Shown in pieces: positions 1 to 61,839 of a stretch of 61,839 nt of DNA. The translations under genes and the position numbers were made by a program. The notes below the pieces were generated by a model. That model was not told the DNA's origin, did not search any database, and saw only the letters and a program-made list of their open reading frames with translations. Position 1 is the stretch's first letter; the number at the start of each line of letters is the position of its first letter. The stretch comes from Nitrospirota bacterium (GTDB lineage: Bacteria; Nitrospirota; UBA9217). The stretch lies in the NCBI GenBank assembly GCA_035516965.1, contig DATIZR010000087.1, positions 1 through 61,839 of the forward strand, given 5' to 3'.

Positions 1-141
1 GAGATGGTGATGCCGGGCGACAACATGACCTGCAGCGTGGAGCTGATCACGCCGATCGCGATGGACCAGGGCCTTCGGTTCGCGATCCGCGAGGGCGGCC
101 GGACCGTCGGCGCAGGCGTTATCACCCAGGTGATCGAGTAA
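1..141 (+). CDS. tuf: Elongation factor Tu, C-terminal end (partial)
   Basis: The window opens inside this gene; 46 codons and a TAA stop remain. They read from EMVMPGDN to [10 protein letters not shown], the end of the EF-Tu beta-barrel domain 3, which helps hold aminoacyl-tRNA. The stretch [17 protein letters not shown] is the near-invariant end of the family. EF-Tu delivers aminoacyl-tRNA to the ribosome using GTP. tuf directly before rpsJ is the usual arrangement at the head of the S10 cluster, and 18 bases separate the two genes. Confidence 0.97.
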
Positions 142-159
142 AGAGGGAAGGGAACGCAC

Positions 160-465
160 GTGACACAGAAAATCAGGATACGCTTAAAAGGTTATGACCA
201 CAGACTGCTCGACCAGTCCGCGGTGGAAATTATGGATACGGCGAAAAGAACCGGTGCCAGGGTATCGGGGCCGATTCCCCTGCCTACGAGGATCAACCGG
301 TGGACCGTGCTCCGCTCCCCCCATGTGGACAAAAAATCCCGGGAGCAGTTCGAGATCAGGACGCACAAGCGGCTGATGGATATTCTGGACCCCACGCCGC
401 AGACCGTTGACGCTCTGATGAAGCTCGATCTTGCGGCCGGTGTCGACGTGGAGATCAAGCTGTAG
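160..465 (+). CDS. rpsJ: 30S ribosomal protein S10
   Basis: A 101-residue protein with the normal length and sequence of S10 ([20 protein letters not shown]; later [20 protein letters not shown]). S10 sits in the head of the small subunit and, as NusE, also takes part in transcription antitermination. The start is GTG, with a GA-rich ribosome-binding site (agaggga) about a dozen bases upstream. It is the first gene of the S10 block and is followed by rplC. Confidence 0.98.
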
Positions 466-509
466 TTTTGAAACCAGCCACGCCTCCGGCGCGGGTAAGG
501 GGATGTGAA

Positions 510-1124
510 ATGAGTAAGGGAATTATCGGAAAGAAAATCGGCATGAGCCAGCAGTTCAGCGGTGGTGAGCTCATCCCGGTCACGGTGATCCAGGCCGGCC
601 CGTGTACGGTAGTCCAGAAAAAGACTGCCGAGCACGATGGCTATGAGGCGGTTCAGCTCGCTTTCCAGGAGGAAAAGAAAAAGGGCCGCGTGACGAAGGC
701 GATCGAGGGGCACTTCAAGAAAGCGAATGTTCAGCCACACCGCTTCCTCCGCGAGTTCCGGACCGGTGAGTTCGAACAGGGGCAGGTGATCACTGTCGAT
801 ATCTTTAAAAAAGGCGAACGCGTCGCGGTCAGCGGAGTCAGCAAGGGCAAGGGGTTCGCGGGCGTCATGAAGCGACATAAGTTTGCCGGTGGTCCGGGCG
901 GGCATGGTTCCATGTTCAACCGGCGCCCGGGTTCCATCGGTGCCAGTGCGTACCCCTCCCGTGTGTGGCCGGGTAAAAAGCTGCCCGGACATATGGGCGC
1001 GGACAACGTGACGATCAAGAATATCGAGGTCGTCGACGTGAGGCCTGACCAGAATCTCTTGTTCGTCCGCGGGGCCGTGCCCGGCGGTGAGAACGGGATG
1101 ATCGTGATTTATAAAGCAGACTAA
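510..1124 (+). CDS. rplC: 50S ribosomal protein L3
   Basis: A large-subunit protein needed early in 23S rRNA folding and placed near the peptidyl transferase centre. The frame is open from a TTG at 468, but the family start is the ATG at 510 ([16 protein letters not shown]), preceded by a taagggg ribosome-binding site at 496-502. This gives 204 residues, normal for L3. The glycine-rich [20 protein letters not shown] loop is the part that reaches toward the catalytic centre. Confidence 0.97.
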
Positions 1125-1145
1125 CAGAAATAGAGGAATACTTCG

Positions 1146-1769
1146 ATGCCGTCAGTGGTAATGGTGGACCAGAACAATAAAAAAGTGAAGGATGTGGAAC
1201 TTTCCGGGCTGTTCACAACGGAGGTTCGTCCTCACCTCATGCACGCTGCCGTCGTGAATCAGCTTGCGAACAGACGGGCGGGCACAGCATCAACGAAGAA
1301 TAAAGCACTGGTAAGCGGCGGCGGAAAGAAGCCCTTTAAGCAGAAGGGTACCGGCAGGGCCCGCGCGGGAAGCAACCGCTCTCCCCTGTGGAGGCATGGC
1401 GGCACCGTGTTCGGTCCGATGCCGAGGAATTATTCCTACGCCATGCCCAAGAAGGCAAAGCGGGCGGCTCTCGTGGACGCCCTCAGTGCAAAAGTTTTGG
1501 AAAACAGACTGGTCCTCCTTGAAAGCCTGAACGTTGCAGAACCCAAGACCAAGCTTTTATCGACGATGCTCGAGACGCTCGGCGTGCAGGAGAATGCGGT
1601 ATTCCTGATCAAGGATGAAAACAAGAATCTCTCTCTGGCGGCACGCAACATCCCCTCGGTCAAGGTGCTGCGCCTTGAAAACATCAACGTGTACGACCTT
1701 CTCAAGTACCGATACCTCATCACCACGCAGGACGCGCTGAACACAATCGAGGAGGTGTTCGGGAAATGA
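1146..1769 (+). CDS. rplD: 50S ribosomal protein L4
   Basis: L4 lines the peptide exit tunnel; in some bacteria it also represses its own operon, which cannot be judged here. The 207-residue protein has the conserved basic tunnel loop ([20 protein letters not shown], residues about 62-81). Its stop codon overlaps the rplW start by 4 bases (ATGA), so the two genes are translationally coupled. Confidence 0.97.
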
Positions 1770-2059
1770 CGATCGACCAGTACGATGTGATCCGCGTACC
1801 GCGGATAACTGAAAAGGGCGCACGGCTCAAGGAAAAAAACAACGTCCTCACCTTTGAGGTCAGGACCGATGCGAACAAGGTTCAAGTCCGGAAGGCGATT
1901 GAAGGAATCTTCAAGGTGAAGGTTGCCGATGTGACCACGGTGAAGAGCGCGGGGAAAAAGAAGCGCATGGGCCAGCGGGTTGGCCGCAGGTCCGACTGGA
2001 AGAAGGCGTATGTCACGCTCAAGCCGGGTGAAAAGATTGATATATTCGAGGGTGCTTAA
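1766..2059 (+). CDS. rplW: 50S ribosomal protein L23
   Basis: L23 stands at the exit of the peptide tunnel and is the docking site for trigger factor and SRP. The 97-residue protein has the usual opening (YDVIRVPRITEKG) and the C-terminal VGRRSDWKKAYVTLKPG. It starts inside the end of rplD and ends directly before the rplB start. Confidence 0.97.
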   Translation: MTIDQYDVIRVPRITEKGARLKEKNNVLTFEVRTDANKVQVRKAIEGIFKVKVADVTTVKSAGKKKRMGQRVGRRSDWKKAYVTLKPGEKIDIFEGA

Positions 2060-2887
2060 ATGCCGGTAAAGACTTATAATCCCACGTCAGCGGGAAGACG
2101 TTTCCAGACCACGTCGACATTCGAAGAAGTGACGCGGAGCAAACCAGAGAAATCGCTCGTGGTCAAGGTCAGCCAGAGCGGCGGCAGGAACAATCGCGGC
2201 AAAATCACCGTCCGATACCGGGGCGGCTGGCACAAGAAGAAATACCGGATTGTCGACTTCAGGCGCGACAAGACGGGGGTTCCTGCGACCGTTGCTCACG
2301 TCGAGTATGATCCGAACCGTTCAGCGAGGATTGCGCTCCTTCATTATGCGGACGGGGAAAAACGCTATATCATCGCTCCCCTCGGATTGAAGGTGGGCGA
2401 TGTGGTGGTATCTGGTCCGGAAGCAGACATCAAGCCCGGCAACGCGCTTCCCATGAGTTCCATCCCGGTTGGTACGGTCCTGCACAATGTTGAGCTGAAG
2501 AAGGGCGCCGGCGGACAGTTAGCGCGGAGCGCGGGCTCATCGGTTCAGCTTCTTGCACGCGAGGGCGAATACGCGACGCTCCGGCTCAATTCCGGAGAGG
2601 TCCGCATGGTCCGCTCTGAATGCATGGCGACCATTGGCCAGGTGGGCAACCTGGACCATGAGAACGTCACCATCGGCAAGGCCGGCAGGGCCCGCTGGAT
2701 GGGAATGCGGCCGAGAGTCCGCGGAGTAGCCATGAACCCGGTTGATCATCCCCTTGGAGGCGGCGAAGGCAAGTCATCGGGTGGAAGACCCGGATGCTCT
2801 CCCTGGGGCCTCCCCGACGGGAAAAAAACGAGGCACAACAAGGTCACCAACAAATATATCATATCCAGAAGGACCAAGAGCAGGTAA
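2060..2887 (+). CDS. rplB: 50S ribosomal protein L2
   Basis: L2 is a core large-subunit protein required for subunit joining and peptidyl transfer. The 275-residue length is standard. The C-terminal region with [20 protein letters not shown] contains the conserved histidine close to the peptidyl transferase centre. It starts at the base after the rplW stop. It is followed by an AT-rich hairpin before rpsS, the only such interruption in this part of the operon. Confidence 0.98.
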
Positions 2888-2910
2888 CGATATCCTGCAG
2901 GTAGAGAACA

Positions 2911-2966
2911 TTGGAAATTGAAAAATTCAAAGGGTCAATTGAATTTCATAATCGTTAAATTTCCAA
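2911..2966. repeat. AT-rich imperfect inverted repeat between rplB and rpsS
   Basis: The outer arms 2911-2922 (ttggaaattgaa) and 2955-2966 pair with one mismatch. Inside them, 2923-2930 (aaattcaa) pairs exactly with 2939-2946 (ttgaattt) around an 8-base loop, leaving an 8-base bulge on the right side. The segment is far richer in A and T than the flanking ribosomal genes and lies in an unusually wide 113-base gap. It could be an mRNA processing or attenuation hairpin, or the relic of a small palindromic insertion. There is no T-run after it, so it is not a typical terminator. Confidence 0.6.
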
Positions 2967-3000
2967 TATAAAATTGTAATACGAAGCAGCGGAGGTTACG

Positions 3001-3291
3001 GTGCCGAGATCGGTCAAGAAGGGCCCTTTTATCGATGAAAGCCTCATGAAGAAAGTTGAGGCCATGAACAACGCCGGAGAAAAGAAGATCACGAAGACCT
3101 GGTCACGCCGGTCGACGATCACACCCGAGTTCGTGGGTCATACTCTTGCAGTGCATAACGGCAGGAAATTCATCCCGGTGTATATTTCCGAGAACATGGT
3201 CGGCCATAAGTTGGGAGAGTTCTCTCCGACCCGGACATTCAAGGCGCACGGCGGTTCCAAGGCAGCGGAAAAGGCGAGCGCGCCAAAGTAA
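3001..3291 (+). CDS. rpsS: 30S ribosomal protein S19
   Basis: S19 lies in the head of the small subunit, pairs with S13 and contacts the A-site tRNA. The 96-residue protein has the family start ([17 protein letters not shown]) and the conserved [20 protein letters not shown]. Translation starts at GTG, with a strong ggagg ribosome-binding site at 2991-2995. Confidence 0.97.
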
Positions 3292-3327
3292 ACTTTGGCG
3301 CAGTGCCAGGTAGAGTGAGGATATTAC

Positions 3328-3657
3328 ATGGAAGCAACGGCCACAGTAAGACACATACGCATAACGCCTCGCAAAGCGCGGCAGGTCATAGATCTCATCC
3401 GGGGTAAGCGCGTGGGTGATGCCATCAGCATTCTGAACTTCACGCCGCTCCATGCTGCGCGGATCGTCAAAAAGCTCCTTGACTCGGCGGTCGCCAACGC
3501 AGAACAGAAGAAGGTCGGAGACCTCGATTCCCTGAAGGTCTCCCAGGCATACGTGAACCAGGGCGTGACGATGAAGCGCATGCGCGCCCGCGCCATGGGC
3601 CGCGGCAATGTGATCAGGAAGCGTACCAGCCATATCACGCTGGTTCTTTCAGCGTAG
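3328..3657 (+). CDS. rplV: 50S ribosomal protein L22
   Basis: L22 contacts all domains of 23S rRNA, and its beta-hairpin forms part of the narrow point of the exit tunnel. The 109-residue protein shows the normal features: ITPRKARQVIDLIRGK near the start and the hairpin region MKRMRARAMGRGNVIRKRTS near the end. It sits between rpsS and rpsC as in most bacteria. Confidence 0.97.
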   Translation: MEATATVRHIRITPRKARQVIDLIRGKRVGDAISILNFTPLHAARIVKKLLDSAVANAEQKKVGDLDSLKVSQAYVNQGVTMKRMRARAMGRGNVIRKRTSHITLVLSA

Positions 3658-3675
3658 TATCAAAACGGAGGCAGA

Positions 3676-4320
3676 ATGGGACAGAAGGTACACCCTATCG
3701 GGCTGAGGCTCGGCATCATAAAGACATGGGACTCTCGCTGGTTCTCTGAGAAGAACTACGCGGCGCTCCTGCACGAGGACATCAAGATCCGCAAGATCGT
3801 GAAAGAGCGACTGATGCATGCCGGTGTTTCCAAGGTCGAGATCGAGCGGGCCGGACAGAAGGCCAAGATCAATATTCATACTGCCCGCCCGGGGATCATC
3901 ATCGGCAAAAAGGGAGCCGAGGTAGACAAGCTGAAGAAAGACCTCGAGGCCATGACCGGGAAACAGATGTATATCAACATTCAGGAGATCCGGAGACCGG
4001 AGCTCGATGCCCAGCTCGTGGCTGAGAATATCGCGCTGCAGCTGGAACGCCGTATCGCCTTCCGGCGGGCCATGAAAAAGGCCGTCACGTCGGCCCTGCG
4101 GCTCGGCGCCCTCGGCATCAAGATTACCTGCGCCGGACGGCTTGCGGGGGCTGAGATTGCCCGGACCGAATGGTACCGCGAGGGCCGTGTTCCGCTCCAT
4201 ACGCTGCGCGCCGACATCCAATACGGCTTTTTTGAAGCGAAGACCACCATGGGACAGATTGGCGTGAAGGTCCTGATCTACCGGGGCGATATCCTTCAGC
4301 CCGCTGCTGCGACGGCGTAA
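3676..4320 (+). CDS. rpsC: 30S ribosomal protein S3
   Basis: S3 forms part of the mRNA entry channel and has mRNA helicase activity together with S4 and S5. The 214-residue protein starts [14 protein letters not shown], carries the type II KH domain with the [15 protein letters not shown] loop near residues 73-87, and ends with the conserved C-terminal domain ([17 protein letters not shown]). A GGAGG-like site precedes the ATG. Confidence 0.98.
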
Positions 4321-4363
4321 TCTGTCGGCGGCGAATCATGACGAAGCATAAAGGATTGTAATC

Positions 4364-4780
4364 ATGCTGGCACCGAAACGAGTAAAACACAGGAAGATGC
4401 ACAAGGGCAGGATGACGGGAACCGCGTACCGGGGGGCCGAGGTCAGTTATGGCGAGTACGGCCTCAAGGTAACGGAGCCGGGCTGGATCACGAGCCGGCA
4501 GATAGAAGCCGCACGTATCGCGATGACCCGGTATGTGAAGCGCGGGGGGAAGATCTGGATACGGATCTTCCCGGACAAGCCGATAACGAAGAAACCGGCT
4601 GAAACGCGCATGGGAAAGGGCAAGGGAGCACCTGAGTACTGGGTGGCAGTGGTAAAGCCGGGACGGGTCCTGTATGAGATGGGCGGCGTGGACGAGTCAG
4701 TGGCCAAAGAGGCGTTTCGGCTGGCGGCCTACAAACTTCCCATCGCCACCAAGTTCGTCTCCCGGGAGGCTGAACTATGA
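4364..4780 (+). CDS. rplP: 50S ribosomal protein L16
   Basis: L16 organises the A-site of the large subunit. The 138-residue protein begins [17 protein letters not shown] and contains the conserved segment [20 protein letters not shown] followed by [13 protein letters not shown]. The stop overlaps the rpmC start by 4 bases. Confidence 0.98.
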
Positions 4781-4977
4781 AGACGAGTGTGAAAGATCTG
4801 CGGGATTTGTCCAGCGACGAGCTTCTGACCAAGGCGGCTGACCTGAAGAAGGAGCTGTTCAATCTGAGAGTTCAGCAGGTAATGGGACAGATAGAGAACC
4901 CGATGCGTCTGAGAACGTTGCGCAAGGATATCGCGAAAACAAAAACGGTCCTAAAGGAAAAGTATGGGCGAGTCTAA
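4777..4977 (+). CDS. rpmC: 50S ribosomal protein L29
   Basis: A 66-residue helical protein at the tunnel exit beside L23. It has the family pattern [25 protein letters not shown] and then [17 protein letters not shown]. It is coupled to rplP by an ATGA overlap, and its 3' end overlaps the start of rpsQ by 14 bases. Confidence 0.96.
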
Positions 4978-5233
4978 CGAGGTTAAAAAGAGAAAGACGT
5001 ATATCGGCCAGGTCATCAGCGACAAAATGGACAAGACGGTGGTTCTTGCGGTAACGCGGCGCATTGCGCATGCGAAATACAGCAAGACCATCAAACGGAC
5101 CACGAAATTCAAGGTCCATGACGAGAAGAACGAGTGCAAGGTTGGCGATGTCGTGAGATTCATCGAGACGCGGCCCCTGTCCAAGGAAAAGCGCTGGAAG
5201 GTACTCGAAATCGTCGAGAAGGCAACTCAGTAA
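4964..5233 (+). CDS. rpsQ: 30S ribosomal protein S17
   Basis: S17 is a primary 16S rRNA-binding protein with an OB fold. The 89-residue protein has the core [20 protein letters not shown] and [23 protein letters not shown] split over two conserved blocks. The ATG lies inside the end of rpmC in another frame, so translation is probably coupled. Confidence 0.96.
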
Positions 5234-5269
5234 TCGCGGCAGGGCATACTATTTTCTTGAGGGTGCGAT

Positions 5270-5638
5270 ATGATTCAGCAGCAAACGGTACTGGATGTCG
5301 CCGATAATTCCGGCGCTAAAAAAGTAATGTGCATCAAGGTCCTCGGCGGGACCCGCAAGCGGTACGCCACGCTCGGCGACGTGATCGTCGTGGCGATCAA
5401 GATGGCGATACCGGAAGGGCAGGTAAAAAAGGGTACCGTGGCGAAGGCGGTCGTCGTCCGCACAACCAAGGAAGTCCGCCGCCAGGACGGATCGTATATC
5501 AAGTTCGACAGGAACGCTGCGGTGCTGATCAACAATGCGAACGAGCCGATCGGCACTCGTATCTTCGGGCCTGTCGCGAGAGAGCTGCGCAAGAAAAATT
5601 TCATGAAGATCATTTCGCTGGCACCGGAAGTATTGTAG
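5270..5638 (+). CDS. rplN: 50S ribosomal protein L14
   Basis: L14 is part of the intersubunit bridge and the docking site of the silencing factor RsfS. The protein has 122 residues, the family length, starting [20 protein letters not shown] and ending with [12 protein letters not shown]. This gene opens the spc block. Confidence 0.98.
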
Positions 5639-5680
5639 CCGGACCAGACGCCACGATCATTTTAGCTCAGGATTGGGAAA

Positions 5681-5992
5681 ATGCAGATACGAAAAAATGA
5701 CAACGTAGTGGTTACCGCCGGCAAGGAGAAGGGCAAGAAGGGCAGGGTTATTGCGGTCTACCCCCGCACGAACAGGCTGCTGATTGAAAAGCTGAACATG
5801 ATCAAGCGGCACACGCGGCCTAATCAGCAGCTCCGGCAGGGCGGGATTGTCGAAAGGGAAAGCCCCATTGCCGCAGCCAATGTGAGGCTCATTTGTTCGA
5901 AGTGCGACAAACCCACGACGATTTCCCGCCAGGCCCAGGGTGATGGCCCGCGGGTCCGTGTCTGCAGGGAATGTAACGCGACCCTCGATTAG
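5681..5992 (+). CDS. rplX: 50S ribosomal protein L24 with a C-terminal Cys ribbon
   Basis: L24 starts large-subunit assembly. The 103-residue protein has the KOW motif near the start (VVTAGKEKGKKGRVIAV) and the conserved NRLLIEKLNMIKRH. Residues from about 70 on carry two CxxC pairs (CSKC and CREC), which look like a zinc ribbon. Many bacterial L24 proteins have such a tail and others have lost it. Confidence 0.97.
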   Translation: MQIRKNDNVVVTAGKEKGKKGRVIAVYPRTNRLLIEKLNMIKRHTRPNQQLRQGGIVERESPIAAANVRLICSKCDKPTTISRQAQGDGPRVRVCRECNATLD

Positions 5993-6041
5993 GTCGGCAT
6001 CGGTTAAAGGATGACGGCGAGACCGAATAGGATAATGAATT

Positions 6042-6752
6042 ATGGCGGATAAAAAAGACAAGACAACGAGCAGCGAACCGAAAAAGCCGGCGGCCAAGGC
6101 GGCACCGAAGGCCGGAACCAAACCCAAGGCATCGGCGAAGGAAGGGAAGAAGGAATCCAAGCCGGCCGAAGGGAAGGAACCTGCCCCGAAAGCCGCACCC
6201 GAGAAGGTGCCGACGCCCCGGCTGAAGCAGCGGTATCACGACGTCGTGATACCGGCACTGATGAAGGAGTTCAGCTATACGAACCCCATGCAGGCGCCCA
6301 AGCTGGTCAAGGTCGTGCTGAACGTCGGGATGGGCGAGGCGATCAGCAATGCCAAGGCCCTTGAGTTTGCTGCCGATGAGCTTGGCAGGATAACGGGGCA
6401 AAAACCCGTGATCACGCGGGCCAAGAAATCGATTGCAACGTTCAAGCTGAGAGAAGGCATGCCGATCGGATGTACGGTCACGCTGAGACGGGAACGGATG
6501 TATGAGTTCCTCGACCGGTTCATAAGCGCGGCCCTCCCCCGCATTCGCGACTTCAAGGGCGTGCCGTCCAAGTCGTTCGACGGTAGAGGCAACTATACGA
6601 TGGGGATAAGGGAACAGGTGATATTCCCGGAGATCGAAATCGACAAAGTGGACTCGATTCACGGTATGGATATCGTGATCGTCACGACGGCAAAGACCGA
6701 TGAAGAGGGCAGGGCACTGCTCGGTCATCTCGGCATGCCCTACAGAAAGTAG
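6042..6752 (+). CDS. rplE: 50S ribosomal protein L5 with a long basic N-terminal extension
   Basis: L5 binds 5S rRNA and contacts the P-site tRNA. The conserved protein begins near residue 61 ([18 protein letters not shown]) and continues normally to GHLGMPYRK. Typical L5 has about 180 residues, and this one has 236. The extra 55-60 residues at the N terminus are almost entirely Lys, Ala, Pro, Glu and Ser and should be disordered. No good alternative start lies near residue 60, so the extension is probably translated. Confidence 0.96.
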
Positions 6753-6787
6753 TTCAGGCAGCAAACTGATGTACTGGAGGAAGAAGC

Positions 6788-6973
6788 ATGGCAAAGAAGT
6801 CGTTGATAGCGAAAGCAGCCAGGAAGCCGAAGTTTAAAGTGCGCGCATACCACCGGTGTCCTTTATGTGGGCGCTCCCGCGGCTATCTCAGGAAATTCGA
6901 CATGTGCAGGATCTGCTTCAGAAACAGGGCGCTCAAGGGGGAGGTCCCCGGCGTTGTGAAGGCAAGCTGGTAA
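6788..6973 (+). CDS. rpsN: 30S ribosomal protein S14, zinc-binding type
   Basis: A 61-residue S14 of the short zinc-binding type (often called rpsZ or S14Z). It carries CPLC and CRIC pairs that together bind one zinc ion. The usual core [18 protein letters not shown] is present. A tggagg ribosome-binding site lies just before the ATG. It sits between rplE and rpsH as usual. Confidence 0.97.
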
Positions 6974-6991
6974 GCAAAGGGGTTTGAATCG

Positions 6992-7387
6992 ATGATGACC
7001 GATCCGATAGCGGACATGCTCACGCGCATCCGCAACGCCAGTAGGGCGAAACATGAGAAGGTAGATATCCCGTCTTCGAAACTCAAGATAGAGATCGCGA
7101 AGATTCTGAAGGATGAGGGATATGTCAAGAATGTGAAGCTGGTGAAAGACCGCAGGCAGGGAATCATCCGCGTCTACCTCAAATATACGGATGAAGAGAT
7201 GCCCGTCATCCAGGGCTTGAGGCGGGTCAGCAAGCCCGGCTGCCGAGTGTATACCGCCAACAAGGCCATTCCGAGGGTCCGGGCAGGGCTGGGCACCGCC
7301 ATTCTCTCAACGCCGAAGGGGATCCAGACCGGAAAGCAGGCGAAGAAGGACAACGTGGGCGGAGAAGTGCTCTGCCACGTCTGGTGA
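6992..7387 (+). CDS. rpsH: 30S ribosomal protein S8
   Basis: S8 binds the central domain of 16S rRNA and in some bacteria represses the spc operon. The 131-residue protein starts [14 protein letters not shown] and ends with the conserved [10 protein letters not shown]. Two ATG codons are adjacent at 6992 and 6995, and the second gives the more usual N terminus MTDPIAD. Confidence 0.97.
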
Positions 7388-7433
7388 ACAATTCTCACGT
7401 GTTGAACTTTTGCGTTAAGGATGAGGAGCTGTT

Positions 7434-7982
7434 ATGTCCAGGGTTGGGAAAAAACCGATAGAGATGCCGGCCGGGGTCGATGCGAAGCTCGAAACCGGAA
7501 AAGTAACGGTGAAGGGGCCGCTGGGTGAGATCAGTCAGCAGGTGAACCCGAAGATCACGGTCAAGAAGGAAAACAATCACCTTGTGGTTCAGCGGCCGTC
7601 GGACCAGAAGATCTACCGTGAACTGCACGGATTGACCAGAAACCTCATTGCGAATATGGTGGCCGGTGTCAGCAAAGGCTATGAAAAGACCCTCGAGATA
7701 AGCGGTGTGGGGTTCAAGGCTCAGGCGCAGGGCAGCAATCTTATGCTCAACCTCGGCTTTTCTCATCCGATCGTGTATCCGATTCCCAAGGGTATCAAGG
7801 CTACCGTCGATGCGAAGCAGACGACCATAACGCTGAAAGGCGTTGACAAGCAGCTCATCGGACAGATAGCGGCGAACCTGAGGAGCCTCAAGAAGCCGGA
7901 ACCCTATAAGGGGAAGGGCATCAAGTACGGAGGCGAGGTCATTCACCGCAAGGAAGGCAAAGCAGGCAAGGGCGGCAAATAA
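7434..7982 (+). CDS. rplF: 50S ribosomal protein L6
   Basis: L6 lies near the factor-binding site at the base of the L7/L12 stalk. The 182-residue length is normal, with a start MSRVGKKPIEMPAGV and the duplicated L6 fold ending in PEPYKGKGIKYGGEVI. The gene is preceded by gaggagctgtt, a good ribosome-binding site. Confidence 0.98.
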   Translation: MSRVGKKPIEMPAGVDAKLETGKVTVKGPLGEISQQVNPKITVKKENNHLVVQRPSDQKIYRELHGLTRNLIANMVAGVSKGYEKTLEISGVGFKAQAQGSNLMLNLGFSHPIVYPIPKGIKATVDAKQTTITLKGVDKQLIGQIAANLRSLKKPEPYKGKGIKYGGEVIHRKEGKAGKGGK

Positions 7983-8058
7983 TTTGAATACGGTATGATC
8001 ACATCGGACAGCAAGCTGTCCGCAGTGAATACTGAATGTTCGAGGATGGAGAGAGACC

Positions 8059-8421
8059 GTGGCAATCAGGAAAGTGGAAGCCAGAAAACGCAGGCATGAA
8101 AGAATACGCAAGAACGTGTTTGGCACGGCGGCGAAGCCCCGGTTGACCGTCTTTAAAAGTCTGAGCCATATCTATGCGCAGCTGATAGACGATTCCAACG
8201 GAAGAACACTTATCTCGGCATCGTCAACGGAAAAGACCGTCGCTGCAGGTATGAAGCATTGCGGCAACGTAGATGCAGCCAAAAAAGTCGGCGCGAACAT
8301 AGCCGAGCGGGCATTGGGCAAGAACATCAAGGATGTTGTGTTCGACCGCAGTGGCTACCAGTATCACGGTTGTATCAAGGCGCTGGCGGATGCGGCGCGT
8401 GAAAAAGGTCTGAATTTTTAG
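8059..8421 (+). CDS. rplR: 50S ribosomal protein L18
   Basis: L18 binds 5S rRNA and joins it to the central protuberance. The 120-residue protein contains the family core [20 protein letters not shown] and ends [20 protein letters not shown]. Translation starts at GTG behind a gagag ribosome-binding site. Confidence 0.97.
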
Positions 8422-8447
8422 CAACGGTAATTATTGCGGAGGCGGCA

Positions 8448-8957
8448 GTGGCAGAGCGATACCAGAAACGGGAAGAAGAAGGCGACGGCCTGAAGGATAA
8501 ACTGGTCTACTTGAACAGGGTCGCCAAGGTCGTGAAGGGCGGCAAGCGGTTCAATTTCAGCGCTCTGGTTGTTGTCGGGGACGGCCACGGCAAGATAGGC
8601 GTCGGCAAGGGCAAGGCCGCAGAGGCTCCCGTTGCCATCAAGAAGGCGGTGGAGCGGGCCAAGAAGAACATGGTCCCGGTGTCGCTGAAGGGCGACACGA
8701 TTCCCCACGAGGTGCTCGGACATTACGGCGCGGGAAAGGTGTTGCTGAAGCCGGCCTCGGAAGGTACGGGTTTGATCGCAGGCGGTGCGAGCCGGTCCGT
8801 GCTTGAAGTTGCCGGTGTACGGAATGTGCTGTGCAAATCGCTGGGATCCAGCAACCCGCACAATGTCGTGAGCGCTACGATCGATGGTCTTACAAAATTG
8901 AGAAGCGCCGAGCAGGTGGCCGCGCTTCGGGGCAAGTCCGTAGAGGAGCTCGGATAG
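8448..8957 (+). CDS. rpsE: 30S ribosomal protein S5
   Basis: S5 acts in decoding accuracy and lies beside the mRNA entry channel. The 169-residue protein has the double-stranded RNA-binding fold ([20 protein letters not shown]) and the conserved [10 protein letters not shown]-like segment ([20 protein letters not shown]). The start is GTG with gaggcgg upstream. Confidence 0.97.
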
Positions 8958-8959
8958 GC

Positions 8960-9157
8960 ATGGCAAAGACTGACGGGAAAAAACTCAAGATCACCCTGGT
9001 CAAGAGCGGCATCGCGCGGCCGGGAAAACACAAGGTCGTTCTGATCGGACTGGGCCTTCGCAAACTGAATCATTCGGTCGTACGGGTTGATACGCCGGAG
9101 ATACGGGGAATGATCAACAAGGTTTCGCACCTGCTGAAGGTTGAGGAATCGCAGTAG
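8960..9157 (+). CDS. rpmD: 50S ribosomal protein L30
   Basis: The 65-residue L30 starts at the ATG at 8960, two bases after the rpsE stop, and reads [20 protein letters not shown] with the conserved [17 protein letters not shown]. The frame is open much further upstream (to 8831), but that part overlaps rpsE and is not L30. Confidence 0.95.
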
Positions 9158-9194
9158 CCGCTGCATCATACATCATTAAGGACGAGAGTCGATT

Positions 9195-9635
9195 ATGAGA
9201 CTGGAAGAACTAAAGCCTAAAGAAGGTTCTACAAAAAAGGCAAAACGAGTGGGTCGCGGTCCCGGTTCGGGTTCCGGGAAGACGGCGGGAAAAGGGCACA
9301 AGGGCCAGAAAGCCCGTTCAGGCGGCGTGAAGGGTGCCGGCTTTGAAGGCGGACAGATGCCGCTGCAGCGCCGGATTCCGAAGAGAGGCTTCACGAACAT
9401 ATTCCGGAAAGAGTACGCCATCGTGAACATCAGCGACTTGGCTGCCATAAGCACGAGCGATACGGTCACTCCCGAACTGCTGAAGCAGAACGGAATGATC
9501 AACAGCATCAAGGATGGGCTCAAGGTGCTGGGCACGGGAGAACTGAAGACCAAGCTTACCGTTCGGGCGCACAAGTTCAGCAAGAGCGCTGTGGACAAGA
9601 TCCAGGCCGCCGGCGGAAAGGCCGAGGTGATTTAA
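9195..9635 (+). CDS. rplO: 50S ribosomal protein L15
   Basis: L15 is a late-assembly protein spanning several 23S rRNA domains. The 146-residue protein has the Gly/Lys-rich N-terminal arm ([20 protein letters not shown]) and the globular C-terminal domain ending [12 protein letters not shown]. The stop lies two bases before the secY start. Confidence 0.97.
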
Positions 9636-9637
9636 GG

Positions 9638-10936
9638 GTGTTTTCCGGCATTCAGAATATATTCAACATCCCTGAGCTTCGGAAGCGCATCATGTTTTCG
9701 CTTCTCATGCTGGCCGTGTATCGCATCGGGGCGCATATTCCGACGCCGGGCATCAAGGGCGAGGCGCTCAGCCAGTTCCTCCACCAGGCAGCGGGAGGCC
9801 TGATGGGGTTCTTCGACATGTTCTCCGGCGGGGCACTCTCGCGGGTCACGATCTTCGCGCTGGGGATCATGCCCTATATCACGGCTTCTATCGTGCTCCA
9901 GCTCCTGACGGTCGTCATCCCGAGGCTGCAGGCGCTGGCCAAGGAAGGTGAGGCCGGCCGCAAGAAGATCACCGAGTACACCCGGTACGGTACCGTGCTG
10001 ATCTCCGGGTTCCAGTCCTTCTGGATGGCGGTCGGCATCGAGAAAATGGGCGACGGAGCGTTCGTTGATTCTCCGGGATGGTCTTTCCGGATCCTGACGA
10101 TGATCACGTTGACCGCGGGCACCACCTTTATCATGTGGCTGGGAGAGCAGATCACGGAGCGTGGCATCGGCAACGGGATCTCCCTCGTGATTTTTGCCGG
10201 CATCGTCGCCGGCTTTCCCCGCGCCGTCAGCAATACCATCGGCCTTGTGCGGTCGGGTGAAATCGCTTATTTCATGGTATTCATCATCATTGCCCTGATC
10301 GTTGCCGTTATCGCCGCCATCATTGTCATGGAGCGCGGGCAGAGAAAAATAGCCGTGCAGTATGCCCAGCGGATGGTGGGCAGGAGGATATACAAGGGCC
10401 AGAGCACGCACCTGCCGCTCAAGATCAACTCCGCCGGTGTTATCCCCCCGATCTTTGCGTCCTCGATCCTGTTATTCCCCGCCACGATCGCGGGGTTTGC
10501 CCAGGTTCCCTGGATTCAGGCGATTGCGCAGCAATTGGCCCCGGGAAAGCTGCTGTATACAACGGTCTATGTTATGATGATCATATTTTTTGCGTATTTC
10601 TACACGGCGATTGTATTCAATCCCGTCGATATAGCGGATAACCTTAAAAAATACGGCGGATTCATTCCCGGTATCCGGCCCGGCAAAAAAACATCGGATT
10701 ATTTGTACCGCGTGCTGACCCGCATCACGCTCGGCGGTGCACTGTACCTCGCAGCGGTGTGCGTGCTGCCTGATATCTTCTACAAAATTTTCAATGTGCC
10801 GTTTTATTTCGGTGGGACTTCCCTCCTGATCGTGATCGGCGTCGCACTCGACACCGTATCACAGATAGAGTCCCATCTGATCCAGCGGCATTACGGAGGG
10901 TTCCTGAAGGGCGTTTCCGTCAAGGGAAGACGCTGA
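9638..10936 (+). CDS. secY: Protein translocase subunit SecY
   Basis: SecY is the pore of the SecYEG channel in the inner membrane. The 432-residue protein has ten hydrophobic segments in the standard spacing, with the conserved openings FNIPELRKRIMFSLLMLAVY and later GIRPGKKTSDYL. The start is GTG, two bases after the rplO stop. The next gene is map; adk, commonly found between secY and map, is absent. Confidence 0.98.
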   Translation: MFSGIQNIFNIPELRKRIMFSLLMLAVYRIGAHIPTPGIKGEALSQFLHQAAGGLMGFFDMFSGGALSRVTIFALGIMPYITASIVLQLLTVVIPRLQALAKEGEAGRKKITEYTRYGTVLISGFQSFWMAVGIEKMGDGAFVDSPGWSFRILTMITLTAGTTFIMWLGEQITERGIGNGISLVIFAGIVAGFPRAVSNTIGLVRSGEIAYFMVFIIIALIVAVIAAIIVMERGQRKIAVQYAQRMVGRRIYKGQSTHLPLKINSAGVIPPIFASSILLFPATIAGFAQVPWIQAIAQQLAPGKLLYTTVYVMMIIFFAYFYTAIVFNPVDIADNLKKYGGFIPGIRPGKKTSDYLYRVLTRITLGGALYLAAVCVLPDIFYKIFNVPFYFGGTSLLIVIGVALDTVSQIESHLIQRHYGGFLKGVSVKGRR

Positions 10937-10950
10937 TCGTCCGGTGTCCG

Positions 10951-11700
10951 ATGATCATTCTTAAGTCCCGTCAGGAGATCGAAAAGATCCGCAGGGCCTG
11001 TGTCATCGTCGCAGATGTTCTTGAAGGAATAGTCCCCCTGATCAGGCCCGGGGTCACCACGCAGAGTCTTGATGAGTTCGCCGAGAAACTGATCCTGTCC
11101 TCAGGAGCGGTTCCGGCGTTCAAGGGCTACCGGGGATATCCCAAAACGCTGTGCACGTCCGTGAACAGTCAAGTGGTTCACGGGATCCCCTCAACGGATG
11201 TTGCTCTTGTTGAGGGCGATATCATCAGTGTCGACGTCGGGGCAATCGTCGAAGGTTTCTACGGAGATGCGGCCAAGACGTTCCCGGTCGGCAGGGTTGC
11301 ACCGGAAGCCGAACGGCTGATCAGCGTAACCGAGGAAGCCCTCTTCAAGGGAATAGCGCAGACGCGGGCAGGCAACAGGCTGTTCGATATCTCCGCAGCC
11401 GTGCAACAGCATGTGGAGTCGAATGGATTTTCCGTGGTCCGGGATTTTGTAGGGCATGGTATCGGGAGCAACATGCACGAAGATCCGCAGATACCTAACT
11501 TCGGCGAGCGCGGCCAGGGACCGAGGATCAAGCCCGGCATGGTGTTTGCGATTGAGCCCATGGTCAACAAGGGCGGAAGCGCAACCTACGTGCTGCAGGA
11601 TGGCTGGACCGCCGTGACGGCGGACGGCAGCCTTTCGGCGCATTTTGAGCATACGGTGGCAGTAACGTCCGAAGGGCCGTGGGTATTGAGCCGGCGGTGA
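10951..11700 (+). CDS. map: Methionine aminopeptidase, type I
   Basis: A cytoplasmic metalloenzyme that removes the initiator methionine from new proteins. The 249-residue protein has the expected metal ligands: SVDVGAIVEGFYGDAAKTF with two Asp, GHGIGSNMHEDP with His, FAIEPM with Glu, and FEHTVAVT with the last Glu. The length fits type I enzymes without an N-terminal extension. It lies 14 bases after secY. Confidence 0.97.
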   Translation: MIILKSRQEIEKIRRACVIVADVLEGIVPLIRPGVTTQSLDEFAEKLILSSGAVPAFKGYRGYPKTLCTSVNSQVVHGIPSTDVALVEGDIISVDVGAIVEGFYGDAAKTFPVGRVAPEAERLISVTEEALFKGIAQTRAGNRLFDISAAVQQHVESNGFSVVRDFVGHGIGSNMHEDPQIPNFGERGQGPRIKPGMVFAIEPMVNKGGSATYVLQDGWTAVTADGSLSAHFEHTVAVTSEGPWVLSRR

Positions 11701-11742
11701 AACGGGCCGTGGACACGGCCGGGTGATCACGAACGAGAGGAT

Positions 11743-11961
11743 ATGGCGAAAGAAGATTCCATAGAAGTACAGGGTACCGTTCTGGAGACCCTTCCCAACG
11801 CCATGTTTCGCGTCGAGATCGAGAACGGTCATAAGATTCTTGCACATATATCCGGGAAAATGAGAATGCATTTCATCAAGATTCTTCCGGGAGACAAGGT
11901 GACGGTGGAACTGACGCCGTATGACCTTACCCGGGGCAGGATCACCTACCGGTTCAAGTAG
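11743..11961 (+). CDS. infA: Translation initiation factor IF-1
   Basis: A 72-residue OB-fold protein that fills the ribosomal A site during initiation. It matches the family along its whole length ([20 protein letters not shown]; later [17 protein letters not shown] and YRFK at the end). Its ribosome-binding site is gagagga. The map-infA-rpmJ-rpsM order is the standard one. Confidence 0.98.
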
Positions 11962-12002
11962 CGCCGGCAGCCAAAATTACAGGACAGGATGGAAGTCGAG
12001 TC

Positions 12003-12116
12003 ATGAAAGTTCGTTCATCGGTACGTAAAATTTGCCCAAAGTGCACTATTATCCGGCGCAAGGGAATTGTGCGCGTGATCTGTGAGAACGCGCGTCACAA
12101 GCAGCGCCAGGGTTAA
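12003..12116 (+). CDS. rpmJ: 50S ribosomal protein L36, zinc-binding type
   Basis: A 37-residue protein, [14 protein letters not shown] followed by a basic stretch and [15 protein letters not shown]. It carries the C, C, C, H set of ligands of the zinc-binding L36 form. It is short, but position and sequence leave little doubt. Confidence 0.97.
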
Positions 12117-12205
12117 TCGCAATCAAATTCTAAATCCGGATAGTAAAATTCGAGATCGAGGAGGTTTCGGATTCTGTATCCCGGATTTGTCGTTCAGGAG
12201 GAAAT

Positions 12206-12598
12206 GTGGCACGGATTGCCGGCGTAGATTTGCCAAAAGAAAAGAAGATCGAGATCGCGCTCACCTATATTTTCGGGATCGGTCCGTCGTCTGCCAAGAA
12301 GATCCTGGCTGAAGCGGGTATTAATCCAGGCGTCAAGAGCAGCGATCTCACGGAGTCCGACATCGTTAAGATCCGAGGCATTCTGGATCGCGACTATACG
12401 ATAGAGGGGGACCTCCGCAGAGATATTACGATGCACATCAAGCGGCTCATGGACGTTGGGAGCTACCGGGGGCTCAGGCATCGGAAGGGGCTGCCGGCCC
12501 GTGGACAGCGGACAAAAACCAACGCCCGGACGAGAAAAGGACCGAAGAAATCCGCAATGGCGGGACGTGGCAAGAAAAAGTCCTTGGCAAAGAAGTAA
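12206..12598 (+). CDS. rpsM: 30S ribosomal protein S13
   Basis: S13 in the head of the small subunit contacts the P-site tRNA and forms intersubunit bridges. The 130-residue protein starts [20 protein letters not shown] and contains the conserved [20 protein letters not shown] near the C terminus. The start is GTG with a caggagg ribosome-binding site. It opens the alpha block. Confidence 0.98.
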
Positions 12599-12651
12599 CA
12601 GTTCCGGGATGGGTGTTCCCGGCGGCATTCAGTCATTGATGAGGAGGAAAA

Positions 12652-13026
12652 ATGGCCAAGAAGGGCAAAGAAAAGAAGAACGTGGCCAATGGCGTAGCGC
12701 ATATTCATGCGTCGTTCAACAATACGATCGTGACGATCACCGATACCGCGGGAAACGTGATTACGTGGTCGAGCGCAGGAAATAAAGGCTTCAAAGGTTC
12801 ACGGAAGAGCACACCCTTTGCTTCACAGCTGGCAGCTGAGACAGCCGCAAAAAAAGCCATGGAAAATGGCATGAGGCAGGTTGAGGTGTTTGTCAAGGGG
12901 CCGGGAACCGGCAGAGAGTCTGCCATCCGGGCGATCCAGGCGGCGGGGCTTGAAATTGTGGCCATCAAGGACGTGACGCCGATTCCCCACAATGGGTGCA
13001 GGCCGCCAAAGAGAAGAAGGGTTTAG
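12652..13026 (+). CDS. rpsK: 30S ribosomal protein S11
   Basis: S11 lies on the platform of the small subunit and takes part in mRNA selection. The 124-residue protein has the family core [19 protein letters not shown] and the conserved end [18 protein letters not shown]. The gene is preceded by gaggagg. Confidence 0.98.
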
Positions 13027-13052
13027 AAACGGGTTAGAACAGGAGGAAACAG

Positions 13053-13682
13053 GTGGCACGGTATATAGGATCAGTTTGCAAGCTCTGCAGAAGAGAGGGT
13101 ACCAAGCTTTTTCTGAAGGCAGAGCGCTGCTATACAGATAAATGCGGGGTCACGAGGCGGGGGTATCCGCCCGGGCAGCATGGACAGGGACGGATCAAGC
13201 AGTCTGAGTACAGCCTGCAGCTCAGGGAGAAGCAGAAGATCCGCCGTATCTATGGTGTACTGGAGCGGCAATTCCGCGGGTATTTCGAGAAGGCCGAACG
13301 CATGAAGGGCGTGACGGGCGACAATCTGCTGCAGCTCCTGGAGCGGAGGCTTGACAATATCGTGCAGCGGATGGGTTTTGCCGGAGCGAAGAAGGAAGCA
13401 AGGCAGCTCGTCCGGCACGGGCACTTCCTGGTGAACGGCAAAAAGGTGAACATTCCTTCCTATTTGCTGAAGGCCGGTGATGTTGTAGAGCTGAAGGAAA
13501 AAAGCCGGGGCATCGCCCAGATCCAGCAGACCCTGGCAGCCGTCGAAAAGCGCGGCTTCCCGACCTGGCTTGAGATCGATAAGGCCCAGTTCAGGGGCAA
13601 GGTGCTGGCTTTGCCGGCGCGGGATGAGTCAACCATGCCGACGGTCAAAGAGCAGCTGGTGGTCGAACTCTACTCAAAGTAA
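13053..13682 (+). CDS. rpsD: 30S ribosomal protein S4, zinc-binding type
   Basis: S4 starts small-subunit assembly and contributes to decoding accuracy. The 209-residue protein has the S4 RNA-binding domain from about residue 98 ([13 protein letters not shown]; later [14 protein letters not shown]). The N-terminal region carries four cysteines (CKLC near residue 7 and CYTDKCG near residue 25), a zinc knuckle found in one of the two S4 forms. The start is GTG after an aggagg site. Confidence 0.98.
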
Positions 13683-13778
13683 TCTGAGAACCAGAACCTT
13701 TCGGCGCTTGGCGGGATCTTGGTCCTGTCAAGTCTTCTTGCACATTCTATCAGTCTTTCACTCCGTTATGGAGGAATC

Positions 13779-14801
13779 ATGCTTAAAAAAGCTAAAGATT
13801 TCCAGATGCCGAAAAAACTTCAGTACGATCCGAAGAAGATAACCGATACGTACGGCAAATTCACGGCTGAGCCTCTGGAACGCGGTTTCGGAACGACGCT
13901 GGGCAACTCATTACGCCGGGTACTGCTTTCCTCGCTGGAAGGATCGGCGGTAACCTCGCTCAGAATCTCCGGGGTGCAACATGAATTTTCAAGCATTCCG
14001 GGCGTCATTGAAGACACGACCGACATTATCCTCAACCTGAAGGAAATCCGGCTCAAGCTGCACACGGATAAGCCGAAGACGCTTTCCCTGAAGGCAAAGG
14101 GGCCCGGTCCCGTGATCGCCAAGGATATCGAGGCCGATGCCGAAGTGGAGATCCTGAACCCCGATCTGCATATCGCGACGATCGATAAGAACGGCAAGCT
14201 CGAGGTCGAGATGCGGGCACGGCGCGGACGGGGCTACGTGTCGTCCGACAAGAACAAGGAGCCGGGGCAACCGATCGGCGTGATCTCGATCGATGCGATT
14301 TTTTCGCCCATCCGGAAGGTGAACTTCAAGGTCGAGAACGCCCGCGTGGGGCAGGACACCGACTACGACAAACTGGTCCTCGAGGTGTGGACCGACGGCA
14401 GTATCCGGCCTGATGACGCCGTCGCCCATGCGTCCAAGCTGCTAAAGGACCACCTGTCGATCTTCATTCATCTTCCCGAGGAAGAGGAAGAGCTTCCCGC
14501 CGTTGAAGAGGAGATCAAGCGCGTACCCTCGTTCAACGAACACCTGCTCCGCAGCGTGAATGAGCTGGAGCTTTCGGTCCGCGCGGCAAACTGTCTCAAG
14601 AACGCGGGCATTGAAACTATCGCGGAAATGGTACAGAAGACCGAGAGCGAGATGCTCAAGACCAAGAACTTCGGCAGAAAATCGCTGAATGAGATAAAAG
14701 AGATACTCGCGGAGATGGGGCTATCTCTGGGAATGAAGGTTGACGATAAGATCGTTGCGGAAGCAAGACGGCTCCTGGCCGAAAAGCCGAGCGAGGTTTA
14801 A
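13779..14801 (+). CDS. rpoA: DNA-directed RNA polymerase subunit alpha
   Basis: The alpha dimer starts polymerase assembly, and its C-terminal domain contacts UP elements and activators. The frame is open from 13719, but the likely start is the ATG at 13779 with ggagg at 13770-13774; this gives 340 residues. The N-terminal domain has [20 protein letters not shown]. The C-terminal domain from about residue 268 has [19 protein letters not shown] and [13 protein letters not shown]. It is followed by rplQ. Confidence 0.97.
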
Positions 14802-14827
14802 TTCATTTACGGGCAGGGAAGGGTTCT

Positions 14828-15235
14828 ATGAGACACGGTTGCGCAGGAAGACAGTTTGGGCGGGATACGAGCCACCGGAGGGCACTCCTCAGGATGCTTG
14901 TTACCTCGCTTCTGAGAAATGAAAAAATCGAAACGACGGTTGCCAAAGCAAAGGAAATACGCCCGCTGGCCGAAAAAATGATCACCCTTGCGAAGCGGGG
15001 CGATCTTCATGCGCGGCGTCAAGCCCTGAGCTTCATCAATGATGAAGCCGTCGTCGGCAGCCTGTTCACGCAGATAGGACCCCGGTTCGCCTCGCGGAAC
15101 GGCGGGTATACCAGGATCGTGCCAACCCGGACGCGACCCGGAGATGCCGCCCCGATGGCTGTCATCGAACTGGTGGAGCGCGGCCAGAATGCGGCTCCTC
15201 AGGCAAAGGCGGGCGAGAAGGCGAAATCGGCGTAA
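14828..15235 (+). CDS. rplQ: 50S ribosomal protein L17
   Basis: The last gene of the alpha block. The 135-residue protein starts [20 protein letters not shown] and ends in an Ala/Lys-rich tail. The segment [13 protein letters not shown]-like end ([15 protein letters not shown]) is typical. A clear terminator follows about 90 bases later, which marks the end of the superoperon. Confidence 0.97.
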
Positions 15236-15323
15236 GGCACGTCCGGCGTCACAGGATCGTGCGGCATACTATAGTATAATGGTTCGGGAGGCCGCGTTCC
15301 CGAAGATGAGTGAAGCGGCATAA

Positions 15324-15349
15324 GGCAAGGGAGATCCCTTGCCTTTTTT
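15324..15349 (+). terminator. Rho-independent terminator after rplQ
   Basis: An 8-base perfect stem (ggcaaggg at 15324-15331, cccttgcc at 15336-15343) with a 4-base loop is followed by six T residues. This closes the ribosomal superoperon transcript. Confidence 0.9.
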
Positions 15350-15355
15350 ATTGCA

Positions 15356-15384
15356 TTTACAAGAAGTTGCTTTTGTGTTACTAT
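15356..15384 (+). promoter_or_regulatory. Sigma-70-type promoter for the sensor operon
   Basis: A -35 box TTTACA at 15356-15361 and a -10 box TACTAT at 15379-15384 are separated by 17 bases. It lies directly after the superoperon terminator. Transcription should start near 15391, only about 11 bases before the kinase ATG at 15402. Confidence 0.6.
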
Positions 15385-15401
15385 GTTTTCCTCCACGCGC
15401 T

Positions 15402-17501
15402 ATGGTTCAAATAAAAAAAATATTTGCCGCACGGTCGGAACCTGCCAGGCAGGCTCTGGCTCGCTGGTGGGGAGGAATCGGCTGCAGAATTTCCTTTTTT
15501 TTGTCTGCAGCGGTGATCCTGGTCGCCGTCCTGGCGGGAGCCTTCTTTCACTGGCAGGGACGGAAGGCACTTGACGCAGAAATACGGGGCAGGGCTCTTT
15601 TCGTGGCAAAGGGTCTGGCTGCCCTGACCGTAGACGATATCCTTACGGGAAACCGTTTCGAGCTTTATAAGAAAATCACCTCTCCTTTCGCGGCGAACGA
15701 AGACCTCCCCTCCGGAAGCGACCTGCTTTACATCATCATGTACAATCACGACTGCGAGCTTCTGATCGGACGCAGTTCGACCGAGGTCTTCTTCGACAGC
15801 GATTCTTATTTTTATACCATTCCCTCCGGCCGGAATGCCGTGAAAGAAGACGTGCCGCTGAGCTGCAGCAACAGCAGCGTGACCGAGCCGGTTTTCAACA
15901 CGAAGGACACCGGTGTGTATGACCTCATTCTCGCGGTGATGTCCGGCAGCCAGAAGGTCGGATACGTGCGGGTCGGCCTGTCGGGACAGCGCTACGCGGA
16001 GCGGTTTGCCCTCATCATGAAAAAGGCCTTGGGGGCGCTCCTGCTGATTCTTCTGGTGGGTCTCGCTTTCGGCCAGGTCATCGCCATGGGGATCACCCGG
16101 CCGATCCAAAAACTGAGCGATGCCGCTGAAAAGCTGAGCAGGCAGAACTGGGACGTTCCCCTGCCGGTAACGGGGAGAGATGAAATCAGCAAGCTCAGCC
16201 ATTCTTTCAACCAGATGGCGCTGACCCTGAAACAGCGGGAATTGAGCCTGTCGCGCGGGAACAAGGACCTGTTCCTCCTTCATACGGCGGGACTCGACCT
16301 CATGGAGAGCCTCGATCTGGATGCGCTGCTCGTCAAGATCGCGGCACGGGCCGAGGACCTGGTGCGGGCCGACACGATCTCGGTTGCTGTCGTTCACAGC
16401 AGCGACCTCGTCCTCACGTACTTGGGCGTGTTCGGGAACAAGGCCCAGGCACTGAGAGATAGAGTTTTGCCGATCGAGGCGGGGGGCATCTATAATTGGC
16501 TGGCCTGCTACGGAACCCCTTTGCTGATAACGGATGCGCAGACGGACTTCAGGCTCAAGGCCGGCGAGATGAAGGAACTCGGGATCAAATGCATCATGGC
16601 CGTTCCTCTGTGGTCATCGAACACGATGACGGGCCTCCTGACAGCCGTGAACAAGAAAGGCGGCGCTTGTTTTGACCGGCAGGACCTCAGGCTCTTCACG
16701 GTTTTTTCGAACCTGGCCGGCGCCGCCCTGCAGAATGCCTCGCTCTACACCGACCTCATCGGAAAGATGAACGAGCTTCGGAACGCGCAGGAGCAGCTTG
16801 TCCATTCGACCAAGATGGCCGCCATCGGCGAACTTGCAGCCAATGTGGCCCACGAGGTAAACAACCCGCTGACCAGCGTTCTCGGGTATACGACCCACCT
16901 GCTGAAGATGTCCGATCTGCCTGATCCCGCCGGCCGGATCCTGGGGATGATGGAACAGGAGACCCTGAGGGTAAGAAAGATCATCCGCAATCTTCTCGAT
17001 TTTTCCCGGCAGAAGACGTCCTGGATGCATCCCGGTGATATCCTGGTTCCGCTTCGGGAGACCGTGGCCTTCGTCAGAGGCGCAGCCGAATCTGCATCAA
17101 TCGCCCTCCGCGAGGAGTACAACGGATCTCCGGTCATCGTCAACATGGACGCCAACGAAATGAAACAGGTCTTCATCAACATCATGAATAATGCGATCCA
17201 GGCTATGCCGGGAGGAGGCGGGCTCCTGGTCCGCCTCGGCATGGCCAATGGGTATGAGGCCGTCGTCGAATTCGCCGATACCGGTGTCGGAATCGCCCAG
17301 GAGCATATCAAGAAGATCTTTGAGCCTTTTTTCTCAACAAAGGAAAGCGGGACCGGCACCGGCCTCGGGCTGTCCATCAGCTACCGCATTGTGCAGAACC
17401 ACGGCGGCCGCATCGAGGTCGAGAGCCAGGAGGGGCGCGGAACTTCATTCAAAGTGTTCCTGCCCCTGGTCAGGGAGCAGTTCCTGATGCAGAATAAATG
17501 A
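15402..17501 (+). CDS. Membrane histidine kinase with HAMP and GAF domains
   Basis: A 699-residue sensor kinase. Two membrane segments (about residues 28-48 and 208-230) bracket a periplasmic domain of about 160 residues with two Cys. Then come HAMP (about 231-285), a GAF domain (about 300-445), HisKA with the phospho-acceptor His484 in NVAHEVNNPLTSVLGY, and HATPase_c with N box (EMKQVFINIMNNAIQAMP), DTGVGI and GTGTGLGLSIS. It is NtrB-like. The frame is open to 15339, but that would lie in the terminator, so the ATG at 15402 is preferred although no clear ribosome-binding site precedes it. The stop overlaps the next gene by 4 bases (ATGA). The signal is unknown; the partner is probably the downstream receiver protein. 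Confidence 0.9.
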   Translation: MVQIKKIFAARSEPARQALARWWGGIGCRISFFLSAAVILVAVLAGAFFHWQGRKALDAEIRGRALFVAKGLAALTVDDILTGNRFELYKKITSPFAANEDLPSGSDLLYIIMYNHDCELLIGRSSTEVFFDSDSYFYTIPSGRNAVKEDVPLSCSNSSVTEPVFNTKDTGVYDLILAVMSGSQKVGYVRVGLSGQRYAERFALIMKKALGALLLILLVGLAFGQVIAMGITRPIQKLSDAAEKLSRQNWDVPLPVTGRDEISKLSHSFNQMALTLKQRELSLSRGNKDLFLLHTAGLDLMESLDLDALLVKIAARAEDLVRADTISVAVVHSSDLVLTYLGVFGNKAQALRDRVLPIEAGGIYNWLACYGTPLLITDAQTDFRLKAGEMKELGIKCIMAVPLWSSNTMTGLLTAVNKKGGACFDRQDLRLFTVFSNLAGAALQNASLYTDLIGKMNELRNAQEQLVHSTKMAAIGELAANVAHEVNNPLTSVLGYTTHLLKMSDLPDPAGRILGMMEQETLRVRKIIRNLLDFSRQKTSWMHPGDILVPLRETVAFVRGAAESASIALREEYNGSPVIVNMDANEMKQVFINIMNNAIQAMPGGGGLLVRLGMANGYEAVVEFADTGVGIAQEHIKKIFEPFFSTKESGTGTGLGLSISYRIVQNHGGRIEVESQEGRGTSFKVFLPLVREQFLMQNK

Positions 17502-18448
17502 AACGGGCGATTGAATGCATGGCATCGTGGGCACCAACATTTCTGATTGTCCTGCTGGCCGTTTCGGTCTTCCCCTCCGTCGGCTGCGACCGGTGGAAGC
17601 CGGAGCGGCGCCCCGGGGAGAGCTTTGCCCAGCAGCAACTTCTGATAGGCCTCATTCCGGAGCAGAATATCTTCCGCCAGCGGGAGCGATACCAGTTTCT
17701 GGGGGATTACCTCTCCCGGCGACTGGGGGTCAAGGTGATCTTTACGAGCCTCTCCAGTTATGGAAATGTCATTGAACACTTTACCACTGAAAAAATGGAC
17801 GGTGCTTTTTTCGGCAGCTTTACCTATGCCCTGGCCCGCCGGCAACTCGGCGTCGAGCCGGTGGCGAGGCCGGTCAACCCGGACGGGACTACGACCTATC
17901 ACGGATATCTGTTTGCCAGAAGGGACAGTGGCATCCGGAATGTGGCCGGCCTGCGGGGGAAACGCTTCGCCTTCGTGGACCGCGCCACCACGGCGGGATA
18001 CCTGTTTCCCCTGGCCTATTTCAGGGGGCAAGGTGTCCGTGTCCACCCCGAGGCGTTCGTGAAGGAGGCCCTTTTTTACGGGAGTCACGACGCTGCGATA
18101 CTGGCCGTGTTGAACCGTGAGGCGGACGCCGGCGCGGCGAAGAATACGATCTACGACCAGATGGCGCGTGAGAACTCCCGGATAGGAAAAGAACTCGTCA
18201 TTCTTGCGACTTCCGGGGTGGTGCCCGAGAATTGTCTCGCCGTCCGCAAGGACCTGGATCCGAAGCTCAGGAGCGCGCTCAGGCAGGCCTTGGTCGCCAT
18301 GGACAGGGATGCCGAAGGGGAAGAGGCGTTGAAGCGATTCGGCGCGCGGGGCTTCATTGAAACGAATGACCGCGATTACGCTTATCTGTATTCACTGGCG
18401 GCCGAGGCGGGTCTCGACTTCAAGACGTACCGCTACCAGAGCCGGTGA
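17498..18448 (+). CDS. PhnD-like periplasmic substrate-binding lipoprotein
   Basis: A 316-residue protein with a hydrophobic N-terminal signal and a Cys at residue 30 (SVFPSVGC), an imperfect lipobox. The rest resembles the phosphate/phosphonate/phosphite-binding PhnD family: LLIGLIPEQNIFRQRERY, then GAFFGSFTYALARRQLG, GLRGKRFAFVDRATTAGYLFP and GVVPENCLAVRKDLDP. Such proteins normally deliver a ligand to an ABC transporter, but no permease or ATPase gene is near. It overlaps the upstream kinase by 4 bases and lies 18 bases before a second kinase, so it probably acts as a ligand-sensing partner of the kinases. The ligand cannot be read from the sequence. Confidence 0.85.
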   Translation: MKRAIECMASWAPTFLIVLLAVSVFPSVGCDRWKPERRPGESFAQQQLLIGLIPEQNIFRQRERYQFLGDYLSRRLGVKVIFTSLSSYGNVIEHFTTEKMDGAFFGSFTYALARRQLGVEPVARPVNPDGTTTYHGYLFARRDSGIRNVAGLRGKRFAFVDRATTAGYLFPLAYFRGQGVRVHPEAFVKEALFYGSHDAAILAVLNREADAGAAKNTIYDQMARENSRIGKELVILATSGVVPENCLAVRKDLDPKLRSALRQALVAMDRDAEGEEALKRFGARGFIETNDRDYAYLYSLAAEAGLDFKTYRYQSR

Positions 18449-18466
18449 GGTGATCAGACAAAACGG

Positions 18467-19915
18467 ATGAAAAAGCGAATTCTCATTGGCCTCGGATCGC
18501 TGCTCGTCATTTTCCTGATGGGCAGCTTGATCGCCGTCTTCTATATTACGAGGACGACCGAGCGCATGGACCGCCTGATCCTGCTGCACCAGGTCGAGAT
18601 CCTGCGCGAGGACCTCATTATCCATGTCCAGCAGGTCCAGTCCCATATCCTCCGCGACCGGGTCCGGAGCTCGGGCGACGTTGACCTCCTCGTGGCCCAG
18701 GTGCAGGAGATGGACAGGGTAATGGACTCGTGCATGGGCTGTCATCATACCCCGGAGCTCGCCCAGGGGTTGAGCAGCATGCGGGACATGGCAAATGACT
18801 ACAAAAGCGCGATCAGCGGTCTCGTCACCGTGTCCGCCAACCCGGCGAGGGTCGCCGCGCTTGAGCGCCGTGTCCAGGATATCGGCCAGGAGCTCATCGC
18901 CATGACGCAGGGGATGGCCTTTACCGCCAATGTCCGGCTTCAGCAGAAGACGGAAGAGACAATGGCCACGATCCGGGAAGTCCGCCTGGTCCTCTCGGCG
19001 ACCCTTCTGATCGGGTTCCTGCTTGCGGTCGTGACGGCGTGGGTCCTGGCAAGGAGCCTTGACCGCGTACTCCGGGCCCTGCTTGACGCCACGAGACGCA
19101 TCGCGCGGGGGGATTTGCAGCACCGCGTAGACATCACCGACAGCAAGGGAAGCGAGTTCCGGGAGCTGGGAGAGGCTTTCAACACGATGACCCACAACCT
19201 GCAGCAGTCGCGGCGTCAGCTGGTACAGAGCGCCAAACTGGCCGCGATCGGAGAGCTTGCGGCCAACATCGCGTACGAAGTGAACAATCCCCTGACCGGC
19301 GTCCTGGGATACGCCGGCTTGCTGCTGAAATCCGACGACATCCCCGCCGAGAAGAAAGAGCAGCTCAAGACCATCGAACGGGAGACGCTGCGCGCGCGGG
19401 AGATCCTGAAGAACCTTCTTGATTTCGCCCGGAGGAAGCCCCCGCACCTGGAACGGACGACGGTCACCGGCCTGATCGAGAGCACGCTGGAACTCGTGAG
19501 AGGACAGGCGCGGCTGTCGAATGTTACCCTGCGCATCGAGTGCCCGCAAGGACTGCCCGATGTGGCCGTCGACAGGGATGAAATTAAGCAGGTTTTTTTG
19601 AACCTGATCAACAATGCCCTGTTCGCAATGCCCTCCGGCGGGGACCTGACCATCAGGGCCAGTTGCAGGCGGGAATCCATCGGGCAGGATACCGTAGCGG
19701 TCGAATTCCGGGATTCCGGCATCGGCATTCCCGAGGACCAGCTTGACAAGATCTTCGACCCCTTTTTCACGACGCGGATCGAGGGGGAGGGGACGGGCCT
19801 GGGCCTTTCAATCAGCTATATGATCGTGCAGAATCACGGCGGGATCATCGAAGTAGAAAGCACTGTTGGAGAGGGGTCCACCTTTCGGGTCCTGCTGCCG
19901 GCGGGGCGGACATAG
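18467..19915 (+). CDS. Histidine kinase homologue with a CxxCH heme motif and no acceptor His
   Basis: A 482-residue protein with membrane segments at about 5-25 and 172-195 and a mostly helical periplasmic domain. That domain carries CMGCHH at residues 89-94, a standard c-type heme attachment motif on the side where heme is attached. HAMP follows (about 195-248), then a HisKA-like region, then HATPase_c with an intact N box (DEIKQVFLNLINNALFAMP), DSGIGIP and GEGTGLGLSIS. In HisKA the expected His is Tyr270 (IAYEVNNPLTGVLGY, codon TAC). The upstream kinase has His in the same place. So this protein should bind ATP but cannot autophosphorylate in the usual way. It may act on the upstream kinase or on the receiver, or be a regulatory pseudokinase. 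Confidence 0.88.
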   Translation: MKKRILIGLGSLLVIFLMGSLIAVFYITRTTERMDRLILLHQVEILREDLIIHVQQVQSHILRDRVRSSGDVDLLVAQVQEMDRVMDSCMGCHHTPELAQGLSSMRDMANDYKSAISGLVTVSANPARVAALERRVQDIGQELIAMTQGMAFTANVRLQQKTEETMATIREVRLVLSATLLIGFLLAVVTAWVLARSLDRVLRALLDATRRIARGDLQHRVDITDSKGSEFRELGEAFNTMTHNLQQSRRQLVQSAKLAAIGELAANIAYEVNNPLTGVLGYAGLLLKSDDIPAEKKEQLKTIERETLRAREILKNLLDFARRKPPHLERTTVTGLIESTLELVRGQARLSNVTLRIECPQGLPDVAVDRDEIKQVFLNLINNALFAMPSGGDLTIRASCRRESIGQDTVAVEFRDSGIGIPEDQLDKIFDPFFTTRIEGEGTGLGLSISYMIVQNHGGIIEVESTVGEGSTFRVLLPAGRT

Positions 19916-19977
19916 GGAACGGGCGGGCCGCTGACGGTCTGCCGCGGGATGCGTTGGCCGCGATAAGGAGAGTGATC

Positions 19978-21498
19978 ATGGCGGGTGAGAAGATACTGAT
20001 CGTTGATGATGAAGAGATGATCCGGGATCTGTGCTATCACATCCTCACCGCGGAAGGGTACCAGGTGACGGTGGCCCCGAACGGCACCGCCGCGCTCGAG
20101 GAACTTGCCCGGAACGATATGGACCTGCTCATAACGGACATCAAGATGCCGGAGATCGACGGCCTGGAGCTCTTCGAGCGCGTCAAGCAGCTGGACCAGG
20201 ACATCGTAACGATCTTCATCACCGGCCACGGCACGCTGGACACGGCCATCGAGTCTCTCATGCGGGGTGTCGACGGTTTTGTGCTCAAACCCTTCACCCA
20301 GGAGGAGCTCCTGGGCGCCGTGGAACGGGCAGTGACCCGCAGCAGGCTGCAGAAGGAGAACATCAGGCTCAAGGCGCTCATTCCCCTCTTCGAGATCAGC
20401 AAGCTTCTGGTCACGGAGATCGACCTGGCCCATCTGTTCAAGATCATCACCGAGGTCCTCGTGCAGGAATTCTCGGTCGACCGCGTATCGCTCATGCTGG
20501 TCGACGAGGCCAGCGGCGATCTTCTCATCCGTGCCTCCCACGGGCTCAGAACGGACACGGCGGCGAAAGCGAGACGGAAGATCGGCGAGGGAGTCTCGGG
20601 GCTGGTGCTGAAGCACAAGAAGCCACTGATCATCTCCTCCGGGAGACATCCCGATCCGGAAGTGATGGCGGCGATCAACTCCGAGGACATGCCCGCTTCG
20701 TCCATGTCGGTGCCCCTGATCGGCAGGAACAAGATGTTCGGCGTGCTCAACGTGAGCAAGCTGTCGGGCGTCCCGTTCAGCACCAGCGACCTGCAGATCG
20801 TCCTCATCCTGTCGAGCCAGGTTGTGACCGCGATGGAGAATGCGGGGCTCTTCGAGGACGTGCGGGAGAACTATTTCCGGACGGTGCAGGCGCTGGTCGC
20901 CGCGGTCGAGGCGAAGGACCCCTATACGCGTTGGCACTCGACGAACGTGGCCAAATACGCCGTGGCCATCGCGCGTGACCTCGGGCTGAGCCCTACACAG
21001 CTCGAGGAGATGCATATCGCCGCCATCCTGCACGACGTGGGAAAGATCGCGATCAGCGAGCTGATCATCAGCAAGCCGGAACGTCTGAGCCGCGAGGAGT
21101 TCGACATCATGAAGGACCATCCGGCCCACGGCATCAGGATCCTCGAACCGATCGGTTTTTCGCCCGCCATCATCAGCGCCATCTACCAGCATCACGAACG
21201 CTACGACGGCAAGGGCTATCCCCAGGGGCTTTCCGGGGAGGCGATAGCATTCGCGGCACGGATCCTCAACGTTGCCGACACCATAGACGCCATGGTCTCG
21301 GAAAGGCCCTACCGCGGCACGATCTCGAGCGACGAGGTGCTTCTCGAACTGGAGCGCGAATCGGGGCAGCAGTTCGACCCCAAGGTCACCGAGTCCGCGC
21401 GGAGGCTGATCGAAAAGGGGCTCCTGAAGCTCGGGATGCACACCTATTATCAGTATGCTTCGGGGATGGAGAGGGACGGAAAACAGATTCAGCAGTGA
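19978..21498 (+). CDS. Response regulator with receiver, GAF and HD-GYP domains
   Basis: A 506-residue output protein, probably a cyclic-di-GMP phosphodiesterase. The receiver domain (1-120) has the acidic pair DD near residue 10, the phospho-acceptor Asp54 in LLITDIKMPE, and KPFTQEE. A GAF domain follows (about 145-300), then HD-GYP with HDVGK and HHERYDGKGYPQGLSG, which is the full catalytic signature. The frame is open to 19954, but the ATG at 19978 has an aaggag ribosome-binding site at 19965-19970. It lies 62 bases after the heme kinase and completes the operon, so it is the likely target of both kinases. Confidence 0.92.
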   Translation: MAGEKILIVDDEEMIRDLCYHILTAEGYQVTVAPNGTAALEELARNDMDLLITDIKMPEIDGLELFERVKQLDQDIVTIFITGHGTLDTAIESLMRGVDGFVLKPFTQEELLGAVERAVTRSRLQKENIRLKALIPLFEISKLLVTEIDLAHLFKIITEVLVQEFSVDRVSLMLVDEASGDLLIRASHGLRTDTAAKARRKIGEGVSGLVLKHKKPLIISSGRHPDPEVMAAINSEDMPASSMSVPLIGRNKMFGVLNVSKLSGVPFSTSDLQIVLILSSQVVTAMENAGLFEDVRENYFRTVQALVAAVEAKDPYTRWHSTNVAKYAVAIARDLGLSPTQLEEMHIAAILHDVGKIAISELIISKPERLSREEFDIMKDHPAHGIRILEPIGFSPAIISAIYQHHERYDGKGYPQGLSGEAIAFAARILNVADTIDAMVSERPYRGTISSDEVLLELERESGQQFDPKVTESARRLIEKGLLKLGMHTYYQYASGMERDGKQIQQ

Positions 21499-21549
21499 TC
21501 ATTTGCTGATAGCTCAACTGAAGCTCCGCCGGAGCTCAAACCGGAGGCT

Positions 21550-21699
21550 TTAAAACCTGTCAGTTGCCCCGATTCTTCCGTTCTTGTTGGATTCGTCTTC
21601 GACAATGAAACAGTTCCTCCAATACCAGTGAACGAGGATTTCTTGTGCTTCATTTCCCTCTTTAAAGCGAATAATCAGATTTCGCGAAGATAACTGCAA
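21550..21699 (-). other. Small minus-strand reading frame, possible gene remnant
   Basis: From a TTG at 21699 to a TAA at 21550 the minus strand reads 49 residues, including LIIRFKEGNEAQEILVHWYW and then FIVEDESNKNGRIGATDRF. The composition (alternating hydrophobic and charged residues, a clean C terminus) looks protein-like rather than random. A TAG lies upstream in the same frame and no ATG or ribosome-binding site is visible. It is probably the 3' remnant of a lost gene. The family is not recognised. Confidence 0.3.
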
Positions 21700-21813
21700 T
21701 CTACGAAAAGAAGACTATCGCATTGAGAAAGCCGAGCGCTACGAATTAATGCCGGGCTGTCCGGCTGAGCGGGTTTCCTTGTTATCGTTCTCCTGTCCGC
21801 CCGCTTTTCCCTT

Positions 21814-21842
21814 GCATAAAGAGGGACCCCGTGTTATAAAGC
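21814..21842 (+). promoter_or_regulatory. Sigma-70-type promoter next to a start codon
   Basis: TTGCAT (21814-21819) and TATAAA (21837-21842) are separated by 17 bases. The ATG of the membrane protein follows only four bases after the -10 box, so the mRNA would be leaderless. Confidence 0.55.
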
Positions 21843-21846
21843 GGCC

Positions 21847-22446
21847 ATGTCAAATACACCCACCCTCGAACAACAGATCGCCACGTCCGGCCTGACCTAC
21901 GGCCGGCGGCATGATATCTCCTACCGCGCGGGGCTTCTCATACAGGTCTTCGGCCTCGCGCTGCTCGCCGTTCTCTACCCGCTGGAAAGCCCGTTCTATA
22001 CCACGGGCATCATGCTGTTTGAGACCGGGGTCCTGCTCTCGGCTGTTTACCTGCTCGTCTGGATGCGTCCGGTCAAGAAATTCATTGTGAGTTCGGTGAC
22101 CATCGGATTAGTGCTGCAGGTGGCTGGGTACTTCGCAGCGCCCGAGCAGTATGCCGGCGCGGTCATGATCGCGGGGATAGGGCTGGTCTGCGTCGGCGCT
22201 GCTGGGATGGTGGGCAAGGAAGCGTACTGCTTCGGCTACCGGGAAGGATGGCTCCTGGCGATGTTCGGTTTTCCCATCATGGTCCTGGCAAACCTCGTCG
22301 GCAGGGAAAACCACATCTTTAATTCCCTCGGCTTCTCGATACTGTTTATACTGCTTCTCTCGCTGACGGGTAAGAAGCTGAAGCAGCCGTTGTTATCAAA
22401 ATGTTCGACCGATGTATGTGGATCGCCGCATCAGAAAGTGTATTAG
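21847..22446 (+). CDS. Integral membrane protein, possibly DUF2301-like
   Basis: A 199-residue protein with about six hydrophobic segments and a short soluble N terminus (residues 1-25). The segment GMVGKEAYCFGYREGWLLAM resembles the signature of the DUF2301 membrane family, whose function is unknown. That assignment is from memory of the motif and is tentative. The tail after residue 178 is polar with two Cys. There is no ribosome-binding site, but a good promoter sits directly before the ATG. The gene faces the DUF169 gene tail to tail across a shared terminator. Confidence 0.75.
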   Translation: MSNTPTLEQQIATSGLTYGRRHDISYRAGLLIQVFGLALLAVLYPLESPFYTTGIMLFETGVLLSAVYLLVWMRPVKKFIVSSVTIGLVLQVAGYFAAPEQYAGAVMIAGIGLVCVGAAGMVGKEAYCFGYREGWLLAMFGFPIMVLANLVGRENHIFNSLGFSILFILLLSLTGKKLKQPLLSKCSTDVCGSPHQKVY

Positions 22447-22475
22447 GCAGCTCTGTATAAGTATTCAAAACAATA

Positions 22476-22510
22476 AAAAACTCCCGCCCATTCCTTGGAC
22501 GGGAGTTTTT
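22476..22510. terminator. Bidirectional terminator
   Basis: An 11-base perfect stem (aaaaactcccg at 22476-22486, cgggagttttt at 22500-22510) has A on one side and T on the other, so it can work in both directions. It lies between two converging genes. Confidence 0.88.
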
Positions 22511-22545
22511 CTTTTCTGAGTCACTCTTGCGAATGTCTGACCGTG

Positions 22546-23388
22546 TTACTTCTCCACCGGTTTGTGCCATACGAGGAAAGGGCAGAGCTTGCACATGTTG
22601 AACCCCGGATAGGTCTCGCCCGTGCGCGGGAAGGAGGGGCCGCTGTCGCGCACGGTGCGCTCGAGCATCCACCGTACCGTGGGCTCGAGCTGGTCGCCGG
22701 GCCAGATCCAGTTGATCTCTCCCTGCTCGGTCTTGCCCGCGGTGTAGCTGCCGCTGCACATGGGCGCGATGTTCGGCTTCTTGTCGAGATAGACCGCGGT
22801 AACGCCGTGGCAGGCCGAGCTGTTCATGGTCATGGTCATCTCGAAGGGCATGATGTCCATGGCGGCGGACCAGTCGTTCCCGAGATGATAGGCCTGGAGC
22901 ACGTCGCTCATCCCGTGGATCACATCAGGCTTGTAGGGCGCCATGTGGAGCGGCGCCGTGGCAAAGGCGAGCAGGTTCCCGGGCAGCCGTTTTTTGATCT
23001 TCACGATCTTTTCGGCCTGTTTCATGTCCTTCGCGTACTTCAAATGGCTCTTGATCTCACCCTCGTCCATTCCCTTCCATCCGAAGATATATTTCGCATT
23101 CGTGCATCCCAGTCCCTTCTCGGGGCTCAGGAGGATGTCGCCCCGCTGGCGTGATGCGGCCAGGTAATGGCAGAAGGTGAAGGCGTGCGCAGAGACCTTG
23201 TAATCAACGCTCTTTTTGAAGGCATCCAACTCGTCCTGGGAAAAGAAAAACTTGACGGCGACAGGATAGTACTTCATCCGGAGCAGGTTCCGGAGTGCGA
23301 ACACGAGGTCCGCGTTGCTGAGCGACTTCTTCGCAAGCAAGGCCTTCGCAAAGGCCACGTCATCGAGCAATTGCATGGTATCGATCAT
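22546..23388 (-). CDS. DUF169 family protein
   Basis: A 280-residue cytoplasmic protein of the DUF169 family, common in anaerobes and methanogens and of unknown function. Typical segments are NLLRMKYYPVAVKFFF, then CHYLAASRQRGDILLSPEKG, GCTNAKYIFGWKG, a central ACHGVTAVYL, and a C-terminal part with CKLCPFLVWHK. Seven or more Cys, several in conserved-looking positions, suggest a metal or heme cofactor, but this is inference. Two TSUP transporter genes lie upstream on the same strand, separated by a 257-base gap that contains a repeat. Confidence 0.88.
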   Translation of the reverse strand: MIDTMQLLDDVAFAKALLAKKSLSNADLVFALRNLLRMKYYPVAVKFFFSQDELDAFKKSVDYKVSAHAFTFCHYLAASRQRGDILLSPEKGLGCTNAKYIFGWKGMDEGEIKSHLKYAKDMKQAEKIVKIKKRLPGNLLAFATAPLHMAPYKPDVIHGMSDVLQAYHLGNDWSAAMDIMPFEMTMTMNSSACHGVTAVYLDKKPNIAPMCSGSYTAGKTEQGEINWIWPGDQLEPTVRWMLERTVRDSGPSFPRTGETYPGFNMCKLCPFLVWHKPVEK

Positions 23389-23460
23389 AAAAACTTCTCC
23401 TTACTGATATTTTGCTGAAAGCTTTCTGACATCAAGATGATCACGAGGAGTGCTTCCCGC

Positions 23461-23578
23461 CGTCATTCCGTGCTTGACCCGGAATCCAGCCTGCACCCAG
23501 CATTTATGAGTGCGGCAGCGCGAGTGCAGGGTGTGATTTTCAATACGGCTCTGGATTCCTGCTTTTGCAGGAATGACG
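23461..23578. repeat. Dispersed inverted-repeat element, ggaatccag type
   Basis: The left arm (cgtcattcc to ggaatccag, 23461-23489) and the right arm (ctggattcc to ggaatgacg, 23551-23578) are imperfect inverted copies around a 60-base centre. This kind of element is common between genes in several Gram-negative groups. It separates the DUF169 gene from the transporter genes. No second copy of this type was seen in the window. Confidence 0.65.
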
Positions 23579-23645
23579 AACGAGGTTGCTTTCTCCTGTA
23601 TTCCTGAATATCCCAACGCCCGCATTCCCCATGGTTCCGCGGTCA

Positions 23646-24038
23646 CTACCCCCACCAGCCGAGGAGCTGGGTGGCGAGGGCCAGCAGCAGCACAACCGCA
23701 ACGCGCTTCACCCAGAGGGGACTGATCCGCTTCGCGATCTGCGGTCCGAGGTACCCGCCGATGACCGCGGCCACGGCCATGATGGCGAAGAGCTTGTAAT
23801 CGATGGTGTCGAAGAAGGCGTTCTTCGATGAGGCCATCAGGGTGTTGAAGAAGATGGCGAGAAGCGAGCTCCCGACCACCACGTACATCGGCAGGCCCAT
23901 GATGACCGTCATGAGCGGCACCATGAAGGGCCCGCCGCCGAACCCGAACATCGAGGAAACCACGGCGATCAGGAACGCGCCGATGACACCGATCACGGGA
24001 TTGGCCTTGACATCCTGTCCGCAAAAATGAATATTCAT
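23646..24038 (-). CDS. TSUP-family permease, second half
   Basis: A 130-residue membrane protein with about four hydrophobic segments. It has the TSUP repeat motif SMFGFGGGPFMVPLMTVIMG and the following GLPMYVVVGSSLLAI. TSUP (TauE/SafE) permeases, which export sulfite or sulfonates, have two such repeats in one chain of about 250 residues. Here this chain holds only the second repeat; the first is in the gene just upstream. An aggaggaac ribosome-binding site lies in the 12-base gap, so the two are translated together. The pair probably forms one transporter. Confidence 0.85.
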   Translation of the reverse strand: MNIHFCGQDVKANPVIGVIGAFLIAVVSSMFGFGGGPFMVPLMTVIMGLPMYVVVGSSLLAIFFNTLMASSKNAFFDTIDYKLFAIMAVAAVIGGYLGPQIAKRISPLWVKRVAVVLLLALATQLLGWWG

Positions 24039-24050
24039 GTTGTTCCTCCT

Positions 24051-25292
24051 TTATGCTTTCCCGGGTTCGCACTGCTTCTGTTCGGCGAGTTTCTTCAAGT
24101 GCTTCAGTATCTCCTGTTCCTGCTTGTTCTTCGCCACCTGCGCGGGCAGCGTCTGCCAGAGCATGAGGCCCGCGAGGATGATCAGCACGATCCCGAACCA
24201 GCTCTTGTACTGGGACAGCGAGATGAGCTGGGTCAGTACCGGCCCGATGAATCCGCCGGCCAGCATGGCCGTTCCCATGAGCAGGCCCAGCTTCCAGCTG
24301 ATGAAGTCGATCTTGTTGTAGTTATAGATGCCCGAACCCTGCGAGAAAAGGACGGTCGGGAGGACCGTGCCGGCCACGATTGTGTGCGGCAGCCCGTAGA
24401 TGCTGATCAGGAGCGGGTTCAGGATAAAGCCGCCGCCGGCGCCCATCAAAACGCCGAGCATCGTGATCACGAGGGCGAGGAAGAAGGGGCCGAAGATGTT
24501 CGCGGCCATTCCCGCCCGTTCGAAGTACCACGTGCCCGGGGGCAGGGTGGTCAAGAACGAGGCGAATGCCTTCGTATCTTTGTCAATGAAGGCCGTTACC
24601 GTGTACTTCCCGTCAGCCACACCCTTCGGCAGTTTCAGGGCGGCTTCGAACGTTCCATCCGGTCTGATATCGATCGCCGGCTTCAAGAGTGCGCCCGGTG
24701 ACTTGAATCGCGTTTTGTACAGCGGCAGCACAGCCTTCAGGTTGCCCTTGGCGTCCAGGGGGTCCATGAGGGCGCCGCGCGATCCGGTGATCACCGCGAT
24801 GATGGAGGTCTTGCGCCGTTCTACCGTTGCCGTCGAAGGCCGAAGCCCCTCGGCATCTATCCCCAGGTCCTTCAGAGCACCGGAATAGCTCCAGTCGTCC
24901 TTCTGGGCCTTGAGCGCTTCGATCTTCTCCCTGGCGTCCTTCGGAATGAGCATTGCGTAATAGGCGGGGACGTTATCGCTGGTATAGAATATCCACGGGA
25001 TCCTGTTGGTCTCCTTGTCCTTTTTGCTGTCGAGCCTCCGGACCTCGACGCTCTTTTCCGAGGCCACCTCGATGAAGAGGGGTTTCCCCACGGGCGCCGT
25101 GCCCCGCAGCAGGACGGTGTCTCCCTGGCCGTATTCCGGCTTGTCGATCTGGACGGCGAGTGCGGGTTGCGCTGTCTTTGCAGCGGGTCTAGGCCCTGGA
25201 GAAGGCTGTTTGGCAAGGACGGGGCCCGATGCTGCGATAAAAGCAGCGACAAGGAACATCAGCAGATACGGACGGCTCTTCTGGACATGCAT
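24051..25292 (-). CDS. TSUP-family permease, first half, with a large periplasmic domain
   Basis: A 413-residue protein. A signal-like hydrophobic start (LLMFLVAAFIAASGPVLA) is followed by about 230 residues of periplasmic domain with a beta-rich look (LAVQIDKPEYGQGDTVLLRG; WIFYTSDNVPAYYAMLIPKD). Then come four to five membrane segments with the TSUP motif MGAGGGFILNPLLISIYGLP, and a charged cytoplasmic tail. In related proteins the second TSUP repeat follows in the same chain; here it is a separate gene 12 bases downstream. The periplasmic domain may bind the substrate. Export of a sulfur oxyanion is suggested by the family, not shown. Confidence 0.83.
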   Translation of the reverse strand: MHVQKSRPYLLMFLVAAFIAASGPVLAKQPSPGPRPAAKTAQPALAVQIDKPEYGQGDTVLLRGTAPVGKPLFIEVASEKSVEVRRLDSKKDKETNRIPWIFYTSDNVPAYYAMLIPKDAREKIEALKAQKDDWSYSGALKDLGIDAEGLRPSTATVERRKTSIIAVITGSRGALMDPLDAKGNLKAVLPLYKTRFKSPGALLKPAIDIRPDGTFEAALKLPKGVADGKYTVTAFIDKDTKAFASFLTTLPPGTWYFERAGMAANIFGPFFLALVITMLGVLMGAGGGFILNPLLISIYGLPHTIVAGTVLPTVLFSQGSGIYNYNKIDFISWKLGLLMGTAMLAGGFIGPVLTQLISLSQYKSWFGIVLIILAGLMLWQTLPAQVAKNKQEQEILKHLKKLAEQKQCEPGKA

Positions 25293-25399
25293 GGGTCGCG
25301 GTCTCCTTTTCAGCGTGTCAGCGCGCGTAATGTGCTATCATTGCATGCAAGGCATGGCAGTTTCATGATCATCAGGCTGCTGCAAAGTGTCTGGCTTGT

Positions 25400-25428
25400 A
25401 AAATAATACTTTTGGTCCCCTGTGTAAA
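25400..25428 (-). promoter_or_regulatory. Candidate promoter for the TSUP-DUF169 cluster
   Basis: Reading the minus strand, TTTACA (25423-25428) and a weak -10 TATTTT (25400-25405) are 17 bases apart. The start codon at 25292 is about 100 bases downstream. The -10 box is poor, so this is tentative. Confidence 0.35.
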
Positions 25429-25525
25429 CACACATTTCTAGAAGCGCACAACTGGTGAAATGCGACCAGGCAGGGTGTCTATATGAAGAGTTTCGATGAT
25501 TCTAAACAGTGTCTATAAAATTGCA

Positions 25526-25540
25526 ATTTGTAATACAAAT
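25526..25540. promoter_or_regulatory. Perfect palindrome, candidate operator
   Basis: ATTTGTA-A-TACAAAT is a perfect 7+1+7 palindrome, the size and shape of a dimeric repressor or activator site. It lies between two divergent promoter candidates, 48 bases before the -35 box of the porin-side promoter. No regulator can be named. Confidence 0.45.
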
Positions 25541-25587
25541 GTAATGTGAATTTCATGCAGCGCGTAACCGCAAAGGAAGAAAAAATC

Positions 25588-25616
25588 TTGACTTGACTAG
25601 TGTTCTTTGATATAGT
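25588..25616 (+). promoter_or_regulatory. Sigma-70-type promoter upstream of the porin
   Basis: TTGACT (25588-25593) and TATAGT (25611-25616) are 17 bases apart, a strong match. The next gene on this strand starts at 26061, so the leader would be about 440 bases. The promoter may instead serve a small RNA. Confidence 0.6.
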
Positions 25617-26060
25617 CCAGCCAGTCTTTTCACGCTTTTTCTCCATTTCTGTTTTTCCCGCAACGCGTCAATTCAGGCAGCAGGCATCGGCAGTGGCAGT
25701 GGCTGTTATAGTGGTAGACTTGCAGAGATTGTTTAAGCGTATGTCCACTATCAACTCTCCATATCGCGATCATGCTGTCCGGTGCGCTCATATCGGCAGC
25801 GCTTATCGCTGTTCGCTCCATCGACATTCACTCGCTCTTAGTATCAGGCCTCTCCGGAATGGGATTCAATCGCGGCTTCGCAGCGTGAGACAGGTTTCGT
25901 TTATGGTGCCTTGTGATCATGAAGGGGGGGATGTGTTCGGACTTTAGACAAGCAGAGTGCAGCACAAGCAGCATCAGGCGGTATCATAGCAGGCATCTTA
26001 CAGAAAAGTGAACATGTCCCGGGCGGACCCGGGGCCAAACTACATAAGGGAGGATAAACG

Positions 26061-27440
26061 ATGAAGAAGTTTGTTGTGTTATTCGTAGTCGTGGCATTGA
26101 CGTGCTTCAGCGCCGTGGCATTCGCCGCGGACGTGACCGTGGGAGGCAGCCTTGAGATCCGGAGCAGGGACTTCACCAATTTGAACGTCGTTCCAGATTC
26201 GTTCGGGAACAGCACCTCTGCTGACAGCACCTACAGGGACACACAGTCGAGGATCAGGATCGATGTGAACGCCAAGGCCGGCGATGTGAAGGGTAAAATC
26301 GAGTTAGAGCAGGATTTCAACACCGGCGGCAATGACTGGGGTACCGGCAACGATGTACTCTCTAACAAGGTGCCGGGGGGGGTAGGATACTCAAACAGCA
26401 CTGCCAACGGAAATCTCGGCTTCCGCGAGGCATGGATCAGCTTCAACCTTCCGGGCATCCCGGTCAACGTGACCGGCGGTCATCAGCTGCTGGCCCTGGG
26501 CAACGCCTGGTTCTTCAAGTCAATGCATTACGGTTCTGAAGCCTGGGTCGTGGCAAACCAGACCGGCCCCAACACGTTTGCGTTCGTCAACGTAAAAGTT
26601 CTTGAAGGCAGCATAAATGCGGCTGACGATATCGATGCCTATGCACTGCTCGACGTGTTCAAGATCAGCGACGCCGCCACGGTCGGCATTGACCTGACCA
26701 ATATCCTCGACCGCAAGAGCCTCTCTCCCCTGCCGCCTAACCCTGTGCCCAACGGCACTGTCGGAAGGGACAGCCTGTATAACCTGGGTCTGAACATGAA
26801 CGGCAAGTTCGGCCCGGTGGCTTTGAAGGCCGAGATCGATCAGCAGTTCGGCAAGGCAAAAGCAGCCAACCTGGTAACGGTCGGCGGTATCCCGAGCGGC
26901 GACGCCAAGTTCAAGGGCAACGAGATCGTGGTCCAGGGCAACGTGGGTCTTGATCCCGTGACCATCAATTTCACGGCAGCCCGCGGCACCGGTGCCAAGG
27001 ACCAGCAGACGGACATAAACCAGTTCGTCAACTTCCTGGACATCGACCCGCACTACACGTTCCTGTACGAGTATAAGGTCGTGACTGCTGCCGGTGCAAA
27101 GAACACCGGCTTCAGCAATACCGAAGCCCTCAGTGCCGGAGTATCCGCGGCTGTTACAAAGAGCCTTGTCCTCGGCGTGGACCTCTGGTACCTGCTTGCA
27201 ACCCAGGCTGTGGCAATCAACGGCGCTACGGTTTTTGGCTCGACCCTGCCGGCAACCTCCCACAAGGTCGGGACCGAAGTTGATGTGAAGGCCAACTGGC
27301 AGATTGCCGAGAACCTGTCCTGGAACTGGCTCCTTGGTTACTTCGCGCCCGGCGACGCCTATGACAAAAATGTGAACGGCGTTGCAACGAAGGGCGACAA
27401 GGTCACCGGCATCCAGGGCGTTCTGGCATTCAAGTTCTAA
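26061..27440 (+). CDS. Outer-membrane porin-like beta-barrel protein
   Basis: A 459-residue secreted protein with a clear Sec signal (MKKFVVLFVVVALTCFSAVAFA, cleavage after residue 22). The mature part starts with a beta strand (DVTVGGSLEIRSRDFTN) and has many alternating strands with aromatic ends, Gly/Asn-rich loops, and the terminal VLAFKF with Phe as the last residue, the usual barrel signature. It is probably a passive diffusion channel; the solute is unknown. The gene stands alone, with a good ribosome-binding site and a strong terminator. Confidence 0.85.
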   Translation: MKKFVVLFVVVALTCFSAVAFAADVTVGGSLEIRSRDFTNLNVVPDSFGNSTSADSTYRDTQSRIRIDVNAKAGDVKGKIELEQDFNTGGNDWGTGNDVLSNKVPGGVGYSNSTANGNLGFREAWISFNLPGIPVNVTGGHQLLALGNAWFFKSMHYGSEAWVVANQTGPNTFAFVNVKVLEGSINAADDIDAYALLDVFKISDAATVGIDLTNILDRKSLSPLPPNPVPNGTVGRDSLYNLGLNMNGKFGPVALKAEIDQQFGKAKAANLVTVGGIPSGDAKFKGNEIVVQGNVGLDPVTINFTAARGTGAKDQQTDINQFVNFLDIDPHYTFLYEYKVVTAAGAKNTGFSNTEALSAGVSAAVTKSLVLGVDLWYLLATQAVAINGATVFGSTLPATSHKVGTEVDVKANWQIAENLSWNWLLGYFAPGDAYDKNVNGVATKGDKVTGIQGVLAFKF

Positions 27441-27490
27441 ATCTGTAAAAGCTTTGCCTGTATCTTAGGCGGCATCACAGAGCTCAGTGA

Positions 27491-27527
27491 AATCCCCCGG
27501 GAGAAAAATTTCCCGGGGGATTTTTTT
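27491..27527 (+). terminator. Rho-independent terminator after the porin
   Basis: A 12-base perfect stem (27491-27502 with 27511-27522) with an 8-base loop, ending in a run of T. Confidence 0.92.
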
Positions 27528-27858
27528 ATGCACTAATGGCAGGAGAACAGCAGATGCTCAGCCGTTCCAGCGAAGAAGGAACGCTTCGAGAAGTGCGGCC
27601 AGCGGCAAGGTTGGCCGCGCAGCCAAAATAGCTCTGGTTTTTTTCGGCTTAATATTGTATAAACCTAAAGGGCAGTTGGGGAATGCGGCTAAACAAACCT
27701 GCCACGGTTTGTCCTGGCCTTTCATTGTGCTCTCTCTCCCTGATCTCTGTGGTAAAAAGATGTTAACAATAATGTTCACGCATTGATACATTCGAGACGA
27801 TTCGCAGTTATCTGTGTTCATCTGTGGTTAACGGCTTCTTCCAGGTTAAAGGTTGTCT
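27528..27858. other. Intergenic region before the polysaccharide deacetylase gene
   Basis: No gene or clear signal seen. A sequence of the atctgtgttcatctgtgg kind near 27810, frequent in intergenic DNA of many bacteria, is present. Confidence 0.4.
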
Positions 27859-28845
27859 ATGGCGAAAAAACAGCTCCCGGCAAAAGGAAGGTCCTCGGGC
27901 AAGGGCGGCAGGTATGAGCGGATCGTGATGATCGGCATCATCGTCGCCCTCGTCGCGATCGTGCTTACGCTGTGGGGCCCGCTCCGCACGTTCCGTACAA
28001 AGGAAGGGACGCGGAGCGGTCAGGAAGCAAAAAAAGCAGAGCTTGCCCCGAAAAAACAGGCGCGTCCCGAAGCCGCAGAGAAGAAGGCCGAGAAAAAGGA
28101 AAAGCAGTCACGCCCAGGCAGACAGGACGTGAAAGAGGCCGGCAAACGGACTGAACCGACAACCACCAGGGCATCTGAAAAAAGAGCACTCGTAGCCATC
28201 GTGATCGATGACCTGGGCCAGGACCTGAAGCCTGCCCGCGAACTGGCCTCTCTCCCGTACAAGATCACCTTCGCAGTGATGCCCGGCCTGCCCCAGTCGC
28301 GCACGGTCGCGGAGCTGGCGCGCCAGAACAGCCGCGAAGTCCTGCTCCATCTGCCGATGGAGTACCGCGGCAGGAACGGGAAGACGTCTCCCGGCATGCT
28401 GCGGTCCAACATGACGCCCATGGATTTCCTGAACACCCTGACCGACGATCTCGGGACCGTCCCGGGCGCCGTGGGCGTGAACAACCATGAGGGCTCGGTG
28501 CTGACGGAGAACAAAGAGGCGATGAAGTTCCTGATGGCGGAGCTCAAGGCCCGCGAGCTCCTGTTCCTCGACAGCTTCACGACCCCCAAAAGCGTGGCCT
28601 TTGACACGGCCAGGGAGTTCGGCCTGAAGACGGCGAAGCGCGACGTGTTCCTGGACAACGAGAGCGACAACCAGGAGTCGATCCGGAAGCAGCTCGACGA
28701 GCTGGCAAAGGTCGCACGGGAGCACGGACATGCCATCGGCATCGGCCATCCCCACCCGGCGACGATCAGCGAGCTGCGCGCGTGGCTCGACACCGCGACC
28801 CGCGAAGGCATCGAGATCGTGCCGGTGTCGAAGCTGATGAATTAA
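27859..28845 (+). CDS. Divergent polysaccharide deacetylase (YibQ family)
   Basis: A 328-residue protein anchored by one membrane segment (about residues 24-42), followed by a Lys/Glu/Ala-rich linker (to about 108) and a periplasmic domain of the divergent polysaccharide deacetylase family (PF04748). Key segments are VAIVIDDLGQD with the Asp pair, HLPMEYR, GVNNHEGS and AIGIGHPHPATI near the end. Members are often linked to cell-wall hydrolysis and division genes, but their substrate is not known. The frame opens with TTG at 27853; the ATG at 27859 is the more likely start. Confidence 0.88.
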   Translation: MAKKQLPAKGRSSGKGGRYERIVMIGIIVALVAIVLTLWGPLRTFRTKEGTRSGQEAKKAELAPKKQARPEAAEKKAEKKEKQSRPGRQDVKEAGKRTEPTTTRASEKRALVAIVIDDLGQDLKPARELASLPYKITFAVMPGLPQSRTVAELARQNSREVLLHLPMEYRGRNGKTSPGMLRSNMTPMDFLNTLTDDLGTVPGAVGVNNHEGSVLTENKEAMKFLMAELKARELLFLDSFTTPKSVAFDTAREFGLKTAKRDVFLDNESDNQESIRKQLDELAKVAREHGHAIGIGHPHPATISELRAWLDTATREGIEIVPVSKLMN

Positions 28846-28934
28846 ACGGATATCACCGTGGAGAACGCGGAAAAGGCCGGATAGATCAACCACTGTTGAT
28901 GCATTTGTTGATGCATTCATAAAAGGTCATGAAA

Positions 28935-29028
28935 GCCGTCTTTGCGAGCGGGCCGAAGCAATCTCGCAGCGCATATCAGCCTTGGCTATCGAGATTGCCG
29001 CGTCGCTCCGCTCCTCGCAATGACGGCA
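28935..29028. repeat. Dispersed inverted-repeat element, copy 1
   Basis: The left arm (gccgtctttgcgagcg to gcaatctcg) and the right arm (cgagattgccgcg to gcaatgacggc) are imperfect inverted copies. The same element occurs in the opposite orientation at 46143-46236. The surrounding 322-base gap (28846-29167) contains nothing else recognisable. Confidence 0.75.
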
Positions 29029-29167
29029 AGGGGCTTTTTTCGAGATTATCACCATTTGTCGCAGCTGAACCGCCGCCCGTTTCAAGGCCTTCTCGGTATT
29101 CATCTGAGATGATCCTCGGCCGATGATTTTCTCATCCTCTCAACCCGCTGCGGTATAAGGGATTCCT

Positions 29168-30175
29168 ATGCTCACCCTTGGAATAGAAACCTCCTGCGAC
29201 GAGACCGCGGCGGCAGTGCTGCGGGACCGGACGGTCCTGTCCAACATCGTCTTTTCCCAGACAGACATTCACAAGAAGTACGGGGGCGTCGTACCCGAGC
29301 TTGCCTCGCGCGAGCATCTCAGGAACATCATACCAATCATCAGCCAGGCGCTGGACGCCGCTTCGGTATCCCTGGACGATATCGACCTGGTGGCGGTGAC
29401 CCATGCACCCGGGCTGGTCGGCGCCCTGCTCGTCGGCGTCTCCGCGGCGAAGGCGATCTCCTATGCCCGGGATATTCCGTTCATCGGGGTCCATCACGGA
29501 GAGGCGCACATCCTTGCCGCCCACATCGATTATCCGGATATCGGCTATCCCTACCTTGCCCTGCTCGTATCAGGCGGACACACGGCGTTGTACCACGTGA
29601 AGGGGCTGGCCGATTACCGCCTCCTCGGTCACACGCGCGACGACGCTGCGGGCGAAGCCTATGACAAGGTCGCCAAGCTGCTCGACCTTGACTACCCGGG
29701 GGGGCCCGTGATCGACCGTCTCGCCCAGGAGGGAAACCCCGATGCGATAAGGTTCCCGCGGGGCCATCGCGAGGGCTTCGATTTCAGCTTCAGCGGCCTG
29801 AAGACAGCGGTCAGAAATCATATCGCTCTCTTCCGAAGCAGGGACCGCGGCATCGATCCGGCCTTGAACGTGAAGGACGTGTCGGCGAGTTTCCAGGCAG
29901 CGGTCGTGGACATGCTCGTGGAGAGAACGATGAAGGGAATTGCAGAGACCAGCGCGGAAAAAATCGTGATCGCCGGCGGCGTCGCGGCCAACAGCTCCCT
30001 GCGGAAGCGCATGCAGGAAGAGGCCGGCAAGCGCTCCCTCTCCCTGTACCTCCCCCGTCCCGGCCTCTGCATCGACAACGCCGCCATGGTCGCCCTTGCC
30101 GGGTATCTGCATTTTCAGCGGGGCGAACGGTCCGCCCTGGACCTGAATCCGCGCGCTTCAATGCCGCTGGCATGA
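29168..30175 (+). CDS. tsaD: tRNA N6-adenosine threonylcarbamoyltransferase TsaD
   Basis: TsaD transfers the threonylcarbamoyl group to A37 of tRNAs that read ANN codons. The 335-residue protein has the family start MLTLGIETSCDETAAAVL, the metal-binding VHHGEAHILAAH, LVSGGHTALYHVKG, and the C-terminal IDNAAMVALAG. Length and motifs are standard. It stands alone on the + strand. Confidence 0.97.
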   Translation: MLTLGIETSCDETAAAVLRDRTVLSNIVFSQTDIHKKYGGVVPELASREHLRNIIPIISQALDAASVSLDDIDLVAVTHAPGLVGALLVGVSAAKAISYARDIPFIGVHHGEAHILAAHIDYPDIGYPYLALLVSGGHTALYHVKGLADYRLLGHTRDDAAGEAYDKVAKLLDLDYPGGPVIDRLAQEGNPDAIRFPRGHREGFDFSFSGLKTAVRNHIALFRSRDRGIDPALNVKDVSASFQAAVVDMLVERTMKGIAETSAEKIVIAGGVAANSSLRKRMQEEAGKRSLSLYLPRPGLCIDNAAMVALAGYLHFQRGERSALDLNPRASMPLA

Positions 30176-30301
30176 AAGACGGATAGGACCGCACCCTCCC
30201 GCCTCTGTGTTCCTTCCTGGCACCCCAAAATTTCGTAATGGCCGCTTCGGGGACATGCGGGTTTTGGGTAAAGCTTTTAGCCTTCCCATGCGAACATTCC
30301 C

Positions 30302-30470
30302 GTCATGCGACCGAGTCCGAGGGAAGAGCATTTCGGACTGTCTAAGCCCGAAGGGCGAGTTTCCGAAATGCCCTGAGGACGACCGAGCATTACGGATCAG
30401 AATGGTCGCCGGGGGCCCTTCTTTAGCGCCCCCTTTCTTCGGGCAAGCAAGAAAGGGGGCAGTCAGGGGG
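30302..30470. repeat. Structured GC-rich intergenic element
   Basis: Several perfect hairpins are packed together: catttcgga (30329-30337) with tccgaaatg (30362-30370) enclosing gccc-gaa-gggc (30346-30356), and gccccctttctt (30428-30439) with aagaaagggggc (30449-30460). Sequences of this look recur between genes in several Gram-negative genomes; I recall the type but cannot name a family. Open frames across it on both strands are not convincing as genes. The gap from 30176 to 30713 holds this element and, near its end, a sigma-54 promoter. Confidence 0.55.
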
Positions 30471-30659
30471 CCTGAGGGATGTTTAATCCTGCATAACAAA
30501 TTTTCAAAACGCTGATTCTACCTACGTGAAGGCTAGAAGAACCTCTCTTTCTTAGTCAAGCTCTGGTCCCTTTTGCATTCCCATCAAAATGCCCTGCCCA
30601 TTCTCATTCCTGCAAACATTTAACCGGGGAGAACTGCGCATATTCAGCGGGTTATGATT

Positions 30660-30675
30660 TGGCACGGTCGATGCA
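30660..30675 (+). promoter_or_regulatory. Sigma-54 (RpoN) promoter
   Basis: TGGCACG-gtcg-ATGCA matches the consensus TGGCACG-N4-TTGCA at all but one position, with the required GG-N10-GC spacing. Transcription would start near 30686, just before the ribosome-binding site (aggagg, 30701-30706) of the gene at 30714. A sigma-54 activator of the NtrC type is encoded at 42326-43705. Confidence 0.7.
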
Positions 30676-30713
30676 ATATATCGTGCAAGAACGCACGAAA
30701 AGGAGGATACACC

Positions 30714-31043
30714 ATGAATACGACCCTTGCAAAAAAAGCAGCTTACCTCGGCGCAGGAGCGGGACTGATGCTCTTCGGGATGTTCGGACTTCTGCCCGGC
30801 AGCCTTCTGGGCGGCGCGGCCGGTATCAAAATCGCAGGATTGCTCTTCGGACTTCCGCTCGATCCTGGCGTCTTTTCGAGGGCGATCGTACTGCTGTCCA
30901 TGCTGGTCGGCGTCATGGTCTCCGGCATCGCCATAGTTACGGCGACATCGACGGCCTGCTGGCTCGCGGGCAATGTACTGCAGTCCACCGTGCGCGGGCA
31001 CCTGGAAGCGACTGACGTAAAAGCAGGCATCGGGCGCGGGTAA
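30714..31043 (+). CDS. Small two-helix membrane protein, paralogue A
   Basis: A 109-residue protein of unknown family. Two long hydrophobic stretches (about 10-50 and 60-92) are rich in Gly and Ala (GAGAGLMLFGMFGLLPGSLL; later VGVMVSGIAIVTATSTA), joined by GLPLDPGVFSRA. It aligns over most of its length with the next gene, so the two are tandem paralogues. The start is set by aggagg at 30701-30706; the frame is open further upstream without support. A sigma-54 promoter precedes it. No function can be proposed beyond a membrane role. Confidence 0.75.
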   Translation: MNTTLAKKAAYLGAGAGLMLFGMFGLLPGSLLGGAAGIKIAGLLFGLPLDPGVFSRAIVLLSMLVGVMVSGIAIVTATSTACWLAGNVLQSTVRGHLEATDVKAGIGRG

Positions 31044-31089
31044 GGGCGAACCGGAAAAAAATCAAAGCTGCGGCGGAGAGGAGACGGTC

Positions 31090-31401
31090 ATGAAGAACGT
31101 CACGATAAACACAGGGATGAAGATGGGCGCAACAATCGGCGGGCTGCTCTTTCTGGCGATGGGGATCGTCCCCGGTTTCTACTTCGGGAGCTTCGGCACG
31201 CTCATGCTACTCCAGAAGCTGTCGAACGGACCGCTCGAGCCGACGCTCTTCGTCCGGGCGGCGATCGTGACGGGTATCGCGGTCGGGATCGCCTGTGCCG
31301 CGGCGATCAGCGTTGTCATGGGCAGCCTCGCGGGCGCGGTCATCGGCTCCGCGGTCTCGGCGCCGGCATCATCAGTGAACAAGGCGGCCGGCGCGGCGTA
31401 G
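31090..31401 (+). CDS. Small two-helix membrane protein, paralogue B
   Basis: A 103-residue membrane protein related to its upstream neighbour: GATIGGLLFLAMGIVPGFYF, then GPLEPTLFVRAAIVTGIAVG and a Gly/Ala-rich second helix. The pattern G..G..F..G..PG...G, then PL.P..F.RA, is shared by both. It follows 46 bases after paralogue A and has its own ribosome-binding site (gagagga), so the two form one transcription unit. Family not recognised. Confidence 0.75.
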   Translation: MKNVTINTGMKMGATIGGLLFLAMGIVPGFYFGSFGTLMLLQKLSNGPLEPTLFVRAAIVTGIAVGIACAAAISVVMGSLAGAVIGSAVSAPASSVNKAAGAA

Positions 31402-31497
31402 ACCTTGGCGCGGGACGGGAACTATGGAAAAACGGGCGGGCGCTTCTGCGGCCGCCCTTGCTGTTTACTGCGGTCTCCGGTACGCGGGACGGGAAAT

Positions 31498-31524
31498 AAA
31501 AAAAGCCCCGATTCTCATCGGGGC
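31498..31524 (-). terminator. Rho-independent terminator of the cold-shock gene
   Basis: On the minus strand an 8-base perfect stem (gccccgat/atcggggc, 31505-31524) is followed by seven T residues. It lies 33 bases after the stop of the gene at 31558-31761. Confidence 0.9.
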
Positions 31525-31557
31525 CCTTGATTGGTTTTGTGAATGCGTGTCGTGGAT

Positions 31558-31761
31558 TTAAGCGGTCTTGGATACGTTTGCCGCCTGAAGGCCCTTGGGG
31601 CCCTTTACCACCTCGAAGGTAACCTTGTCGCCCTCGTTCAGGGACTTGAAACCATCGCCGGCAATGGCCGAAAAGTGAACGAATACGTCCTCCCCGTTAT
31701 CCTGCGTGATGAAACCGAACCCCTTGCTGTTGTTGAACCACTTCACTACACCGTTTGCCAT
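31558..31761 (-). CDS. Cold-shock domain protein
   Basis: A 67-residue single-domain nucleic-acid chaperone of the CspA family. It has [18 protein letters not shown] with RNP1 (KGFGFI), RNP2 (VFVHF), and ends [14 protein letters not shown]. The ATG at 31761 is preceded by a gaggagaaac site. The frame is open far upstream, but the promoter lies there. It has its own promoter, a palindromic leader and a terminator, so it is transcribed alone. Confidence 0.96.
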
Positions 31762-31794
31762 TCTTGTTTCTCCTCTTGTTTCTCTTGAAATTGC

Positions 31795-31808
31795 CCCGGA
31801 TATCCGGG
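31795..31808. promoter_or_regulatory. Palindrome in the cold-shock leader
   Basis: CCCGGATATCCGGG is a perfect 14-base palindrome located in the predicted 5' leader between the promoter and the start codon. It could be a protein-binding site or an RNA hairpin. Confidence 0.45.
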
Positions 31809-31819
31809 TTTGTGGATAA

Positions 31820-31848
31820 AGCATACCGTTTTCTCCATACCTTGTCAA
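31820..31848 (-). promoter_or_regulatory. Sigma-70 promoter of the cold-shock gene
   Basis: On the minus strand TTGACA (31843-31848) and TATGCT (31820-31825) are separated by 17 bases. The leader to the ATG is about 50 bases. Confidence 0.75.
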
Positions 31849-31879
31849 GCCGATAGTACAAAAAATCCTCCGCAGGTCT

Positions 31880-34800
31880 TCATTGCTTTTGGGTGCGGGT
31901 GCGCGTGCGAGTACGCTCGTCCCTCCCCTGTTGGAAGGAACGGGCCTGGTGCATGAAGGCCTCCAGCCGCGTGAGGGACTGGGAGTCGCCCTGGCCTTCA
32001 TAGGCGAGGTTCAGGAGCGGGATGTTATCATGGTCCTCGCGGACGCGTTTCAGCACCGCCGTGGCGATCGTTCCCGGCATGCACGTGAAGGGCATGACGT
32101 TCACGATCCCCGAAACCCCCCGGGATATGTAGTCGATGGCCTTCCCCACGGAGAGCACGGCTTCACCCTCGAAGGAATGGTGGATGTAGGGCCTGGCGCG
32201 GTCCAGCGTCTTTTCGATGCTCGGCTCATGCAGGCTCCGGAAGCTGCCGTTGAAGCCACGGAGCAGACGCCGCTCCTCGCGGTGCTGGACGTGGCCCGTG
32301 AGATAGGCCCGGAACAGGCTTTTCCAGGACCGGCTCATCGCGGCCGAGACCTTGGCGGTCGCCGTGATGTACAGGAGCCATTCGGACACCGGGGCCACCC
32401 AGGCCTCGCCGCCCAGCCGCTCGATTTGGCGCACCACCTCTTCGTTGCTGAAGCGGTTGGACCGGACGTAGATCTCGCCGACGACTCCGATCACGGGCTT
32501 TGCCGGGCCGTGCGCATCGATCGCGCTGAACTCCGCGCAGGCCTCGCGCAGCACGGGCAGAAGGTCGTCGCGGCCTTCGATCGCCTTGACCACCCGGGCA
32601 AGCGCCGTCCGGTACACGCGGTCTGCGGCGCCCGCCTCCTTCTCGTAGGGCCGACGCTCCCAGAGCGCCTTCTGGAGCATGTCCACGGCCAGGGCGCCCC
32701 GCCAGCTCATGATGACGAAATTCCGGTCCAGCGCGCGCACGTCGTCATGGAGCGACTCGTCCTGCATCGGCGAGAGGATCTCCACCTGCTCCAGGCCGAG
32801 GCCGTCGAGCACCTGCCGGTGGTAGCGGTGGTACTGGCCGAAGCGGCAGGGTCCCTTGCCGGTCGGCATGAAGAAGGCGCTCCGGTCCGGATCGAACCCG
32901 GGCCGGCGAGTTGCCTTGATCATGTCTCCCGTCGTAAGGGCCAGGGGATAGCACTCCCTGCCCGAGCTGTGCTGCCTGCCGATGCGCACCGTTTCCTCGT
33001 CGGATTCGGGCAGCACCTCGGCGTCGACGCCGCAGGACCGGAATGCCGCGGCGAGGGCGTGGGCGTGGTCGGCCATGGGCGGAAGATAGACCTTCTTCCT
33101 GCTGAGCTCGCCCTTTCCGCCGGGGGCCGCGCGCGGGGCGCGGGGCGGCGGGGTTGCCCCTGCCCGGGAAAGGCTGTCCAGGAAGGCCTCAATCCGGGTG
33201 ATCGCCCCCGCGTCGGCGCTGTGCTCGTCGATCTCGAGCTGCAGGAAGGGCTTGCCCGCCATCTCCTGCCTGAAGAAGTGCGTGATGAACGAGTCCGGGC
33301 CGCAGCCGAAGTTCGTTATATAGACGGGAAAGAGCTGCGGATGCTCCCGGATGATCCGCGCCGCTGCCAGGATCTTCTGGCCCGACCGCCAGTACATGTT
33401 GCCATGGCCGGACAGGTCGACGCCGGCGAGCGGCAGATAGTCCATGGGGATCGCCTGGACCCCGAGGTCCCGGATCTTTCCGGCCAGATTCATGTTCATG
33501 CCGGGATCGCAGGTGTTATAGCTCCTGCCGACGAGCACGAGCGCGCGTTCGCCCGGCTTCAGGCCTGCAAGGACCGCGCGGCCACGCTCAGCCGCTGACC
33601 TCAGAAATTCCTCTTGCGCTTCCTGCGCCCGTCGCTGCGCGCGCCGCGCCGCGTCGCCGCTCCTGCCGAGCATCGACGCCAGCTCCCGCATGCTCCTGCC
33701 GAAGTTCCGTTCATCCTGCAGGTGGAGGACGGGTTCGATCACCTGCATGCGGCCGTACCGGACCGATGCGCGCGCAACGTAGGGAAGCGCCTGGGCATAG
33801 GGGCATGCCTGCGCGTTCTGCGCGTGGCCGTGCGTTTCGGGGAAACGGACGAAGCTCGGCAGGAACAGGACGTCCACGCCCCGGTCGACCAGGTGCTGGA
33901 CGTGGCCGAGGGCGACCTTGGCGGGAAAGCAGGTCTCCGCGACGGTCAGCTCGAGCGCCCCGTTGATCAGTGAGCGGTTCGTCGGGTCCGAGAGGACGAC
34001 CCGGTAGCCGAGCTCGGCAAAGAACGTCCGCCAGAAGGGAAGAAAGTCGTTCACATAGAGCGCACGGGGTACGCCGATGACGGGTGCGTCCGGCCGGAGC
34101 GGCCCCGAGGCAGGCTCCTTCAGGAGCAAACGCTCGCGCTCCGCGAACAGGTCCGGTACGCCCGCCGCGCCGGAGGACTTCCTCTTGACATCGTATTTTT
34201 CGCAGCGGCTTCCGTAGAAGAGCGGTTTTTCTCCCGTAAAGCTCACGCGCCGGATGTCGCAGCGGTTCGCGCACTCCGCGCACGCGAAGGTCGTGACCGT
34301 GTAGGCGCGGCTGCTCAGGTCGAAGCCCTTGAACGTGCTCCTTCCTGTGCCTTCACGCATGGCGATGATGGCCGCGCCGATCGCGCCCGTGACCTCGTGG
34401 TGCGGCGGCACCGTGACCGGCCTGCCCGTGATGATCTCGAAGGCCGAGACGACGGCCCGGTTCGCCGCGACGCCGCCCTGAAAGAAAATGCGGTCCCCGA
34501 TGCGCTTGCCGGCGACCACCTTGTTCAGGTAGTTCTGGACAATGGAGTAGGCGAGCCCCGCGGTCAGTTCCTCCACGCCCGAGCCCGTGTTCATGGCATG
34601 GACCAGGTCCGACTCGATGAAGACGGTGCAGCGCTCGCCGAAGCGGCAGGGCGACGCCGCACGGAACGCCCGGTCCTCGAACTCACCCCTGATCCGGATG
34701 CCCAGACGCTCTGCCTGCTCCTCCAGGAACGAGCCGGTGCCCGCGGCGCAGGCCTTGTTCATCTCGAAATCCACGACAGCCCCGTCGCGGAGGCTGATGA

Positions 34801-36091
34801 ACTTCGAGTCCTGGCCGCCGATCTCGAAAATAGTGTCGACCAGAGGATCGATGGCGGCCGCGGCCGTTGCCTGGGCCGTGATCTCGTTGCGGACCACGTC
34901 GGCGCCTATCATATCGCCCGTGAGATAGCGGCCCGAGCCCGTGGTCCCCGCGCCCAGGATCCTCACCCGCGATCCGATCTCGGCGCCGACCTCGGCGAGC
35001 CCCTGCTTGACGGCTTCGATGGGCCTGCCCGCAGTTGGCAGATAGCGCTTGGAAAGCACCTGCATCTTCGCATTGATGACGACCACGTTCGTCGAGACCG
35101 AGCCGACATCAACGCCGAGATAGGCATCGATCAGGCCGTCCTTCCCGGGCACCGCGTCATGGTCCGGGTTCGGCAGGATGCCGCGGGGGCGGGCAAGCTG
35201 TGTTGCGCTGGTCCGGGCCGGGCTGCCCAGACCGTCCAGGAAGGCGGCAAAGGCGGCAAAACCGCGATAGGGAACCCTCTGGTCAGGCTGCTGCATGACC
35301 GTGAGGGCCGCGCCGATTGCCCCGGAGGTGCTGAAATGGGGGGGGACGAGGAGATCGGCCCCGGAGAGGCCGAGCACTTCGCGGAAAGCGCGGCCCATGC
35401 CGGGATTGGCCGCCACTCCGCCCAGGAACAGGAGCGGAGCCGGGAACTTCTTCCCCTTGCCGACGGTCGCCTTGAAGTTCCTCGCCATGGCAAAGCAGAG
35501 CCCGGCGACGATATCGAAATCCGGAGTGGCGATCTGCTGGAGATGGATCATGTCGCTCTTGGCGAACACGCTGCATCTGCCGGCGAGGCGGGGGGGCGTT
35601 CCGGATTTAAGGGCGAGTGCGCCGAACTCTTCGATGGTGAGATGGAGGCGCGAGGCCTGCTGGTCGAGGAACGAGCCGGTGCCCGCGGCGCAGGCGCTGT
35701 TCATGGAGAAGTCCTCGATCCTGGCACCGCCGGACCGGGCGTCCCGCGCGAGGTTGATGAGCTTGGCGTCCTCTCCGCCCATCTCGATGATTGTTCTGGC
35801 TGCCGGATGGAATTGTCCCGCGAAGCAGGACTGGGCAAGGACCTCGTTGATGAACCGCGCCCCCAGGGCGCCGGCCGCCTGCTTGCCGCCGCTGCCCGTG
35901 ATGCCGGCCGCGGCGACGCGGTCTTCGGGAATGACGGAGAAAAGGCCTTCGAGCTCCCGCGCCAGCGCCGCCGGTGCATCGCCCTTGATCCTCGTGTAAG
36001 TTTCGGACAGCACGGCCCGGGAGCCGTCGATGAGGGCGGTCTTGATGCTCACGGAGCCGATGTCGATCCCGAGAAAAACCTTGTTCTTCAT
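31880..36091 (-). CDS. Giant CoA-activase-type protein (two BadF domains, DUF2229, dehydratase-like part)
   Basis: A 1,403-residue protein related to activators of 2-hydroxyacyl-CoA dehydratases and benzoyl-CoA reductase. Two ASKHA ATPase modules are in tandem. The first has [15 protein letters not shown], then [15 protein letters not shown] with Cys134, and [10 protein letters not shown] with Cys173. The second repeats both motifs ([15 protein letters not shown] and [11 protein letters not shown]). These Cys pairs normally hold a [4Fe-4S] cluster at a dimer interface; here the two modules could form an internal pair. After them come a Cys-rich DUF2229 part ([12 protein letters not shown]) and a C-terminal part like the dehydratase subunits ([17 protein letters not shown]). 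The substrate is unknown. The frame is open to 36181, but that lies in the promoter; the ATG at 36091 is preferred. Confidence 0.9.
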
Positions 36092-36148
36092 GAACAATCC
36101 TTGAGTGAGGAAGACGTGAAAGCCCTGGGTGCCGCGAGGATGTTTGTC

Positions 36149-36177
36149 ATTATAGTAAGAATAACAGGCGGAGTCAA
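36149..36177 (-). promoter_or_regulatory. Sigma-70 promoter of the CoA-activase-type gene
   Basis: On the minus strand TTGACT (36172-36177) and a perfect TATAAT (36149-36154) are separated by 17 bases, about 60 bases before the ATG at 36091. Confidence 0.75.
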
Positions 36178-36263
36178 TCACTGACCCCGGGAAAAACAGG
36201 GAGGACGCCGGTCGGCGTGCGGCGAGAACGGGTCAAAACAACTCTGGTAAAAGCCTAAAACAA

Positions 36264-36272
36264 TGTTATAAT
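36264..36272 (+). promoter_or_regulatory. Extended -10 promoter of the DUF4388-DnaJ gene
   Basis: TGT-TATAAT, an extended -10 box with a perfect hexamer, lies 44 bases before the GTG at 36316. No good -35 box is present, as is usual for this class. Confidence 0.55.
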
Positions 36273-36315
36273 GAAAAATCTTTACTGACTCCATCTTCCC
36301 GCCCAAGGGGGGATC

Positions 36316-37872
36316 GTGCCGACGCCGACGGGTGAAATCAGGGACCTTACCATTCCCTGGCTGTTTCAGGGCCTCCGCGCTTCAAATAAAACCGGGACTG
36401 CTGTTTTCGAGCAGGATATCCTGGCCAAGAAGGTCTATTTCGGCAACGGCGACATCCTCTTCGCCTCCTCGAACCGGGATGACGAACGCCTCGGCGAATT
36501 TCTGCTCAAACAGGGCAGGATCACGCAGGCCCAATTCGACACCGCATCGGCCACGGTCATACGGACCAAGAAGAAGCTGGGGGCGGTGCTCTTCGAGGCC
36601 GGCATCCTTTCTCCCAAGGACCTCGTCACCCAGGTCAAGCTCCAGGTAAAGCACATCATCCTGGACCTGTTCAGCTGGCGCGACGGCCGCTACCGATTCG
36701 AGGAAGGCAAGCCCGCGGGCGATGAGGTGATCCCGCTCCAGATGAGCACCGGCAGCCTGATCCTGGAAGGCATCCAGGGGCTGGACTGGCAGATCATCCG
36801 GAAGGGTATCCCTCCCCTGAAGACCTTTCTCCGGCCTGTCTTGGACCCTTCGCTGATCTTCCAGGACGCCCAGCTGAGCGCGGACCAGAGGTCGATCCTG
36901 GCGCTCGTGAACGGGGCCAGGACGATCGAGCAGCTCTGCTCCCTGAGCGGCATTGGCGACTTCAACGCGCTGAAGGCCGTGTACCTGCTGCTGGCGCTCA
37001 AGATGGCCGAGGTCGGCGAGCTCAAATCAGCGGCGGAGCAGAGATTCGTCCACGACGCCGTAGCCGAAGCGGCCAGGGGAGCGGGGAGCGCTGCCGCCTC
37101 TCCCCAGCCCCCTGTCACGAAGACGATGATCCTGGAGGCCTTTAGCGCCCTGAAACGGCAGGACCACTTCGAGGTCCTCGGCGTGGTCCGTACGGCATCC
37201 CCGCAGGAACTGAAGAAGGCGTACTTCAGGCTCGCCAAGATGTATCACCCGGACCGTCATTTCGAGCCGGAAATGGCGGACATGAAGGAGACGCTGGAGG
37301 CGATCTTTTACCGTATCCATGAGGCCTACGAGACGCTCACGAGCGACGAACGCCGAAAGGAGTACGAGCAGAAAAAGGAGACCGAGCAGACCCGTGCCGC
37401 TTACGAGGAAAAGCGCGCCGACGAATATGTGGAGAACTACGCGGAAAAGATGGGCAGGGCAGCCACCTATTTCAATGCGGGCATGAAAGAGTTCAAAGCC
37501 GGGAACTTCTGGGGCGCGGCCGACTCCTTCGCCTGGGCCACCCGCCTCGACCCGGTCAAGGCCCCGTACTTCTATTATTACGCGCTTTCGCTCATGCGGA
37601 TCCCGAGGCGGCGCCACGAGGCGGAGGAGAACCTGAGGAAGGCCATCGAGATCGATCCCCTGAAGACGGAATATCACCTCGACCTCGGCAACCTCTACCT
37701 GAAGGGCGGGCTCAAGGCAAAGGCCATGGAAGCGTTCGAAGGGGGGCTGCGGGCGAACCCGTACGCGGAGAACATCATCGCCGCGATCAAGGCCGCCGGC
37801 GGTGATGTCCCGAAACAGGGCGGGCCGGAGGGGGGCAAGCTCTTCGACAAGATCTTCAAGGACAAGAAGTAG
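36316..37872 (+). CDS. DUF4388, J-domain and TPR protein
   Basis: A 518-residue cytoplasmic protein. The N-terminal DUF4388 (about 1-150) has LTIPWLFQGLRASNKTGTAV and FGNGDILFASSNRDDERLGE. The J domain (about 285-355) contains HFEVLGVVRTASPQELKKAY and the essential HPD (MYHPDRHFEP). At least three TPR-like helices follow (FNAGMKEFKAGNFWGAADSF; KAIEIDPLKTEYHLDLGNLY). The HPD suggests it recruits a DnaK chaperone to a client. Such proteins are frequent in Deltaproteobacteria and Nitrospirota, and their role is not established. Translation starts at GTG behind aagggggg. Confidence 0.88.
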   Translation: MPTPTGEIRDLTIPWLFQGLRASNKTGTAVFEQDILAKKVYFGNGDILFASSNRDDERLGEFLLKQGRITQAQFDTASATVIRTKKKLGAVLFEAGILSPKDLVTQVKLQVKHIILDLFSWRDGRYRFEEGKPAGDEVIPLQMSTGSLILEGIQGLDWQIIRKGIPPLKTFLRPVLDPSLIFQDAQLSADQRSILALVNGARTIEQLCSLSGIGDFNALKAVYLLLALKMAEVGELKSAAEQRFVHDAVAEAARGAGSAAASPQPPVTKTMILEAFSALKRQDHFEVLGVVRTASPQELKKAYFRLAKMYHPDRHFEPEMADMKETLEAIFYRIHEAYETLTSDERRKEYEQKKETEQTRAAYEEKRADEYVENYAEKMGRAATYFNAGMKEFKAGNFWGAADSFAWATRLDPVKAPYFYYYALSLMRIPRRRHEAEENLRKAIEIDPLKTEYHLDLGNLYLKGGLKAKAMEAFEGGLRANPYAENIIAAIKAAGGDVPKQGGPEGGKLFDKIFKDKK

Positions 37873-37886
37873 GACGCGATTCGCGC

Positions 37887-38525
37887 CTACAGCTCTTTCA
37901 ACCCCGTTATCTCGGCGATCCGGCTGTCCGCTTCGTGCTCCCTGCCGGCCTTCAACAGGCCGAGGACGTCGGATTCGACGAGGGTCTGGAAGATCGCCCG
38001 CCGTGCCTGCTCATCGGTCACCTCTTCCCTCAAACGGTCCCTCACCAGCGACATCTTCCGCAGAAAAATATCATACTCGCTTCCGAAGCGCTCCCCGAGC
38101 TCCTGCCGGATCGCTTTCGACAATGCGGGACTTCTGCCTCCCGTCGAGACCGCGATCAGCAGCTCGCCCCGGTCCACCACAGAGGGGACGATAAAGCTGC
38201 TCTCCTCCGGCGGCGACGCAACATTGACCAGCACCTGCCCGTTCCTGCACAGTTGCCCGATATGGCTGTTGATCTGTTCGGAATCCGTTGCCGCGATCAC
38301 GAGGTACGCGCCTGCGATATCCGCGTCCTCGAACGGTCTGGCCTTGTGGGAGATCTTGCCCGACTGCATCAGGGTGCGCAGCCTCGGGGTAAGGGTGGGG
38401 CTTATGATAACGATGTCCGCGCCGGCCTCGAAGAGGGAGAGGGCCTTGCGCTCTGCTACCTTGCCTCCACCGGCGATCAGGCACCTGCGGTCGCGAAGAT
38501 CGAGGAAGACGGGATAGTATCTCAT
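37887..38525 (-). CDS. Precorrin-2 dehydrogenase (siroheme synthesis)
   Basis: A 212-residue protein of the CysG N-terminal / Met8 type, which oxidises precorrin-2 to sirohydrochlorin with NAD and may insert iron. It has the Rossmann start RRCLIAGGGKVAERKALSLF, then VIAATDSEQINSHIGQLC and VNVASPPEESSFIVPSVVDR with STGGRSPALSKAIRQEL. The gene overlaps the end of bamD by 4 bases. Siroheme serves sulfite and nitrite reductases and is a precursor of heme in many anaerobes. Confidence 0.93.
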   Translation of the reverse strand: MRYYPVFLDLRDRRCLIAGGGKVAERKALSLFEAGADIVIISPTLTPRLRTLMQSGKISHKARPFEDADIAGAYLVIAATDSEQINSHIGQLCRNGQVLVNVASPPEESSFIVPSVVDRGELLIAVSTGGRSPALSKAIRQELGERFGSEYDIFLRKMSLVRDRLREEVTDEQARRAIFQTLVESDVLGLLKAGREHEADSRIAEITGLKEL

Positions 38526-39250
38526 GGCGTCCCGATCTTGTGCATCAGCCGCCTGACCTCTCCCGTCATCGAGGGGTATTTTGCGACGAGCGTCTCCAGC
38601 GCACTGCGCGCCTCGGTCTTTTCCCCGAGCGCCAGATGGGCGAGCGCATCGTAGTAGAGGGCGTCCTTTTCCGCGGACGATCCGGGGTAATCCTTGATCA
38701 GCCCGTCGAACCTGCCCGTAGCCGCCCGGTAGGCCATTGTCCGCTGGTAGAACCGCCCGACATACAGCTCATATTCGGACAGCCGGTCGCGGCAGATCGA
38801 GATGTTCTTCGACGCCTCCTCTGCGTAGGCGTTTTTCGGGTACTTCTGCAGGAGCTTCTGGAACTCCCGGAGGGCCGTCTTCGTCGGCTCCGGGTCGCGG
38901 TCGATGGTGGTAAACTGCATGAAGCTGCACATGGCGATCTGGAACTGTGCATAGCCCGCATCCTTGTTCACCGGGTGGTAGTTCAGGAAATTCTGATATT
39001 CCACCAGCGCTTCTTCGTACTTCTCTTCCCCGTAATAGGTGTCGGCGATCCTGAGCATCAGGGCCGCGTCGTAGCTCTTGTCCGGGTTCTTTTCCTGGAT
39101 CTGCTGGTATTCCTTGCGGGCCTTCTCGAAGTTCTCCTTGCGCATGTCGGTTTCGGCGGACTGGAAGGTGCTGACGGGATCGAAGGGCGGCTCCGTCGTC
39201 GCGCATCCGGCGAGCATCACGAGGATCAGTATGGACAGGGTCTGTTTCAT
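38522..39250 (-). CDS. bamD: Outer-membrane assembly lipoprotein BamD
   Basis: A 242-residue lipoprotein with a perfect lipobox (LVMLAGC, Cys16) and five TPR-like repeats, such as NFEKARKEYQQIQEKNPDKS and YEEALVEYQNFLNYHPVNKD. BamD joins BamA in inserting barrel proteins into the outer membrane. Length and repeat layout are standard. The stop overlaps the siroheme gene by 4 bases. Confidence 0.93.
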   Translation of the reverse strand: MKQTLSILILVMLAGCATTEPPFDPVSTFQSAETDMRKENFEKARKEYQQIQEKNPDKSYDAALMLRIADTYYGEEKYEEALVEYQNFLNYHPVNKDAGYAQFQIAMCSFMQFTTIDRDPEPTKTALREFQKLLQKYPKNAYAEEASKNISICRDRLSEYELYVGRFYQRTMAYRAATGRFDGLIKDYPGSSAEKDALYYDALAHLALGEKTEARSALETLVAKYPSMTGEVRRLMHKIGTP

Positions 39251-39334
39251 GGGGGGAGAATGATATTTGATGAGCGCCGGGGGAGCGCATTCCTCTTGAG
39301 ATACGCAGCTTCACTGCGCCACAGCAGACGCGGC

Positions 39335-39364
39335 ACTATAGCATACCGGACTTTTCATTGTCAA
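39335..39364 (-). promoter_or_regulatory. Sigma-70 promoter of bamD
   Basis: On the minus strand TTGACA (39359-39364) and TATAGT (39335-39340) are separated by 18 bases, with a leader of about 80 bases. Confidence 0.65.
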
Positions 39365-39486
39365 TGCTTGAGTGGCGGCGCAGGCGCGCAGGCGATTTAA
39401 AAAATGCTTTTCTCCGCCGCCATCGGAGCCGGAGGAAGACCGCTCATGACCGCTTTCTGCTGTATCTCAAAAATAGCCGCCCCGGA

Positions 39487-39516
39487 TTGACAAGATTATG
39501 TTCGATACGATAGAGT
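39487..39516 (+). promoter_or_regulatory. Promoter candidate of the PAS kinase operon
   Basis: A perfect TTGACA (39487-39492) and a weaker TAGAGT (39511-39516) are separated by 18 bases. It precedes a long leader of nearly 290 bases. Confidence 0.5.
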
Positions 39517-39576
39517 AGTAATAATGTTATTTTCTTTGGAAATATATGCTACTTTTGGTCGGTCAGAGGACTCGTT

Positions 39577-39792
39577 TGGCGTAGCGGGGGACGTGCTGTC
39601 CCGAGCTATAGGGGAGGCAATCTAACTCTCCAGGCCTCCGCCGTGCCGCAGGAAACCGACGAGAAAAGCGCAGACTCCGTGGTAAGAGTTTCTTCCCGAC
39701 GCCCTGCGCGATTGCGCAAGAGAAGGGGAACACTGTAACGTACGCGGCAGGACTGGCAGGAATTTGGAGCCCGCGCAGGGCTATGCGTGCCA
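39577..39792 (+). ncRNA. Possible structured leader RNA of the PAS kinase operon
   Basis: The ends of this 216-base segment can pair: tggc (39577-39580) with gcca (39789-39792) and gtagc (39581-39585) with gctat (39780-39784). Inside are further hairpins, for example ggga/tccc near 39590, ggaggc/gcctcc near 39615-39650 and tgcgc/gcgca near 39705. The right arm covers a GTG at 39787, an alternative start of the kinase. No known riboswitch consensus was recognised. The rest of the 560-base gap (39251-39810) holds only the two divergent promoters. Confidence 0.3.
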
Positions 39793-39810
39793 GACTGTAA
39801 ACGGACAACC

Positions 39811-42336
39811 ATGGAACGGAAAAAAAAGTCCATCAAACATCCGAAATCAAACAAGAGCCCCGGGAAGAAGAATACGACAAGCCGCAGCACGCACGCATCC
39901 ACGCAAAGCACGGCTGTCGGATCGAGGGACCTGATCCCTGGAGAACAAGCCCGGTTGATCGAGGACCTGAGGACTCGCGGCATCGATCTCGACATGCAGA
40001 GCGAGGAGCTCAGGGCAATCCGGGCGGAGCACACCAGGCGAAAGAGAGCCGAGGAAGAGCTGCTGCGCAGTGAGGCCATCCTGAAACAGGCCGGACAAAT
40101 GGCGGGCCTCGGCGCCTGGGACCTGAAGATCTCGAACTTCGACGACCTCAACGCCAACCCGCTGAGCTGGTCCGATCAGGTGTACCGTATTTTCGGCTAC
40201 GAGCCGGGTGAAGTGGCTGTTACGAATGACCTGTTCTTCCAGCGGGTCCATCCCGACGACCGCCGGAAGATCAGCGATGCCGTCTCCCGGGCGATCGCCC
40301 TGAAGCAGCCATACAGCATAGAGCACCGCATCATCCGGCCTGACGGCGTGGAACGAGTTGTCTTGGAGCATGCTGAGATCATGTTCGATGACAGGGGCCG
40401 TCCGGTTCGCATCATCGGCGCGGTCCAGGATGTCACCGGACGCAAGCGGATCGAGGAGTCGCTGCGCGCCAGCGAAGAGCGCTACCGCTCCTATGTTGAA
40501 GTTACCGGGCAACTGGGCTGGACGACCGACGCCAAGGGAGCTGTCGTGGAAGATCTTCCCGCATGGCGGGCATATACCGGACAGACCTTTGATGAGATCA
40601 AGGGCCTGGGATGGTTGAACGCACTTCACCCGGACGACCGTGAGGAGGCGGCGCTGAAATGGGAAAAGGCCGTGTCGGAAAAAAGCAGCTACGAGGCCGA
40701 ATGCCGCTTTCGGCGGTACGACGGGGTTTACCGGTATTTCCTGGACCGCGGTATCCCGGTGTTCCGCGAGGATGGCAGCATCCGGGAATGGGTGGGGACG
40801 TGCACTGATATAACCGACCGGAAACAGGCAGAGGAGACGCTCCGGCGGGCCAATGAAGACCTTGAAGCGCGCGTCCGGGAGAGGACAGCCCGGCTGCTGG
40901 AGCAGACCCGGATCCTGGAGTCCTTTTTCCGGCACACCCAGACCTGCCTCGTGTTCCTCGACTGCGACTTCAATTTCATCCGGGTCAACGAGGCCTATGC
41001 CCGCGCCTGTTCACGCCCGGTTTCGGACTTCATCGGCCGCAATCATTTCTCGGACTATCCTTCCGATGAGCTCAAGGCAAGGTTCCAGAAGGTCATCGAC
41101 ACCGGGGAGCCCTACGCCGCTTTCGGAAGACCCTTCGTCTTCCCCGACCACCCGGAACGGGGTACGACATACTGGGACCTGTCCGTTGCTCCCATCACCG
41201 GCGTCGACAACGAAGTGGAGCTCCTGATCTTTTCGCTGGTCAATGTCACTGAGCGCAAAGGAGCGGAGGAGGCGAACCTCCGCCTCGCCGCTGCCGTGGA
41301 ATCCGCCGCGGACGGCGTGGTCATCACCGATGGGGCGCGGGGGATGATCCAGTACGTCAATGGCGCCTTCGAGCAGATCACCGGCTGGTCCCGCGACGAG
41401 ATCCTGGGCCGCACCCTGCACCTGCTCGACAGCGGCCGCCATGATGAGCGGTTCTATGCGGACCTCCGGGAATCGCTCAAACGCGACGGCGTCTGGCGGG
41501 GCAGGCTCATCAGCCGGAAGAAGGACGGGACCCTGTACCACGAGGACACCACCCTGGCGATGGCCCGGGACGCCGGGGGAAAGGTCGTCAACTACGTGTC
41601 GGTGAAGCGCGACGTGACCGAACGGCTCAGGCTCGAATCCATCGCCGAGGCGGTCAATACCATGGACAGCATCGGCTACATCTTCGCCGGCCTCAGGCAC
41701 GAGATCGGCAATCCCATCAACTCCGCGAAGTCGATCCTGTCCGTGCTCCGGCACAAGGTGGATACGGCATCGCCCGAACGCGTGGGCAACTATGTCGACC
41801 GCGCCCTCACCGAGATCGGCCGCGTCGAGACGCTCCTGCAGCATTTCAGAAACTTCAATCTCTATGAAACACCCAGGATCCAGAAGCTGGACGCGGCGTC
41901 CTTTCTCGGCAAGCTCCGGGACCTGCTCGGCGAAGACTTTGCGTCGAAGGGCATAGCTCTTTCGCTCCGGATCGGGCCGGGGGCGGAATGGATCACGGCC
42001 GATCCCCGCGCGCTCCACCAGGTGCTGCTGAACGTCATCACGAACGCGGTTGACGCGGTCGAGGGCCGCCCTGACCCGCGCATCGACATCACCGCGATCG
42101 CGCCGGCCGGACAGACCGTGATCCGCGTGGCGGACAACGGGCGGGGCATGACCGCGGAGCAGCGGCAGAGCCTTTTCAAGCCGTTCTACACCACGAAGCC
42201 GCGCGGCACCGGCATCGGCCTCATGATCTCGCGGAAAATGATGGCAAAAATGAACGGTACGATCGAGATCACGAGCGTCCCGGACCAGGGGACGACGGTA
42301 GACATCTCCCTGCAGGAGGTGACGCATGGCTCGTGA
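39811..42336 (+). CDS. Cytoplasmic histidine kinase with four PAS domains
   Basis: An 841-residue soluble sensor kinase. After a basic start (RKKKSIKHPKSNKSPGKKN) and a short coiled coil come PAS domains at about 75-200, 215-345, 365-485 and 490-610, each ending in a DVT.RK-type linker (VQDVTGRKRIEE, CTDITDRKQAEE, VNVTERKGAEE, KRDVTERLRLES). The kinase core has His630 in FAGLRHEIGNPINSAKSIL and an ATPase domain with DNGRGM and GTGIGLMIS. No membrane segment is seen, so the signal is cytoplasmic. A GTG at 39787 is an alternative start; neither has a clear ribosome-binding site. It overlaps the NtrC-type gene by 11 bases, its evident partner. Confidence 0.9.
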   Translation: MERKKKSIKHPKSNKSPGKKNTTSRSTHASTQSTAVGSRDLIPGEQARLIEDLRTRGIDLDMQSEELRAIRAEHTRRKRAEEELLRSEAILKQAGQMAGLGAWDLKISNFDDLNANPLSWSDQVYRIFGYEPGEVAVTNDLFFQRVHPDDRRKISDAVSRAIALKQPYSIEHRIIRPDGVERVVLEHAEIMFDDRGRPVRIIGAVQDVTGRKRIEESLRASEERYRSYVEVTGQLGWTTDAKGAVVEDLPAWRAYTGQTFDEIKGLGWLNALHPDDREEAALKWEKAVSEKSSYEAECRFRRYDGVYRYFLDRGIPVFREDGSIREWVGTCTDITDRKQAEETLRRANEDLEARVRERTARLLEQTRILESFFRHTQTCLVFLDCDFNFIRVNEAYARACSRPVSDFIGRNHFSDYPSDELKARFQKVIDTGEPYAAFGRPFVFPDHPERGTTYWDLSVAPITGVDNEVELLIFSLVNVTERKGAEEANLRLAAAVESAADGVVITDGARGMIQYVNGAFEQITGWSRDEILGRTLHLLDSGRHDERFYADLRESLKRDGVWRGRLISRKKDGTLYHEDTTLAMARDAGGKVVNYVSVKRDVTERLRLESIAEAVNTMDSIGYIFAGLRHEIGNPINSAKSILSVLRHKVDTASPERVGNYVDRALTEIGRVETLLQHFRNFNLYETPRIQKLDAASFLGKLRDLLGEDFASKGIALSLRIGPGAEWITADPRALHQVLLNVITNAVDAVEGRPDPRIDITAIAPAGQTVIRVADNGRGMTAEQRQSLFKPFYTTKPRGTGIGLMISRKMMAKMNGTIEITSVPDQGTTVDISLQEVTHGS

Positions 42337-43705
42337 CAGCAAGAGGACGCTCCTGATCATCGACGATGAAGAGACGTTCTGCATCGCGGTGAAGGATTAC
42401 CTCGAGAGCGATGCGCTCATGGTGATGACCGCCCATACCGGAGCGGAGGGGCTGGCCGTCTGCGCGCGGATGCAGATCGACATCGTCCTGCTGGACCAGC
42501 GGCTCCCGGACGGCAATGGTTACGACCTCGTCCCCTCTATCCTCGGCAAGAACGACCAGGCAAAGATCATCTTCATCACGGCCTATCCCTCCTTTGAAAA
42601 CGCCAGGCAGGCCGTCCGCGCGGGCGCTCACGATTACCTGTCGAAGCCCCTCGACCTGGAAGAGCTCAAGACCGTGGTCGACTCCCTGCTGCACACCCTG
42701 GACCTGGAGCAGGTGGCGCAACTGCACGCCTATGAGCAGGACCGCGAACGGAGGGCCGCCGTGCTGATCGGCGGCGGTGGCGGGCTCGCCGGGATCATGC
42801 CGCTGATGGAATCCGCTTCGCGGTCCGGCGCACCGGTCCTCATCACCGGAGAAACGGGGACGGGCAAGAGCCTTGTTGCGAAAATGATTCACTTCCAGAG
42901 CACCCAGTCCCGCGCGCCCTTCGTCAGCATCAACTGCGCCACCCTGCCCGAGAACCTCGTCGAGTCGGAGCTCTTTGGGTATGAGCGGGGGGCGTTTACC
43001 GGGGCTGTATCCGCAAAGAAGGGGCTCTTCGAAATGGCCGACGGCGGGACGATTTTTCTGGACGAGATCGGCGAAATGCCGCTCCAGCTTCAGTCGAAGC
43101 TCCTGCACGTCATTGACGACGGCGAAGTGCGGCGACTGGGCGGCACGGCGTCAAGGAATGTGAAGGTCCGCGTCATCGCCGCCACCAATGCCGAGCTGAA
43201 GAGCAGCCTGGGCAGTACCTTCCGCAAGGACCTCTACTACCGCCTGGGAGTACTCCAGATTCACATGCCTCCCCTGCGGGAACGGAGGCAGGACATTGCG
43301 TCCCTGTGCGATTACCTGTTGAAGGAGTTTCCCGGGGGGAAGCTGCTGTCCATCCCGGATGACGAGATGGCTCGTCTCACGGCATACGACTGGCCCGGCA
43401 ACATCCGGGAGTTGAGGAACATCCTGGAACGGGCATTTCTCATGCGGCACTCGGGCGAACTCCGGCCTTCTTTGCTCCTGGATCGCCCCGCAGAAGCGGC
43501 GAAGCCCGCGTTTCACCCGGGAGAGACATTGCCGGAGAGTACGGGCATCACGCTGGACGAAGCTGAAAAGCGGGCAATTGCCGATGCCCTTCGCAGGCAT
43601 TCGGGGAAACTGAGCAGGACAGCCCAAGCCCTCGGGACGTCTCTTTCCACTTTGAAAAGACGTATAAAGAGGTATGGCCTCGGCAGGGAAACGGGGCCAT
43701 ACTGA
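42326..43705 (+). CDS. Sigma-54-dependent response regulator, NtrC family
   Basis: A 459-residue activator. The receiver (1-120) has the acidic pair (IIDDEE) and Asp57 (IVLLDQRLPD). The AAA+ domain has Walker A GETGTGKS at 175-182, the sigma-54 contact loop GAFTGA at 222-227, and GTIFLDEIGEMPLQLQSKLL as Walker B region. The C-terminal Fis-type helix-turn-helix is RRHSGKLSRTAQALGTSLS and KRRIKRYGL. It is coupled to the PAS kinase. The sigma-54 promoter at 30660 is a possible target, but that link is inference. Confidence 0.95.
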   Translation: MARDSKRTLLIIDDEETFCIAVKDYLESDALMVMTAHTGAEGLAVCARMQIDIVLLDQRLPDGNGYDLVPSILGKNDQAKIIFITAYPSFENARQAVRAGAHDYLSKPLDLEELKTVVDSLLHTLDLEQVAQLHAYEQDRERRAAVLIGGGGGLAGIMPLMESASRSGAPVLITGETGTGKSLVAKMIHFQSTQSRAPFVSINCATLPENLVESELFGYERGAFTGAVSAKKGLFEMADGGTIFLDEIGEMPLQLQSKLLHVIDDGEVRRLGGTASRNVKVRVIAATNAELKSSLGSTFRKDLYYRLGVLQIHMPPLRERRQDIASLCDYLLKEFPGGKLLSIPDDEMARLTAYDWPGNIRELRNILERAFLMRHSGELRPSLLLDRPAEAAKPAFHPGETLPESTGITLDEAEKRAIADALRRHSGKLSRTAQALGTSLSTLKRRIKRYGLGRETGPY

Positions 43706-43994
43706 CCCTTCAAGTTGACCCCGCATTGCTCCCTTTGAACTTCTCTTTTTTTTCCTCCGATTGTATTCTGAATAAAATCAAAGCCAAAAAAAAGGCACAC
43801 GGTTTGCTTTTCCATGAAAGTATGTGCATTCTTATCACGAAATGGTCCGCGGCTGGACTGAGGCTGGAATGTGCATCCCGGATAGCCACCAGGTCCTGAA
43901 GGCGCGGTTTTCTGCCGGCCTGATGTGGTCATTATGATATTCAATTATCCGGAGACATCCCGCAATGCCTGTTCCTCGCTGCAAGGAGCGAGCC

Positions 43995-44267
43995 ATGAAC
44001 TGTCCCTTTCTAAGTCAAGACGACTTCAAGCCCTGCGCAGCCACCGAAGAGCGATACGTACCCAGCGAGTTTCAGAGGGACCAGTACTGCACCGGCAGAT
44101 GGCACACCCTTTGCCCCTTTTATCGCATTCGACAGCAGGGAGGATGGCGGAAGCCTCAGACGGCTGGGCCGATATCCGAGCGTGAAGGGGCAGTGCGCAC
44201 GCAACGGCTGGCTGCGGCCCCGGGTATTGAGCAGAAAACAGGAAGCTCCGGCGGGAGGTGCTCATGA
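43995..44267 (+). CDS. Small Cys-rich protein of unknown function
   Basis: A 90-residue protein whose first 45 residues hold five Cys in a tight pattern: MNCPFLSQDDFKPCAATEER, then DQYCTGRWHTLCPFYRI. The spacing C-P-F-L...C...Y-C...H..C-P-F-Y looks like a metal or iron-sulfur site, and I recall similar small proteins near signalling genes in related bacteria. The C-terminal half is less ordered. The ATG at 43995 follows aaggagcg; an ATG at 43965 in the same frame is weaker. Its stop overlaps the next start (ATGA), so it is coupled to the receiver protein. The 289 bases before it hold no clear feature. Confidence 0.65.
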   Translation: MNCPFLSQDDFKPCAATEERYVPSEFQRDQYCTGRWHTLCPFYRIRQQGGWRKPQTAGPISEREGAVRTQRLAAAPGIEQKTGSSGGRCS

Positions 44268-44821
44268 ACATGACCGAATTCAGCAATCCAGATTTAGTCG
44301 TTGTTTCGCCGCCGAGAAGAGCGGAAAGAGCCTCAGAAGGATGGAAACGGCCGGCTTCCTGGAACGGGAAGTGGGTCCTTCTCATGGACGACGACCAGAT
44401 GGTGCGGCATGTCGCAGCCATCATCCTCGAGTCCGGCGGCTACCGGGTCCTGGCTACCGCAGACGGCCGGGAGGCCGTGGCCGAATACCGGTGCATGCTG
44501 GGAGAGGGCGGGGCATTCGACGCCGTCCTGCTCGACCTGAGCGTGCCCGGGGGAATGGGCGGCAGGGACACCCTCCGGCAGCTCCTCGCCATCGATCCCC
44601 TCGTGAAGGCCGTGGTCGTGAGCGGCAGCACCTACGATCCGGCCTTCGAACGGTTCGCCGACTTCGGCTTCTGCGCCGCGCTTGCGAAACCCTATTCCGG
44701 GGAAGACCTCCTTCGCATCGTCGGGTCGGCGATAACGGCACCCCGGCCAAAAGGTCATGAGCTGCCCCTGGAGAGACTTGAACAGGGCGGCAACACAATG
44801 AGCGACAATACGGGACCGTGA
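44264..44821 (+). CDS. Receiver-only response regulator A
   Basis: A 185-residue protein with a single receiver domain (about 36-160) of the type often fused to hybrid kinases: WVLLMDDDQMVRHVAAIILE, acceptor Asp91 in FDAVLLDLSVPGGMGG, and LAKPYSGEDLLRIV. There is no output domain. The start is the ATG at 44264 with gggagg at 44253-44258. It overlaps its neighbours on both sides by 4 bases. Confidence 0.88.
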   Translation: MNMTEFSNPDLVVVSPPRRAERASEGWKRPASWNGKWVLLMDDDQMVRHVAAIILESGGYRVLATADGREAVAEYRCMLGEGGAFDAVLLDLSVPGGMGGRDTLRQLLAIDPLVKAVVVSGSTYDPAFERFADFGFCAALAKPYSGEDLLRIVGSAITAPRPKGHELPLERLEQGGNTMSDNTGP

Positions 44822-45381
44822 AAAAAATACCCGGGGGTTTCTTTAACCGCAAATCGGAGGCGCAGAAGGTCATGATCGTGCATGAAAGAGGCGCACAGCA
44901 TCCATTCTGGCTGGTGCGGAGTGAAGGGCCGAAAACCGTTCTGATCGTGGACGACGAGCCGGAGCAACTCTCACTGTTCTCGGAGCTTCTCCGCGAAATC
45001 GGTCTTCGCGTCGTCACCTCCACGAGCGCACAGGCAGCCGTCGCCGCAGTCCGCGCAGGGACCCGGATCGACCTGGTCATAACCGACCTGAAGATGCCGG
45101 GGATGAGCGGCCTTGATTTCATCGAAGTCTTCCTTTCTATTCTCCCCGATGTCCCGGTGATCGTACTGACGGCACAGGGAGAAATCGATGCCTATTTCAA
45201 GGCATTCAGCCTGGGCGTCTTTGCATTCATAAACAAGCCGGTCGTCAAGCGGGAACTTGTCGGGGTCGTAAAAGCGGCCATCGGGATCACAAAACCAAAG
45301 CCGGCAGCGTCAGAGGCGAGGGCGGGGATGTCATCCAACGGGGCGGGGCAGGAACTCGGTCAACCGAGGAATGTTCCCTGA
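44818..45381 (+). CDS. Receiver-only response regulator B
   Basis: A 187-residue protein with a receiver domain (about 39-160): VLIVDDEPEQLSLFSELL, Asp90 in DLVITDLKMPGMSGLDF, and NKPVVKREL. It has no output domain and a Ser/Gly-rich tail. It starts at GTG within the end of the preceding gene. It is closely related to regulator C; both share YFKAFSLGVF/IF near the end of the domain. Confidence 0.88.
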   Translation: MKKIPGGFFNRKSEAQKVMIVHERGAQHPFWLVRSEGPKTVLIVDDEPEQLSLFSELLREIGLRVVTSTSAQAAVAAVRAGTRIDLVITDLKMPGMSGLDFIEVFLSILPDVPVIVLTAQGEIDAYFKAFSLGVFAFINKPVVKRELVGVVKAAIGITKPKPAASEARAGMSSNGAGQELGQPRNVP

Positions 45382-45555
45382 GCCGGAAACGTCACGCCGG
45401 CGGTTTTCGAAGGCTGACCGCGTGATGTCCAGTCTACTTTCGAATCGGACCGGACAGCCACCCGCGACCGGTCGCTGAATGAGCCTTGACGAAGCATCCG
45501 GGCTTCCCGGGGTGAGCAGGGAGTCCCGAGCTTATTCACGGACGGGAGAGAAACC

Positions 45556-46044
45556 ATGAGGGGACAGTATGCCCCAAAACAGGAACAGTCGTCAGCGACC
45601 TCCGGCGGAGGCGCGAAAACCGTGCTGCTTGTGGATGACACGGTCGAAGACCTCTCGGCAATGTCGGAGATCCTGCAGAGGCTCGGCCTCCTCGTCATCG
45701 CCTATGACAATGCGAATTCGGCTCTCTTTACGATCCGGGAAGGGGTCGGGATCGATCTCGTGATCAGCGATCTGCGGATGCAGGTAATGGATGGTCTTGA
45801 TTTTGTCGAGGCACTAAGGCGCAGCCTTCCCAATGTTCCGGTGATACTGCTGACGGGCCACGGAGACGTTGAATCCTATTTCAAGGCATTCAGCCTCGGC
45901 ATTTTTGAATACCTCTTGAAACCCGTGGACAAGGCGGTTCTCAAGCGGGTCATCCATGCGGCCTTCGAGCAGAAGCTGCGGGGACAGGCCGCGACGGGTG
46001 GAGAAGAGAGGGAGGCCGGGCCGGCAGGGGATGTTCCGGAATAG
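45556..46044 (+). CDS. Receiver-only response regulator C
   Basis: A 162-residue receiver protein with VLLVDDTVEDLSAMSEIL, Asp72 in DLVISDLRMQVMDGLDF, ILLTGHGDVESYFKAFSLG and LKPVDKAVLK. It is a paralogue of regulator B, 174 bases downstream, with a gagagaaacc ribosome-binding site. No output domain is present, so it may act as a phosphate relay or by protein contact. Confidence 0.88.
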   Translation: MRGQYAPKQEQSSATSGGGAKTVLLVDDTVEDLSAMSEILQRLGLLVIAYDNANSALFTIREGVGIDLVISDLRMQVMDGLDFVEALRRSLPNVPVILLTGHGDVESYFKAFSLGIFEYLLKPVDKAVLKRVIHAAFEQKLRGQAATGGEEREAGPAGDVPE

Positions 46045-46142
46045 TTCCGGCAGGACCGATGGACCCGCTACCTGGATGACGTGATAGGGCGGAAGCGGGC
46101 GAAGCAACGGTTAGCGATGATGGTTTTGCAAAAAGTCCCCAT

Positions 46143-46236
46143 TGCTGTCATTGCGAGGAGCGGAGCGACGCGGCAATCTCGATTTATCAGCTGATCCGCA
46201 GTACGAGATTGCTTCGCTGCGCTCGCAAAGACGGCT
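46143..46236. repeat. Dispersed inverted-repeat element, copy 2
   Basis: The same element as at 28935-29028 but in the opposite orientation (tgctgtcattgcgaggagcg to gcaatctcg, then cgagattgcttcg to aaagacggc). Together the two copies define a repeat family. The rest of the 330-base gap before the tRNA (46045-46374) shows nothing else. Confidence 0.75.
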
Positions 46237-46374
46237 TTCCTGACATCTTACGGATATCATCGATACAAGTTAGGGCGGATGAAATGAGCGGTTGCAGGAA
46301 ATGCCGGGCAATGACCTGGGTCACGAACATGATGCCTGTGCTGCTGCGGATGGAGAAGGGGAATTCTGCTTGAA

Positions 46375-46461
46375 TGGTGCCGAAGGGGGGACTCGAACCC
46401 CCACGGGATTGCTCCCACTGCGCCCTGAACGCAGCGCGTCTACCAGTTCCACCACTTCGGC
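46375..46461 (-). tRNA. tRNA-Leu (anticodon CAG)
   Basis: On the minus strand an 87-base tRNA with encoded CCA: acceptor GCCGAAG paired with CTTCGGC, a class II long variable arm (tgggagcaatcccg), anticodon stem CTGCG/CGCAG with loop TTCAGGG giving CAG, and the T arm GGGGGTTCGAGTCCCCC. It reads CUG codons. Confidence 0.96.
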
Positions 46462-46481
46462 ATAAGACGCAACGAAGTGTA

Positions 46482-46510
46482 ATAATAAAGACAAGGGGGC
46501 TGATTGTCAA
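46482..46510 (-). promoter_or_regulatory. Sigma-70 promoter of tRNA-Leu
   Basis: On the minus strand a perfect TTGACA (46505-46510) and TATTAT (46482-46487) are separated by 17 bases, about 20 bases before the mature tRNA 5' end. Confidence 0.85.
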
Positions 46511-46755
46511 GGATATTTTGACGCATCATGCAGAGATGACGAGGATGCACAGGTCGTGACGCATACAAATCTGTAAGATCAGCGTGACTCTTTCAATTGA
46601 TCCTTGCCTCATAAAATCCTTTCCAGAAGCCTGTCCTTGATCAGTGTCCTTTGCAGCCGTTCTTGTCAGGCACATCCCGCAGAAAAAACCTCCCCTGCCT
46701 TTTCTTCTTTCGCCGGATCCCTCTACGGCTGTTCAAAAGACCGCCAGAGAATTGT

Positions 46756-47217
46756 TCATGCAGTTTTTAATTCCAGTTCATCCAGCAGCGCTGCCTGGGC
46801 TGGATTGATCTTCGGTCTGGCCTCCGCGATGGTGAACCATGCCGCTCTGTCCACTTCCGGGAATTCCTGCACCCTGCCCGAGTTCGGCGGCCATTCCAGG
46901 CTGAACGTATTGCTTACGATCGTATCCGCGTCACATCCCCCCTGCACGGCCCAGGACAGGACGATCTTCCCGTTCTTCTGCTGCACAGGTGACAACGGCA
47001 AGAAGGAACCTGCTGGCCTGCACCCCGTCTCCTCTTCGAATTCGCGCTTTGCTGCGGCAAACGCGTCTTCTCCTTCATCGAGTTCGCCCTTCGGGATAGA
47101 CCAGTACCCGGCGTCTTTCCCCGTAAAATAAGGACCACCCGGATGCACGAGGAAGACCTCTGTCTTCAAGTTTCTTTTGCGATACATCAGAATGCCAGCG
47201 CTGGTCTTGTGTATCAT
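46756..47217 (-). CDS. Nudix hydrolase
   Basis: A 153-residue protein with a complete Nudix box, GELDEGEDAFAAAKREFEEETGC (residues about 44-66), which matches the family pattern. It opens TSAGILMYRKRNLKTEVFLV and has YWSIPKGE before the box, a form seen in diadenosine polyphosphate and related hydrolases. The exact substrate cannot be told. It stands alone; the gap of 294 bases to the tRNA contains only the tRNA promoter. Confidence 0.9.
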   Translation of the reverse strand: MIHKTSAGILMYRKRNLKTEVFLVHPGGPYFTGKDAGYWSIPKGELDEGEDAFAAAKREFEEETGCRPAGSFLPLSPVQQKNGKIVLSWAVQGGCDADTIVSNTFSLEWPPNSGRVQEFPEVDRAAWFTIAEARPKINPAQAALLDELELKTA

Positions 47218-47408
47218 GTGTCCCTTTCCCCTGATGATGAAATTCTAGCATCCGGGCACGACCTTCACAAGAACCGGCCCGAACGATTCGTACCATACGA
47301 TAGAACTAAAGGTGCACGCGCATCAGCCGGTATCAGTCGCCAGTGATAAAATTGAATCGAACGCAATGTTTTACCGGGGAACCGGTCATCAGAAGAAGGA
47401 GATGAACC

Positions 47409-48332
47409 ATGAAAGCAGTAACCATCAATAAATACGGAGGCAACAACGTTATTGAGATCAGGGAGCTGTCCCGGCCCAGACCCAGTCTTTCCGAGGTGCT
47501 CATCCGGGTCCGCGCGGCAGGAGTCAATCCCGTGGACTGGAAGATCCGGGACGGCATGCTGCGGTCCATGCTGGGCCAGTCATTCCCCATAGTCCTCGGC
47601 AGGGAATGCGCGGGAGAGGTCGTGGAAACGGGTACGGCGGCGAAACTGTTCAAAGAGGGAGACCAGGTAATCGCCATTACTCATATGCTGAAACCCGGGT
47701 CCTTTGCAGAGTACGCGGTCGCACCTGAGCAAACGGTCTATCCGAAGCCTGCGAATATCTCGTTCGAAGAGGCGGCATCGATCCCGATCGCCGGTTTGAC
47801 CGCGCTCAGGTCTCTCCGGGACGCCGGGGAGATCAGCGCGGGCAAGATGGTGCTCGTGGTCGGCGCGGCCGGCGGCGTGGGGCACTTTGCAGTCCAGATC
47901 GCGAAGGTCTTCGGCGCGACGGTCACGGGTGTCTGCAAGGGAGAGAACGCGGCGTTCGTGAAAGGCCTGGGAGCGGACGAAGTCATCGACTATACCCGAG
48001 AGGATTTCACCCGGGGGAAGGAGCGCTATGACATCATCTTCGACGCCGTAGCGAAGCGGACCTTCGAGGAATGCAAGGATGTTCTGACGCCGAACGGCAT
48101 CTATATCAGGACGCTTCCCAATGCCGGCCTGACGGAGGAGGCTGGCAAAAAAGCGAAAGGCGTTCCGGGCGGCCCAACTCCGGAAGACATGGACTGGATG
48201 AAGGACCAGATCGAGGCCGACAGGATCAGGATCGCCATAGACAGGGTCTATTCGCTTGACGAGGCCAGGGAAGCCTTGGCATACAGCGAAGCGGAGAGGG
48301 CGCGGGGAAAGATTGTGTTGAAGGCCGCCTGA
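47409..48332 (+). CDS. NAD(P)-dependent oxidoreductase, MDR/quinone-oxidoreductase type
   Basis: A 307-residue medium-chain dehydrogenase/reductase without the zinc-binding Cys set. It starts MKAVTINKYGGNNVIEIREL, has AAGVNPVDWKIRDG and the Rossmann loop VLVVGAAGGVGHFAVQIAK, and ends with RVYSLDEAREALAYSE and GKIVLK. It probably reduces quinones or enones with NADPH. The ribosome-binding site is aaggagatg. It is a single gene. Confidence 0.9.
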   Translation: MKAVTINKYGGNNVIEIRELSRPRPSLSEVLIRVRAAGVNPVDWKIRDGMLRSMLGQSFPIVLGRECAGEVVETGTAAKLFKEGDQVIAITHMLKPGSFAEYAVAPEQTVYPKPANISFEEAASIPIAGLTALRSLRDAGEISAGKMVLVVGAAGGVGHFAVQIAKVFGATVTGVCKGENAAFVKGLGADEVIDYTREDFTRGKERYDIIFDAVAKRTFEECKDVLTPNGIYIRTLPNAGLTEEAGKKAKGVPGGPTPEDMDWMKDQIEADRIRIAIDRVYSLDEAREALAYSEAERARGKIVLKAA

Positions 48333-48768
48333 GGGAACAATCTCGAGACAGGCCTGAGAAGAGAGAAACACGGCCAACGATAAAGGGGATCTTTCCTTGT
48401 CCTTTCCAAAGCGGGGAATGACGAAAAAAGATTCGCCGCCCTATATCCTGATTTCGGCTCCCGTGGCGGGAAACCCTGAAGTGCCCTGCACGATAATCCT
48501 CTGCATCGCTCCCGCATGCCCGCGTTCGGCCAACAACGCAGCGTGTGTCTAACCGATAAATGCACCCTCCTTGTGACGAATTTGACTTGTCCGGTAATCT
48601 CTGGAAGTCTTCCCTCTTCTCATAGAGTTTCTTCAACGCTCCTTCTCTAGTGCTGTATTTGAGATAGATTCCCCAATATTTTGCTACTTTTGTTGCAGTA
48701 TTCGCAAAAATAAAAAAAGTAAATTGACTCCTCGGGCAGACTATGCTATTAAGGAAGGCGTTGCTCGT
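48333..48768. other. Intergenic region before the HD-GYP gene
   Basis: Nothing gene-like is seen in the first 390 bases. The last part is AT-rich and holds the promoter of the next gene. Confidence 0.45.
48724..48752 (+). promoter_or_regulatory. Sigma-70 promoter of the membrane HD-GYP gene
   Basis: TTGACT (48724-48729) and TATTAA (48747-48752) are separated by 17 bases. Transcription should start near 48759, about ten bases before the first plausible ATG. Confidence 0.6.
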
Positions 48769-50151
48769 ATGATATCAGGAAACAAAGGGGCCGGGATGCG
48801 AAGCAGAATCTTCACAACGATACGGTTCAAGATGGCTGTCTTTATCATCGTCCTCCTCCTGCTCACCGCCTCTATCTTTTCCCTGCTCACGATCCAGACC
48901 ATGAACCGTCATATTCTCGAGGAAGTCCTGAAGCGGGCGGAATCCCTCTGCAGGAGCACGGCCGCCCTTGCGCCGTACAGCATTCTTTCGGGCGACCTCC
49001 TCGGCATCGACAACATCGTCACAAAGGTGAAGGACGTGAACACCGACGTGGAATTCGTCGCGGTCACGGATGCGGACAGGAAGGTCCTGGCCCACACCGA
49101 CCTCGCGAAACGGGGCACATTCCTGCACCCGTCCCAGGGTGATGCGCTCAAGCAGAGCGAAGACGGCACCCGCATCATCGAAGTGCACGGCGCGTCTGGC
49201 GATTCATTTGAGATCGGCACGCCCGTTCTGTTCCAGGGCAAAAGGATCGGCAGCGTCGTCATCGGCGTCAACGAATGGGTCCTGCTCCATACGCGGGCCG
49301 AGACCCGGCGGGGGATCATCGCGGGGCTGGGCATTACGCTGGTCCTGGGCATCGGGTGCATCCTCGTGCTTTCCTCGTTCGTTATCCGGCCCATCAAGGA
49401 GCTGTCCCGGGGCGTCGGAGAGCTGCACGAAGGAAAGCGGTCGAGGCTCAAGGTCTATTCCTACGACGAGCTTGGCAGCCTGACGCAGAGCTTCAATCGC
49501 ATGGCCGAGCTCATCACAAAACAGAAGGGCTCGCTCGCCGCCTCGGCGCGGGAGCTCGAGGAGGCCTACGTGTCCACAGTCAAGGTCCTTGCCGCCGCGA
49601 TCGACGCGCGCGATCCCTACACGCTCGGGCATTCCACGAGGGTTTCCCAGTGGGCGAAGAAGATCGGCGAAGCGCTCGGCCTCGGCCATCTGGAGCTGGA
49701 AGACCTCGAAATCGCCAGCCTGTTCCACGACGTCGGGAAGCTGAAGACCCCTGATTTCGTTCTGCTCAAGGAAGGACAGCTCACGCCCCTGGAACGCCAC
49801 GAGATGGCCGTTCACAGCGATCACGGTGCGGCGATCCTGAGCAGGGCAAAATCGCTGCAGAAATACATCCCCGCCGTGCGGCACCACCATGAGTGGTACA
49901 ATGGACAGGGATATCCCGACGGTCTCCGCGGCGATGACATTCCCCTGCACGCCGCGATCATCGCCGTCGCCGACTCCTTTGACGCGATGACGTCATCGCG
50001 GCCCTACAAGCAGCCCCGCACGCCGGAAGAGGCGCTGCGCGAACTGGACCGCTACGCGGGGAGGCAGTTCGACCCGCGCATCGTTGCAGCGTTCCGCGAA
50101 CTTATCGAAAGCGAGCCCGAGCTTGCCGAGCAGGTTCCCGGGATTGGTTGA
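48769..50151 (+). CDS. Membrane sensor with HAMP and HD-GYP domains
   Basis: A 460-residue membrane protein. A helix at about 23-45 and another at about 185-205 frame a periplasmic sensor domain. HAMP follows (about 205-260), then the HD-GYP phosphodiesterase domain with HSTRVSQWAKKIGEALG, LFHDVGKLKTPDF and HHEWYNGQGYPDGLRGDDIP. All catalytic motifs are intact, so it probably degrades cyclic-di-GMP. The frame is open to 48724, inside the promoter; the ATG at 48769 or the one at 48796 (451 residues) is the start. A TPR lipoprotein gene follows 19 bases later. Confidence 0.88.
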   Translation: MISGNKGAGMRSRIFTTIRFKMAVFIIVLLLLTASIFSLLTIQTMNRHILEEVLKRAESLCRSTAALAPYSILSGDLLGIDNIVTKVKDVNTDVEFVAVTDADRKVLAHTDLAKRGTFLHPSQGDALKQSEDGTRIIEVHGASGDSFEIGTPVLFQGKRIGSVVIGVNEWVLLHTRAETRRGIIAGLGITLVLGIGCILVLSSFVIRPIKELSRGVGELHEGKRSRLKVYSYDELGSLTQSFNRMAELITKQKGSLAASARELEEAYVSTVKVLAAAIDARDPYTLGHSTRVSQWAKKIGEALGLGHLELEDLEIASLFHDVGKLKTPDFVLLKEGQLTPLERHEMAVHSDHGAAILSRAKSLQKYIPAVRHHHEWYNGQGYPDGLRGDDIPLHAAIIAVADSFDAMTSSRPYKQPRTPEEALRELDRYAGRQFDPRIVAAFRELIESEPELAEQVPGIG

Positions 50152-50170
50152 AAAAGGAGGGAGCGTGAGC

Positions 50171-50749
50171 ATGGCCGCATCGTCCGTAGTAAGAGCGCTC
50201 ACCTGTCTTGTTCTTGTCGTGCTGGCATCGGCAGCTTGCGCGCCCGCCCACCGGCATCCCCCTTCTCTGTCGCAGGACACGAAGGCCATCGCCGACACGG
50301 ACAGGATGGCGCAGAAACAGGTTGCCCTGGGCGCCTATGGAAAGGCCCTCGCAATCTACTCAACTGCTTACGATAAAAAACATATTCGGGGGCTGCGTCA
50401 GGGATATCTCAATTTGGGGGAGCAGATCAGGGCAGCGTCGGATGCCGCATACCAGAGAGGGGAGCTCCTAGAGGCGGGGCTTGCCTACCGGATGATATTC
50501 GAGAGCGGTATAACGACGCGTGATTTCGCCCCGTCGCTGTCTTTTGACGATGACTACCTCAACAGGCACATCGAGGCCTGTTCCAATGGCCTGATCGAGA
50601 TCGGTCTTACCAAGTACCGGGAAGAAAAGCTCGATGAGGCCATCGAGGTCTGGAAAAAGGTCCTTGACTTCGACCATGGCAACAAACACGCCAGGAGCGC
50701 CATCGATACCGCCACGGTCCAGCTCCAGCGGCTTAGAGCCATGAAGTAG
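50171..50749 (+). CDS. TPR-type lipoprotein
   Basis: A 192-residue protein with a hydrophobic signal and a Cys at 23 (VVLASAAC, an imperfect lipobox), then helices in TPR-like pairs: QVALGAYGKALAIYSTAYDK, AYQRGELLEAGLAYRMIF and YREEKLDEAIEVWKKVLDFD. It is probably a periplasmic adaptor. A GTG at 50165 in the same frame is equally possible as a start (ggagg at 50156-50160). It is likely co-transcribed with the HD-GYP gene and may modulate it. The 3' end overlaps that of the converging methyltransferase gene. Confidence 0.8.
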   Translation: MAASSVVRALTCLVLVVLASAACAPAHRHPPSLSQDTKAIADTDRMAQKQVALGAYGKALAIYSTAYDKKHIRGLRQGYLNLGEQIRAASDAAYQRGELLEAGLAYRMIFESGITTRDFAPSLSFDDDYLNRHIEACSNGLIEIGLTKYREEKLDEAIEVWKKVLDFDHGNKHARSAIDTATVQLQRLRAMK

Positions 50750-51347
50750 CTTTTCCTCCGCCAGCCGCTTCGAACTTTTTCTGTTTAAAATCCGCCTGCT
50801 CTTTCTTCGCGAAGAGGGTAAAGGTCTGGTCCTGCAGGAAGTCGAAGGAACGGACTTCCGAATAGCCGGCCTTTTCCATGGCACTCACGATGGCATCCCG
50901 CGAAGTATGGTGGCCGAAGAGAGAGACAAAGCCGAAGCCCTTCTTCTTGTGTTCTATGATCGCGACTCTTCCGCCCGGCTTCAGATGCTGATAGAGATCG
51001 GCGAAGTAATTCGCCGGTTCATGCAGATGATGGAACACATTCCGGGCGAAAACGAGATCGAGGCCGGCTTTCGGCAGGTCCAGCGCGGTCTCACCGGCCA
51101 GTACGAATATGATGTTCTCGAACCCTGCCCGCTCTGACCTTCGCCTGATGAAATCCAGGTACTTCTTCTTGACATCAACGGCGTAGATACGCCCGGTCTT
51201 GCCTGTCCTCCGGGCAAAGGCGAGCGTAAAATAACCGCCTCCGGAACCGATGTCCGCGATCGCCAGGCCTTCCCGTATATGGAGTTCTTCCAGTATCCCT
51301 TCCGGCCTGCTCCGTGCAGACGACGCCTCCCTGTTCAGCATGTTCAA
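50733..51347 (-). CDS. Class I SAM-dependent methyltransferase
   Basis: A 204-residue protein of the UbiE-like methyltransferase type. The SAM-binding loop is AIADIGSGGGYFTLAFARR, the acidic residue after strand 2 is in YAVDVKKKYLDFI, and motif II/III are in LDLVFARNVFHHLHEPANYF and HLKPGGRVAIIEH. The target is unknown. Its gene converges with the lipoprotein gene, and their ends overlap by 17 bases. It lies downstream of groEL, beyond that gene's terminator. Confidence 0.88.
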   Translation of the reverse strand: MNMLNREASSARSRPEGILEELHIREGLAIADIGSGGGYFTLAFARRTGKTGRIYAVDVKKKYLDFIRRRSERAGFENIIFVLAGETALDLPKAGLDLVFARNVFHHLHEPANYFADLYQHLKPGGRVAIIEHKKKGFGFVSLFGHHTSRDAIVSAMEKAGYSEVRSFDFLQDQTFTLFAKKEQADFKQKKFEAAGGGKATSWL

Positions 51348-51391
51348 GAAAAGAGAAGTAAACAGAGAACGACTCCCGATGCACCGCTCGA

Positions 51392-51427
51392 ATAAAAAGG
51401 CCGGCAGGAGAATTCTCCCTGCCGGCC
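51392..51427 (-). terminator. Rho-independent terminator of groESL
   Basis: On the minus strand a 10-base GC-rich stem (ggccggcagg/cctgccggcc) is followed by TTTTTATT. It ends the transcript that starts at groES. Confidence 0.88.
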
Positions 51428-51457
51428 CGCTGCGTTCCTCGTGAAAGGAAACTCCGC

Positions 51458-53131
<1,674 letters not shown>

Positions 53132-53167
53132 TCAATTTTTCAGAATTAGGAACTGCTTCGCCGGGAC

Positions 53168-53434
53168 TTATGCCAGCACGCCCAATACGTCTTCTTCCTT
53201 CACGATCAGATACTCGATGTTGTCGATATTGATCTTGGAGCCCGAATAGCGGTCGAACAGGATCTTGTCCCCGACCTTGAGTGACTTCACTTCGGAGCCG
53301 ATTGCCTCGACCTGCCCGCTCTGCGGCTTCTCTTTTGCGCTGTCAGGAATATAGAGGCCTCCTGCGGTCTTTTCCAACTCCGCGGTATAGCTCACGAAAA
53401 CCCTGTCCTTCAACGGCTTGAACTTTACGCTCAT
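53168..53434 (-). CDS. groES: 10 kDa co-chaperonin GroES
   Basis: The lid of the GroEL chamber. The 88-residue protein reads MSVKFKPLKDRVFVSYTAEL and has the mobile loop region KTAGGLYIPDSAKEKPQSG and KVGDKILFDRYSGSKI. It is preceded by aaggagttgc and, further up, by the heat-shock operator. Confidence 0.99.
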   Translation of the reverse strand: MSVKFKPLKDRVFVSYTAELEKTAGGLYIPDSAKEKPQSGQVEAIGSEVKSLKVGDKILFDRYSGSKINIDNIEYLIVKEEDVLGVLA

Positions 53435-53487
53435 CTTGCAACTCCTTTCTTGTCGATATTAAATTTGCACTTGATGACTACAAAACT

Positions 53488-53527
53488 ATTGTACCACAGG
53501 TTAGCACTCATTTGTGGCGAGTGCTAA
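53488..53527 (-). promoter_or_regulatory. CIRCE operator and -10 box of groESL
   Basis: A perfect CIRCE element, TTAGCACTC-N9-GAGTGCTAA, lies at 53501-53527. It is the binding site of the heat-shock repressor HrcA. On the minus strand a -10 box TACAAT lies at 53488-53493, so the operator covers the place of the -35 box. groESL is therefore under HrcA control; hrcA itself is outside the window. Confidence 0.96.
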
Positions 53528-53638
53528 TATATTGACCGGCCTCAAAAAATGCAAACCAGATTATGAGCAATTATTGGCAGATTTACCGAGAATTAACCAG
53601 AATTTTTATGTTCTTGAGGTGTAATCTGATATTTTTGT

Positions 53639-53672
53639 AAAAAAAAGAGCAGGACAAATAGTCCCGCTCTTT
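53639..53672 (-). terminator. Rho-independent terminator after ctpA
   Basis: On the minus strand the stem aaagagcgggac/gtcctgctcttt, with one mismatch and a 5-base loop, is followed by eight T residues. It closes the long minus-strand operon ending with ctpA. Confidence 0.88.
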
Positions 53673-53706
53673 CAACTAATTAAGAATTACCTTGGCTGGG
53701 TGATCT

Positions 53707-55098
53707 TTATTTTTCCTTCTGCTCACCCGTTATCTTGGCTGCCACGGGTATGCTTTTGAATACATCTTCGGCCTTGACCGCGGTCTTCAGGATCTCTAGC
53801 GCCTTCTGGATCTGAATGTCGTCCTTCTCGTCCTTGGGTACGACCTCCATGGTCAGATCGTCATCTCCCGCGCCGTGCTCCTTCTTTTTTTTCTCTTCCT
53901 TCACCGTGTCATTCTTCAGGTGACGTTCAAGGTCTTTTTCCCGGACTAGCACATGCACGGACTCGCCGTCCTTCGGCTCCTTCACGGTCGGCAGCTTCAC
54001 TTCGATGTCGGGGGTGATGCCGACATTCTGGATCGAACGTCCGCTCGGCGTGTAATACTTGGCCGTAGTAAGCCGGATGCCCCCCCCGTTCTCGATGGGG
54101 AACACGGTCTGCACCGAACCCTTTCCGAAAGTCTGCGTGCCTACGATCACTGCCCGTTTGGAGTCTTGGAGCGCTCCGGCCACGATCTCCGAGGCACTGG
54201 CGCTGCCGGTATTGACCAGAACGACGATGGGGTAGTTGCGCGGGGGCTCAGAACTCGCGGTCAGATAGTCCTTCCGATCCGTCTTCTGCCTCCCCTGAAG
54301 GTACACGACAAGACTGTCCTTGGGCAAGAATTTGCCGCTCACGTCGACGGAAGCGTCAAGGATGCCTCCGGGGTTGTTCCGCATGTCGAGGACCAGTTTT
54401 TTCATGCCCTTTGCCTCAAGCCCCTTGAGCGCCTTCTCGAGTTCTTCGGTGGTCTGACCCTGGAACTGGATGATCTTGACATAGCCGATCCCGGGATCGA
54501 GCATCTTCGATTTGACGCTCTGGACCTTGATAGTATCCCTCGTGATCTTGAACTCTTTCGGTTTGTCCCATCCCTCCCGCTGGATCAGGAGGCGGACCTG
54601 CGTGCCCTTCGGACCGCGCATCTTGTCCACGGCCTGGTCGATCGCCATGTCCCTCGTCCATTCGTCGTTTATCTTGATGATCTTGTCGCCGGCAAGCAAT
54701 CCTGCCCGGTCGCCGGGCGTGTCCTCGATCGGGGCAATGATCGTGAGCATGGCGTTCTTGATCCCGATCTGGATCCCGACGCCGGTGAATTCGCCCTTGA
54801 TGTCGAGGCTCATTTCCTTGAACGCGCGCTCGGCCATATAGGACGAGTGCGGATCAAGGCCGGCGATCATGCCCCGGATCGCACCCTCGATCAGCTCCTT
54901 CGAATTCGGGTTCTCGACGTAGTTCCGCTTCACCAGTTCCAGCGCCTGCGTGAACGCCTTCAGGTCCTCATAGGTATCCGACCGGGACTGGGCCGCCTCC
55001 TGGCCGATAAGGATACCCGTCGTGAGCAGGACGAGCGTTCCCGCCAGCAGGAGCACGAACGCCGTCAGTAAAAACTTCTTTTTGTTGATTTTGATCAT
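53707..55098 (-). CDS. ctpA: C-terminal processing peptidase (S41 family)
   Basis: A 463-residue periplasmic serine protease that cuts proteins near their C terminus; in several bacteria it controls wall hydrolases. It has a signal anchor (about residues 8-30), a PDZ domain (about 85-170, with GVGIQIGIKNAMLTIIAPIE), and the S41 catalytic part with Ser in NTGSASASEIVAGAL and Lys in GTQTFGKGSVQ. The tail is rich in Lys, Glu and Asp. The frame is open to 55125, but the ATG at 55098 has the strong ribosome-binding site cggaggaagg. It follows envC, whose system it may trim. Confidence 0.95.
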   Translation of the reverse strand: MIKINKKKFLLTAFVLLLAGTLVLLTTGILIGQEAAQSRSDTYEDLKAFTQALELVKRNYVENPNSKELIEGAIRGMIAGLDPHSSYMAERAFKEMSLDIKGEFTGVGIQIGIKNAMLTIIAPIEDTPGDRAGLLAGDKIIKINDEWTRDMAIDQAVDKMRGPKGTQVRLLIQREGWDKPKEFKITRDTIKVQSVKSKMLDPGIGYVKIIQFQGQTTEELEKALKGLEAKGMKKLVLDMRNNPGGILDASVDVSGKFLPKDSLVVYLQGRQKTDRKDYLTASSEPPRNYPIVVLVNTGSASASEIVAGALQDSKRAVIVGTQTFGKGSVQTVFPIENGGGIRLTTAKYYTPSGRSIQNVGITPDIEVKLPTVKEPKDGESVHVLVREKDLERHLKNDTVKEEKKKKEHGAGDDDLTMEVVPKDEKDDIQIQKALEILKTAVKAEDVFKSIPVAAKITGEQKEK

Positions 55099-55140
55099 GT
55101 CGCCTTCCTCCGTGAATAATTTCATCTCTTCTCTCCGTTG

Positions 55141-56304
55141 TCACCGCTTTGCAAGCCACAGGAGCGGGTCCTGGGCTTCGCCGTTCCGGCGCATCTCGAA
55201 ATATAATTTAGATCCCTTCAGGCTGCCCGTATCTCCGGCCAGCCCGATCACCTGGCCCTTCAGCACGCGGTCCCCCTTGTTGAGATCCAACTGTGACAGG
55301 TTGCCGTAGAGCGTGTAGAACCCCGGGGCGTGCTCAATGATCAGGAGCTTGCCGTAGCCCTTGTACCAGTCGGCGAACGCGATCCGACCCTCGCCCACGG
55401 CACGGACCGGCTCTCCCTCGCGGGCCGCGATCTCGATCCCCCTGCGGAACACCTTAGTCTTGAACTGGGGATGTAACTGCATGCCGAACCGCGTGAGCAC
55501 CCGTCCTTCAACCGGCCAGGGCAACCGTTCCCTTCCGCGTCCTGCACTGACGGGCGGAGGGGAGGAAGACCTGACCTTCCTCTCGTCCTCCGACCTCCTG
55601 ATCATGGCCCAGAGATTCGCGGAGGCTTCTTCCAACTCGTGGAGCATCTCCCGGGAGATGTCTTTTTCCTTCCGAACCGAGGCGAGCAGCACCGCCTTCC
55701 TGCGCTTTCTCTCCTCCAGTTCGCTTTTCTTGCCCTCGATCGCCCGTTTGCGTGCGATCAATCCCGCCCTTTTCTCCGACAGCTCCGCCTGCTTCCGTTC
55801 GAGGGTGGCCAGTGTGTTCCCGTATTCCCGCATGATCGTCCGGTCGCGGTCGGCGATCATGCCCAGGTATCTGATGCGCTTCAGCGCGCTGCCATCGGCA
55901 GTAGAGAAGAGGAATGATGCGGCAGAGCCGTTCCTGCTCATTTTATACAAGGCACGGAGCCGGAGGGCATACAAGCGCTTCTGATCGGCCAGCTCCGCGG
56001 TGATCGCAGAACTGTTCTGTTCCACGCCCTTCAGCGACAGTTCGGCTTCCTTCAGCTTCTTGTACTGCTCCGCCAGATCGGCCTTGCCCTCCTGCACCTG
56101 GCGGTCGATACGGTCAAGATCGCCCAGGATTGAGCGTTCCTGCTTGTCCGCCCGCGCAACGGCTTTCTTCTTCTCACCCATCTCCCGCTTGATGCGCTGC
56201 AGCTCTTTTGTGTTTCCTGTCGTGTCTGCGGCAGCCGGGAACGGCGAGACGATGCCGAGAGTTACCACGGCGGTGAGAAGAAAAAGAATGAAACCTTTCA
56301 TCAT
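55141..56304 (-). CDS. envC: EnvC-like murein hydrolase activator
   Basis: A 387-residue secreted protein with a signal sequence, a long coiled coil (about residues 28-240) and a C-terminal LytM-like domain. In that domain the zinc ligands of active M23 peptidases are lost: FRRGIEIAA has Arg and Glu in place of His and Asp, LYGNLSQ has Asn, and LYFEMR has Tyr. This fits EnvC, which does not cut the wall itself but activates amidases under control of FtsEX. The frame is open to 56361; the ATG at 56304 (or the adjacent one at 56301) is chosen because the signal sequence starts there. ftsX lies just upstream. Confidence 0.93.
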   Translation of the reverse strand: MMKGFILFLLTAVVTLGIVSPFPAAADTTGNTKELQRIKREMGEKKKAVARADKQERSILGDLDRIDRQVQEGKADLAEQYKKLKEAELSLKGVEQNSSAITAELADQKRLYALRLRALYKMSRNGSAASFLFSTADGSALKRIRYLGMIADRDRTIMREYGNTLATLERKQAELSEKRAGLIARKRAIEGKKSELEERKRRKAVLLASVRKEKDISREMLHELEEASANLWAMIRRSEDERKVRSSSPPPVSAGRGRERLPWPVEGRVLTRFGMQLHPQFKTKVFRRGIEIAAREGEPVRAVGEGRIAFADWYKGYGKLLIIEHAPGFYTLYGNLSQLDLNKGDRVLKGQVIGLAGDTGSLKGSKLYFEMRRNGEAQDPLLWLAKR

Positions 56305-56472
56305 CCTGTTCCGGCTATGCCGGCATCTGCGATTTATCCCGAAGGCGCCTGTCGGGAACATAAGTATAAACCCTGCTGCCGATCATCTTCGGGAATAATG
56401 GCGGAACAAATGTCCGCCTTTCCAAATTTCTACGTGTCCCTATTCATCGGTCGTAAACACCGTGCATTCGGG

Positions 56473-57360
56473 TCATTCCAGGAACTTCCCGACCGACACC
56501 TGCGCTCCAACGAGACCCAGAAGGCCGCCGCCCGCAACCATATATGCTACCACCGGCAAGGGCAGAAAATCCAGTCCGTTCGGCCGCGAAAGGAACTGGA
56601 TGAGGTCCCGGGGAAGAGCATAAAACAGCGCCGCCAGCACGCCAATGGCCAGCGCCGTGCCGAGCATGGCGAGCATCATTCCCTCGATCAGGAAGGGGCC
56701 TTGTATAAAACCCCGTGTAGCGCCGATCCATTGCATGAGTTCGATCTCCTGCCCGCGCGAGTAGAGCGCGAGCCGGACCGAATTGGATATGATGAAGACG
56801 ACGGTCACGCCAAGCAGGACCGCAAGGGCAATCCCGCCATAGGTGATCACCGTGAACAGGTTTGCCACGAACCGGGCGCCTTCCTTCCCGTAGGAGACTT
56901 CTTCGACGCCGGGATAGGCGCCGAACTTTTTCGCCATGGCCTCGAGCCTGTCCGCCTCGGCGAACCGGCGGTCGATGTTCACTTCGAAGGAATCGGGTAG
57001 GGGGTTCTCCCCCAGCCCCTGGATCAGGTGCTCCTGACCTTTGAGTTCCTTCCGGAACTGCGTCAGCGCCTCGGCCTTGGGAAGATAGGTCACTTTTCTG
57101 ACGCCGGGTTCGGCCCTGAGCCGATCCTGCAGAAAGTCGCGCTCCGGTGCCGTTAGCCCGTCCTTCAGGTAGACCGATACATCGAGACGGTCCCCGGCAG
57201 CGCTCACGACGGTGTGGAGGTTGATGAAAGCGAGGAGAAAGAACCCGACGATCAGCATGGCCATGCTGATCGTCCCCACGGCGAGCAGGTTCACCACGCT
57301 GTTGGATCGGAGGCCGCGAAAAGCCTCGGAGATATAGTAGAAGAGACCATACCCTTTCAT
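56473..57360 (-). CDS. ftsX: Cell division protein FtsX
   Basis: The membrane part of the FtsEX complex at the division site. The 295-residue protein has four membrane segments: one at about 23-45 and three in the last 130 residues. Between them is the extracellular loop (about 50-165) that binds EnvC-type activators. Typical segments are FRGLRSNSVVNLLAVGTISM and YSRGQEIELMQWIGATRGFI. It follows ftsE after 49 bases. Confidence 0.95.
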   Translation of the reverse strand: MKGYGLFYYISEAFRGLRSNSVVNLLAVGTISMAMLIVGFFLLAFINLHTVVSAAGDRLDVSVYLKDGLTAPERDFLQDRLRAEPGVRKVTYLPKAEALTQFRKELKGQEHLIQGLGENPLPDSFEVNIDRRFAEADRLEAMAKKFGAYPGVEEVSYGKEGARFVANLFTVITYGGIALAVLLGVTVVFIISNSVRLALYSRGQEIELMQWIGATRGFIQGPFLIEGMMLAMLGTALAIGVLAALFYALPRDLIQFLSRPNGLDFLPLPVVAYMVAGGGLLGLVGAQVSVGKFLE

Positions 57361-57409
57361 AATGAACCGCTAGGCGCAGGGGGCATGGAACCGGGCGTCG
57401 TCGTTACCG

Positions 57410-58108
57410 TTACGCTTTGTGCTCCATGTTCTGTGCCTTCTTTCCTGCCTGCCTGCCATCGTCAGTCACCTTGCCCCGCTCCATCGTAATGATCCTGCGC
57501 TGCATCTTGCGGACCGTTTCCCAGTCGTGCGTCGCCACGACGACCGTCGTGCCTTTCATGTTGATGTCCCGGAACAGGCGGAACACGTCCTGCCCGCTCT
57601 GAGGGTCCAGGTTGCCCGTCGGTTCGTCGGCAAGAAGCACGAGCGGTTCGTTCACCAGTGCTCGCGCGACGGCGACCCGCTGCTGTTCACCGCCAGAGAG
57701 CTTCGGCGGCGTAAGCCGCATCTTCGAATCCATGCCGACCTTCTTGAGCACCTGGTAGGCCCGCCGCTCGATCTCGCCATAGGGCGCCCCCACTACCTTG
57801 AGGGCAAGAGCGATGTTCTCGAACACCGTCTTGTGAGAAAGGAGCTTGTAATCCTGGAAAACGAACCCCATGTTGCGCCTGAGGTAGGGAATACTCGACG
57901 GGCTGAGCCTGAAGGTGTTCAGGCCCTGGATGATGATCTGGCCTTCATCGGCGTGCTCGGCGCAGAAGAGGATCTTGAGGAGCGTTGTCTTGCCCGCGCC
58001 GCTGGGCCCGGTGACGAAGACGAATTCCCCCTTCTCCACCGAAAAGGTGACCTCGCGGAGGGCGGGAACGCCTTCATAGGATTTTGTCACGCGGTAAAGC
58101 TGGATCAT
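57410..58108 (-). CDS. ftsE: Cell division ATP-binding protein FtsE
   Basis: The ABC ATPase of the FtsEX complex, which drives wall hydrolysis at the septum without transporting a substrate. The 232-residue protein has Walker [13 protein letters not shown], signature [15 protein letters not shown] and Walker [13 protein letters not shown]. It starts [20 protein letters not shown]. It lies 103 bases after the transketolase C-half gene. Confidence 0.96.
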
Positions 58109-58211
58109 GGAAAATCAAATCCGGAACACGAATCGCTCGATCCTGAACGGTCTTCCCCTTTGTGTCTTGACGATTCGAATAAAATGTCTCGAATTTCGAG
58201 CCGTGGATTAT

Positions 58212-59162
58212 TTATGACTTCGTGCTCCGCTTCTTTGCGAGCACGCTTTTTACCGCCGTTGCGATGTCAGCCGCCGAAAGGCCGAAGTGCTTCATGAGCC
58301 CCTCGCCCTCGCCCGAGGTGCCGAAGGTGTCCTTCACGCCGACGCGCACGAGAGGCGCGGGGAAGGATTCCGCCAGGACCTCGGCCACAGCTCCGCCCAG
58401 CCCGCCGATGATCGAGTGCTCCTCCGCGGTGACGATCGCTCCGCACCGCTTCGCCGCGCTGACCACGGCCTCAGCGTCAAGCGGCTTGATCGTGGACATG
58501 TTGATGACGCCAGCATCTACCCCCTCGGCTTTGAGCAGGTCGCGTGCCTTCATCGCCTCGGCCACCATGATGCCCGTCGCGATGATCGCCGCGTCCCTGC
58601 CCTCGCTGATGATATGCGCTTTGCCTATCTGAAATTTGTAATCTTCTCCGCACACGGTCGGCACTTTGTTCCGACCCGTCCGCACGTAGCAGGGACCCTT
58701 GTATTCCGCGACCGCCTCGATGGCCTGCAGCGTCTCGGGTCCGTCGGCCGGCACGATCACGGTCATATGAGGGATCACACGCATGACCGCGATGTCCTCG
58801 ATGGCCTGGTGGGAACCGCCGTCCTCGCCGACGGTCACCCCGGCATGGCTTGCCACGATCTTGACGTTCAGGTTGGGATAACAGATCGACTGCCGCACCT
58901 GCTCCCAGGCCCGGCCGGTCGCGAATACGGCAAAGGTGCTCACAAAGGGGAGCTTCCCGCCGAGCGCCAGGCCCGCCGCGGTGCCCATCATGTCCTGCTC
59001 CGCGATGCCGATGTTGAAAAAACGGTCCGGAAAGACCTTGGCGAACTTCGCCGTCTTGGTTGAGCCGGACAGGTCGGCATCGAGCACCACCACATCATTT
59101 CTTTTTTTCCCGAGGCTGACCAGCGCATCCCCGTAGGCATCTCTCGTCGCTACCTTGCTCAC
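58212..59162 (-). CDS. Transketolase, C-terminal subunit
   Basis: A 316-residue protein equal to the pyrimidine-binding and C-terminal domains of transketolase. It opens VSKVATRDAYGDALVSLGKK and has RFFNIGIAEQDMMGTAAGLA with the catalytic Glu, and DGGSHQAIEDIAVMRVIPHM. The frame is open to 59243; the GTG at 59162 with a caggggggt ribosome-binding site gives the normal N terminus. It works with the N-terminal subunit encoded just upstream. Such two-piece enzymes are common in anaerobes and archaea. Confidence 0.93.
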   Translation of the reverse strand: MSKVATRDAYGDALVSLGKKRNDVVVLDADLSGSTKTAKFAKVFPDRFFNIGIAEQDMMGTAAGLALGGKLPFVSTFAVFATGRAWEQVRQSICYPNLNVKIVASHAGVTVGEDGGSHQAIEDIAVMRVIPHMTVIVPADGPETLQAIEAVAEYKGPCYVRTGRNKVPTVCGEDYKFQIGKAHIISEGRDAAIIATGIMVAEAMKARDLLKAEGVDAGVINMSTIKPLDAEAVVSAAKRCGAIVTAEEHSIIGGLGGAVAEVLAESFPAPLVRVGVKDTFGTSGEGEGLMKHFGLSAADIATAVKSVLAKKRSTKS

Positions 59163-59275
59163 GATTACCCCCCTGCGAACCGATAAAATATGACCAGGAG
59201 ACGCGGTGACAGCGAGACATGAGCTCGGATATTTTCTCCTCATCGCCCCTGTCTCCAGCTCTCCGCGTCAGCCTT

Positions 59276-60115
59276 TTACTTGCACACTGCCTGCTCCAGC
59301 TCCTTCATCGCGATCTCGAGCTCTTCCTTCGACGGGGTGGTGCCGTGGAACTCCACCTTGCCTTCGAACACCCGCGAACCCTTGCCCTTGACCGTGCGGC
59401 AGACGATCATCGTCGGCCTGCCTTTCACTGTCTCGGCTGTGTCGAGGGCCCCGACGATCTTCGCCATGTCATGGCCATCGATGTCGATCACTTCCCACCC
59501 GAATGCGCGCCACTTGTCGGCGATCGGCTCCACACCCATCACCTTTTCCACGGGTCCATCGATCTGCAGCCCGTTGTTGTCCACCAGGGCGCAGAGGTTG
59601 TCGAGCTTGTAATGGGCCGCGGTCATGGCAGCCTCCCAGACCTGTCCTTCCTGGAGTTCGCCGTCTCCCAGGAGCGCGTAGACGCGGTTGCTGGTCTTGT
59701 CCAGCTTATGGGAAAGGGCGAGGCCGTTGGCCACAGACAGACCTTGTCCCAGTGAACCCGTCGATATCTCGACCCCCGGAAGGTATTTGCTATCGGGGTG
59801 CCCCTGGAGGCGGGAGCCGATCCTGCGAAGGGTGCAGAGCTCGGCCGTCTCAATGAACCCGGCATGGGCGAGCGCGGTATACAGGAGCGGCGCCGCGTGC
59901 CCCTTGGACAGGATGAAGTGATCGCGGCCATTCCAGCCTGGATTTTTCGGATCGTACTTCATTTTGTAGAAGTAGAGCGCCGTTGCGATGTCGGCAGCCG
60001 ACAGGCTGCCGCCCGTGTGGCCGGAACCGCAGTCGGTCAGCATCTTCAGTATGTCGATGCGGATCCGTCTGGCCTTGTCTTTCAGAGTTGTTAACTGCTG
60101 TTCCGTGACCGCCAT
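59276..60115 (-). CDS. Transketolase, N-terminal subunit
   Basis: A 279-residue protein with the thiamine-diphosphate-binding half of transketolase: SGHTGGSLSAADIATALYFY, HFILSKGHAAPLLYTAL, and the TPP motif GDGELQEGQVWEAAMTA with NLCALVDNNGLQ. Transketolase moves two-carbon units in the pentose phosphate pathway and supplies erythrose-4-phosphate, a substrate of the DAHP synthase encoded nearby. The ATG at 60115 follows an aggaggataa site; the longer frame to 60163 has no support. Confidence 0.93.
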   Translation of the reverse strand: MAVTEQQLTTLKDKARRIRIDILKMLTDCGSGHTGGSLSAADIATALYFYKMKYDPKNPGWNGRDHFILSKGHAAPLLYTALAHAGFIETAELCTLRRIGSRLQGHPDSKYLPGVEISTGSLGQGLSVANGLALSHKLDKTSNRVYALLGDGELQEGQVWEAAMTAAHYKLDNLCALVDNNGLQIDGPVEKVMGVEPIADKWRAFGWEVIDIDGHDMAKIVGALDTAETVKGRPTMIVCRTVKGKGSRVFEGKVEFHGTTPSKEELEIAMKELEQAVCK

Positions 60116-60238
60116 GCAATTATCCTCCTGAGCTTTCCCTGGTAGGGTGAAGGTGAGGGGCATTTCCCATTTCCCGGAGAGCCGGGCTCCCGGGGTGCTT
60201 CTTCCGGAGTGTCCTCCGGGCGGGTTAAGAAGGTTCTT

Positions 60239-60679
60239 CTATTTCCGTTGCTGCCGTTCCCGTTGCTCCTGCGCGAGAAAATCGAGAATGATATCGTCCA
60301 GACTCTTTTCCTGGACCGGTTCCGGGGCGGGCGGCGCTGCCACCCTTACAGGCGGAGGCGCCGCTTCCGGTGCCGCGGCAGCCGGTGCGGCGGGTGGCGG
60401 CGAATAAGCCGCTTCGTGGGGGGCACGGTCGACGTTGAGCCTGCCCTGCATGAGTTCCCGGATCATCTGCTTGTGCTGTTCCATCATGAGCTCACGTACG
60501 ACTTCCTCGAGACAATCCGCCTTCAGAATGTCGGCGTAGCTCGTCTTGCGCGAAGCAAGGATCGCTCCCTGAAAATACAGCAGCGAGGTGATGAAGGGGC
60601 TGTTGATTCCGCCGTCCTCGGTCTGGCAATGGTATACCTTGCCCTGAAACTTAAAATCGGTATTGTAGCCCGTGAGCAT
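60239..60679 (-). CDS. Conserved small protein of unknown function
   Basis: A 146-residue soluble protein. The first 80 residues look folded (TGYNTDFKFQGKVYHCQTED, then SPFITSLLYFQGAILASRKT and a helix with EEVVRELMMEQHKQMIRELM). A Pro/Ala-rich linker follows (about 95-125) and a short C-terminal helix (EKSLDDIILDFLAQEQRERQ). I recall such proteins in related genomes but know no function. The ATG at 60679 has no ribosome-binding site, yet a near-perfect promoter lies directly before it, so the mRNA is probably leaderless. The frame continues upstream to 61201, but that part overlaps the DAHP synthase gene. Confidence 0.75.
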   Translation of the reverse strand: MLTGYNTDFKFQGKVYHCQTEDGGINSPFITSLLYFQGAILASRKTSYADILKADCLEEVVRELMMEQHKQMIRELMQGRLNVDRAPHEAAYSPPPAAPAAAAPEAAPPPVRVAAPPAPEPVQEKSLDDIILDFLAQEQRERQQRK

Positions 60680-60688
60680 AAGTGACGT

Positions 60689-60717
60689 ATTATACAAACA
60701 GGAACTCCAAGTTGCAA
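60689..60717 (-). promoter_or_regulatory. Sigma-70 promoter of the unknown-transketolase-ftsEX operon
   Basis: On the minus strand TTGCAA (60712-60717) and a perfect TATAAT (60689-60694) are separated by 17 bases. The start codon at 60679 is nine bases after the -10 box. Confidence 0.75.
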
Positions 60718-60748
60718 GACTTTTTGCTTTTACTGCCCGCTTTTTGGC

Positions 60749-60777
60749 TTGACTTGGCTCGGGACCGCTTTTATACT
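60749..60777 (+). promoter_or_regulatory. Sigma-70 promoter of the DAHP synthase gene
   Basis: TTGACT (60749-60754) and TATACT (60772-60777) are separated by 17 bases. Its -35 box is only 32 bases from that of the divergent promoter. The leader is about 45 bases. Confidence 0.75.
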
Positions 60778-60829
60778 GCACGACACGCAAAGGCACGAGC
60801 GTAGCGTGCCGGGGAGGCCGTGAAAGACC

Positions 60830-61839
60830 ATGAGTTTCGAATACGTACGTGAAATACCGCAGCCGAAAGCCATCCTGGACGCGATGCCGCTTTCCGCTGA
60901 CCTGGCAGCTGTCAAGAAAAAGCAGGACCAGGAGATCAAGGCCGTCTTTGACGGAACGTCGCACAAGCTGGTCCTCATCATCGGTCCCTGCTCTGCGCAT
61001 GATGAGGAGGCCGTCTGCGATTACATCGCGCGGCTCGCGAAAGTGCAGACAACTGTTAAGGACAGGATCATCATCATCCCGAGGATATACACGAACAAGC
61101 CGCGCACGACCGGGATCGGGTACAAGGGCATGGCGCACCAGCCGAATCCACAGGAGGAACCGAACATCGTCGAGGGTATCAAGGCCATCAGGAAAATGCA
61201 CATACGCGCCCTCACGGAATCACACCTTTCCGCTGCCGACGAAATGCTCTATCCCGGCAACTACCCGTACCTGGAGGATGTCCTGAGCTACGTTGCCGTC
61301 GGCGCTCGCTCCGTCGAGAACCAGGCGCACCGCCTCACCTGCAGCGGCCTCGATATTCCCGTCGGCATGAAGAACCCCACGTCGGGCGACTTCGAGGTCA
61401 TGTTCAATTCGGTGCAGGCCTCCCAGGCGCCGCATCTCTTCAGCTACAACCGGTGGGAGGTCAAGACGTCGGGGAACAACCTTACGCACTGCGTGCTCCG
61501 CGGCGCCGTTGATTATCACGGACTGAACATCCCCAATTACCACTACGAGGACCTCATGATGGCTGCGGAGTCCTATAAGAAAAAAAGGCTCGTGAATCCC
61601 GCCATCATCGTGGACACGAACCACGCCAACTCGAACAAGAAGTTCGCCGAGCAGCCGCGAATCGCCAAGGAGGTCATGCGCAGCCGCCAGCATTCGGCGC
61701 TGCTCAAGGACATGGTGAAGGGCTTCATGATCGAGAGCTTCATCGAGGAAGGCAGCCAGAAGGTGACGGACAATGTGTACGGCAAGTCCATCACCGACCC
61801 TTGCCTGGGGTGGAAGGATTCGGAAAATCTGATCCGCGA
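60830..61839 (+). CDS. 3-deoxy-7-phosphoheptulonate synthase, class I (partial)
   Basis: The first enzyme of the shikimate pathway joins phosphoenolpyruvate and erythrose-4-phosphate to give DAHP. The gene runs off the window; 336 codons are present, and class I enzymes have about 350. It starts MSFEYVREIPQPKAILDAMP and has LVLIIGPCSAHDEEAV, RIYTNKPRTTGIGYKG, GARSVENQAHR, GMKNPTSGDF and VDTNHANSNKKFAEQ, the AroF/G/H pattern. A ggggagg site precedes the ATG. The feedback amino acid (Phe, Tyr or Trp) cannot be told with confidence. Confidence 0.95.
   Translation, partial: MSFEYVREIPQPKAILDAMPLSADLAAVKKKQDQEIKAVFDGTSHKLVLIIGPCSAHDEEAVCDYIARLAKVQTTVKDRIIIIPRIYTNKPRTTGIGYKGMAHQPNPQEEPNIVEGIKAIRKMHIRALTESHLSAADEMLYPGNYPYLEDVLSYVAVGARSVENQAHRLTCSGLDIPVGMKNPTSGDFEVMFNSVQASQAPHLFSYNRWEVKTSGNNLTHCVLRGAVDYHGLNIPNYHYEDLMMAAESYKKKRLVNPAIIVDTNHANSNKKFAEQPRIAKEVMRSRQHSALLKDMVKGFMIESFIEEGSQKVTDNVYGKSITDPCLGWKDSENLIR

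Follow-up and report, generated by a model that had tools for sequence, protein, structure and literature searches.

What controls the expression of a tandem pair of orphan membrane proteins encoded in a Nitrospirota genome, and what might these proteins do? The pair lies on contig DATIZR010000087.1, the whole 61,839 nucleotides of which were analysed here and are referred to as the window (contig C87 of genome G000). The first gene, p1 (30714-31043, forward strand), encodes a 109-aa Gly-rich membrane protein with two long predicted helices (residues 4-45 and 53-106), and the second, p2 (31090-31401, forward strand), a 103-aa paralogue of p1 carrying the motif GFYFGS(Y/F)G and predicted helices at residues 2-45 and 53-102. 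That the two products would be tandem paralogous membrane proteins of about 100 residues, as the original prediction held, is borne out by BLASTP (28/95 identities, E 2e-6) and by profile-profile comparison (probability 99.2%, E 1.3e-19). Glycine and alanine together make up 31-32% of both proteins, which also contain several GxxxG motifs, and AlphaFold2 models each as two long helices (mean pLDDT 86 for p2 and 77 for p1). Beyond p2 lie a convergent gene (31561-31761, reverse strand), which we take to encode a CspA-family cold-shock protein, and a 1433-aa ORF (31880-36181, reverse strand), the product of which presumably resembles a fused BadF-type acyl-CoA dehydratase activator-like protein.

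As also predicted, the pair falls into no known family as far as Pfam and NCBIfam go, neither covering p1-p2 consistently. Marginal and inconsistent matches to the Pfam families TM7S3_TM198, oleosin and Pam17 were rejected; p2 scores 23.8 bits against a gathering cut-off of 29.2 for TM7S3_TM198 (PF13886), a family matched by 3/49 members of the p2 family at E up to 0.01. Comparison of the predicted p1 and p2 folds with solved structures gave no match below E 1 (c-ring-like structural matches of p1, at E 1.7-10, were dismissed as chance), and searches of a viral fold library with the same folds, of the PDB with a p2 sequence profile and of a plasmid collection for p2 found no match. As neither predicted structure significantly resembles a solved one, any role proposed for p1-p2 rests on gene context.

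A sigma-54 (RpoN) site with one mismatch and ideal spacing had been claimed in front of 30714. Positions 30658-30677 read TTTGGCACG-GTCG-ATGCAAT, and the predicted -24/-12 promoter TGGCACG-GTCG-ATGCA within them (TGGCACGGTCGATGCA, 30660-30675, forward strand) has the canonical 10 bp between GG and GC, a single mismatch to TGGCAYG-N4-TTGCW and a distance of 39 bp to the ATG of p1, with a ribosome-binding site (AAGGAGG, 30700-30706, forward strand) that is kept in the paralogous copies. In the window alone this site is not significant: the one-mismatch pattern has 2 matches against 1.16 by chance, and a looser pattern 2 against 0.43 expected, which is within chance. Such a lack of excess is what one would expect if the match were a chance look-alike and an ordinary promoter drove p1-p2. 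The strict motif TGGCAY-N6-TGC, however, occurs at most 125 bp upstream of p1 in 52/54 p1 homologues from Nitrospirota, as opposed to 0.95% of 18,200 random stretches of equal size, so that the promoter is highly significant. This conservation at the same place despite diverging flanks bears out the original claim and leaves a chance look-alike with a negligible probability. The three complete copies in the genome repeat the picture, the DNA upstream having diverged while the position of the promoter is unchanged, and the genome does contain an rpoN gene (C63:22192-22677, E 2.8e-61), the lack of which would have overturned the original prediction. At the level of sequence comparison, the putative -24/-12 site is confirmed as a real sigma-54 promoter, and control of p1-p2 by sigma-54 together with an activator is well supported.

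Enhancer sites upstream of 30660, as control by an NtrC-type regulator would call for, are present as two predicted palindromic sites. The proximal one, TTCTCATTCCTGCAAA (30601-30616, forward strand), begins 59 bp before the TGG and is the sole site in the window with at most two mismatches to TTTGCA-N4-TGCAAA, having exactly two. The distal one, TTTGCATTCCCATCAA (30572-30587, forward strand), is a half-palindrome, degenerate here, and is placed 29 bp farther upstream than the proximal site. The functional region starts near 30572, farther upstream than the gene span originally noted, which is itself correct. Between the proximal palindrome and the -24 box lies a predicted IHF-like site, ATTCAGCGGGTTA (30642-30654, forward strand), whose window copy has two mismatches to the IHF consensus WATCAA-N4-TTR.

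These elements recur with the same geometry elsewhere. The TTTGCA-N4-TGCAAA palindrome begins 58-61 bp before the TGG in 48/49 promoters, and the proximal palindrome scores at least 9/12 in 49/49, compared with 1.4% of shuffles. In 34/49 promoters a second palindrome precedes the proximal one by 29-31 bp, and in distant Nitrospirota this distal site is often a complete TTTGCA-N4-TGCAAA. Of 53 promoters, 31 have an IHF-like site with no more than one mismatch (4.2% in shuffles), 30 of these 31 sites sitting 17-18 bp before the TGG. RpoN promoters commonly have IHF between enhancer and promoter (PMC7962754). At the p1 promoter, too, IHF may act. Most home-family promoters have TTCTCA as the left arm of the proximal site, with TTTGCA in G004, G006, G010 and G011. 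It does count against regulation through these sites that both activator sites and the IHF-like site are degenerate in the window. Taken over all loci, the comparison shows the predicted promoter, the tandem sites and their fixed geometry to form a rigid, phylum-wide module.

The window does not hold the only copy of this arrangement. Complete p1-p2 pairs are found on contigs C87, C15 and C35 of G000, and C52 and C53 each end in 141 bp identical to the start of C15, the identity running from the exact distal activator site. Contig C53 encodes rpsB-tsf-pyrH, a conserved neighbour of the p1-p2 pair in G002, and because C53 carries this neighbour, C52 marks a further copy, the genes of which are unassembled. 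G000 thus has four or more p1-p2 cassettes predicted to be sigma-54-controlled, among them the segment 30572-31401. In the near-identical promoter copies (C15:1-141, C52:1-141 and C53:1-141 in G000; C115/C167 in G010; C91/C114 in G011), identity sets in at the distal activator site or close to it. As assemblies break at such copies, the number of p1-p2 copies is under-counted; recent duplication, gene conversion and a mobile cassette are not distinguished as their origin. One copy is fixed between divergent rpsB-tsf-pyrH and rplM-rpsI in several family genomes (C53-C15 in G000; loci L046, L047, L057 and L058).

Matches to p2 were obtained in 14/14 family genomes, those in G001 and G005 being weak or partial, and 23 complete p1-p2 pairs were extracted from the family. 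A scan of genome contigs with the single p2 sequence gave no match; an alignment-based, profile-derived p2 scan of GTDB genomes yielded 64 loci, all but one from Nitrospirota. The exception (L107) is a p2 fragment whose contig sits in a Phycisphaerae bin, probably through mis-binning of Nitrospirota DNA. Homologues of p1 are found at the 23 family loci and at most of the distant ones. At locus L184 (G011:C126:73500-77968) a p1-type gene stands by itself behind this promoter, upstream of a NapC-like multihaem cytochrome; p1 can therefore occur without p2.

To look for further RpoN-type sites, we scanned whole genomes for the spaced half-site and promoter pattern TGCAAA-N32..60-TGGCAY-N6-TGC, which gives 43 matches in the 14 family genomes against 1 for a reversed-pattern control. 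Nearly all well-formed matches precede either p1-p2 or one orthologous cytochrome operon, found with the module in five genomes (G000, G002, G007, G009 and G012); the few others (e.g. in G001, G003 and G004) have no palindrome that could be recognised upstream and are best taken as chance matches. The operon encodes a multihaem cytochrome c (PF14522; 7 CxxCH in G000) and a cytochrome b561 (PF01292). Its G000 copy, at C104:28953-30549, has the same promoter module, with 29 bp between distal and proximal sites and 58 bp from the proximal site to the TGG, which matches the spacing of the p1 promoter. At seven distant loci (L069, L070, L071, L072, L090, L103 and L105) p1-p2 stand directly before the cytochrome operon, in the order p1-p2, cytochrome c, cytochrome b561 and a third, multihaem cytochrome c; the first cytochrome c has 7 CxxCH in six of the seven. 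The shared module shows p1-p2 and the cytochrome operon to be under what would be common control.

Which activator exerts this control? An NtrC-type regulator had been predicted, possibly that encoded in the window itself at 42326-43705. The two palindromic sites support the first part of this prediction; the second fares poorly. The 42326 product is a complete REC-AAA-HTH activator with GAFTGA, a PAS kinase precedes its gene, and it lies 11 kb from p1-p2. It is, however, one among 26 such activators in the genome, and strong relatives are present in 10/27 p2-bearing genomes; outside the family they occur in 2/15 p2 genomes versus 4/91, which is no association (P 0.20). No counterpart of it was seen near the other p1-p2 copies examined, and its HTH (TSLSTLKRR) is unlike the conserved TLYRK helix described below. 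It is highly improbable that it activates this sigma-54 promoter, and its proposal as the controller of p1-p2 is very probably wrong.

A better candidate, on comparative grounds, is the NtrC-type activator encoded at C3:28687-30039 in G000 (REC, PF00072; sigma-54 AAA+, PF00158; Fis-type HTH, PF02954). An NtrC-type activator faces the cytochrome operon at L069, L070 and L103 (with its kinase also seen at L069 and L070), and activator and kinase adjoin the cytochrome operon or p1-p2 in about 10 further genomes. The C3 activator is 55% identical to the activators of those loci, the next best activator of G000 reaching 46%. Across 118 genomes of the phylum, a score gap separates its orthologs (at least 488 bits) from paralogues (at most 452 bits). 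By this measure an ortholog is present in 26/27 p2-positive versus 7/91 p2-negative genomes (P 1e-18), and in 14/15 versus 7/91 outside the home family (P 2e-11), shared ancestry being handled in these counts by leaving out the home family only. Seven genomes have the activator but no p2: in five of them a contig stops where p1-p2 would be expected or close by, and one has p1 beside the activator; G085, the sole p2-positive genome without an activator ortholog, has a solitary p2 and the module promoter is absent. Orthologs share a near-invariant recognition helix, G(V/I)D(L/I)-TLYRK, and the C3 activator may well be what binds TTTGCA-N4-TGCAAA.

Two observations temper this assignment within the home family. 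There, neither activator nor kinase was seen beside p1-p2. Moreover, the GAFTGA loop reads GAFTSA in C3:28687-30039 and G(A/S)FTSA in the other home-family orthologs read, a change that could alter sigma-54 contact and thus speaks against the C3 activator, while nearly all orthologs outside the home family retain GAFTGA. The altered loop and the TTCTCA arm of the proximal site occur in the same family and possibly changed together.

Another activator of the genome, such as an NtrX-like protein or the PEP-CTERM regulator PrsR, might control p1-p2 instead. An NtrX-like activator with its kinase is encoded directly upstream of p1-p2 at L088 (848-2188) and L093 (3949-5295), and G000 has a true PrsR at C40:3279, a regulator that likewise works with sigma-54 sites and a motif upstream of them (PMC1569441). 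None of these comes near the C3-type activator in co-occurrence or adjacency, the NtrX-like neighbour is confined to those two related loci, where it may reflect chance or a second input, and the motif of PrsR, a 17-mer, has TTTACA at its end (PMC1569441) and is not TTTGCA-N4-TGCAAA. We consider control by such an activator unlikely. For none of the named activators listed does the C3 activator itself reach the NCBIfam cut-off: it was rejected as PrsR (TIGR02915; 412.9 bits against a cut-off of 502.6, with a different motif) and as LuxO (NF041946; 405.8 against 800). The PrsR at C40:3279-4634 (TIGR02915, 614.9 bits) suggests a PEP-CTERM/exosortase system in G000.

The gene for the C3 activator is preceded by one for a histidine kinase of about 740 aa (C3:26439-28667) with dCache_1, PAS, HisKA and HATPase domains. 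Its sensor domain matches dCache_1 (PF02743) above cut-off and leaves PF11845 unmatched, and a CxxCH motif is present in the membrane-proximal Cache of 32/32 intact orthologous kinases. Single-Cache haem-c domains (PF11845) are common in Nitrospirota, and a signalling-fused member bound nitric oxide (PMC12889525, a 2026 preprint). Because the domain here is a double Cache without a PF11845 match, haem attachment and the sensing of nitric oxide or redox state by this kinase are what we infer from the conserved motif. Haem-c sensors have recently been reported with a single Cache; this kinase suggests that the double Cache, too, has a haem-c variant.

The best explanation overall, and one that we regard as probable, is a haem-sensor sigma-54 regulon comprising the p1-p2 cassettes and the cytochrome operon. 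The membrane-bound kinase, with its periplasmic double Cache and acquired CxxCH, would probably sense a redox or gas signal, e.g. nitric oxide, and would phosphorylate the adjacent C3 activator. The activator would bind a pair of TTTGCA-N4-TGCAAA palindromes spaced by about three helical turns. IHF would bend the stretch that separates these sites from the promoter, and the -24/-12 site is where sigma-54 RNA polymerase would then be activated. In response to this signal, the multihaem cytochrome c/cytochrome b561 operon at C104:28953-30549 would be turned on as well. Conservation and co-occurrence of the regulator, together with the conserved CxxCH, are shown by the genome comparisons.

As for p1 and p2, these would be hydrophobic helical hairpins, probably pairing with each other, that support or protect the respiratory module in the cytoplasmic membrane. 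Their gene context suggests a part in a respiratory membrane response, more specifically as a membrane component, present in several copies, that accompanies a quinol-cytochrome module. Alternatively, they could serve the cytochrome b/c complex itself, as structural subunits or as assembly factors, as their first place in the cytochrome operon at the seven distant loci and the promoter module common to both in G000 would suggest. Yet the home family has more p1-p2 copies than cytochrome operons (at least four pairs versus one operon found here), most copies stand alone, and L184 has p1 without p2. The subunit reading is a serious possibility, if on balance less likely than not. A more far-reaching reading can also be formulated: an undescribed, Nitrospirota-specific regulon in which a double-Cache kinase with covalent haem c and its own activator act through a near-invariant enhancer-IHF-promoter module on a cytochrome c/b561 quinol module and on several near-identical copies of a new paired helical-hairpin family, the latter forming a respiratory membrane structure. 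All of this taken jointly is put forward tentatively, its chance falling only a little short of even. A limited search of the literature on sigma-54 or RpoN in Nitrospirota and Thermodesulfovibrio found no regulon description in open-licence titles and abstracts.

Nitrospirota include uncultured cyclers of sulfur, nitrogen and iron, and the outcome for them is a testable circuit consisting of a sensor, an activator, a binding site and targets. With the module pattern as a rule, targets can be sought in every genome of this group, and an orphan membrane-protein pair is linked to an uncharacterised cytochrome b/c electron-transfer module.

Several known systems resemble this one in part. General NtrC/AtoC-type sigma-54 systems share the REC-AAA-HTH activator, the adjoining kinase and the IHF-like site between enhancer and promoter, but the C3 activator stays below every named-activator cut-off listed in NCBIfam. 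The sCache_heme domain (DUF3365/Tll0287, PF11845; PMC12889525) is likewise an extracytoplasmic Cache with an inserted CxxCH haem-c motif, reportedly enriched in Nitrospirota and found fused to histidine kinases, whereas the kinase described here has a double Cache (dCache_1, PF02743) that PF11845 does not match. The PrsK/PrsR system of PEP-CTERM proteins (Haft et al. 2006, PMC1569441) shares with ours a conserved upstream motif, sometimes doubled, whose distance to a sigma-54 site is fairly constant and which recurs before many genes in a single genome; phylogenetic profiling linked it to an NtrC-type regulator and a kinase. Motif (that of PrsR ends in TTTACA), regulator and targets are different in our case, and the spacing is tighter. 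LuxO and its qrr targets in Vibrio (TTGCAW3TGCAA, PMC11443567) also combine an NtrC-type response regulator with sigma-54-dependent multicopy targets and one or two TTGCA...TGCAA palindromes some 90-120 bp upstream of the start, but the spacer in our palindromes is N4 rather than W3 and the targets are protein-coding. The C3 activator would thus resemble PrsR and LuxO in its mode of action, not in family membership.
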